Notes under the pieces: model-generated | What the model saw: only the letters and a program-made list of their open reading frames with translations | Told to the model about the DNA's origin: nothing | Database searches by the model: none | DNA from: a virus | Virus record (IMG/VR): IMGVR_UViG_3300035670_000877 | Coordinates: 1 to 31,908 of that record | Length of the DNA stretch: 31,908 bases | Direction: 5' to 3' (one strand) | Program-made: the position numbers and the translations under genes | Part shown: positions 1 through 31,908 of the stretch, piece by piece | Numbering within the stretch: the first letter of the stretch is position 1 | How the letters are laid out: the number at the start of each line of letters is the position of its first letter

Positions 1-48
1 GCACGAGATTTGGCAGGTTGGTGGTCGGGATGGGGCTACCCTTGAAGC

Positions 49-591
49 ATGGCAACTCCATCGACCGGCGTCGGCCGTGGCAACAAGGCCGAGCCGCTGG
101 AACGCAAACGTGCCAGGGGCGCACGAATCCGCAACGGGTTGCAGGCGGCCCCGGTGCCGGAGGCTGCGTTGGCGGTGGTCGATCCGGCGTCGGTGCCGGT
201 AGTGCCGGAGGTGTTGGGCGAGGTTGGGGCTGCGTATTGGGAAATGTTTTGGTCTGCCGGGCGCAGGCATCTGAGCGAGTTGCACGACTCGGCGTTGATG
301 CTGAGGCTGTGTCTGAACTTGGAGAAGATCGCCGCGTTGGAAGCCTGGTTGGGCGACGATGTGGAGCGACGCTGGTACACGACGGCCAATGGTCAGGTTG
401 TGACGCATCCGGCGGTGAAGCAGGTCGATCAGTTGGATGCTCAGAATACGGCTTGGATGTCGTTGCTTGGGTTCACGCCTTCGGATCGGGCGCGGTTGGG
501 TTTGGCCGAGATAAGGGTGGCGAATGAGCTTGATGAGTTCCGCAAACGTAAGTCCAACGTGGTCGACGCCGAGGCTGTATCCGAAGTCTGA
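49..591 (+). CDS. terS: Terminase small subunit (P27-like)
   Basis: A 180-residue protein expected to recognise phage DNA at the start of packaging and hand it to the large subunit. The C-terminal half reads like P27-family small terminases: a helical stretch around residues 80-110, then a segment with VTHPAVKQVDQLD and a following FTPSDRARLGL block near residues 153-163, a common ending in this family. The basic N-terminus (residues 1-35, rich in Arg and Lys) could contact DNA. The ATG at 49 is the first good start; only a weak GAAG lies before it. The stop falls 68 bases inside the large terminase gene, so the two are coupled. Position next to the large subunit supports the call; the exact subfamily is less certain. 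Confidence 0.85.
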   Translation: MATPSTGVGRGNKAEPLERKRARGARIRNGLQAAPVPEAALAVVDPASVPVVPEVLGEVGAAYWEMFWSAGRRHLSELHDSALMLRLCLNLEKIAALEAWLGDDVERRWYTTANGQVVTHPAVKQVDQLDAQNTAWMSLLGFTPSDRARLGLAEIRVANELDEFRKRKSNVVDAEAVSEV

Positions 592-1990
592 CGGTCTGTT
601 GGTGGCTGATTTTGCCGCCACGTTTCTTCATGTGTCGAAGGGTGTGAGGGCTGGGGAGGCGTTGTCGTTGACTGCTTGGCAGCGTGATCTGTTGACCGGG
701 TTGTATGAGCGTCGCCCGGATGGGTTGTTGCGGTATCGACGGAGCCTGATTGGGTTGGCCCGTAAGAACGGGAAGTCGCTTCTGGGGTCGTTGGTGGCGT
801 TGTATGGGCTGATTGAGGGTGAGCCTGGTGCCGAGGTGTATTCGGCGGCTGGTGATCGTCAGCAGGCTCGGGTGGTGTTCAATGAGGCGAAGTGGCAGGT
901 GATTCAGTCGCCTGCGTTGAGTGGTGTGTGCAAGGTGTATCGGGACGCGATTGAGGTGCCGTCGACCGGGGCGGTGTACCGGGTGCTGTCGTCGGATGCG
1001 AAGTTGCAGCAGGGTTTGAATCCGTCGACGGTGGTGTTTGACGAGTTGCACGTTCAGGCGAACGATGATTTGTGGGATGCGTTGACGTTGGGTTCTGGTG
1101 CTAGGCGTGACCCGATGATTGTGGCGATCACCACAGCGGGTCATGACAAGGACACGATTTGTGGCCGTTTGTATGACTATGGCCGTCGGGTGGCGTCGGG
1201 TGAGGTGGATGATGAGCGGTTTGGGTTTTGGTGGTGGGAGGCACCTGAGGGTTGTGGGCTGTTTGATTGGGATGGGTGGGTGGCTGCGAACCCGAATCTG
1301 GTGGACGGCTTGTTGGATCGGGAGGACATGGACATTGCCGCCAAGCAGACGGCCGAGATGTCGTATCGCCGGTTCAGGTTGAACCAATGGACTCGGGCGC
1401 AGGATTCGTGGCTTCCTGCGGGGGCGTTGGATGCGTGTGTGAGCGACCTTGAGTTGGATGCCGAGTTGCCGGTGTTTGTTGGGGTGGACATGGCGTTGAA
1501 GCATGACTCGATTGCGGTGGTTGTGGCCCAGCCTCGGGACGATGGGCGGGTGGTGTGTCGGGCGAAGATTTGGCATCCGGATGCGGCGGCGATGGATGTG
1601 GCTGCGGTGGAGGCCCATATTCGTCAGTTGTCTCGGGATTGGCGTGTGGTCGAGGTGGCGTATGACCCGGCGTTTTTTCAGCGGTCGGCTGAGGTGTTGG
1701 CTGATGATGGTCTGCCGATGGTGGAGTTTCCGCAGTCGACAGCGCGGATGGTGCCTGCGTGTGGGACGTTGTACGAGATGATCGTGACGGGTCGGCTGGC
1801 GATCAATAATGATCCGATGTTCATTGACCAGTTGTTGTCACCGGCGCAACGGCAAACGGATTCGGGTTGGCGGTTGTCGAAGGGTAAGTCGAAGCGGAAG
1901 ATTGACGCGGCGATTGCGACGGTGATTGCGGTGGATCGTGCGACGCGACGCCAGGAGGTCGCCCCGATGCCTGGGTTCTTTGTAGTCTAG
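524..1990 (+). CDS. terL: Terminase large subunit
   Basis: The 488-residue ATPase and nuclease that drives DNA into the prohead and cuts it. The N-terminal ATPase domain has a Walker A-like loop, GLARKNGKS, at residues 77-85 and a Walker B strand ending in VVFDELH near residues 170-176, with the catalytic Glu after Asp. The C-terminal RNase H-like nuclease begins with VGVDMALKHDS around residue 320, whose Asp is the first metal ligand; later acidic positions include AYDPAFF and the DAAIA segment near the end. Length is normal for HK97-type terminases. A TAA at 512-514 closes the frame upstream, so ATG 524 (with AAGGGTGG before it) is the earliest ATG; ATG 533 is an alternative. Confidence 0.95.
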   Translation: MSLMSSANVSPTWSTPRLYPKSDGLLVADFAATFLHVSKGVRAGEALSLTAWQRDLLTGLYERRPDGLLRYRRSLIGLARKNGKSLLGSLVALYGLIEGEPGAEVYSAAGDRQQARVVFNEAKWQVIQSPALSGVCKVYRDAIEVPSTGAVYRVLSSDAKLQQGLNPSTVVFDELHVQANDDLWDALTLGSGARRDPMIVAITTAGHDKDTICGRLYDYGRRVASGEVDDERFGFWWWEAPEGCGLFDWDGWVAANPNLVDGLLDREDMDIAAKQTAEMSYRRFRLNQWTRAQDSWLPAGALDACVSDLELDAELPVFVGVDMALKHDSIAVVVAQPRDDGRVVCRAKIWHPDAAAMDVAAVEAHIRQLSRDWRVVEVAYDPAFFQRSAEVLADDGLPMVEFPQSTARMVPACGTLYEMIVTGRLAINNDPMFIDQLLSPAQRQTDSGWRLSKGKSKRKIDAAIATVIAVDRATRRQEVAPMPGFFVV

Positions 1991-1997
1991 TAACACG

Positions 1998-2144
1998 ATG
2001 ATTCTGTTTCTGGAGCTGCTCGCCGCCCTGCTGATAGCTGTTGGGATATTCTTGTTGTCAGTTCCGTTTGGCCTGATTTCGGTCGGGTTGTTTTTGTTGT
2101 TGTTTGCGTTGGCGTGGGAACGCGCCCGAGGAAAGGCTGATTGA
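1998..2144 (+). CDS. Small two-helix membrane protein
   Basis: A 48-residue protein, MILFLELLAA to RARGKAD, made almost entirely of two hydrophobic helices (about residues 3-21 and 24-40) with a turn at Pro23-Phe24 and a basic C-terminal tail. It begins 8 bases after the terminase stop and its TGA overlaps the portal ATG by one base (TGATG), which argues it is translated. Small membrane proteins in this slot between terminase and portal are seen in several HK97-like phages, but their role is not established. I infer membrane insertion only; no enzymatic motif is visible. Confidence 0.65.
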   Translation: MILFLELLAALLIAVGIFLLSVPFGLISVGLFLLLFALAWERARGKAD

Positions 2145-3487
2145 TGCTGTCACGTTTGTTGGGTGGTGGCGAGCAACGCGCAATCAGTTTCCAATCCCTG
2201 TTCGCATTGGGTGACGGCTTCAGTGTCACAACGAACTCTGGCACTGTTATCACACAAAATGATTCACTAAAGATTGAGGCGGTGTATTCGTGTGTGCGAA
2301 TCATCGCGGATTCTATTTCAACTTTGCCTGTTGACACTTTTGTGCGTGTTGATGGTCAGCGTCGCCCGTTCAGGCCACGCCCAGAATGGTTGAACTATCC
2401 GGAGTCCGGTGTGACTCGCACCGAACATTTCCAGCAGGTGTTGGTGTCGTTGTTGTTGGATGGTAATTCGTTTACACGGATTTTGCGCGATGATCGTGGG
2501 ATTGTCGGGTTGGTGGTTTTGAATCCGCAGAAGGTTGAGTGCAGTCGTGATCGTGTGACACGCCGACCGATTTTCATTTACGAGAACCGTGATGTGATCC
2601 AGTTGGAGGACATGATTCATATCACCGAGTTGCGGATGCCTGGTGAGTTGCGTGGTCGTTCACGCATCGACATGATGAAAGAGAATCTTGGTTTGGCGAA
2701 GGCGTTGGAGGAGTTCGCTGCACGATTCTTCGGGCAAGGTTCTAGTGCGTCGGGCATCATTGAGTTCCCTGGCAACTTGACCCGTGAACAAGCAAAAGAT
2801 TTGGTTGACGGGTTTGAGGAAGGTCATCGTGGTTTGCGCCGGTCGCATCGTCCAGGCATTTTGTTTGGTGGCGCGAAGTTCACGAAGACAACTGTTGACA
2901 ATGATTCTGCACAGTTCTTGGAGTCGCGCCGTTTCGCTGTTGAAGAAATCGCACGAATCTTCCGTGTGCCACCTTCCATGCTTGGTGTCACCACACCTGG
3001 CGCGATGTCGTATGCGTCTGTGGAAATGAACGGTATCCATTTCGTTCAACACACTTTGCGCCCTTACATTTCCAAGATTGAGGATGGCTACCAAAAACTT
3101 TTGAACGGTAGCGCATTCATCAAGTTCAACGTGGATGGGTTGTTGCGTGGCGACCAACAATCGCGATACCAGGCATTTAGCACCGGCATTCAAGCAGGGT
3201 TCCTGTCAATCAACGACATTCATCGCATTGAGGACATGACCCCAGTTGAGGGTGGCGATTCGTACCGTGTGCCGTTGGCGAACGTGGACATCAACGCTGC
3301 GAACTTGTCGGAGATGGATCGCAAGTCGCTGATTGCGCAACGGTTGATTCTCGCTGGTTTTGATCCTGCTGGTGTATTGGCTGCGTTGGACATGCCGAAT
3401 ATTGATCACACTGGTGTCCCATCAACACAGTTGCAACCGATCTCCACTATTGACCCAGCCAACCCACAATCCGTCTACAGGGTCTAG
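2144..3487 (+). CDS. Portal protein (HK97 family)
   Basis: A 447-residue portal subunit, expected to form the dodecameric ring through which DNA enters and leaves the capsid. The N-terminal core carries the typical block IEAVYSCVRIIADSISTLPV at about residues 44-63. The middle shows the stem and wing pattern, including MLGVTTPGAMSYASVEM around residues 284-300, matching the family's P-P-x-x-[LI]-G signature before the clip region. It continues to a C-terminal crown with a GLLRGDQQSRY segment. The frame also opens with TTG at 2141, but ATG 2144 overlaps the preceding stop and is the likelier start. Gene order (terminase, portal, protease, capsid) is that of the HK97 group. Confidence 0.94.
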   Translation: MLSRLLGGGEQRAISFQSLFALGDGFSVTTNSGTVITQNDSLKIEAVYSCVRIIADSISTLPVDTFVRVDGQRRPFRPRPEWLNYPESGVTRTEHFQQVLVSLLLDGNSFTRILRDDRGIVGLVVLNPQKVECSRDRVTRRPIFIYENRDVIQLEDMIHITELRMPGELRGRSRIDMMKENLGLAKALEEFAARFFGQGSSASGIIEFPGNLTREQAKDLVDGFEEGHRGLRRSHRPGILFGGAKFTKTTVDNDSAQFLESRRFAVEEIARIFRVPPSMLGVTTPGAMSYASVEMNGIHFVQHTLRPYISKIEDGYQKLLNGSAFIKFNVDGLLRGDQQSRYQAFSTGIQAGFLSINDIHRIEDMTPVEGGDSYRVPLANVDINAANLSEMDRKSLIAQRLILAGFDPAGVLAALDMPNIDHTGVPSTQLQPISTIDPANPQSVYRV

Positions 3488-3489
3488 TC

Positions 3490-3753
3490 ATGGCGTTTTC
3501 TGCTGCCCGTGTCGCAATCGGTACTGCCGCAACCTATATCAACGGCACCGACATTCAGCCTATGCAGTTGTGGGTTCATAACGATGACGGCACATCGGAC
3601 ATCTGGTTGGGTGGCCCTGATGTCACACAAAACAATGGTCTATTGCTAGAAAAACTTGAATCAGTTTTCTTGACAATTCTGCCTGGAAATTATCTGTACG
3701 CAGCAGCAGGCAAAGACCCTCATTTCGTTTCCTATTTGGCGCAGAGGTTTTAG
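3490..3753 (+). CDS. Small head-associated structural protein (putative)
   Basis: An 87-residue protein starting two bases after the portal stop. It has no signal peptide or membrane helix. The visible pattern is a small beta-rich domain: an N-terminal VAIGTAATYI strand pair, a WLGGPDVTQNNGLLL hairpin at about residues 37-51, a hydrophobic LTILPGNYLYAAAG stretch and a short tail. From memory, the combination of LGG.DVT..NG with a later LYA motif is frequent in small phage virion proteins, though I cannot name a verified family. Placement between portal and protease suggests a capsid accessory or decoration role; this is inference from context. Confidence 0.6.
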   Translation: MAFSAARVAIGTAATYINGTDIQPMQLWVHNDDGTSDIWLGGPDVTQNNGLLLEKLESVFLTILPGNYLYAAAGKDPHFVSYLAQRF

Positions 3754-3755
3754 TC

Positions 3756-5318
3756 ATGCCGTATTTCATCAGTGACCAAAATCCAGATTGTGCTGGTTGG
3801 GCCGTAGAGAAGGAAGACGGTGAAGTGATCGGCTGCCACACCACGAAACAAGATGCCATTGACCAGATGGTTGCTGTGTCCATCGCTGAGGACATGGAAC
3901 CTGGCGGTGAGCGCGCCATGCCGGACGAACTTGAAGAAGGTGATTTTGTTTCATGGAACTCGTCTGGTGGTCGCGCCCGAGGTCAAATTGAACACATCAT
4001 GCGCGAGGGAACATTAGGAATTCCTGACAGCGACTTCAGTATTGAAGCAACACCCGAAGATCCTGCCGCACTCATTCGCATCTTCCGTCGCGGAGACAAC
4101 GGATGGGAGGCGACCGAAGTTCTTGTCGGACACCAGTTTTCAACACTCACCAAAATCAACGACCTAGATGAAGACGATTCAGACGAAGACAACTCGCGCC
4201 AAGTCAATTTGAACCTGCCTCAATACATCAGGGCAAACGCTCGCAAAGGCTTGGACTACTACGCCCGAGGGTGGGCTGGGGATGGTTTGGTTGATCGGAC
4301 TGTGCGTGAGGCGCGTGAGATGGCTGCCGGTCGAATTAGCGAGGACAAAGTGATTCGTGCGAATGCTTGGGGTGCGCGTCACATGGTCGATTTGGATGCA
4401 CCGAAGAACAGTGACCCTGACAACGATGAGTGGCCTGGGCCTGGTGCTGTTGCATTCTATTTGTGGGGCATTGATCCGCTTGATCCTGAACCTGCGATGC
4501 GTTGGTTCGCTGAGAAGGCTGAAGCGATTGAGATGGAAGATGAGGAGCGCGCGTTCAGCACGTTCTATTTTCAACGCAAGACTGAGGAAGGGTTTGGTAC
4601 TGTTGTTGTGATGGACAATCAGGTTGAGACTCGGCGTGTCACGTTCAACGATTTTGAGTTGAGGCAAGCGCCGTCTGGTGATGGTATGTCGTTCTCTGGG
4701 TATGCGGCTGTGTTCAATTCTGATTCTGAGCCGTTGCCGTTCATTGAGCGGATTCTTCCTGGTGCGTTTTCTAAGTCGTTGCGCTCACGCAACAACATTC
4801 GCATGTACATGAATCATGATTCGTCAATGCTGTTGGCGACTACCCGTGCCAAGACGCTTCGATTGCAGGAGGATTCAAAGGGTTTGTTGGTGGATGCCGA
4901 TTTGCCGGACACCAGCGTGGGGCGCGATTTGTCGGTGTTGATGCAACGCAAGGATGTGGATTCAATGTCATTTGGGTTCACGGTTCCTGCTGGTGGCGAC
5001 CGTTGGAGCGATGATGGCATGACTCGCGAGTTAAAGCAGGTGCGGTTGTTTGAGGTGTCTGTGGTGACTGGGTTCCCTGCATACACGGCAACTTCGGCTT
5101 CGGTGCGTTCGCTGGATGCGTTAGCAACCCGTACCGGTATTGATGCAGACCAGTTGGCGGCTGCGATCACCGTGTTGGAGGCTGGTCAAAACTTGACCGC
5201 TGATCATGCTGCTCTGTTGCGTGAGACTGTCGCGAAGTTGGAACCAGCACCTCAGGCTGCGCCTTCGCATCTTGCTGTGATGCAGAAGCACCTTGACCTG
5301 CTGAAAAACGCAATTTAG
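3756..5318 (+). CDS. Multidomain prohead protease
   Basis: A 520-residue protein at the usual protease position, far longer than the roughly 200 residues of typical HK97-type (U35) proteases. The C-terminal third (about 305-440) carries the protease: FSGYAAVFN, ERILPGAF, a catalytic-His candidate in MNHD (His354) and a catalytic-Ser candidate in DSMSFGF (Ser403 or Ser405). Ahead of it are a short domain with CAGW and GCH motifs (1-50), a small beta domain resembling DUF2945/TUDOR-like folds (GDFVSWNSSGG to LTKI, 62-133), an acidic linker (136-147) and a helical domain with GLDYYARGW and GAVAFYLWG (155-260). The protease should cut the capsid delta domain. The roles of the added domains are unknown. 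Codon usage shifts near 4200, close to the linker. Confidence 0.85.
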   Translation: MPYFISDQNPDCAGWAVEKEDGEVIGCHTTKQDAIDQMVAVSIAEDMEPGGERAMPDELEEGDFVSWNSSGGRARGQIEHIMREGTLGIPDSDFSIEATPEDPAALIRIFRRGDNGWEATEVLVGHQFSTLTKINDLDEDDSDEDNSRQVNLNLPQYIRANARKGLDYYARGWAGDGLVDRTVREAREMAAGRISEDKVIRANAWGARHMVDLDAPKNSDPDNDEWPGPGAVAFYLWGIDPLDPEPAMRWFAEKAEAIEMEDEERAFSTFYFQRKTEEGFGTVVVMDNQVETRRVTFNDFELRQAPSGDGMSFSGYAAVFNSDSEPLPFIERILPGAFSKSLRSRNNIRMYMNHDSSMLLATTRAKTLRLQEDSKGLLVDADLPDTSVGRDLSVLMQRKDVDSMSFGFTVPAGGDRWSDDGMTRELKQVRLFEVSVVTGFPAYTATSASVRSLDALATRTGIDADQLAAAITVLEAGQNLTADHAALLRETVAKLEPAPQAAPSHLAVMQKHLDLLKNAI

Positions 5319-5324
5319 ACTTGA

Positions 5325-5380
5325 CGTATCCCATCGGATACGCGGAGCCGCTGCCGATGTTGCTGATCGTGGAGCCACGA
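5325..5380 (+). promoter_or_regulatory. Two small hairpins in the capsid gene leader
   Basis: The 115-base gap before the capsid gene holds two short inverted repeats. The first is CGTATCC (5325-5331) and GGATACG (5336-5342) around a CATC loop; the second is TCGTG (5367-5371) and CACGA (5376-5380) around GAGC. Both are perfect. There is no T-tract, so these are not clear terminators; they could shape or stabilise the capsid mRNA leader. TTGACG at 5321 resembles a -35 element, but no -10 lies at the right distance. Confidence 0.45.
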
Positions 5381-5433
5381 CAGTCCTACCCCTGCGTGTA
5401 CCAATCCACATCTACAACAAAGGAAACACAAAC

Positions 5434-6624
5434 ATGAGTGAATACATCAACCGTCAGGTTGAGATTCGCAACCGTGCGTGGGAGGAAGCCAAGTCAATCT
5501 TGGATTCTGCCGCTGCCGAAAAGCGTGATCTCACCGCTGAGGAAACCCAGACTTACGAGCGCATCAGCAAGGAACTTGATGAGCGCGCCCAGGTTATCGC
5601 CAAGCTCCGTGAGGATGAGGCTCGTGAACTGCGTCTTGACGCTGCTGTGCGTGAAATCGCTGATCAGGCTCGTCCTGTTGCCGGTGCGCCAGTTGCTGAT
5701 GACATTGCCAACGTTCGTGCATTGATCACGGGTGAGCGTCGTTCGTTCACCTTTGAGAAGCGCGATGTTGTCAAGACCTCGCAGGGCGCTCCTGTTCCCA
5801 CCTCGTTCTACGATCAGGTCATTGAGCAGGCTCGTCTTGTCGGCCCGATGCTGACCACCTCCACCGTGTTGAACACGGCTGGTGGCGAGAACCTTCAGAT
5901 TCCGTCGCAGGCTGCATGGTCGACCGCTGCAATTGTCGGTGAAGGAACCGCAATTGACGAGTCCGATCCGGTGTTCAACTCGTTCATCACCCTCGGTGCC
6001 TACAAGTACTCGTTCCTCGTCCAAGTGTCGACGGAACTGCTTGAGGACTCGGGTGTTGATCTGCTCGGCTTCCTCGCCAACCAGGTCGGAAACGAACTCG
6101 GCTTCCGCGTCAACTCTGGCCTCACGGTCGGTTCTGGCACGGGTGCGCCGAAGGGCGTTGCCGCTGCTGCTGGCTCGGGCATCTTGGGTGGCACGGGTGT
6201 CTCCGGTGCGTTCACCGCTGACAACCTCATCGACCTGTACTACAGCCTCAACGGTGCAGCCCGTCTGCTCCCTGGCGTAGGCTGGATGATGAACGGTGCC
6301 TCAATCGGCAAGGTGCGCAAGTTGAAGGACAACGGTGGAGCATACGTGTTCCAGCCTGCCCTCTCGGCTGACGCTCCTGACACGCTGTTGGGCAAGCCCA
6401 TCTTTGAGAACCCAGCAATGGTCGACACGGCTGTTGGTGCCAAGTCGGTACTCGTCGGTCACTTGCCGTCGTACTTCGTTCGCACGGTTGGCGGCATTCG
6501 CCTTGACCGCTCGGATGATTACGCATTCAACGCAGGTCTTGTGACTTTTAGGGCCACATTTAGGGTCGACGGGAATCTGCCCCAACCGAGCCACATCAAA
6601 TATTTCATTGGTGGCACGGCCTAA
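5434..6624 (+). CDS. Major capsid protein (HK97 fold)
   Basis: The 396-residue shell protein. Residues 1 to about 85 are charged and helical (EARELRLDAAVREIADQARP and similar), the expected delta or scaffolding domain removed by the upstream protease. The mature domain follows, with the family's PTSFYDQVIEQAR opening near residue 126, an E-loop-like stretch, STELLEDSGVDLLGFL around residues 200-215, and GSGTGAPKGVAAAA near 235-248, a hallmark of HK97-type capsids. The C-terminus ends with beta strands, as usual. No separate scaffold gene is present, which fits a fused delta domain. AAAGGAAAC stands before the ATG. Confidence 0.96.
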   Translation: MSEYINRQVEIRNRAWEEAKSILDSAAAEKRDLTAEETQTYERISKELDERAQVIAKLREDEARELRLDAAVREIADQARPVAGAPVADDIANVRALITGERRSFTFEKRDVVKTSQGAPVPTSFYDQVIEQARLVGPMLTTSTVLNTAGGENLQIPSQAAWSTAAIVGEGTAIDESDPVFNSFITLGAYKYSFLVQVSTELLEDSGVDLLGFLANQVGNELGFRVNSGLTVGSGTGAPKGVAAAAGSGILGGTGVSGAFTADNLIDLYYSLNGAARLLPGVGWMMNGASIGKVRKLKDNGGAYVFQPALSADAPDTLLGKPIFENPAMVDTAVGAKSVLVGHLPSYFVRTVGGIRLDRSDDYAFNAGLVTFRATFRVDGNLPQPSHIKYFIGGTA

Positions 6625-6648
6625 GTAATCCCAAAACTCCTATGATCT

Positions 6649-6683
6649 GAGGGCTGGCCGAACACGCAGGGCGGCCAGCCCTC
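6649..6683 (+). terminator. Strong hairpin after the capsid gene
   Basis: A perfect 11-bp inverted repeat, GAGGGCTGGCC (6649-6659) and GGCCAGCCCTC (6673-6683), with a 13-base loop, 24 bases after the capsid stop. No T-run follows, so it is not a classical intrinsic terminator. It may be a partial terminator or an RNA 3'-end stabiliser that lets capsid mRNA exceed the downstream glycosyltransferase mRNA. Confidence 0.55.
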
Positions 6684-6717
6684 AACCATCATCCTGCGTC
6701 CTGCGAAGGAGGAAACG

Positions 6718-8013
6718 ATGGGGAATGCTCGTCGTAATAAGAAACACACCAATCGACCTGCCAGACCTGGAAGCGGAATACCTGTTGAGTCTGGGCGTGG
6801 CGCACTTGCCCGAGGTAGCAGACTTACCAACCCCGACGCGCTTCGCGTCCTCTGGTACAGCAACGCCCCCTTCACGAATACGGGCTACGGGCAGCAAACC
6901 GCGCAAATCATCCCGAGGCTCCTCCAAGACCAACACCAAGTAGCCATTCACGCCATGTATGGCTTGGAGGGTTCAACCTCCATGTGGAACGGGGTGAAAC
7001 TGTATCCGCGAGGGCTAGCCCCCTACAGCGACGACATCATGGTTGCGCACTGGATGGATTGGGCGAACGGCAACCGTGACCTGCCACCAATCTTGATGAC
7101 TCTGTTTGATGTGTGGGTGTTCAAATCTGCGACTTTTGATCAGGTCAAAAATATTGCGTCGTGGGTGCCGATTGATCACGCACCTACGCCACCGGATGTG
7201 TTGGCTTGGTTGGCTCGGAAGAATGTGATGCCGATTGCGATGAGCCAGTTTGGGAGTCGCATGTTGGAGAAGGCTGGCATTGAGCATCATTACGCACCGC
7301 ACGGTATTGAGTCCACGTTCAAACCGACGACGCATTACAGCAACGGCAGAGTTCAGGCAACAGGTCGTGAGCTCATGGGGATTGACGAAGACAAGTTCGT
7401 TGTGATGATGAACGCAGCAAACAAGGGTGTGAACCCGTCGCGGAAATCCTTTGCAGAAAACCTGTTAGCGTTCGGCATCTTCGCCCAGACCCATCCGGAT
7501 GCGGTGCTGTATTTGCACACTGAGGCGAACGGGTCGATGGGTGGGATTAGTTTGTTGCATCTGGCTGAGGCTTGTGGGATTCGACCGGAGCAGTTGAAGA
7601 TTGTTGACCAGTACGCCTACCGTGCAGGTTTTCCACAGGAGGCGTTGGCTGCCATGTACACGGCTTCCGATGTGCTGCTGTCCTGCTCAATGGGTGAGGG
7701 CTTCGGGTTGGCAGTCATTGAGGCGCAGGCTTGCGGCACTAGGGTCATCGTTTCGGATTTCACTGCCCAGCCGGAGTTGGTTGGGTCGGGGTGGACTGTG
7801 GAGGTTCAGCCGTTTTGGGATGCGGCTCAACGGTCATGGTTTTGTACCCCTCATGTTCCGTCCATCGTGGATGCCCTGAAACGTGCCTACGAGGCTCCTA
7901 GAGGCGTGGATGAGGTCGCTGTGGGGTTTGCTAGCCAATATCAGGCCGACACGGTTTATACGGCCTCCTGGAGGCCAATCATGGCAAGTCTGGCGGAATG
8001 GTGTCGCCAGTAG
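6718..8013 (+). CDS. Glycosyltransferase, GT-B fold (GT4-like)
   Basis: A 431-residue protein and first of four consecutive sugar-transferase genes. The N-terminal Rossmann half starts near residue 42 with VLWYSNAPFTNTGYG, typical of GT4 enzymes. The C-terminal half carries GEGFGLAVIE around residues 326-335, where Glu327 and Glu335 form the EX7E retaining-glycosyltransferase motif that binds the nucleotide sugar. No signal peptide or membrane segment is seen, so it should act in the cytoplasm. AAGGAGG at 6706-6712 sets ATG 6718. The first ~30 residues are basic and probably a tail outside the fold. Likely substrate is a phage virion protein or a host surface precursor; the sugar cannot be predicted. 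Confidence 0.87.
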   Translation: MGNARRNKKHTNRPARPGSGIPVESGRGALARGSRLTNPDALRVLWYSNAPFTNTGYGQQTAQIIPRLLQDQHQVAIHAMYGLEGSTSMWNGVKLYPRGLAPYSDDIMVAHWMDWANGNRDLPPILMTLFDVWVFKSATFDQVKNIASWVPIDHAPTPPDVLAWLARKNVMPIAMSQFGSRMLEKAGIEHHYAPHGIESTFKPTTHYSNGRVQATGRELMGIDEDKFVVMMNAANKGVNPSRKSFAENLLAFGIFAQTHPDAVLYLHTEANGSMGGISLLHLAEACGIRPEQLKIVDQYAYRAGFPQEALAAMYTASDVLLSCSMGEGFGLAVIEAQACGTRVIVSDFTAQPELVGSGWTVEVQPFWDAAQRSWFCTPHVPSIVDALKRAYEAPRGVDEVAVGFASQYQADTVYTASWRPIMASLAEWCRQ

Positions 8014-8663
8014 TCCCAGCCATCATTGTGCCGGTGCTGAATCGGTATGACCTGCTGAAACGCGCAGTCTGGTCAATCGACTATCCGACCGAGACGCTGA
8101 TACTTGTGGACAACGGCAACAGGTCAGGAACCTACCCCTGGCACAGCAAACCAGTCAGCGTGTACGAACAATTTGTTTGGCACATGCCCACCAACCTCGG
8201 TGTTGGCCCATCGTGGAACCTGGGCATCAAATCCACCCCACACGCTGACGGCTGGATCATTCTGAACTCGGATGCCTGGTTTCTGCCTGGACAGCTTGAA
8301 CGGTTCTGGGCTGACTGTCGACCAGACAACATCGTGAAAACCAGTTCGCATTGGTCGTGTGTGTGGATTGGCTCAGAGGTTGTCGCCAAGATTGGGTTGT
8401 TTTCTGAGTGTTATGTGCCAGCGTATTTTGAGGACAACGATTTTGAGGGTCGGGCTGTGGCGGCTGGGTTTCGGCTTGTGTCATCGGATGCGCAGATTGG
8501 TCACGACAATTCTTCAACGATTGGGTCTGACCCCAAACTGGCTGCGAGGAACTCGTACAGTTTTGATGACAACAGGCGGCTTCATTTTCAGCGTTGGTCT
8601 GAAGGTGTGCCATCTGCCGGTGCTTGGGATTTGACCAGGCGGAGAGACTTGGGGTGGGAATGA
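7998..8663 (+). CDS. Glycosyltransferase, GT-A fold (GT2-like)
   Basis: A 221-residue protein overlapping the previous gene by 16 bases. It opens with the GT2 pattern PAIIVPVLNRYDLLKRAV (7-24), followed by LILVDNG (34-40) for nucleotide binding. A DXD-like position lies at LNSDAW (89-94), and YFEDNDF (143-149) is the acidic region that supplies the catalytic base in related rhamnosyl- and glucosyltransferases. It is shorter than many GT2 enzymes but covers the whole catalytic core. No membrane segment is visible. Its TGA overlaps the next ATG (ATGA), so the products are probably made in fixed ratio and may act in sequence to build one glycan. Confidence 0.85.
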   Translation: MVSPVVPAIIVPVLNRYDLLKRAVWSIDYPTETLILVDNGNRSGTYPWHSKPVSVYEQFVWHMPTNLGVGPSWNLGIKSTPHADGWIILNSDAWFLPGQLERFWADCRPDNIVKTSSHWSCVWIGSEVVAKIGLFSECYVPAYFEDNDFEGRAVAAGFRLVSSDAQIGHDNSSTIGSDPKLAARNSYSFDDNRRLHFQRWSEGVPSAGAWDLTRRRDLGWE

Positions 8664-9394
8664 CTGTTTTTGATTTGGTTTTGTACAACAGCGAAGACGA
8701 TGTGTTGGAGTGCAGGTTGTGGGAGTTGGCTGATGCTGTCGATGTGATGGTTGTGTTGGAGGGCGATAGGACGTTCACTGGCAAACCTAAGGTCAAGGCT
8801 CCTCGGGAACGATTCAAGCGGTGGGGTGATTTGATTCATTGGGTTGACTACAGCACCCCCTTCTTTCCGAACGCTTGGGATGTTGAGGCTGCCACTAGGA
8901 ACAAACTTCTTGAGGTGGCTGATGGTTTGGGTTGCCAGCCGTCTGATGTTGTAACGGTTTGCGATGTGGATGAGATTTGGTCACCTTCGATGGTTGCCGA
9001 TTTTGTTGCTGAGCCTTGTGGGGTAATGATGCGGCATTTGGCGATGTCGGTTCATTGGGAGTTGCCGTTTGAGTTGACTTGTGTTGGGGGGCCACGCAGC
9101 GCAGTTGGTGAATCGGCGCAAGGGTTTAGGGCGAATCGCACCCAGTATCGGACGCTGTATGGGGGTTGGCATGTGGCTTGGATGGGTGGGGAGGAATGGT
9201 GCGCCAACAAGATCAGAGCGTTCAGCCATCAGGAACTCAACAAGGGCGATGTTGATGAGGCGATGGCGAAGTGTTATCGGGAGGGCGTGTTCGTTCATGG
9301 GGAGCGATACAACGAGGTGGAAATCACTGATGATTGGCCGTTGTGGATTCGGGCTGGATTCGCACCGGACTCCTGGTATCGGAAGCGCGCATGA
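8660..9394 (+). CDS. Glycosyltransferase, GT17-like
   Basis: A 244-residue protein. The N-terminus (FDLVLYNSEDDVLECRLWEL, 4-23) followed by VVLEGDRTFTGKPK (31-44) resembles the GT17 family, whose best-known member adds N-acetylglucosamine to N-glycans; bacterial and phage members are of unknown specificity. CDVDEIW at residues 101-107 is the probable metal-binding DXD-type motif. The rest (FELT, GGWHVAWMGG near 160-180) matches the family's usual continuation. ATG 8660 overlaps the preceding stop in an ATGA junction; an in-frame ATG at 8624 would add 12 residues but lies deeper inside the previous gene. I am fairly confident of the family, not of donor or acceptor. Confidence 0.8.
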   Translation: MTVFDLVLYNSEDDVLECRLWELADAVDVMVVLEGDRTFTGKPKVKAPRERFKRWGDLIHWVDYSTPFFPNAWDVEAATRNKLLEVADGLGCQPSDVVTVCDVDEIWSPSMVADFVAEPCGVMMRHLAMSVHWELPFELTCVGGPRSAVGESAQGFRANRTQYRTLYGGWHVAWMGGEEWCANKIRAFSHQELNKGDVDEAMAKCYREGVFVHGERYNEVEITDDWPLWIRAGFAPDSWYRKRA

Positions 9395-10290
9395 TCGTTG
9401 TCATCGCTCCTGCCCATGCTGTTACTGGTGGCCCTGAGGCGTTGCATCAGTTGGTTCACACAGCGAACAGGTTGAAGCCTGGATCGGCTGCAATCTGTTA
9501 TTACCCGTTCACGGAGCCTGCGCCGGTGCCGGAACCTTATCGGGTGTACAACACCCCCGTGATACGAGTGGATGCGATACCTAGTGAGGCTCGGATAGTT
9601 TTGCCTGAGATATGGCCGGAGATGGCGCATTGGTTTAAACAGCGCTCCGCACTGTGGTGGCTGTCAGTTGACAACTACGGCACACACGGACAACGCGACC
9701 TCTCAGCCATTGACCTGCACTTGTTTCAATCGGACTACGCGGCACGACACGGACGAGAGTTGGGGTTGCCTGGTCAAATGCTCACCGACTATCTCAATCC
9801 TCGGTTCATGGAACTAGACGGAACAATTGACCTATCGCACAAAGATCGCTGCGTTGCCGTCAACCCAGCCAAAGGCAGGCCACTCCTAGAGCAGTTCAAA
9901 CGGCAGAACCCTGATATTGAGGTGCGCGAGATGCGCGGCTTGGATCGGGAGGGCGTGATTGGGGTGCTGGCTTCTTCGATGGTGTACATAGATTTTGGGC
10001 ATCATCCAGGTCGGGACAGGCCACCACGCGAGGCAGCTATGGCGAAATGTGTGGTGTTCTCCAACAATCAGGGTTCAGCAAAACTGTGGGGCGATATGTG
10101 CATCCCCAATCACTTCAAGTTTGATTGGCTGGACGGGTTGGGCGACAGGGTGCGCGAGGTGTTTGATTCTCGTGAATCATTGTTGGCAAACTTTGATTGC
10201 CAACGCGAGTATCGGGCATGGATTCGTGACGCTGAACGCAACTTCGCTGATGAGGTCTGGGAGTTGCTGGCGTGGGCTGGGTTAGGATAG
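9391..10290 (+). CDS. Glycosyltransferase-like protein
   Basis: A 299-residue protein closing the sugar cassette. The start ATG 9391 overlaps the previous TGA (ATGA). The N-terminus (MIVVIAPAHAVTGGPEALHQL) looks like the first strand, glycine loop and helix of a GT-B Rossmann domain. A second Rossmann-like half begins around residue 155 (CVAVNPAKG), and VYIDFGHHPGRDRPPREAAM (198-217) sits where GT-B enzymes bind the nucleotide sugar. I do not recognise the family, and the EX7E motif is absent, so it could use a different mechanism or serve as a partner subunit. Context with three other transferases supports a role in glycan building. Confidence 0.68.
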   Translation: MIVVIAPAHAVTGGPEALHQLVHTANRLKPGSAAICYYPFTEPAPVPEPYRVYNTPVIRVDAIPSEARIVLPEIWPEMAHWFKQRSALWWLSVDNYGTHGQRDLSAIDLHLFQSDYAARHGRELGLPGQMLTDYLNPRFMELDGTIDLSHKDRCVAVNPAKGRPLLEQFKRQNPDIEVREMRGLDREGVIGVLASSMVYIDFGHHPGRDRPPREAAMAKCVVFSNNQGSAKLWGDMCIPNHFKFDWLDGLGDRVREVFDSRESLLANFDCQREYRAWIRDAERNFADEVWELLAWAGLG

Positions 10291-10297
10291 AGAGGTC

Positions 10298-10918
10298 ATG
10301 ACGACAAATTACGCGACCACAAATCAGATCAAGGCGGCGCTTCGCATCGGAACAGCCGACACGATTGATGACGACTTGATTGACAATTGTGCTGGGGCTG
10401 CGTCACGCCTCATTGATGGCTACTGCAACCGAAAGTTCTGGACTACTGGCACAGCAGAAACACGCACCTATACGGCAGGCAACGAGTTTGTTTGCCAGAT
10501 TGATGACATCGCTGGGACTGCGATCACGTTGAAAACGTCCACGCTTGGTGACGGCAACTTTGATGTGACTTGGACGATAGCGGATTACCAGTTGGAACCG
10601 TTGAACGGAAACCTTGATGGTCTGGTGTGGGCGTATGACCGCATTCGTGCCATTGGTGATTATCTGTTCCCAACATTGAATGCGAATTATGGTGAGCAGG
10701 CTTTGGTGCAGTTGACTGCTGTGTTTGGGTGGCCTTCAGTGCCATCACCTGTGACGCAGGCAACAATCATTCAGGCGTCACGCATTTTCAAACGCTACGA
10801 CTCGCCTTTGGGTGTTGCTGGTTTCGGTGACTTGGGTGCGATCCGTGTGTCACGTTTTCTTGATCCTGATGTTGCTCAGTTGGTTGAGCCGTATCGTCGT
10901 ATGCGGATGTTCGCGTGA
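10298..10918 (+). CDS. Head-tail connector (adaptor) protein
   Basis: A 206-residue protein with the layout of HK97 gp6-type or SPP1 gp15-type adaptors. The N-terminal helical half contains TTNQIKAALRI and DDDLIDNCAGAASRLIDGYC (about residues 8-48), the usual opening of this family. It is followed by FWTTGTAETRTYTAG and beta strands, and ends in a helix with LVEPYRRMRMFA. Such proteins dock under the portal and extend the DNA channel. It starts 7 bases after the glycosyltransferase cassette and overlaps the next gene by four bases (GTGA), resuming the structural operon. Confidence 0.82.
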   Translation: MTTNYATTNQIKAALRIGTADTIDDDLIDNCAGAASRLIDGYCNRKFWTTGTAETRTYTAGNEFVCQIDDIAGTAITLKTSTLGDGNFDVTWTIADYQLEPLNGNLDGLVWAYDRIRAIGDYLFPTLNANYGEQALVQLTAVFGWPSVPSPVTQATIIQASRIFKRYDSPLGVAGFGDLGAIRVSRFLDPDVAQLVEPYRRMRMFA

Positions 10919-11328
10919 GCGCGGAAACAACTGTCACCGAAATCAAGCAAGGTCTAGCTGACAGACTTGCAACGGTTTCTGGGTTGCGTTCGTATGCTCA
11001 GCAACCGGACAATGTGAACGCTCCGTTTGCTTGGCCGATGTTGGAATCAATCACATATAACGGCGCGATGGGGGGTGGGCTGGTCGTTCATACTTTTCAG
11101 GTGTCGGTTGTGGTGGGTCGGGCTGCGGAGCGCACAGCCCAAACCCAGTTGGACGGCTATCTGTCCTACAAGGGGGCGACCTCTATCCGTCAGGCGATAG
11201 AGGGCGATAAGACGTTGGGTGGCAAGGTGCAGAATCTTATTGTGGAATCAGCCACCAACATCACGACCGTTGATGCCAATGACACGACGTATCTCATGGT
11301 TGACTTTCGTGTTGTGGTGTATTCTTGA
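10915..11328 (+). CDS. Tail terminator / neck protein (putative)
   Basis: A 137-residue protein starting with GTG that overlaps the previous stop (GTGA). It has an N-terminal helix (VTEIKQGLADRLATVSGLRSY cut at about residues 7-27), then alternating strands with FQVSVVVGRAAERTAQ near residues 61-76 and a final strand MVDFRVVVYS. This helix-plus-sheet order resembles tail terminators such as lambda gpU or the HK97 neck protein that stops tail growth and joins head to tail. Position immediately upstream of the tail tube gene supports that role. The sequence alone does not separate terminator from head completion protein. Confidence 0.65.
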   Translation: MSAETTVTEIKQGLADRLATVSGLRSYAQQPDNVNAPFAWPMLESITYNGAMGGGLVVHTFQVSVVVGRAAERTAQTQLDGYLSYKGATSIRQAIEGDKTLGGKVQNLIVESATNITTVDANDTTYLMVDFRVVVYS

Positions 11329-11331
11329 GCG

Positions 11332-11502
11332 ATGGCTAAATATCTGGTGACGACCTTCCCTGTCAGCGGTGTGCAACCTGGCGGAATCGTAGACGGCAAG
11401 GATGTCCTGGATGTAGATTTGCTGTTGTCGGCTGGCTTGATTGCCCCGATACAAGAACCGAAATCATCTAAGTCGACCGACAAGGAAAAGGAAATCAACT
11501 AA
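11332..11502 (+). CDS. Small neck-region protein, unknown function
   Basis: A 56-residue protein between the tail terminator candidate and the tail tube. Its core reads YLVTTFPVSGVQPGGIVDG then DVLDVDLLLSAGLIAPI, followed by a charged tail (KSSKSTDKEKEIN). The core looks like a small beta motif followed by a helix ending in AGLI, a pattern I associate with short phage structural proteins, but I cannot name a family. ATG 11332 is 3 bases after the preceding stop, and its TAA overlaps the next ATG (TAATG). The tight junctions on both sides are the main evidence that it is translated. Confidence 0.6.
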   Translation: MAKYLVTTFPVSGVQPGGIVDGKDVLDVDLLLSAGLIAPIQEPKSSKSTDKEKEIN

Positions 11503-11909
11503 TGGCGAAGCAAGTTCTCACCGATGTCAATGTGACCCTGAACGGTGTTGACATTTCTACGTCGGTTGCAAGCATTACACTCACCACTTCTGCTGCTGAG
11601 GTGCCGACCACTGCGTTCGGTTCCACTTCAATCACCCGTGTTTCGGGTTTGATTGATAACAGCGTAACGATGGACATGCACCAGCAGTACAGCGCGATTG
11701 ATGCGCTTGTGTTGCCTTTGGTGGGTTCAACGGCTGTGCAGATGGTTGTGAAGCCGAACGGCACCGCTGCCGCTTCGTCGGCAAATCCGTCGTACACGTT
11801 TGATGTTCTCTGCACCAACTGGACTCCGGTTGCTGGTGCAGTTGGTGAACTTGCAACAGCGTCGGTCACTTGGCCGATCTCTGGCGCAATCACTGTCGCT
11901 CGCGCATAA
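11502..11909 (+). CDS. Major tail (tube) protein
   Basis: A 135-residue, mostly beta-strand protein. The opening VTLNGVDISTSVASITLTTS (10-29), the central DMHQQYSAIDALVLPLVG (58-75), and the closing VLCTNWTPVAGAVGELATAS then VTWPISG are the pattern of short siphovirus tube proteins, which assemble as stacked hexamers around the tape measure. The position directly before the frameshifted chaperone and upstream of the tape measure gene is the classical one. AAGGAAAAGGAA lies before ATG 11502. It is short compared with lambda gpV (about 250 residues) because it lacks the C-terminal Ig domain. Confidence 0.82.
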   Translation: MAKQVLTDVNVTLNGVDISTSVASITLTTSAAEVPTTAFGSTSITRVSGLIDNSVTMDMHQQYSAIDALVLPLVGSTAVQMVVKPNGTAAASSANPSYTFDVLCTNWTPVAGAVGELATASVTWPISGAITVARA

Positions 11910-11942
11910 CTTCATCTCAACCCTTACCTGCGGAGGTAATAA

Positions 11943-12233
11943 ATGAAAATCGCACTTGACATCGTTAGTGCATTAGATGGCAAAGAACGCACAACTGTTG
12001 CTGCGTTCCCCGACTTCATCGCGTTTGAAAACAAGTACAGTCGAAGCGTCGCCAAGTTTGAAATGGAAATGACGTTGACTGACTTGGCATTTTTGGCGTG
12101 GCATTCGGAGCATCGTCAGAAGAAAACGGGTCTTGATTTTGATTCGTGGATTGGCGAAGTTGAATCGTTGTCTGTGGGGAACGCTGATGAAGCGGTGATC
12201 GCCCCTTTGGAGAGCAGTCAGCACACTGGTTGA
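11943..12233 (+). CDS. Tail assembly chaperone, unshifted product (G type)
   Basis: The 96-residue product made when ribosomes do not shift. It begins MKIALDIVSALDGKERTTVA, has a helical middle (LTDLAFLAWHSEHRQ, 45-59) and ends ESSQHTG after the slippery site. GGAGGT at 11932-11937 is a good ribosome binding site. In siphoviruses the short form is made in large excess over the shifted form, and the ratio matters for tail assembly. Nothing else in the 0 frame follows the stop. Confidence 0.87.
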   Translation: MKIALDIVSALDGKERTTVAAFPDFIAFENKYSRSVAKFEMEMTLTDLAFLAWHSEHRQKKTGLDFDSWIGEVESLSVGNADEAVIAPLESSQHTG

Positions 12234-12352
12234 TCGCATATCTGTCTTGCGAGACAGGCATTGCGCCTTCGGTGTTGCTGGCTGAAACGCCACGCATGTT
12301 GTACACGATGGTTGGATACTTGCGGTGGAGAGCCGTCCACATGGGCAAGTAG
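11943..12352 (+). CDS. Tail assembly chaperone, -1 frameshift product (G-T type)
   Basis: The predicted long chaperone of 136 residues: 89 residues in the first frame, then a -1 shift at CCCTTTG (12203-12209) and 47 residues from the overlapping frame (GEQSAHWLIAYLSCETGIAP through the end RAVHMGK). The extension has no start codon of its own in a sensible place and looks like the C-terminal part of other tail chaperones (a W.IA.L..TGI pattern). In lambda the equivalent gpG-T binds both the tape measure and the tube protein and is absent from the virion. Gene position between tube and tape measure, plus the exact heptamer, make this a confident call. Confidence 0.88.
12203..12209 (+). promoter_or_regulatory. 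Programmed -1 frameshift slippery site
   Basis: CCCTTTG fits X XXY YYZ exactly, read C CCT TTG in the 0 frame of the chaperone gene. After slipping, the two tRNAs sit on CCC and TTT. The 0 frame stops 22 bases further on, while the -1 frame stays open to the TAG at 12350-12352. Confidence 0.88.
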
Positions 12353-12361
12353 TGTCGGAGT

Positions 12362-12931
12362 ATGTTCAACGGCGTTCCTGAAGGAATCAACAAAGACCCT
12401 GCGATTGTTGGTCGCGCTGGAAGCGCCAAAATCATTCCGAGGAATGGTGTCTATATTGAGGGGTTGTGGGAGCTGTTGCGCGATTTGCAAAAGGCTGACG
12501 ACAGTTTCAACACCGAGATGCGCAAGGCTTCAATTGAGGTTGCCAAAGGAATGACGCAGAACGCTCGTCGGGCTGCTTCAACCGTGCAACATAATCGGCA
12601 GGCGTTGGAAGCGGCGCATGGTTTGGTTGCCCGTTCGGATCGTGTGCCTTCGATCAGGTTGGATCAGCGGATGCGGTTTAAGTCTGTGAACAATGGGAAG
12701 GTGCGTGGTTCTCGGAATCGAATGGTGAACCGTAAGGTGTATATGAAGGATGTGTTTTTTGGTGCTGAGTTCGGTGGTCAGCGCAGTCCTAGAACCCAGC
12801 AGTTCCCTCCGCATAGGGGCAAGCAGGGATATTTCTTTTGGCCTACGGTGCGCGGAATGCGTAACGAAATAGCCGAACAGTACCTAGATGCGATTGAGCA
12901 GGTCATGGAAAAGTTGGGGTTCAAGGGATAG
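12362..12931 (+). CDS. HK97 gp10-like / minor structural protein (putative)
   Basis: A 189-residue protein. A helical N-terminal half (GLWELLRDLQKADDSFNTEM then KASIEVAKGMTQNARRAAS, about 34-73) is followed by a loop and a C-terminal part with DVFFGAEFGGQRSPRTQQFP (130-149), HRGKQGYFFWPTVR and a last helix. The FGAEFG...RT.QFP..RG..GYFF.P pattern is one I associate with gp10-like neck or minor tail proteins of siphoviruses. Such genes normally sit between the connector and the tail terminator; here it follows the chaperone. It starts 9 bases after the shifted chaperone stop, with GGAG very close to the ATG, so translation may depend on coupling. Confidence 0.6.
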   Translation: MFNGVPEGINKDPAIVGRAGSAKIIPRNGVYIEGLWELLRDLQKADDSFNTEMRKASIEVAKGMTQNARRAASTVQHNRQALEAAHGLVARSDRVPSIRLDQRMRFKSVNNGKVRGSRNRMVNRKVYMKDVFFGAEFGGQRSPRTQQFPPHRGKQGYFFWPTVRGMRNEIAEQYLDAIEQVMEKLGFKG

Positions 12932-12977
12932 TTGGTTTGCCCTGGCTGGTGGGCTAGGGTGGGCTGGAGGAGGGGTC

Positions 12978-13697
12978 ATGGCTGTTGTATTCAAATCTGT
13001 GAAGGCAATTCATCCACGCCGGATTGCTTCTGATTGGGTTGGGTTGAGGGAACTGTTGTCGTTCCATGAGGAGAACCCGTGCAAGCAGGATGGGGCGTTG
13101 TGGTCGCCTGTGGAGTATCACGCTGGTACGACCCGAGGGAACAAGAACGTGAGGTTTGTTGAGGCGCTTGTGGTGGACATGGACGGTTCCAATTTTGAGA
13201 ACTGTCGGTTGGATGGGTTGGAATGGTTTGCGTATTCCACTTATTCGCACAGGTTGGATGATCCTCACTATCACCTTGTTTTGCCGTTGAAGGAGCGTGT
13301 GCCTGCTGGGTTGTGGCGAGCGGTTTGGCAGGAGTTGGTTGTGAGGTTGCGGTTGCCTGCTGATCCTGCGACGAAAGACCCTGCACGGTTGTTCTATTTG
13401 CCTCAACATGCGCCGGATCAGCCGTTTGAGTTCCATGAGGGTTCGGGTCGCTTGTTGGATGTGGATTGGGATTGGGATGAGATTCATGCACCGTTTGAGA
13501 TAACTGATCGGCGTGACAGGTCTAAGCCTCGCCAGTCTCGGTTGCCTGATGATGCGTTGGTGTTCGCTGTGTGTAGTGACGAGTGGTGGGATCGTGGTGA
13601 TGCTTCGCGGTTTGGTGGGTTGACTGGGGGCGCGTTGTATCGTGAGGCGTTGCGCCAGTTTCGTGAACTCAGGTATGGGGTTTCTGTGACTGAGTAG
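12978..13697 (+). CDS. Stand-alone archaeo-eukaryotic primase-like domain protein
   Basis: A 239-residue protein lying between tail genes. It carries the three AEP primase signatures in order: VVDMDG (Asp67 and Asp69, the metal-binding pair), AYSTYSH followed by HYHLVLPLKE (His91, with His97 and His99 nearby), and KDPARLFYLP (Asp134, Arg137) as the third acidic motif. This matches AEP domains at the front of phage and plasmid primase-helicases, but here there is no helicase and the C-terminus (residues 165-239) is unrelated tail. ATG 12978 follows GGAGGAGGGG; upstream ATG 12888 lies inside the previous gene. It might prime DNA or be a nucleotidyltransferase adapted to another job; the location gives no hint. 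Family call moderately sure, function open. Confidence 0.62.
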   Translation: MAVVFKSVKAIHPRRIASDWVGLRELLSFHEENPCKQDGALWSPVEYHAGTTRGNKNVRFVEALVVDMDGSNFENCRLDGLEWFAYSTYSHRLDDPHYHLVLPLKERVPAGLWRAVWQELVVRLRLPADPATKDPARLFYLPQHAPDQPFEFHEGSGRLLDVDWDWDEIHAPFEITDRRDRSKPRQSRLPDDALVFAVCSDEWWDRGDASRFGGLTGGALYREALRQFRELRYGVSVTE

Positions 13698-13707
13698 AAT
13701 CGGGGGA

Positions 13708-15918
13708 ATGGCTGTCGGTGCGCGCACGTTTGTTGTCAGGATTCTTGCTGACTCCAAAGAGGCGATTGCTGGGCTGAAGAAGGTTGGCAGTGAAGCCAAC
13801 AAGATCGGTGCCGACATGGACAAGGGCATCGGGTCTGTGTTGAAGGGGTTGATGCCGTCGTTCAAGACGTTGGCGATTGCTGGGACGGCTGCGTTTGGTG
13901 CGCTGTCGGCGTTCACTTACAAATCGGTGCAGGCTGCGATTGATGCGCAAGCGGAACAGAACCGTTTGCGCCAGATTTTGTTGAACACTGTTGGCGCTAC
14001 CGATGCACAGATTGAGTCTTTGAATAAGCAAGCGAAGGCGTTGCAGGATGTTGGTGTTGTGTCGGCTGGCACGACTTCGGTGGTGCAGGCACAGTTGGCG
14101 ACGTTCGACCTGTCTGTTGCGACGATTGAACGGTTGACTCCTGCGATTTTGGATTATGTGACAGCGGAGAAGGGTGCAACTGCTTCGTCTGAAGATTTCA
14201 AGGCAATGACAAACGGATTGGCTCAAGCATTGCAAGGAAATTTCGGTTCGCTGACTCGTACTGGTTTCGTGTTGGATGAGACGACAAAGAAAACGATTGC
14301 GTCTGGTACTGAAACTGAACGCGCTGCCGCACTCGTTGATGTTCTGAATTCAACGTATGAGGGTTTCAATGCGACGTTGCGTGACACCACCGAGGGTCGA
14401 CTTCAGGTGTTGCGCAACGGTTTCCAAGATGTACAAGAAGAAATTGGGAAGGCGTTGTTGCCGGTGCTGGACAGGTTGTTGGATTATTTCAACAACAAAA
14501 TCATGCCAGTCATTTTGAACGAGGTCATTCCAGGGTTCCAAATGTTCATTGAGAAACTTGGAAGCGACGGGTTGGGTGTTGCGATCACTTACGGCATCGC
14601 GGCGATGGGGCGTTTGGGTATTGCGACGATCAATGCGTTGGAGGCTGCGTCGTTTGCTGCGCTGTCGTTTGTTCGTGATCTTGCTTCGGTGGGTGAGAAG
14701 ATCGGCATGATTGGCACGTTGATTGGTGCGTTGAGTGGTGGTTTATTGGCTCCGCTGTCTGCTGGGGTTGGTATCGGGTTGGGTGAGTTGGAAACCGAGA
14801 TTGACAAACGGCTGGAAAACATTGGTTCTGATTTTGACAACTGGCGCGAGCGCATCACTGCAGCTGAGTTGGAGATTGGAAACTTGTCAAAGTCTCAACG
14901 GGTGTTGTCTGCGGAGTCTGGTCGGTACACCAAAATTGCTGAGTCGATGGGGTTGGAGGTTGCGCGATTTGATAAGAAATCTAACAGCGCTTCAGACACA
15001 ACAAAGAAGTTGAGTGGTTCTGTGAAGGATGGCAAGGATGCGTTGACGAAGTACACGGATGCGATGAAGGCTGCGAACAGGGCGCAGGATGCCTATGACA
15101 AGTCAACGAAGTCGCTGAACAAATCACAAGAATCGTTGACTGAGGCGAATGCGAATCTGGCTGATGCACAACGCAAGTTCAATCAGGCGGTGGCTGGGTA
15201 TGGTGCGGATTCGCAGCAGGCTAAGGATGCGCAGAGGGCGTTGGATCAGGCGCAGCGTGGGGTTGAGCGCGCTGGTTATCGGGTTGAGGAGTCGGTGTTT
15301 GCGATTGCTGATGCGGAGCGTGAGTTGGCTGAGGTTCGGGCGAAGCCTGGTGTGTCGGCTCAGGATGTGCGTGAGGCGGAGATTCGTTTGGCTGAGGCGA
15401 AGTTGTCTGCTGCTGATGCTACGGATAGCCAGTTTGAGGCGACACAAACTTTGACGCAGGCGCAAGCCATTTTGAATGAGGTTGTAAATGGGGCAATTAA
15501 GGGTTCCGAAACATATGAGCGTTTGGCGAAGGATGTTGCTGAGGCTGAGCGTCGGAAGGCTGATGCGTTTGATGCGGTGACTGAGGCGATTAAACGTCAG
15601 GAGGAGGCGTTGGCGGCGTTGCAGGAGGCGATTAAGAAAACGCAGGGGTTTGGTGGTCGACCTGGGTTTGCTTCAACGGTTCCGAATCCGATTGGTGGTT
15701 TGGTTGGCGGCATTGGTGATTCGTCCACACGGTTCACAGCTGGCTCGTTTGCTGAGGCGCACAATGCTGCGTTCCCTGGCACGGTGAACGTGACGGTGAA
15801 CGCCGGCATCGGAACATCTGGTGTGCAGGTCGGTCAGGAAATCAATGATTATTTGACACAGTACAACCGTTTGAACGGTGGAAGCTTCGACCGTTACGGC
15901 AATATCGGGATCGGATAA
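13708..15918 (+). CDS. Tail tape measure protein
   Basis: The longest gene of the window (736 residues), which sets tail length and is ejected with the DNA. The N-terminus (VRILADSKEAIAGLKKVG, 10-27) is typical of tape measures. Hydrophobic segments occur near residues 45-75 (TLAIAGTAAFGALSAFTY) and 325-360 (IGMIGTLIGALSGGLLAPLS), as expected for a protein that may reach the host membrane. Residues about 440-650 are a long Ala/Gln/Glu/Lys coiled coil with repeated EA and DAQ steps. At about 0.15 nm per residue, the family rule of thumb, the tail would be near 110 nm. The C-terminus becomes Gly-rich and ends DRYGNIGIG. The stop overlaps the next ATG. Confidence 0.93.
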   Translation: MAVGARTFVVRILADSKEAIAGLKKVGSEANKIGADMDKGIGSVLKGLMPSFKTLAIAGTAAFGALSAFTYKSVQAAIDAQAEQNRLRQILLNTVGATDAQIESLNKQAKALQDVGVVSAGTTSVVQAQLATFDLSVATIERLTPAILDYVTAEKGATASSEDFKAMTNGLAQALQGNFGSLTRTGFVLDETTKKTIASGTETERAAALVDVLNSTYEGFNATLRDTTEGRLQVLRNGFQDVQEEIGKALLPVLDRLLDYFNNKIMPVILNEVIPGFQMFIEKLGSDGLGVAITYGIAAMGRLGIATINALEAASFAALSFVRDLASVGEKIGMIGTLIGALSGGLLAPLSAGVGIGLGELETEIDKRLENIGSDFDNWRERITAAELEIGNLSKSQRVLSAESGRYTKIAESMGLEVARFDKKSNSASDTTKKLSGSVKDGKDALTKYTDAMKAANRAQDAYDKSTKSLNKSQESLTEANANLADAQRKFNQAVAGYGADSQQAKDAQRALDQAQRGVERAGYRVEESVFAIADAERELAEVRAKPGVSAQDVREAEIRLAEAKLSAADATDSQFEATQTLTQAQAILNEVVNGAIKGSETYERLAKDVAEAERRKADAFDAVTEAIKRQEEALAALQEAIKKTQGFGGRPGFASTVPNPIGGLVGGIGDSSTRFTAGSFAEAHNAAFPGTVNVTVNAGIGTSGVQVGQEINDYLTQYNRLNGGSFDRYGNIGIG

Positions 15919-17243
15919 TGACAGTCACATCCAGATGGGGGATGCAATACCAGGCACTTCTTGACGTCGGCTTCGTCGTTGACCAGTTCACATTGGACTC
16001 ACCAACACAGGGCATCCTCGGTACCAGCGTCCTAGACGGCTCCACCCAGTTCGTCGACATATCCCAATATGTTCAAAACATTACGGTCAACAGAGGGCGA
16101 TCAACGCAACTGGATGTGTTCCCACCAGGAACACTCAACCTTGTCGCAGACGACCGAGCCTCCGATCGTTCCTTCGACCCGTTCAACGAAGCCTCCCCCT
16201 GGTATCAAAACAACTTAGGCATCGCACCGCGACGCAAAATCCGGATCGTCGCAGGAACCGCAGACATATACAACGGCTTCATCTACGACCTAGACATCAC
16301 CTACAACGAACCACAATTGTCGTTCGCCACAATCAACGCAGTCGACGCACTCGCCCAACTCTCCCAAACTACCCTCAACGCCTTCACACCACCAAACGAG
16401 TTCGCATCCGACCGCATCGAAACCATCCTTGACCGACCTGAAGTGGGGTTTGGTACAGCGTTCGCGCCACGCGACATCAACCAGTCGGTGTCATCAGTTG
16501 GCACCGCACCATACGAGGCTGGCGTGAACACGTTGCAGGCATTACAGGAAGTCCAGATCGCGGAGAACGGCAGGTTCTTTGTTACCCGTGAGGGTGTGGT
16601 TCGTTTTGATGAGCGTGTGCAAGCGTCGTTCGCGACAGCGATTGCGACGTTTGGTGGCACTGCGGCAGGCGCAATCCCGATCACCGGACTGGAAAATGTC
16701 TACGGTGCTGAGACGGTGGTGAACCGTGTGTCGGTGCAAATCGCTGGGTCGACTGCGGTGAGTGTGGCTGAGGGGACAGCAAGCCAAGCGTTGTACGGCA
16801 TCCGAGGGCTAGCCATCTCCAACGTGCCACTGGAAAACGATGCGGCTGGGTCGGCGCTGGCGGAGGATTTGGTTGCCTTGTATCAAGACCCTGTTGCGAG
16901 GTTCACGGGTTTGACGGTGACGATGAATGGGTTGGGGTCGGCGCAGCAGGATTTGGTGGCAGCCCTAGAAATCGGTGATGTCATTACCGTGTCTAAGGAG
17001 TTCGCGGCAGGCTCCCCCACCACCATCAACCAAACCGTTGTCATTGAAGCCGTCCGGCACACCATCTCAGCCAATAGGCACACAGTCGGACTCAGCCTCG
17101 CCCCAGCCCAAATCCTCACGGCATTCATTTTGGATGATGCCGAGTTCGGCACCTTGTCGACCACGAATGCGTTGTCGTCAAACATCTTGGAGGATTTTGT
17201 GGCTGATATCTCTGAACTTGATTCTGACTACACGTTCACCTGA
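15918..17243 (+). CDS. Minor tail protein / tail tip component
   Basis: A 441-residue protein directly after the tape measure, the position of distal tail or hub proteins. The N-terminal third is a beta-rich domain (FVDISQYVQNITVNRGRST, about 46-64) and includes TLNLVADDRASDRSFDPFN and RRKIRIVAGTADIYNGFIYD (114-133), a pattern shared by siphovirus tail-tip proteins. A second domain contains GRFFVTREGVVRFDERVQA (about 217-235). No enzymatic motif is visible. Codon usage is patchy: 15918-16440 and 16980-17110 use C-ending codons while the middle uses G/T-ending ones. I infer a baseplate hub or Dit/Tal-like role, not proven by sequence. Confidence 0.75.
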   Translation: MTVTSRWGMQYQALLDVGFVVDQFTLDSPTQGILGTSVLDGSTQFVDISQYVQNITVNRGRSTQLDVFPPGTLNLVADDRASDRSFDPFNEASPWYQNNLGIAPRRKIRIVAGTADIYNGFIYDLDITYNEPQLSFATINAVDALAQLSQTTLNAFTPPNEFASDRIETILDRPEVGFGTAFAPRDINQSVSSVGTAPYEAGVNTLQALQEVQIAENGRFFVTREGVVRFDERVQASFATAIATFGGTAAGAIPITGLENVYGAETVVNRVSVQIAGSTAVSVAEGTASQALYGIRGLAISNVPLENDAAGSALAEDLVALYQDPVARFTGLTVTMNGLGSAQQDLVAALEIGDVITVSKEFAAGSPTTINQTVVIEAVRHTISANRHTVGLSLAPAQILTAFILDDAEFGTLSTTNALSSNILEDFVADISELDSDYTFT

Positions 17244-17263
17244 TCGTCTAGAATCGTTGCATC

Positions 17264-17953
17264 ATGGCTGGTCTAGGTGGAAAGAACTGGGGTTTTCAGG
17301 AGGAGGTCACTTCATCTGATGTGAACGGGTTTCTTGCCGACCAGGTGGTGATGCGGTTTGCTGATGCAGCGACACGCACGGCAGGTTTTGGTGGGGCTGG
17401 TGAGCCGACATTGGCTGAGGGCATGTTGTCATATTTGGATGATGTGAACCGTGTGGACTTTTACAACGGATCAGCGTGGCAAGCCATTAGCCCAGTTTTG
17501 CAAGTTGTTAGTACTACCAAAACAGATACGTTCAGTGCTTCTGTGGCGCAAGGCGCGTCAACAGCGGTGACAGGGTTGACCGTAACAATCACTCCAGTAT
17601 CTGCTAGCAATAAAGTGTTGGTTTTTGCTTCTGTTGCTTCTGGCGATACGTCATCAAACACTGGACAATACACAACACTGACTCGCGGTGGAACAGCAAT
17701 TTTTATTGGCGATACGGCTGGGAACAGACAAAGGGTTTCGGCTGGAGGCTATGCAGGAAACAGATTGGGGTATGTTCATTTCACATTCCTTGACAGTCCA
17801 GCATCAACTTCTGCGTTGACCTATGGCATCAGCATTGGTCACACAACTGCTGGTTCGGTAACTTGCAATGTCAACTTTGGAGGAGATAACACTGACGCAA
17901 GTTATACCGGCAGAGGTGCGTCATCAATCACAGTGATGGAGATTGCTGGATGA
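17264..17953 (+). CDS. Tail fibre / receptor-binding protein, copy 1
   Basis: A 229-residue protein with a conserved N-terminal part and a variable beta-rich C-terminal part. Residues 1-75 (GEPTLAEGMLSYLDDVNRV, VDFYNGSAW) are probably the tail attachment region. From residue 80 the sequence reads LQVVSTTKTDTFSASVA, LTVTITPVSASNKVLVFASV and ends SSITVMEIAG, a small jelly-roll-like domain common at the tips of phage fibres. A paralogue with the same layout lies at 18217-18927. The stop overlaps the next gene (ATGA). Role in binding the host surface is inferred from position and fold pattern. Confidence 0.72.
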   Translation: MAGLGGKNWGFQEEVTSSDVNGFLADQVVMRFADAATRTAGFGGAGEPTLAEGMLSYLDDVNRVDFYNGSAWQAISPVLQVVSTTKTDTFSASVAQGASTAVTGLTVTITPVSASNKVLVFASVASGDTSSNTGQYTTLTRGGTAIFIGDTAGNRQRVSAGGYAGNRLGYVHFTFLDSPASTSALTYGISIGHTTAGSVTCNVNFGGDNTDASYTGRGASSITVMEIAG

Positions 17954-18213
17954 AAACAGACTATGCAGCAGTTTTGACACGGAGATTTCCAGGTCAATTG
18001 TGGACGTTGAATGCAAACGATTATGAACAACTCAATTGGGATTCAAAAAATCCGAAGCCGAGTCGGGCTGAGTTGGATGCGTTGTGGCCTGAGGTGCAGG
18101 CTGAGTTGCAGGCTGAGGCACAGGCGAAGGTTGACGCTAGGGAGTCGGCATTGGCGAAGTTGGCTGCACTGGGGTTGGATGAAGCGGAAATCAAAGCACT
18201 GTTAGGATTGTGA
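17950..18213 (+). CDS. Small fibre-associated protein, copy 1
   Basis: An 87-residue protein coupled by ATGA to the fibre gene. It has an N-terminal segment DYAAVLTRRFPGQLWTLNAN (4-23), then PKPSRAELDALWPEVQAEL (41-59) and an Ala/Glu-rich helix ending LAALGLDEAEIKALLGL, a common ending of small phage tail accessory proteins. The pairing with each fibre gene suggests a fibre chaperone or attachment partner, as with other phage fibre-assembly proteins, but no known chaperone family is recognised. A homologue occupies the same position after the second fibre. Confidence 0.6.
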   Translation: MKTDYAAVLTRRFPGQLWTLNANDYEQLNWDSKNPKPSRAELDALWPEVQAELQAEAQAKVDARESALAKLAALGLDEAEIKALLGL

Positions 18214-18216
18214 CCT

Positions 18217-18927
18217 ATGGCGATTACAGGGACTAAGGCGTTCACCTCGGGTGAGATTCTCACATCAAATGATGTCAATCAGTACCTCATGCGAGGTGTC
18301 AAAGTATTTTCATCGACCGCTGTGCGTGACGCAGCCTACAACGGCGCAGGCGAACCGACACTAGAAGAAGGCGAAACCTGCTTCCTCGCTGACAGCGATG
18401 CGTTGCAAGTGTATGGTGGCACCGCGCTCGGTTGGCTCAGTTACCCAACTACAACCCAGTCAGGCAAAGTGCTACAGGTTGTCCAGACCGTCAAAACAGA
18501 CACATTCACTACTACAAGCACAACATATGTGGATTTGACGGGCATGAGCGCCACTATCACACCGACCTCAGCTACTAGCAAAGTTTTAATTTTTGTTCAT
18601 GGAATGGGAGGAAGTGGCACAACTGACGGAACTGTAAGAATAATCCTTTTAAGAGATGCGACCCAGATTGCGCTCGGAGACGCTGGCAACAACCGTTCAA
18701 GAGTTTTCAACTTTGGATTTCAGAGTGTATACCACAATGCGATCAGGTATTTAGGGGGGCATTTTTTGGACACCCCAAATACGACAAGCGCCGTGACATA
18801 CAAACTTCAAATGGCATCAAGCAACGCCGCCCATACCGCAACATTCAACCGATCAGGCAATGACGGCGACGAGTTCAAAATTGGTCGCACATTTTCAACT
18901 ATCACTCTCATGGAGATAAGCGCATGA
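18217..18927 (+). CDS. Tail fibre / receptor-binding protein, copy 2
   Basis: A 236-residue paralogue of the protein at 17264. The N-terminal region differs (GTKAFTSGEILTSNDVNQYL) but retains NGAGEPTLEEGETCFLADSD, and the C-terminal domain follows the same plan: LQVVQTVKTDTFTTTSTTYV, MSATITPTSATSKVLIF and the ending STITLMEIS. The tip loops between residues 130 and 220 are quite different from copy 1, as expected if the two recognise different surface structures. It starts 3 bases after the stop of the preceding small protein and overlaps its own partner by ATGA. Confidence 0.72.
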   Translation: MAITGTKAFTSGEILTSNDVNQYLMRGVKVFSSTAVRDAAYNGAGEPTLEEGETCFLADSDALQVYGGTALGWLSYPTTTQSGKVLQVVQTVKTDTFTTTSTTYVDLTGMSATITPTSATSKVLIFVHGMGGSGTTDGTVRIILLRDATQIALGDAGNNRSRVFNFGFQSVYHNAIRYLGGHFLDTPNTTSAVTYKLQMASSNAAHTATFNRSGNDGDEFKIGRTFSTITLMEISA

Positions 18928-19232
18928 CCATTGACTACGCAGCGGTGTTGGTCGCCAATTATCCAACCGCACAATGGGCATTGAACGGCGACACTTACGA
19001 CGGATTGACATGGCTTGATGAAACGCCGAAGCCGTCGCAGGCTGAGTTGGATACGTTGTGGTCTGAGGTGCAGGCTGAGCAGCAGATGAAGCAGGTTGAG
19101 GCTCAACGCAAGGCTGCATACACGATTGAATCAGACCCAATCTTCTTCCAGTGGCAGCGTGGTGATGCAACAGAGCAGGAATGGTTGGATGCGGTTGAGG
19201 CTGTGAAAGCCAAGTATCCGTATCCTGCGTGA
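18924..19232 (+). CDS. Small fibre-associated protein, copy 2
   Basis: A 102-residue homologue of the 87-residue protein at 17950. The first half aligns by eye: DYAAVLVANYPTAQWALNGD against DYAAVLTRRFPGQLWTLNAN, then PKPSQAELDTLWSEVQAEQQ. The C-terminal half is different (YTIESDPIFFQWQRGDATEQ, EWLDAVEAVKAKYPYP), a pattern seen at the end of many phage fibre accessory proteins. The shared N-terminus and swapped C-terminus suggest a common tail-binding part with a replaceable end. Function is inferred only from pairing with the fibre gene. Confidence 0.6.
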   Translation: MTIDYAAVLVANYPTAQWALNGDTYDGLTWLDETPKPSQAELDTLWSEVQAEQQMKQVEAQRKAAYTIESDPIFFQWQRGDATEQEWLDAVEAVKAKYPYPA

Positions 19233-19336
19233 ACCCGTTTCGATACAAAGATTGTTCATCGTCTGCTGTTACTGCGGAGGGTGACGGGCCTGAAGTAGAT
19301 TTGTTGTCATGTGTGACGGAGATTGCCAACAGTTAG
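19229..19336 (+). CDS. Possible 35-residue peptide at the lysis cassette
   Basis: A GTG-started frame that overlaps the preceding stop (GTGA) and runs to TAG 19334-19336, giving MNPFRYKDCSSSAVTAEGDG and a short end LLSCVTEIANS. It has no hydrophobic segment and no recognised motif. It overlaps the start of the holin-like gene by 28 bases. It may only carry ribosomes to the holin start, or be chance. No ribosome binding site of its own is visible. Confidence 0.35.
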   Translation: MNPFRYKDCSSSAVTAEGDGPEVDLLSCVTEIANS

Positions 19337-19497
19337 TCAAATCGTGGGTCAAGGTTTTTGTGGCAGGTTCTATCGCCTGCTATCTCGCTGGGGTTCGTGA
19401 CCCCTGGTTGTTGCTGGATGCTGGTGTGGCTGCCTTGTTGCCGGTGGTGTACACATGGCTTGATCCGAGCGATAAGCGGTTTGGGAGGGGCAAGTGA
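19309..19497 (+). CDS. Holin-like small membrane protein
   Basis: A 62-residue protein just upstream of the endolysin. After a short polar N-terminus with two Cys residues it has a hydrophobic stretch WVKVFVAGSIACYLAGV (about 13-29) and a second one LLLDAGVAALLPVVYTWL (about 34-51), then a polar tail DPSDKRFGRGK. The ALLPVV..WLDPSD..FGRG ending is one I associate with phage holins of environmental actinophages. Holins collect in the inner membrane and open holes that release the endolysin. It overlaps the endolysin start (GTGA). The start at ATG 19309 lacks a clear binding site, consistent with regulated or coupled translation. Confidence 0.7.
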   Translation: MCDGDCQQLVKSWVKVFVAGSIACYLAGVRDPWLLLDAGVAALLPVVYTWLDPSDKRFGRGK

Positions 19498-19973
19498 GGC
19501 GACCGTACACGGGTGACAAGCGACCCGTTGCAAAGAAGGCCACACCTCACATCGTTGCGTTGGTTGATTGCATTGAGGCGAATTGGCCTGCGCTGTGGAA
19601 CAACGGCATTTTTGCTATCCGTGAGAAGCGTTCCAAGTCGCAGATGAGTGTTCATGCGAAGGGGACTGCGGCTGATGTGTCGTATCGCTTCATGGGCAAC
19701 AAGGGCAAGCGGATCGGTGGGCGCAGACAGGCGTTGCGATGCTGTGCGTTTCTGGTTGAGAACGCCGATGCGCTCGGTTTGGAGATGATTATCGACTACA
19801 AGTTTGGCAAGCATGGTCGCGCTTGGAGATGTGACCGCAACGCTTGGAAGGTGTACGACAAGCCGACCGTGCAGTTCGGTGGGTCTGGGGATTGGCTGCA
19901 TATTGAGGTTGATGGCAAGCTGACAGCACCTCAAGTCAAGGCTGTGTTTCGTGATTTGGGGATGGTCGCGTGA
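19494..19973 (+). CDS. Endolysin, M15-like peptidase
   Basis: A 159-residue lysis enzyme with GTG start overlapping the holin stop. Its zinc-peptidase motif is SVHAKGTAADVSYRF (52-66): His54 and Asp61 fit HxxGxAxD, and WLHIE (134-138) supplies the third ligand His136 with Glu138, the M15/LAS peptidase layout (D-Ala-D-Ala or L-Ala-D-Glu cleaving). The first 50 residues are a basic helix region, and no separate cell-wall-binding domain is obvious. No signal peptide is seen, so export depends on the adjacent holin. The catalytic motifs and gene position make the assignment good; the exact peptide bond cut cannot be told. Confidence 0.85.
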   Translation: MRRPYTGDKRPVAKKATPHIVALVDCIEANWPALWNNGIFAIREKRSKSQMSVHAKGTAADVSYRFMGNKGKRIGGRRQALRCCAFLVENADALGLEMIIDYKFGKHGRAWRCDRNAWKVYDKPTVQFGGSGDWLHIEVDGKLTAPQVKAVFRDLGMVA

Positions 19974-19974
19974 C

Positions 19975-20235
19975 ATGGACTCAGGTACCGCAACCGTTCT
20001 CGCAGCCCTCATCACCGGCTTCGTTGCCCTCGTTGGTGTGTTGCTCAAGTTCCTGACGGAGAACCGCCGCGATCATGGACGGGTCATGGAAGTCCTCAAT
20101 AGGATTGGATTGAAGTTGGACAGGGTTGACCGGCGTGTGACGCATCACATCGACTGGCATCTACAAGGAGGACAACATGGGCAAGTTGCTGAAGGAGATT
20201 CAAACGCCCCTGCCGAGCAGGGCGCGAAGGATTGA
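19975..20235 (+). CDS. Small membrane protein of the lysis region
   Basis: An 86-residue protein starting one base after the endolysin stop (ATG 19975). Residues 4-24 (GTATVLAALITGFVALVGVL) form one membrane helix, followed by a basic stretch KFLTENRRDHGR and an amphipathic coil LNRIGLKLDRVDRRVTHHID, then WHLQGGQHGQ. This architecture, one N-terminal helix and a cytoplasmic or periplasmic coil, is seen in second holins and antiholins of actinophages. No Cys lipobox is present, so it is not an o-spanin. Its function could be holin, antiholin or unrelated. Confidence 0.6.
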   Translation: MDSGTATVLAALITGFVALVGVLLKFLTENRRDHGRVMEVLNRIGLKLDRVDRRVTHHIDWHLQGGQHGQVAEGDSNAPAEQGAKD

Positions 20236-20398
20236 ACAGATAGTCAAAGAACTGGGTGAGGATGGCCCCGACTTGTTGAAGGCGCTGAATGACCCAGACA
20301 TCAGATCAACCCAAATCCACCGCGCCCTCCTCAACCGAGGAATCCTTGTCGGGTATTCAACCATCCAGTTGTGGAGGCGAGCGCATGGGATTGTATAA
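20177..20398 (+). CDS. Small HTH-like protein
   Basis: A 73-residue, basic protein with a strong ribosome binding site (AAGGAGGACAAC before ATG 20177) although it begins inside the preceding gene. Helical regions are RARRIEQIVKELGEDGPDLL (15-34) and a second part, STQIHRALLNRGILVGYSTI (44-63), that reads like a helix-turn-helix, with QLWRRAHG as the end of the recognition helix. I associate this arrangement with small phage DNA-binding or packaging-related proteins, but no named family can be supported. It overlaps the phosphoesterase gene by 14 bases. Possible roles are regulation of late genes or DNA-end binding. Confidence 0.62.
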   Translation: MGKLLKEIQTPLPSRARRIEQIVKELGEDGPDLLKALNDPDIRSTQIHRALLNRGILVGYSTIQLWRRAHGIV

Positions 20399-21365
20399 CG
20401 AGGCGCGTTATGCCCAAAACCCTGCTTGGCCTGTAGTGCAACCAGGGAAACGGTACGCAATCCCCAAACTTGCGAAGCCTGCAACCAAACCTGCATCGGG
20501 TTGGCAGACTGCGGTGGTGTTGCCTGACATGCAGATCGGCTATTTCAGGACGGCTGACAACGAGTTGGAACCGTTGCATGACGAGCAGGCGATTGAGGTT
20601 GCGTTGCGTATCGTCAAGGCTGCCAAGCCCGATGTCATTGTGTTGGTTGGCGACAACCTTGACCTGTGCGAGTTCGGCAAATACAGGTTCACACCAGCGT
20701 TCGCTCGCACCACCCAAGCCGCCATCGACAGGGCAACCGAACTATGCGCCCAGCTTCGGGGACTCGCCCCAGCCTCACGCATTGTGTGGATTGCTGGGAA
20801 TCATGAGGAGCGTTTGGGGAATTTCATTTTGGATGGGGCTGGGGCTGCGTTTGGTTTGAAGCGTGGGGTGCGTCCTGATGAGTGGCCTGTGATGTCGGTG
20901 CCGTATTTGTGTCGCCTTGATGAGTCGGGTGTGGAGTATCTGCCTGGGTATCCGGCTGGGGTGTTCTGGTTGAATGACCGACTCAAGGTGGTGCATGGGG
21001 ACAAGGTGGCTTCGGGTGGTTCGACAGCGCACAAGTATCTAGCTACCGAGAAGGTCAGTGTGATCTATGGGCATATTCATCGGCGTGAGTGGGCTGAGAG
21101 GACGCGCGAGGATCGTGATGGGGCTAAGACGATTATGGCTGCGTCGCCTGGGTGTTTGGCTCGGACTGATGGGGCTGTGCCATCAACACAAGGCGGTCAC
21201 GATTTGGATGGTCGACCAATTCACAGGTCACACGATTGGCAGTCGGGCTGTGCTGTTGTCATGTTTGAGCCTGGTGATGGCAGGTTTGTGTATGAGCAGG
21301 TGGCGATTCATGATGGGTGGGCTTCGTGGCGTGGTCGCGAGTTCCGAGCTGAGGCGGTGGTGTGA
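20385..21365 (+). CDS. Calcineurin-like metallophosphoesterase
   Basis: A 326-residue protein. The metal-binding motifs of this superfamily occur in order: LPDMQIG (Asp48, with Gln50 where most members have His), VGDNLD (89-93), AGNHEE (137-142), a VHGD around His204, and YGHIHRRE (GHIH at 229-232). The usual DxH is thus DxQ. That could alter one metal site, but such substitutions occur in some family members. It hydrolyses phosphomonoesters or diesters; possible targets include nucleic acid ends and cyclic nucleotides. GGAGG at 20373-20377 chooses ATG 20385 over an upstream in-frame ATG at 20289 inside the previous gene. Confidence 0.86.
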   Translation: MGLYNEARYAQNPAWPVVQPGKRYAIPKLAKPATKPASGWQTAVVLPDMQIGYFRTADNELEPLHDEQAIEVALRIVKAAKPDVIVLVGDNLDLCEFGKYRFTPAFARTTQAAIDRATELCAQLRGLAPASRIVWIAGNHEERLGNFILDGAGAAFGLKRGVRPDEWPVMSVPYLCRLDESGVEYLPGYPAGVFWLNDRLKVVHGDKVASGGSTAHKYLATEKVSVIYGHIHRREWAERTREDRDGAKTIMAASPGCLARTDGAVPSTQGGHDLDGRPIHRSHDWQSGCAVVMFEPGDGRFVYEQVAIHDGWASWRGREFRAEAVV

Positions 21366-21646
21366 TGGGATATTCGATTGTGTGGGTGGAGTGGGCTGAT
21401 GCTCATACGTCTGAGGCTGGCTGGTTGGAGTTGGACGGCTACGAGGATGACGGTGAGGTGCTGGTCAGCACGGTCGGGTTTTTGATTCCGGTGGGGGATG
21501 CTGGGTCAAAGGATGGTCATGTGTCGGTGTGGCAAACCTTGTGTCAGGGTGAGGGGATTCACGGGTTTCATATCCCTGTGCAGATGGTGCGCCAGATAAA
21601 GGTGTTGGGTTCTGGGGGGCTGGAAACCCTTATGCAGCAAGGCTGA
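21365..21646 (+). CDS. Conserved-looking phage protein, unknown function
   Basis: A 93-residue acidic protein beginning with ATG 21365 that overlaps the phosphoesterase stop; a GTG three bases earlier (GTGA) is also possible. It opens YSIVWVEWADAHTSEAGWLE, continues LVSTVGFLIPVGDAG, and ends with PVQMVRQIKVLGSGGLE. The W-x-DA-x-S/T...VG..I pattern with a late IP...I..I resembles short conserved proteins in many actinophages that have no assigned role. No membrane helix or catalytic motif is visible. It is the last gene before the control region and may be the end of the late operon. Confidence 0.6.
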   Translation: MGYSIVWVEWADAHTSEAGWLELDGYEDDGEVLVSTVGFLIPVGDAGSKDGHVSVWQTLCQGEGIHGFHIPVQMVRQIKVLGSGGLETLMQQG

Positions 21647-21656
21647 AAACAAATAC

Positions 21657-21684
21657 TTGCAATTGTCTGACAAACCTGTAGAGT
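21657..21684 (+). promoter_or_regulatory. Candidate promoter
   Basis: TTGCAA (21657-21662) and TAGAGT (21679-21684) are separated by 16 bases, a fair match to the housekeeping -35 and -10 elements (four of six each). The predicted start is near 21691, about 39 bases before ATG 21730. It lies in the only gene-free gap between the late operon and the two small DNA-binding proteins. Confidence 0.5.
21663..21673. promoter_or_regulatory. Candidate operator palindrome
   Basis: TTGTC-T-GACAA is a perfect 5-1-5 inverted repeat placed between the -35 and -10 of the candidate promoter, where a bound repressor would block RNA polymerase. The adjacent ribbon-helix-helix gene is the obvious candidate for binding it; that link is inference. 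Confidence 0.5.
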
Positions 21685-21692
21685 GTCTTACA

Positions 21693-21708
21693 TCGGGAAC
21701 AAGCCCGA
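21693..21708 (+). promoter_or_regulatory. 5'-proximal leader hairpin
   Basis: TCGGG (21693-21697) and CCCGA (21704-21708) flank AACAAG. The hairpin would lie within a few bases of the predicted transcript start and so could protect the 5' end. The ribosome binding site AGGAGG follows it. Confidence 0.4.
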
Positions 21709-21729
21709 GACATACAGGAGGACATAGCA

Positions 21730-21912
21730 ATGACAACCACAGAGTTTGAAACCGCATACTTCGCAAAGTATGGATTCCCATGTTGGGAGCAGTTCGTTCG
21801 GGAGGGCAAGGCAGAAGGCAAGACCGACCGCCAAATCTCCAACGAGTACAGCGAGATGAGCGTCAAGCGTTTGGTCGCGATGGGTGGTCGCCCCAACAAG
21901 GCGAGCAAGTAA
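21730..21912 (+). CDS. Small protein, possible HTH
   Basis: A 60-residue protein with a good ribosome binding site (CAGGAGGACATAGCA before ATG). After an aromatic N-terminal part (ETAYFAKYGFPCWEQFVREG) comes GKTDRQISNEYSEMSVKRLV, which reads like a short helix-turn-helix, then AMGGRPNKASK, a basic end. It is the first gene behind the candidate promoter and its TAA overlaps the next ATG (TAATG). A DNA-binding regulator is plausible; no family is recognised. Confidence 0.6.
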   Translation: MTTTEFETAYFAKYGFPCWEQFVREGKAEGKTDRQISNEYSEMSVKRLVAMGGRPNKASK

Positions 21913-22088
21913 TGCCTGCCAAATATCCAAGCGTGACGATCCGCATTGACCAGCACCTACTGGAGCAGGTTGATCTGTACGCACATCAAGCCAGCCAAAC
22001 ACGAAGCCAATACATCAAATGGGCAATCGTCCAAGCCATAAACGCAGACGCAGAAGTGTGGGAGTTTGACACCACCGAAGCGTTGTAA
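21912..22088 (+). CDS. Ribbon-helix-helix (CopG-like) regulator
   Basis: A 58-residue protein with the ribbon-helix-helix layout: a short strand SVTIRID (7-13) that would pair with a second subunit and enter the major groove, a first helix QHLLEQVDLYAHQAS and a second helix SQYIKWAIVQAINADA. This is the form of CopG/Arc/MetJ-type regulators, which bind short palindromes as dimers. It is translationally coupled to the previous gene (TAATG). The TTGTCTGACAA palindrome in the promoter upstream is a likely autoregulatory target. It could also be an antitoxin-type protein, but no toxin is seen next to it. Confidence 0.75.
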   Translation: MPAKYPSVTIRIDQHLLEQVDLYAHQASQTRSQYIKWAIVQAINADAEVWEFDTTEAL

Positions 22089-22119
22089 GACAGCACGGGT
22101 TGCGCCGACGCAGATTGGA

Positions 22120-22125
22120 TAGAAT
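22120..22125 (+). promoter_or_regulatory. Candidate -10 element of a leader RNA promoter
   Basis: TAGAAT matches five of six consensus -10 bases. No good -35 is found at 16-18 bases; TTGCGC at 22100 is 14 bases away. Actinobacterial promoters often rely on the -10. The base seven positions downstream, 22132, is exactly the first base of the structured RNA described next. Confidence 0.42.
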
Positions 22126-22131
22126 GAATCC

Positions 22132-22202
22132 GATCCGCTCGGCGTACCCTTCCACGCCTTGAGCGATCCCCCACCATCCCTCCTGTGGTGGGGTTATTTA
22201 TT
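22132..22202 (+). ncRNA. Candidate two-hairpin small RNA or attenuator leader
   Basis: Hairpin 1 is built from GAT (22132-22134), CGCTC (22136-22140) and GGCGT (22141-22145), pairing with ACGCC (22154-22158), GAGCG (22161-22165) and ATC (22166-22168), with one bulged C and a TT on the other side. Its loop is ACCCTTCC. Hairpin 2 is the intrinsic terminator at 22169-22193, whose loop is TCCCTCCTG. Both loops are C/U-rich and could pair with GGAGG-type ribosome binding sites. The element starts where a transcript from the -10 at 22120 should begin and ends in a T-rich tail. It may act in trans as a small RNA or in cis as an attenuator of the early operon. Confidence 0.45.
22169..22202 (+). terminator. 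Intrinsic terminator
   Basis: CCCCACCA (22169-22176) and TGGTGGGG (22186-22193) form a perfect 8-bp GC-rich stem with a 9-base loop, followed directly by TTATTTATT. It is the clearest rho-independent terminator in the window. It lies between the regulator genes and the early operon, only about 22 bases before the first early start codon. Confidence 0.8.
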
Positions 22203-22223
22203 CACCAATCAAAGGACAACCGA

Positions 22224-22763
22224 ATGCGCAAACTCCTCGCAATACCCATACTCACCCTCACCCTCCTCCTAGCCCCCCAAACCACCCAAGCCCACCCCAA
22301 CCCCCTAGACCACCCCCCAGCCCAAAATGCCCTGAAACCCCTCTCAGAGCCCCCTAGAGCGACACAAACCCCAAACAGCACCCAACCCCCACAAACCGCT
22401 CCACGCCCCTCAAAACGCATCCCAAGCGATCTGACGAAAAGATGCCCCCGATGGCATCACAAGTTCGCAGAACACGGCTTGCCAGCACGCATCTTCTCGT
22501 ACATCGCGTGGCGTGAATCCCGATGCCGACCAAACGCCATCAACGCTCGATTCAACAGCCGAGGCGAAATCACATGGACACTCAACCGAGACGGCTCAAT
22601 TGACCGAGGACTCATCCAAGTCAATTCCACGTGGCTGACAGTAACGAGCCAAGTATGCAAAGCCCCCAGAGGACAACTGGATGTCCTGTTTGACGTTGAC
22701 TGCAACCTCGCAGTCGCCCGATACCTATACAACAACGGTGGGCTAGCTCACTGGGGAATGTGA
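22224..22763 (+). CDS. Secreted lytic transglycosylase-like (SLT) protein
   Basis: A 179-residue protein with a clear signal peptide: basic start MRKLL, hydrophobic core to residue ~17 and a likely cut after TQA at 23. A Pro/Thr/Gln-rich linker (24-68) leads to a lysozyme-like domain: IFSYIAWRESRC (Glu98 as the catalytic acid candidate), RGLIQVNSTW (128-137) and NLAVARYLYNNGGLAHWG near the end, the usual order of SLT domains. It would act on peptidoglycan outside the membrane without needing a holin. AAAGGAC precedes ATG 22224; an upstream in-frame start at 22185 lies in the terminator. It is far from the lysis cassette and leads the early operon, so it may alter the wall early in infection. 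Confidence 0.82.
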   Translation: MRKLLAIPILTLTLLLAPQTTQAHPNPLDHPPAQNALKPLSEPPRATQTPNSTQPPQTAPRPSKRIPSDLTKRCPRWHHKFAEHGLPARIFSYIAWRESRCRPNAINARFNSRGEITWTLNRDGSIDRGLIQVNSTWLTVTSQVCKAPRGQLDVLFDVDCNLAVARYLYNNGGLAHWGM

Positions 22764-22826
22764 CCATCCACCAACCAGCGACACAAATGCCCTACCATCG
22801 ACAAACCACTACAAACCAGGAGGAAC

Positions 22827-23117
22827 ATGAACAGGAACCAATACAAAATCGGGTGGACAATCGCCCTCATCATCATCGGATGGGGCTTCGTCCTCCTTCC
22901 ATCGGCAGAAGATTTGCCTGATGCCGAACCGATGACCGACCGTGATTGGATCGTGTGGGGCATCATCAACCTGCTCGCAATCGCAGCCATCCACTACTGG
23001 CGAAGCCAACCACAACGGCAGGCTCGCAAACAATGGCAGGCTGAACGACGCGCCAAACTTGTTGCCGACCAGCGCGCTCGCATCAACGCGAGACGCAACC
23101 ACCCCACAGCGCACTAG
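22827..23117 (+). CDS. Two-helix membrane protein
   Basis: A 96-residue protein with membrane segments at about residues 9-25 (GWTIALIIIGWGFVLLP) and 42-58 (IVWGIINLLAIAAIHYW), an acidic loop between them and a long, very basic C-terminal tail (RQARKQWQAERRAKLVADQR and onward). AGGAGGAAC before ATG 22827 is a strong ribosome binding site. The tail could be cytoplasmic and contact nucleic acid or acidic proteins. The function is unknown; superinfection exclusion or holin-like roles are possible but not indicated by any motif. Its TAG overlaps the WhiB GTG start. Confidence 0.62.
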   Translation: MNRNQYKIGWTIALIIIGWGFVLLPSAEDLPDAEPMTDRDWIVWGIINLLAIAAIHYWRSQPQRQARKQWQAERRAKLVADQRARINARRNHPTAH

Positions 23118-23395
23118 TGTCATCGGTTCACATCGTTGATCTGTGGTCGGAAGGTGACACAACCTTCCGACCCTCAGCACCCGACTGGCACAGGAGAGCA
23201 AAATGCAAAGGGCAACAACACCTGTTCTTCAACGAGCAATCAACGAACGCAGTCAAACAAGCCAAAGCCATCTGCGCCATGTGTCCAGTACGGCAACCAT
23301 GCTTGGCGTTCGCGCTCCGACACGAAGAATACGGTGTGTGGGCTGGCACCACTACCGTTGAACGAGGAAGACACAAACCGAAGGGCAAACGATGA
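23117..23395 (+). CDS. WhiB-family regulator
   Basis: A 92-residue Wbl protein. The four iron-sulfur cysteines are Cys30, Cys53, Cys56 and Cys62, in the family pattern C-x(22)-C-x2-C-x5-C. They are followed by the turn YGVWAGTT (72-79; most members have GVWGG) and a basic C-terminus GRHKPKGKR that would contact DNA. WhiB proteins bind the primary sigma factor and tune transcription. A phage member, WhiB of mycobacteriophage TM4, is known to interfere with host division and cause superinfection exclusion. GTG 23117 overlaps the preceding TAG. This gene is the strongest sign of an actinobacterial host. Confidence 0.92.
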   Translation: MSSVHIVDLWSEGDTTFRPSAPDWHRRAKCKGQQHLFFNEQSTNAVKQAKAICAMCPVRQPCLAFALRHEEYGVWAGTTTVERGRHKPKGKR

Positions 23396-23769
23396 CATCA
23401 CCACAAAAACGAAAAGGCAACTCAGCCGAACTCGCAGTTGCGAAATGGTTGCGTGATTGGGGTTGGGTTCATGCAGAGCGTTCACGCGCCGGATGGCAAG
23501 ACGACCGAGGCGACATTGACGGTGTGCCAGGTGTTGTCATTGAAGTAAAGAACCAGAAAACCATTGACATTCCTGGGTATCTTGCCGAGTTGGAGGTTGA
23601 GATGGCGAATGCTGATGCGTGGACTGGTGTGTGTATAGTGAAGCGTCGCGGTTCGACCGACGTTGACGACTGGTACTCAATCATGCCAGCGGCAGTGTGG
23701 GCAGAACTGTTGACAATGGTCGACTTCGGTATGGTTGCCCCCAAACCTGACGACACCCCCAAGCCATAG
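23392..23769 (+). CDS. Small PD-(D/E)XK nuclease (resolvase-like)
   Basis: A 125-residue protein with the compact nuclease layout of Holliday junction resolvases and related endonucleases: KGNSAELAVAKWLRD (Glu13 in the first helix), DDRGDIDGVPG (Asp41 or Asp43) and VVIEVKNQK (48-56; Glu51 and Lys53). These match E...D...ExK. The rest is helical with a C-terminal Pro-rich tail. It overlaps the WhiB gene by ATGA and stands before the larger nuclease, consistent with a recombination or replication module. It could cut branched DNA or host DNA; the family is clear, the target is not. Confidence 0.78.
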   Translation: MTSPQKRKGNSAELAVAKWLRDWGWVHAERSRAGWQDDRGDIDGVPGVVIEVKNQKTIDIPGYLAELEVEMANADAWTGVCIVKRRGSTDVDDWYSIMPAAVWAELLTMVDFGMVAPKPDDTPKP

Positions 23770-23801
23770 TTCCCAAACACCCAAACAAAGGAGCCTGCGT
23801 A

Positions 23802-24884
23802 ATGACCACCGATGAGTTCACCATTCATCAAGAAGCCCCCAAAGACCGTTGGGGAAGATACAAAATCACTGACCCAGCCTCAGGCAAAGACAGGGGCTAC
23901 ACACGGGTCACAACCATCGCAAAAACGATGGACGATCAGGGCAGCCTCGCCGACTGGAAGACCCGAATGGCAATCACAGGACTGGTCAAACGACCCGACC
24001 TGCTCGCCCAAGCATCAACCAGCCTTGATGACCGCAACCGTCTTAACCGGCTCGCAGAGGACGCTATTGAAGCCGCTGGTGCATACGGTCGCGCAAACCT
24101 CGGCACAGCACTCCACGCCATCACCGAGCAACTAGACCTCGGACTAACACCAAACATCTTGCCCCAATTGCAGGCAGACATTGACGCATACCTGAACGCC
24201 ATTGCTGGTGCTGACATCACGATGCACAAGGAATACATTGAGGTGCTGCTGATCAACGATGAGTTTGAGTACGCCGGAACCGCTGACCGAATCGTCACCC
24301 TGCCAGACGGTCGCATGGTCATCTTCGACCTCAAAACAGGCACAGACCTCTCCTACTCCTACGGCAACATTGCCGTCCAGCTAGCCGCCTACGCCAACGC
24401 CGAATGGGTGTACAACTGGCGCACAGGCGAACGAACACCAATGCCACCCATAGACAAAACCGAAGGCATCATTTGTCACCTCCCAGCAGGCGAAGCCCGA
24501 TGCGAGTTCTACACAGTTGACCTCACCGCAGGCTACGAAGCACTCAAGATGTCAATGCAGGTGCGTGACTGGCGCAAACGCAAAGGACTATTCAGCCCCT
24601 ACACAACGGTGCAGAATGTTGGCACCCGTGACATCATTACGCGCCGTAACTGGGTCAAACAGCGCATCCAAGCACTCAGCAAACAAGGCCAAACGACACT
24701 CATCACTGCATGGCCGGACGACACACCCAAACTGCAAGACTGCAACCACACCCAACTAGACACACTCATTGCTGTCCTCACACAAATTGAGACAGTCACC
24801 GACGCACCATTCCACCAAGCCGACCCAACCACACCCCAACCCGAAACCAAACTCACCATCTTCAAAGGAGGAAACAATGAATGA
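23802..24884 (+). CDS. PD-(D/E)XK exonuclease (RecB/Cas4-like)
   Basis: A 360-residue nuclease. Motifs in order: GTALHAITEQ (His105), YAGTADRIVTL (Asp162), VIFDLKTGT (Asp176 and Lys178) and AVQLAAYAN (Gln193), the set found in RecB- and Cas4-type nucleases used by many actinophages for DNA end processing. No Cys cluster typical of Cas4 iron-sulfur proteins is visible. The N-terminal 95 residues (including RWGRYKITDPASGKDRGYTR) and C-terminal 120 residues are extensions. AAAGGAGCC precedes the ATG. With an SSB downstream it could take part in recombination or replication of genome ends, or destroy host DNA. Confidence 0.82.
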   Translation: MTTDEFTIHQEAPKDRWGRYKITDPASGKDRGYTRVTTIAKTMDDQGSLADWKTRMAITGLVKRPDLLAQASTSLDDRNRLNRLAEDAIEAAGAYGRANLGTALHAITEQLDLGLTPNILPQLQADIDAYLNAIAGADITMHKEYIEVLLINDEFEYAGTADRIVTLPDGRMVIFDLKTGTDLSYSYGNIAVQLAAYANAEWVYNWRTGERTPMPPIDKTEGIICHLPAGEARCEFYTVDLTAGYEALKMSMQVRDWRKRKGLFSPYTTVQNVGTRDIITRRNWVKQRIQALSKQGQTTLITAWPDDTPKLQDCNHTQLDTLIAVLTQIETVTDAPFHQADPTTPQPETKLTIFKGGNNE

Positions 24885-25161
24885 CCCACGATTCAAGTTC
24901 ATTGACAGCCTGGTATCCAAAGGCAGTCGACTAATCAACCGCGGTGACTGTGACCATCCTGCGCTTCGCGCACAAGTAGAAGCACTCACAATGGAGTTGG
25001 ATGAGTTGCGCGACGTTTTTGACGATTGGTGTAGCCACTTATCAGCAGAACGAGACAAGTGGCGCGACATCGCTGAACGTCTGTACAACGCCACACACGA
25101 ATCTGACTACACGATCACGATGCGAGCAGCGAGGGCATATGAGCAAGCCTGCAACGATTGA
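24877..25161 (+). CDS. Coiled-coil protein, unknown function
   Basis: A 94-residue protein with a strong AAAGGAGGAAACA site before ATG 24877, overlapping the nuclease stop by eight bases. It opens NDPRFKFIDSLVSKGSRLIN, then has a long helix RAQVEALTMELDELRDVFDD (31-50) and AERDKWRDIAERLYNAT with heptad spacing. No cysteine cluster or catalytic motif is evident. Similar small helical proteins are frequent in phage early operons. Upstream in-frame ATG 24769 lies inside the nuclease gene and lacks a ribosome site. Confidence 0.58.
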   Translation: MNDPRFKFIDSLVSKGSRLINRGDCDHPALRAQVEALTMELDELRDVFDDWCSHLSAERDKWRDIAERLYNATHESDYTITMRAARAYEQACND

Positions 25162-25180
25162 CCCTGTTGAGGGTCGAACC

Positions 25181-25588
25181 ATGACCGAGGATCGTGCCGA
25201 CATCGCAGGCATGACCCACCTAAAAGAACGCATCAACCAACTACAAGGAGGCGACCGTGCCAGGTTCGCTGAGATGGTTGAGGCATCCAAAATCTTCGGG
25301 CGCTCATTCGCAGCATCCGAAACCCCATCGCACAGACGGTTCGAAATCGCCAGAGGCATCCTGCTTCTAATAGAGGACGGACAGTTTGACCGCGACCTAA
25401 TCACAAGCCTCTGTCGGTTTGTGACAGGCAAGCAATACCAAAAGACAGGAGAAGCACTAGCAGACCTCAACTGGGAACAGGCAGCACAGTTCGCTGAATG
25501 CTGCTACATGCTCACACACGACCTGCTTGAACTCTCATACAACCCAGACATCAACCAATTCCAGATAGGAGCAAAATCCCATGAGTGA
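25181..25588 (+). CDS. Unknown early protein
   Basis: A 135-residue, mostly helical protein. Notable stretches are LKERINQLQGGDRARFAEMV (12-31 region), HRRFEIARGILLLIEDGQFD (about 50-70) and WEQAAQFAECCYMLTHDLLE near the end. I do not recognise the family. GAGGG at 25169-25173 is 7 bases before ATG 25181, which I prefer; ATG 25139 would give a 149-residue form overlapping the previous gene. It overlaps the SSB gene by 8 bases, so it probably belongs to the same replication operon and may act with SSB. Confidence 0.6.
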   Translation: MTEDRADIAGMTHLKERINQLQGGDRARFAEMVEASKIFGRSFAASETPSHRRFEIARGILLLIEDGQFDRDLITSLCRFVTGKQYQKTGEALADLNWEQAAQFAECCYMLTHDLLELSYNPDINQFQIGAKSHE

Positions 25589-25976
25589 CATATTTCTGTC
25601 AGAGGGGAACAAATACCCTGCCCTCAAGTTTGAAAACGTAGGTGACACCCACACAGGCAAAGTCATCGAAGTGAAGAAACTGGAGGATCGTGACCCACAA
25701 GGCGAAGTGAAGACTTGGCCGAACGGTGACGTTCGATTCGTTTTCGTGTTCACCATCTCAACCAGTGACGGGTTTGGCAACATTTGGGCGCGAGGCAACA
25801 TGGTCAAAGCAATCCGTGAAGCCGCAACTGCGTCAGGTGCAACCGCAATGGTCGGAACCAAACTCACCGTCAAATACGTCGGTGACGGCGAAAAGAAGAA
25901 GGGCATGAACGCACCCAAGCTGTACAAGGCGAAGGTCGAAGCAGCCGCTCAGGATGACTCCACAGAAATGTGGTGA
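25581..25976 (+). CDS. Single-stranded DNA-binding protein (phage type)
   Basis: A 131-residue protein with the beta-strand pattern of a small OB fold: ALKFENVGDTHTGKVIEVKK (14-33), VRFVFVFTISTSDGFGNIWA (51-70), then a helix NMVKAIREAATASGA (73-87) and GTKLTVKYVGDG (92-103). The end is acidic (QDDSTEMW), as in SSBs that recruit partners through their C-terminus. It resembles the non-canonical SSB-like proteins of actinophages more than bacterial SSB. It would coat DNA at the replication fork for the primase-helicase encoded downstream. Overlap with the preceding gene suggests coupling. Confidence 0.68.
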   Translation: MSDIFLSEGNKYPALKFENVGDTHTGKVIEVKKLEDRDPQGEVKTWPNGDVRFVFVFTISTSDGFGNIWARGNMVKAIREAATASGATAMVGTKLTVKYVGDGEKKKGMNAPKLYKAKVEAAAQDDSTEMW

Positions 25977-25985
25977 ACCAGGTTT

Positions 25986-26027
25986 GGTCAAGGGAACCTC
26001 ACATCCCCCTCCGAGGTTCCCTTGACC
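25986..26027 (+). terminator. Perfect 15-bp hairpin after the SSB gene
   Basis: GGTCAAGGGAACCTC (25986-26000) and GAGGTTCCCTTGACC (26013-26027) are perfect inverted repeats with a 12-base C-rich loop. There is no T-run, so it may be a terminator of another type, a 3'-end stabiliser raising SSB mRNA, or a processing site. It is the longest perfect hairpin in the window. The stem contains GGGAACC, which is also in the origin iterons. Confidence 0.6.
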
Positions 26028-26052
26028 ATCCACAACACAACAAGGAACACAG

Positions 26053-26184
26053 GTGACCAAACAAGACATCATCAACGCGATCCGATTTCTGGAGCGTGTG
26101 TACGTCGGCCAAGCCGACCAAGACCGACTATTCAAAACGATTGACGCACTCAAACAAGAACTTGTCAGGAGGAACAAAAAATGA
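26053..26184 (+). CDS. Small helical protein
   Basis: A 43-residue protein starting with GTG 26053 after AAGGAACACAG. It reads MTKQDIINAIRFLERVYVGQ then ADQDRLFKTIDALKQELVRR and NKK, two helices joined by a short turn. Its TGA overlaps the next ATG (ATGA), and the binding site for that next gene (AGGAGG) lies in its last codons. The composition and coupling support a real gene; function is unknown. A helical hairpin of this size might bind DNA or a partner protein. Confidence 0.6.
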   Translation: MTKQDIINAIRFLERVYVGQADQDRLFKTIDALKQELVRRNKK

Positions 26185-26393
26185 ACGACATCACCATGCA
26201 GTTCGCTGAACTTGAAATGCGAGTCAGTGAACTATCAACCGCACTGGAGCGCGTCACCGCTGAACGTGACAACTACAAGGATGCAGCTGACAGCCTGTTC
26301 AAAGAACTGGAACAGATGCGCGCAGCATTGAAACAAGCACAGTCAGACATCAGCCGACTCCGCACCTGGATCGCACAAGGAATCGAACTATGA
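26181..26393 (+). CDS. Short coiled-coil protein
   Basis: A 70-residue protein that is one long predicted helix with hydrophobic heptads: MQFAELEMRVSELSTALERV (6-25), then KDAADSLFKELEQMRAALKQ and ISRLRTWIAQGIEL. It likely forms a dimeric or higher coiled coil. AGGAGGAAC precedes ATG 26181, and its TGA overlaps the next ATG. Small coiled-coil proteins in this zone are often scaffold-like partners of replication or host proteins, but nothing specific is visible here. Confidence 0.62.
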   Translation: MNDITMQFAELEMRVSELSTALERVTAERDNYKDAADSLFKELEQMRAALKQAQSDISRLRTWIAQGIEL

Positions 26394-26572
26394 ACTGGGA
26401 ACAACGCTACGAACAAATGTCATCCGCACATCATGACTTCAGGCATGCTGTGTGGGCTGCACTCCTACAAGCAAACCAGGTGGCACCGTTCAGTTATGTG
26501 AGCGAATACACCAACCCAGAACTCATCCGCCATCTGCGCATCGCGCTCGGATTAGGAGACCCAAATGCGTGA
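26390..26572 (+). CDS. Small protein, unknown function
   Basis: A 60-residue protein coupled by ATGA to the coiled-coil gene. It reads NWEQRYEQMSSAHHDFRHAV then ALLQANQVAPFSYVSEYTN and PELIRHLRIALGLGD. It is probably helical, with several His and aromatic residues in the first half, and contains no recognised motif. The following gene starts 8 bases before its stop. I can only say it belongs to the early operon. Confidence 0.55.
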   Translation: MNWEQRYEQMSSAHHDFRHAVWAALLQANQVAPFSYVSEYTNPELIRHLRIALGLGDPNA

Positions 26573-26798
26573 CCGAATCCCAGACGCACCCACAACCACC
26601 ACCATCCTTGCAGACATTGACGGACACGCCAGATGGGTCACACACCTATCCGGCTACGACATCATGGACGCAGCCACAACAAAAGGCATCTACCTACTCG
26701 TACAAATGGACGCGGAAGGCAACCTACAAGTCGCAACCAAACCAGGCAACGCATGGGACTGCACATGGTCGCCGCCAGTACAGGTGCAACGCAAATGA
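26565..26798 (+). CDS. Small protein, unknown function
   Basis: A 77-residue protein beginning inside the previous gene (ATG 26565). The middle looks beta-rich: TTTILADIDGHARWVTHLSG (11-30), GIYLLVQMDAEGNLQVATKP (41-60) and a Trp-rich end DCTWSPPVQVQRK. There is no membrane segment, signal peptide or metal motif. It could be a small beta-barrel that binds DNA or protein; this is guesswork. Its stop overlaps the membrane protein start (ATGA). Confidence 0.55.
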   Translation: MRDRIPDAPTTTTILADIDGHARWVTHLSGYDIMDAATTKGIYLLVQMDAEGNLQVATKPGNAWDCTWSPPVQVQRK

Positions 26799-27004
26799 TG
26801 TGGTCATGGATACTGTCAATCATCGGCATCCTCGGCTTCGTCTACGCAGGCCGACATCAGTGGTGGGCATGGCTACTCCTAGCCGCCAACGAAATACTTT
26901 GGATCGTCTACGCACTCACCACACGGCAATACGGGTTCATCCTCGGAGCCATCGGCTACATCACCATCCACACAATCAACGCACACCGCTGGAAACACCA
27001 ATGA
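26795..27004 (+). CDS. Small membrane protein, three helices
   Basis: A 69-residue hydrophobic protein, ATG 26795 overlapping the previous stop. Segments: WSWILSIIGILGFVYAG (3-19), WAWLLLAANEILWIVYAL (23-40) and YGFILGAIGYITIHTIN (45-61). The pattern W..S..G..GF..AGR, then W..YA..T.QYGF, is one I know from small membrane proteins of many actinophages. It is not holin-like in position. The function is not established; a transport or membrane-sensing role is possible. The stop overlaps the next ATG. Confidence 0.65.
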   Translation: MMWSWILSIIGILGFVYAGRHQWWAWLLLAANEILWIVYALTTRQYGFILGAIGYITIHTINAHRWKHQ

Positions 27005-27099
27005 CAAACGGACAACGAACACCACCACTCTGCGGCTGTCGCAACCCCATCCCAACCCAACCCATCTGCGGAGACAAAGGACTAGACGATGATGAGTGA
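27001..27099 (+). CDS. Tiny cysteine-containing protein
   Basis: A 32-residue peptide starting with ATG 27001 in an ATGA junction: MTNGQRTPPLCGCRNPIPTQ then PICGDKGLDDDE. It has three Cys (positions 11, 13 and 23), which could bind a metal. It overlaps the following gene by 11 bases and carries that gene's AAAGGA site. Junctions on both sides support it, but its size leaves doubt. Confidence 0.48.
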   Translation: MTNGQRTPPLCGCRNPIPTQPICGDKGLDDDE

Positions 27100-27325
27100 C
27101 GACCCGATCCGCGACATGATCGAATACCACAGCGAAGCGTTCTGCACCGCATATGTCATCGTTGCAACAACCGAAACAGTAGAAGGTGAACCCAAGTTCT
27201 ACATCACCACACTCAACGGACAAACAGCCTCAACCACGCTTGGTCTGCTTGAATCGGCATCGGCCGGAGAGAAATACAGAATTGCCAGGTTCTTTGCACA
27301 GAACATGGACGACGAAGAAAACTAA
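27089..27325 (+). CDS. Small protein, unknown function
   Basis: A 78-residue acidic protein. AAAGGA at 27076-27081 supports ATG 27089; ATG 27092 is an alternative. It reads SDDPIRDMIEYHSEAFCTAY then VIVATTETVEGEPKFYITTL and a helix GEKYRIARFFAQNMDDEEN. An alpha-beta arrangement with one central sheet is likely. No family is recognised. It stands directly ahead of the HTH and methyltransferase genes. Confidence 0.55.
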   Translation: MMSDDPIRDMIEYHSEAFCTAYVIVATTETVEGEPKFYITTLNGQTASTTLGLLESASAGEKYRIARFFAQNMDDEEN

Positions 27326-27348
27326 CGAATACAGCTCAGGAGGGGCAA

Positions 27349-27597
27349 ATGAGAGAACGACAAGAAGGCAAAGTGCGCAGGTATCCGACCGAGAACCTGA
27401 TGCGCCTTTTCCCAGCAGAGTACGACGACAAAACCGTTGCACGAATGCTCAACATCAACCGTGTCACGGTCGGCAAATGGCGACGCGAACCGCAAATGAT
27501 TTCCGAATGGTACGCAGACGAACTCGCCATCGGACTCGGAATGCACCCAATCGAAATCTGGTCAAACTGGCTAGACGAACAAGAAGGTGCAGCATGA
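27349..27597 (+). CDS. HTH DNA-binding protein
   Basis: An 82-residue protein with CAGGAGGGGCAA before ATG 27349. The helix-turn-helix is DKTVARMLNINRVTVGKWRR (27-46), with the recognition helix NRVTVGKWRRE. The rest, EWYADELAIGLGMHPIEIWS, is a helical tail that resembles short host-derived HTH proteins of actinophages. Coupling to the methyltransferase (ATGA) suggests it may regulate that gene or recruit it to DNA. It could also be the phage's Cro-like or early-to-late switch. Specific targets cannot be read from sequence. Confidence 0.72.
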   Translation: MRERQEGKVRRYPTENLMRLFPAEYDDKTVARMLNINRVTVGKWRREPQMISEWYADELAIGLGMHPIEIWSNWLDEQEGAA

Positions 27598-28907
27598 AAG
27601 TGCTGTCACTATTCAGCGGAGTCGGAGGTTTTGACCTCGGGCTAGAAGCCGCAGGAATGCAAACCATCTATCAATGCGAATGGGACAAACACGCCACCAA
27701 CATCCTCAACCGGCATTGGCCTGACGTACCGAAATGGGGTGACATCTCCACACTCACCGCCAGCGAAATCTTGCGACACGGGCAAGCACCCGATGTGGTT
27801 GCGTGGGGTAGCCCATGCCAAGACCTGTCAGTTGCAGGCAAACGTGCTGGGCTAGCTGGCGAACGCTCAGGACTATTCCATGAAGGCATCAGAATCATCA
27901 AAGAACTAAGGAAGGAAACTAACAATGCATTTCCAAGATTCTCTATTTGGGAGAACGTCGCAGGAGCCTTGTCGTCCAACGGAGGCGCTGACTTCGGGGC
28001 AGTCATCGACGAAATGGCTGAGGCAGGGGCGTTGGTCATTGAGTGGGCAATGTTGGATGCGCAACACTTCGGAGTCCCCCAGCGACGCAGAAGGGTGTTC
28101 GTCGTCGCTGTCTTTGATCCTGCAACCGCCGAGCGATGTCCCGAGCCGCTACTACCTGTCAGCCAAAGCGTGTCAGGGAATACTAAGAAGGGCAAGCAGA
28201 AGGGGCAAAACGCTTCCGGAGAGGTTGCGGCTTGCCTTAGAAGCGGTGGTGCAGGCGGAGTCCCCAGCGGCAGAGGTAACGGATCAGACAACCTGATCAC
28301 AGGATTTGGCAGCGCCAACTTTGGCGGTTGGGCAGAAACCGAAACAGCAGTCACCCTCTCAGCTCGTGACCACAAAGGCGGCAACACCATCGCAGTTGAA
28401 CCCATACTGCTTGATGGGACAAGGGTGGATGATGTTCGTGTTTATGAATCTCCAGTACAAACATTGAAGCAAAGAATGGGGACTGGTGGGAATAATGTGC
28501 CGATGCTTGCGATACCGATACATGACCAAGCGACACGATACGCGGGGAAGCGAGACAACAAACGAGACGGCAAAGGCAACGGCCTCGGAATAGGCAATGA
28601 GGGTGACCCGATGAATACGCTCACCTCAGCCGACCGTCACGCAATCGCATTCAGCCACACACAAGGGCTATCTGCACAACCGTCCGAAACTGCGTTCCCA
28701 ACCTTGCGCAAAGAAGGCGGAGGATCTGCCGTGATGGAACCAGCGATGACCGTGCGCAGACTCACCCCAATTGAATGCGAACGGCTGATGGGTTGGCCTG
28801 ACAACTGGACAGACGGCCAAGCCGACTCGCACCGATACAAACAATGCGGCAACGGAGTCGCATCACCAGTCGCCCAATGGATCGCCCAACACCTACTCAA
28901 CATCTAA
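27594..28907 (+). CDS. DNA cytosine-5 methyltransferase
   Basis: A 437-residue enzyme that would methylate cytosine in phage DNA, often to evade restriction. Motifs: I, VLSLFSGVGGFDLGLEAAGM (3-22); IV, WGSPCQDLSV with the catalytic Cys75; VI, WENVAG (119-124, Glu120); VIII, PQRRRRVFVVA (162-172); and the C-terminal LTPIECERLMGW and KQCGNGVASP (motifs IX-X). The target-recognition region (about 200-370) is long and low in complexity, with repeated VEP/LTSADRHAIA-like blocks. An upstream extension of this frame is out of frame with better-supported genes; ATG 27594 overlaps the HTH gene stop. No matching restriction enzyme is seen. Confidence 0.93.
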   Translation: MKVLSLFSGVGGFDLGLEAAGMQTIYQCEWDKHATNILNRHWPDVPKWGDISTLTASEILRHGQAPDVVAWGSPCQDLSVAGKRAGLAGERSGLFHEGIRIIKELRKETNNAFPRFSIWENVAGALSSNGGADFGAVIDEMAEAGALVIEWAMLDAQHFGVPQRRRRVFVVAVFDPATAERCPEPLLPVSQSVSGNTKKGKQKGQNASGEVAACLRSGGAGGVPSGRGNGSDNLITGFGSANFGGWAETETAVTLSARDHKGGNTIAVEPILLDGTRVDDVRVYESPVQTLKQRMGTGGNNVPMLAIPIHDQATRYAGKRDNKRDGKGNGLGIGNEGDPMNTLTSADRHAIAFSHTQGLSAQPSETAFPTLRKEGGGSAVMEPAMTVRRLTPIECERLMGWPDNWTDGQADSHRYKQCGNGVASPVAQWIAQHLLNI

Positions 28908-28925
28908 CAAGAGGAACCATGCACA

Positions 28926-29426
28926 ATGAAATTTGCATACGCTGACCCCCCATACTTGGGCAACGGCAAACGCCGATACAAACCATTCCACGACCAAGCC
29001 GACCAATACGACCACAAACAAGCGCACCTAGACCTAGCCACTAAACTCGTTGACGAATACCCTGATGGATGGGCGCTGTCATGCAACCCCAAAGACCTTC
29101 AATGGTTACTCCCAGCCATGCCAGAAGATGTGCGTGTATGCGCGTGGACAAAAACATTCCACCAAATCCGCGTCAACGTCTCCGTGCAATACGCATGGGA
29201 ACCAGTCATCCTGCGAGGTGGACGCGACCAACGGCATCGACGGCCAATGACACGCGACTGGTGCAGCGGAACAATCGCAATGAGAAAAGGACTACCAGGG
29301 GCTAAACCCACCTACTTCTTCCAATGGATCATCGCCATGCTTGGCTACGAAGAAGGCGACACAATTGACGACCTATTCCCAGGCACATACGGACTACAGG
29401 AGACCCTGCACCATGACAATGCTTGA
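28926..29426 (+). CDS. DPPY-type DNA methyltransferase (phage beta class)
   Basis: A 166-residue protein with the catalytic FAYADPPYLG at its N-terminus (DPPY at 7-10) and a motif I-like end DDLFPGTYGL (148-157), the permuted order of beta-class amino-methyltransferases. Between them lie GWALSCNPKDLQWLLPAMPE (48-67) and YAWEPVILRGGRDQ, a pattern shared by short DNA methylases of actinophages. It would methylate adenine N6 or cytosine N4. The motif I glycines are partly changed (PGTYG rather than PGSG), so activity should be tested. GAGG is 11 bases before ATG 28926; an ATG at 28919 is out of frame. Confidence 0.8.
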   Translation: MKFAYADPPYLGNGKRRYKPFHDQADQYDHKQAHLDLATKLVDEYPDGWALSCNPKDLQWLLPAMPEDVRVCAWTKTFHQIRVNVSVQYAWEPVILRGGRDQRHRRPMTRDWCSGTIAMRKGLPGAKPTYFFQWIIAMLGYEEGDTIDDLFPGTYGLQETLHHDNA

Positions 29427-31482
29427 CCACGCCCTCGCCTACGCCCGGCTCGGCATCCGCATCATCCCAATCAAACCAGGCCAAAAATATCCCCCCATCC
29501 CACAATGGCAAAACAAAGCCACATGGGACGAACCCACCATCCGCGACTGGTGGACAAACCAATACGCCGACTACGGCATCGGCATCGCCACCGGGCACAC
29601 ACGCAACGGCAACATCTTCGTCATCGACGTAGACGACCGAGAACACCACTCAGGCTCAGAAACCCTAGAAGCCCTCCAAGAACGCTACGGACAACTCCCC
29701 GAAACCGTCGAAGCCCAAACCGGATCAGGCGGACGCCACCTCTACTACTACACACCAGTCACCATCAGAAACGACGCAGGCACACGCCTCGGCCCCGGCC
29801 TAGACATACGCGGCGAAGGCGGCCAAGTGCTAGCCGACCCCACCATCCACCCCAACGGCCGCCCCTACACATGGATCGACGGCCAATCCCCACACGAACG
29901 CAAACCAGCCCAAGCCCCACAATGGCTCACCGACCTCCTCACCAAACAACCCCAACCCATCAAACCCCCCACCACCGACACCTTCCTCAACGACCCCACC
30001 AGCCCCTCAGCCCGATACAACGCAGAAACCACATGGCACCAGCTACTCACAGCTGACGGCTGGACACTCGCCAAAACCGACCGACACGGCGAACAACACT
30101 GGACACGCCCAGGCAAAGACCCCCGCGAAGGCACCTCAGCCACCATCGGCCACAACGGCAACGACGCCCTCATCGTCTTCACCTCCAGCATCCCCTGGCT
30201 ACCAGAAGGCGGCTACAACCGCTTCGGCTACATGGCCGCCCGAGACCACGGTGGCGACTGGAAACAAGCAGCCCACCACTACCTCCAAACCAACCCCACC
30301 CCCACCACCACCCCAACCATCCCCAGCCCCGACGAAATGCTGTCCATGCTCATCGACTGGCGCACCTTTTGGACACAAGACCACCAAGCCGAAGACTGGA
30401 TAGCCAAACCACTCATCGCCCGCGCCCGGCAAACAGCCCTATTCGCAGGAGCCAAAACCGGCAAATCATGGGTCACCCTCAACATCGTCGCAGCCCTCGC
30501 CACAGGCAAACCCATCCTCGGCCAACCCGCCCAACCCCCCGTCCACGTCCTCTACCTGGACTACGAAATGGTCGAAGCCGACCTATACGAACGCTTGGAA
30601 CAATTCGGCTACACCGAAGACGACGACTACAGCCACCTCCACTACGCCCTCATCCCCAACCTCCCCCCACTCAACACCCAAGAAGGCGCAGCCGCCGTCA
30701 TGCGCCTCACCGAGCTCACCAAGGCTGAGGTGGTCGTCATCGACACCACAGGCCGCGCCATCGACGGCGAAGAAAACTCAGCCGACTCCTACCGAGAGTT
30801 TGCACGAACCACCGGACTCGCCCTCAAACGCGCAGGCATCGCCTGTGTACGCACAGACCACGCAGGCAAAGACGGCGGCAAAAAACTCGGACAACGCGGC
30901 TCATCGGCCAAGAACGATGACGTTGACATCGTGTACCGACTAGACAAAAACTCAGACGGCCTCACCCTGGTACGCACCCACAGTCGCATCGGCTGGTGTC
31001 CACCCCAGGTTGACCTGGTAGTCGACGACCTCGGAGACACCACCACAATCCGGCTCAAAGCCCAACCCACCGGATTCACCCCACTAGAAATCGAATGGGC
31101 CAGACGACTAGACGAACACGGCTTCCCACGCGAAGCCAGCCTCAACCAAATCGTCCAAGAAGCAAAAGAACGCGGCATCAAACTTGTGCGGCGCACCACC
31201 CTCGCCAAAGCGATCCAGGCGAGGCAGATGCCCCGACCTGACGAAGTTATCCACAGGCTAGACAGCTACGAACAGGTGGTTCCCAAAAATCGGGAACCAC
31301 TCGGGAACCACCCCCAAAATCGGGAACCACTTGGGAACCACCTCGGGAACCACTTTGTAGAACCCATACCGGACAAGGGAACTGGTGTGCGTTTATATAT
31401 AAACGCACCAGTTCCCGACCCACCCCGGAATCGGGAACCACTCGGGAACCACCCCGATCAGAACACCGACGACATATGGTGA
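29413..31482 (+). CDS. Primase-polymerase / helicase fusion
   Basis: A 689-residue replication protein. The N-terminal prim-pol domain (1-170) has FVIDVDD (Asp72 and Asp74), GSGGRHLYYY (His109) and GLDIRGEGG (Asp131), the AEP catalytic set. The C-terminal half is a RecA-like helicase: Walker A AGAKTGKS (345-352), VVVIDTTG (440-447, Asp444) as Walker B, and RTDHAGKDGG downstream, as in RepA and phage AAA_25 proteins. It should make primers and unwind DNA at the origin. ATG 29413 overlaps the methyltransferase by 14 bases. The last ~80 residues repeat NREPLGNH, because the coding sequence passes through the iterons of the candidate origin. Confidence 0.9.
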   Translation: MTMLDHALAYARLGIRIIPIKPGQKYPPIPQWQNKATWDEPTIRDWWTNQYADYGIGIATGHTRNGNIFVIDVDDREHHSGSETLEALQERYGQLPETVEAQTGSGGRHLYYYTPVTIRNDAGTRLGPGLDIRGEGGQVLADPTIHPNGRPYTWIDGQSPHERKPAQAPQWLTDLLTKQPQPIKPPTTDTFLNDPTSPSARYNAETTWHQLLTADGWTLAKTDRHGEQHWTRPGKDPREGTSATIGHNGNDALIVFTSSIPWLPEGGYNRFGYMAARDHGGDWKQAAHHYLQTNPTPTTTPTIPSPDEMLSMLIDWRTFWTQDHQAEDWIAKPLIARARQTALFAGAKTGKSWVTLNIVAALATGKPILGQPAQPPVHVLYLDYEMVEADLYERLEQFGYTEDDDYSHLHYALIPNLPPLNTQEGAAAVMRLTELTKAEVVVIDTTGRAIDGEENSADSYREFARTTGLALKRAGIACVRTDHAGKDGGKKLGQRGSSAKNDDVDIVYRLDKNSDGLTLVRTHSRIGWCPPQVDLVVDDLGDTTTIRLKAQPTGFTPLEIEWARRLDEHGFPREASLNQIVQEAKERGIKLVRRTTLAKAIQARQMPRPDEVIHRLDSYEQVVPKNREPLGNHPQNREPLGNHLGNHFVEPIPDKGTGVRLYINAPVPDPPRNREPLGNHPDQNTDDIW
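31247..31255 (+). promoter_or_regulatory. DnaA box
   Basis: TTATCCACA, identical to the consensus DnaA box, in the coding sequence of the primase-helicase and 21 bases before the first iteron. Confidence 0.7.
31276..31452. repeat. Iteron array (GGGAACCAC)
   Basis: Direct copies start at 31292, 31303, 31322, 31333, 31345, 31433 and 31444; an inverted copy, GTGGTTCCC, covers 31276-31284. Adjacent copies are 11 or 12 bases apart, about one helix turn, so bound proteins would sit on one DNA face. Most direct copies are preceded by TC or TT. They encode NREPLGNH-type peptide repeats. Confidence 0.85.
31377..31416. repeat. AT-rich palindrome of the origin region
   Basis: The core CGTTTATATATAAACG (31390-31405) is a perfect 16-bp palindrome. 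It is flanked by GGGAACTGGTG (31377-31387) and CACCAGTTCCC (31406-31416), perfect complements, with an extra TG (31388-31389) on the left only. The arms resemble the iteron. An AT core would melt or extrude easily. Confidence 0.8.
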
Positions 31483-31501
31483 TAAGAACAAAAGTACAGA
31501 G

Positions 31502-31521
31502 TTATCCACAGGTTATCCACA
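31502..31521 (+). promoter_or_regulatory. Tandem DnaA boxes
   Basis: Two TTATCCACA copies at 31502-31510 and 31513-31521, 11 bases apart, just after the primase-helicase stop. Perfect tandem boxes with helical spacing favour cooperative DnaA binding. Confidence 0.75.
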
Positions 31522-31541
31522 GCCAACCAACCGGAGCCATC

Positions 31542-31850
31542 ATGCGAATCCAACGCCCCTGTATCGACTGCAACAAACTCACAAACGGAACCACCCGATG
31601 CCCAACATGTCACCGACACCATCAGGCAATAAGCCGCGCCCACTACCGAGGCAACTACCAAGCCCGAGCCAAACACATTCGACAAAACGCCACAACTTGC
31701 CACCTATGCGGCAAGGGCTACGACCCCAACGACCCCTGGACTGCAGACCACATCAACCCAGGCGACAGCAGCTCAACGGCAGCGCTGCTGCCAGCTCATC
31801 GATCTTGCAATTCAAGTCGCCAGGACAAGCCGATCCCAGGTGCGATGTGA
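31542..31850 (+). CDS. HNH endonuclease
   Basis: A 102-residue protein with GGAG before ATG 31542. The N-terminal part has a CIDC/CPTC pair (Cys7, 10, 20, 23) that could hold zinc. The HNH part follows: TTCHLCGKGY (51-60, Cys53/Cys56), TADHINPGD (68-76, with the DH pair Asp69/His70) and LPAHRSCNSSR (83-93, ending with the Asn/His-type position). In many siphoviruses an HNH enzyme beside the terminase genes is needed for genome packaging. It would be directly upstream of the small terminase at the window start if the molecule closes. An in-frame ATG at 31476 lies in the origin region. Confidence 0.85.
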   Translation: MRIQRPCIDCNKLTNGTTRCPTCHRHHQAISRAHYRGNYQARAKHIRQNATTCHLCGKGYDPNDPWTADHINPGDSSSTAALLPAHRSCNSSRQDKPIPGAM

Positions 31851-31873
31851 CCCCCACCGGCATTTTGGGGGGT
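31850..31873 (+). terminator. Weak hairpin after the HNH gene
   Basis: ACCCCC (31850-31855) and GGGGGT (31868-31873) enclose a 12-base loop. There is no T-run after it. It would end or slow transcription at the close of the early operon, or belong to the packaging region. Confidence 0.4.
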
Positions 31874-31908
31874 GGGTTGCAACTGCGACGCGCACGACCG
31901 GCGAAGAC
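31874..31908. other. End of window, possible packaging-region DNA
   Basis: No gene is seen from here to the end, nor in positions 1-48. The stretch holds a GTTGCAAC palindrome (31876-31883) and GCACGA at 31892, a hexamer also found at 1-6. A cos or pac site is expected between the HNH and small terminase genes but cannot be identified. Confidence 0.3.

Follow-up and report, generated by a model that had tools for sequence, protein, structure and literature searches.

The window, that is, the whole 31,908-nucleotide stretch of DNA from a lake-type phage analysed here, carries near its right end a gene for a Prim-Pol/helicase. In the 3' part of this gene and shortly beyond it (31247-31521), eight iterons (GGGAACCAC), three exact DnaA boxes (TTATCCACA) and a palindrome were found, which is far above chance (Table 1). 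The first-pass annotation had reported the same three boxes, eight iterons and palindrome within 275 bases; all of them are present, and exact matches to the two motifs could be found nowhere else in the window. However, several details had to be revised. The array had been described as adjoining the primase-helicase gene and is instead located inside its ORF. The division into six iterons before the palindrome and two beyond it is correct, but the boxes flank the array, with box 1 on its left and boxes 2 and 3 on its right. The 16-bp palindrome with complementary arms exists, but is only the centre of a 40-nt hairpin. Finally, the start-to-start steps between iterons are 16 (the first copy being inverted), 11, 19, 11, 12, 88 and 11; thus, the suggested spacing of about one turn holds within pairs of the eight copies (11-12 bp) and not across the array, where steps of 16, 19 and 88 also occur.

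Table 1. Features of the Prim-Pol/helicase gene, the repeat array and their neighbourhood in the window
Feature	Position	Strand	Basis or remark
Prim-Pol/helicase gene, 689 aa from ATG 29413; upstream TTG 29341 possible	29413..31482	+	ORF and Pfam; putative origin in 3' end
Prim-Pol domain	29431..29925	+	Pfam PF09250 E=6e-44; pRN1 ORF904 profile match E=0.0013
AAA_25 helicase domain, RSF1010 RepA fold	30385..30876	+	Pfam PF13481 E=7e-22; RepA profile E=1.4e-4; VIA Z=20.9
Three-helix HTH-like domain, predicted iteron reader	31081..31224	+	Structure models; covariation with iterons
Arg codon R593, directly ahead of HTH helix 3	31189-31191	+	Model and covariation
Disordered tail, residues 608-689, encoded by the putative origin, C-terminus DDIW	31234..31479	+	pLDDT ~30
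DnaA box 1 TTATCCACA	31247..31255	+	Exact match
Iteron 1, inverted	31276..31284	-	Exact match
Iteron 2	31292..31300	+	Exact match
Iteron 3	31303..31311	+	Exact match
Iteron 4	31322..31330	+	Exact match
Iteron 5	31333..31341	+	Exact match
Iteron 6	31345..31353	+	Exact match
Spacer TAGAACCCATACCGGACAA, last left iteron to hairpin	31358..31376	+	Fixed position, partly conserved sequence, both clades
Hairpin; outer arms GGGAAC..GTTCCC = inverted iteron cores, inner stem = drifting palindrome	31377..31416	.	Fold and comparison
Iteron 7	31433..31441	+	Exact match
Iteron 8	31444..31452	+	Exact match
AT-rich stretch, 71% AT; candidate unwinding element, only in this phage	31472..31505	.	Composition
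DnaA box 2	31502..31510	+	Exact match
DnaA box 3, 11 bp from box 2	31513..31521	+	Exact match
HNH endonuclease gene, start ATG 31542; neighbour, outside the putative origin	31542..31850	+	Pfam

Under a Poisson model, 0.003 iterons and 0.002 DnaA boxes would be expected per 275 bp, which corresponds to P values of ~1e-25 for the observed iterons and ~1e-9 for the boxes. When the tail peptide was recoded synonymously (n=5000), the sequences contained on average 0.2 and at most 3 iterons, compared with the 8 observed, and none of 500 such recodings matched the observed stem length.

The primase, the helicase and the likely iteron reader are encoded by a single ORF in the window. Both profile and structure placed the helicase part closest to RSF1010 RepA (219 residues aligned, rmsd 4.1), with other RecA-fold helicases scoring within ~1 Z unit of RepA in VIA, and on fold and profile it falls into the RepA family. 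After the helicase domain, the model contains three helices (residues 557-604) and then the disordered tail, which is the segment encoded by the array and hairpin. The HTH region was modelled with modest confidence (pLDDT 73), and a Foldseek search of its fold against the PDB gave no significant match; thus, we do not claim a winged helix. No HUH nicking protein was observed among the part of all ORFs that was scanned with Pfam.

Protein searches of viral contigs yielded 78 typable array-bearing sequences (the window included), and the layout of iterons, fixed spacer and hairpin is shared by ~78 related contigs, which are not independent of one another. A search of related phages for conserved repeats had been suggested by the first-pass annotation, and in these contigs the iterons and hairpin are indeed retained together with the protein. 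In an invariable order, the iterons are followed by a spacer containing a conserved block (GAACCC or GAAACC) and (A)CAAGGG and, at a fixed distance, by the hairpin. Within clade 1 (66-75% identical), the ORF contains both array and hairpin, whereas in clade 2 (~58% identical) the protein is ~70 residues shorter and the element is located between the stop codon and the HNH gene. As the ORF of one clade includes the element and that of the other stops short of it, selection acts on the element as DNA, and its coding in clade 1 is incidental. A coding repeat could be ruled out, as the clade-1 iterons are spread over the three reading frames (99/46/44), the element of clade 2 does not code for protein and the array disappears on synonymous recoding. 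The iterons are ~197 times denser in the array than elsewhere in the loci. Repeats of other sequence, together with hairpins, occupy the equivalent position in Mycobacterium, Thermoleophilia and other bacterial genome contigs and in Streptomyces phage mu1/6; a DNA search of named phages gave no match.

Some further observations were made on individual contigs and on the protein ends. In L013 (4891-5110), the loss of two iterons (23 bp) has caused a frameshift that truncates the tail, and the downstream hairpin and iterons are intact. Several contigs, some of them near full length, stop inside or just past the array (L011, L016, L018, L021, L023, L032, L035, L041 and L044), and such ends probably represent assembly breaks at a variable repeat. 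The C-terminal residue of the clade-1 Prim-Pol/helicases is aromatic in 43/43 (38 W, 4 Y and 1 F) and is preceded by acidic residues (31468-31479 in the window). The protein of L148, a bacterial genome contig, ends in DDDNLDGFPF, resembling the C-terminal tip of SSB, and clade 2 proteins mostly have a PLx end without an acidic-aromatic tip.

The hairpin of the window, GGGAACTGGTG(TG)CGTTTATATATAAACGCACCAGTTCCC, has a DNA-fold z of -6.5, and its arms, GGGAAC and GTTCCC, are inverted copies of the iteron core. Among its relatives, changes in the stem are fully compensated: all seven pairs of the inner stem vary on both sides, all 112 cells are paired (16 distinct inner stems), and the covariation score was reached by none of 500 shuffles. 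In 92% of phages, a 6-mer of the left arm is present at least twice in the phage's own array, versus 5% for control stretches of the same ORF. A stricter rule, by which the array repeat should be found in both arms, had to be abandoned: right arms often differ by one base, so that just 72% of phages obeyed it; the left-arm rule holds. A loop of the C-GNA-G or C-GNNA-G type, a class that is unusually stable in DNA, was found in 12 of 18 distinct hairpins, unlike the TATA loop of the window. The AT-rich palindrome proposed earlier is not a conserved melting element, since the stems of relatives are GC-rich at the equivalent position; we therefore rejected it in this role, and it is the hairpin itself that is conserved.

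The array repeat and the C-terminal HTH domain change together. Between L055 and L045, identity is 94% for Prim-Pol, 95% for helicase, 90% for HNH, 93% for the small terminase (TerS) and 95% for TerL, but only 32% for the HTH domain. The array repeat of L055 is AGGACA, replacing GGGTACC/GGGAACC, and its hairpin has the arms GGGGACACC and GGTGTCCC, with the core between them being that of L014/L019; a single block exchange could not easily have altered both arms and spared the core. On the other hand, HTH and repeats are near-identical in L026 and L034, which have TerS of two types (28% identical). In clade 1, an Arg ahead of the recognition helix goes with G as the first iteron base in 157/181, versus 11/119 for His, a correlation based on some three changes along the helicase tree. 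The users of GGGACA (clade 2, Mycobacterium contigs and L055) have Asn, and not Lys/Arg, at the next position. The L217 and L211 groups were left out of the counts owing to uncertain register. On this basis, the C-terminal HTH domain would be the iteron reader. We also carried out a reverse search with the DNA pattern GGGAACCACNNGGGAACCAC alone, without the protein, which gave 18 viral contigs, 11 of them absent from the first protein search. Of these 11, the eight with at least three exact repeats all have a gene for an AAA_25-type helicase next to the array (L351, by a 71% protein match; L345, L349, L352, L353, L354, L356 and L361, by Pfam), and the three with just two repeats gave no AAA_25-type helicase match. 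In L345 (1420-3419), the neighbour of the array and hairpin is an AAA_25 helicase whose primase domains are Toprim and zinc-ribbon, with no Prim-Pol, and in L349 the array-side ORF encodes a helicase without primase. Thus, it is the helicase polypeptide that the array accompanies.

The DnaA boxes and AT-rich region are present here but not conserved in clade-1 relatives, in which no exact TTATCCACA could be found near the array; a distant relative (L361) has one box 31 bp left of its array. In the window, the box pair adjoins the AT-rich stretch, which is in the top 0.15% of the window. The first-pass annotation had envisaged a plasmid-like iteron origin, tied to the phage primase-helicase and shared with host DnaA. 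Our results support an origin of this plasmid-like kind and its tie to the protein, as relatives keep repeats and hairpin with it and the repeat tracks its C-terminal domain. A local DnaA contribution is plausible in this phage, given the three boxes and the AT-rich spot, but we rejected DnaA sharing as a general trait because clade-1 relatives are without boxes. The 22-mer GTTATCCACAGGTTATCCACAG at 31501-31522, which comprises two DnaA boxes at an 11-bp distance, was also observed in at least 120 stretches of viral contigs, and 92 of these 120 contain at least three boxes within 300 bp, which far exceeds chance.

With regard to genome position, the GC skew is mostly positive in the first 22 kb and mostly negative beyond, despite the common direction of the main ORFs. 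In 9/9 genomes, the minimum of the cumulative GC skew was found 0.3-0.6 kb to the right of the hairpin, at the HNH/terminase junction (an apparent cohesive-end site) and not at the hairpin itself. Because contig ends and run-through contigs suggest cohesive ends at this minimum, the skew is consistent with an origin in this general region and does not point to the hairpin in particular. Many relatives' contigs terminate with ...GAC or ...TAC ~60 nt past the HNH stop, and run-through contigs at the junction of window positions 31908 and 1 read TGAC-CCATGCCGT-GC..., the window beginning with GCAC. Cohesive ends are likely at this junction, with ~9 nt missing from the contig ends. The two TerS types (~28% identical) alternate among otherwise close relatives (L014, L019, L034, L039, L040 and L081 versus L009, L026, L045, L055 and L057). 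The window also encodes a glycosyltransferase (6718-8013) directly 3' of the major capsid gene and, in the early region, a C5 cytosine methyltransferase-type protein of 573 aa (27186-28907).

On the basis of these results, 31247-31521 is very probably the replication origin of the phage, read by its own Prim-Pol/helicase. The distance of the array from the genome end (~0.5 kb), the cos site suggested by contig ends 492 bp right of the hairpin and the conserved gene order primase-helicase/HNH/TerS/TerL could also be expected of cosB-like packaging sites recognised by the terminase. However, the repeat does not follow the small terminase: it differs in L055, whose TerS is 93% identical to that of L045, and is constant together with the HTH domain across the TerS switch between L026 and L034. 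By this double dissociation we rejected a packaging site, and we regard it as very unlikely; moreover, the genome end has a separate GC-rich inverted repeat of its own, and what the contigs found by repeat alone have in common is the helicase. It also seems most unlikely that host DnaA is the main initiator of an oriC-like origin with the phage protein following: this phage has three exact boxes and the AT-rich stretch, and tandem boxes at 11-bp pitch are common among viral contigs, but the boxless clade-1 relatives retain iterons, hairpin and protein.

The array adjoins the gene of its likely binder, and plasmid iterons often serve also as control sites. Repeats of this kind might be an operator or a partition/incompatibility site by which the HTH domain or another phage protein controls expression or copy number, not initiation. 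We consider this improbable, since the array occupies the 3' end of the gene, where no promoter-like match could be detected, and not a promoter region, since its partner is a primase-helicase, and since the conserved hairpin with its compensatory changes suits initiation better. The hairpin, which sits directly ahead of the HNH gene, would fold in RNA too and might act in the transcript on processing, termination or translation of the next gene. Nevertheless, an RNA element or terminator was rejected, and its probability appears slight indeed: no T-run, terminator match or Rfam match was found at the site, loops such as GTA and GATA differ from RNA GNRA loops, and such an element would leave unexplained both the identity of arm and array repeat and the co-change with the HTH domain.

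If the element is indeed an origin read by the Prim-Pol/helicase, initiation might proceed as follows. Several molecules, through their C-terminal HTH domains, would bind both the iterons and the inverted pair at the palindrome base. The RSF1010-RepA-type helicase domains would then assemble at the origin and open the DNA, and the opened palindrome could fold as a single-strand hairpin, at or near which the Prim-Pol domain of the same polypeptide would place a primer in cis. Host replication proteins, perhaps recruited by the acidic-aromatic tip of the tail, would extend the primer, and in this phage host DnaA probably assists via the three boxes and the AT-rich stretch. The scheme is modelled on RSF1010 (RepC on iterons, RepA unwinding and RepB' priming at ssi hairpins), P4 alpha and pRN1 (PMC4234260, PMC4434180). 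More tentatively, and with somewhat less than even confidence, we suggest that the element represents a class of origins that is widespread among actinobacterial phages and prophages and has apparently not been described. In this class, a single polypeptide would prime, unwind and read an origin made of iterons and a single-strand hairpin of inverted iterons, often in the 3' end of the gene; the gene would read through the origin to give the protein its acidic-aromatic tip, and recognition-helix residues would predict the iteron. No description of such an origin in these phages was found in the open-access literature. Should the reading as an origin be true, it would provide a sequence signature by which replication origins could be located in uncultured phages of a large group and, in L055, L217-L221, clade 2 and Mycobacterium contigs, a natural series of origin/reader swaps for reading the binding code. 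It would also link the RSF1010, P4 and pRN1 initiation modes in one protein and exemplify an origin that runs in frame through a disordered protein tail.

Comparison with known systems revealed both similarities and differences. The closest cultured relative is gene 21 (DNA helicase) of Streptomyces phage mu1/6, with 40% over the helicase. At its 3' end, gene 21 contains CCTGCCC repeats together with a hairpin whose arms match, as here, but the repeat differs and only the helicase part matches; in the open-access literature searched, this 3' end is not described as an origin. As in iteron-type theta origins, several short direct repeats lie near a replication-protein gene in the window. Iterons inside the initiator gene are also known from the ori of phage lambda (gene O), but lambda O is neither primase nor helicase, and its ori is without a hairpin of inverted iterons. 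The RSF1010 origin is located outside the helicase gene, unlike that of the window.

RSF1010 (IncQ) oriV, with RepA/RepB'/RepC, resembles the present element in its iterons and hairpin, the fold of its hexameric helicase and a dedicated primase, and is a precedent for iterons plus ssi hairpins (PMC4234260). However, it uses three polypeptides where we found one ORF with no separate RepC or RepB', has separate ssiA and ssiB instead of one hairpin of inverted iterons, and has a primase of another Prim-Pol family. The pRN1 ORF904, like the window protein, combines Prim-Pol, helicase and a C-terminal DNA-binding domain (the latter predicted here) in one protein, and the pRN1 stem-loop origin, conserved in structure but not in sequence, lies 3' of the Prim-Pol gene, near its 3' end (PMC4234260). 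It differs in its SF3 helicase and absence of iterons, as against a RecA-fold AAA_25 helicase and eight iterons here, and its origin follows the gene, whereas that of the window is inside. In satellite phage P4, with its ori and crr, one protein, alpha, primes, unwinds and binds iterons via a C-terminal domain, as may be the case here for iteron binding, but its primase is of the Toprim type, whereas the window protein has Prim-Pol PF09250; the distant array-bearing L345 has Toprim_2. Both P4 ori and crr are outside the alpha gene (partly PMC4234260). Thus, on our comparison, the origin in the window belongs to none of the RSF1010, pRN1 and P4 types, because each fails a defining feature, and appears to work like all three.
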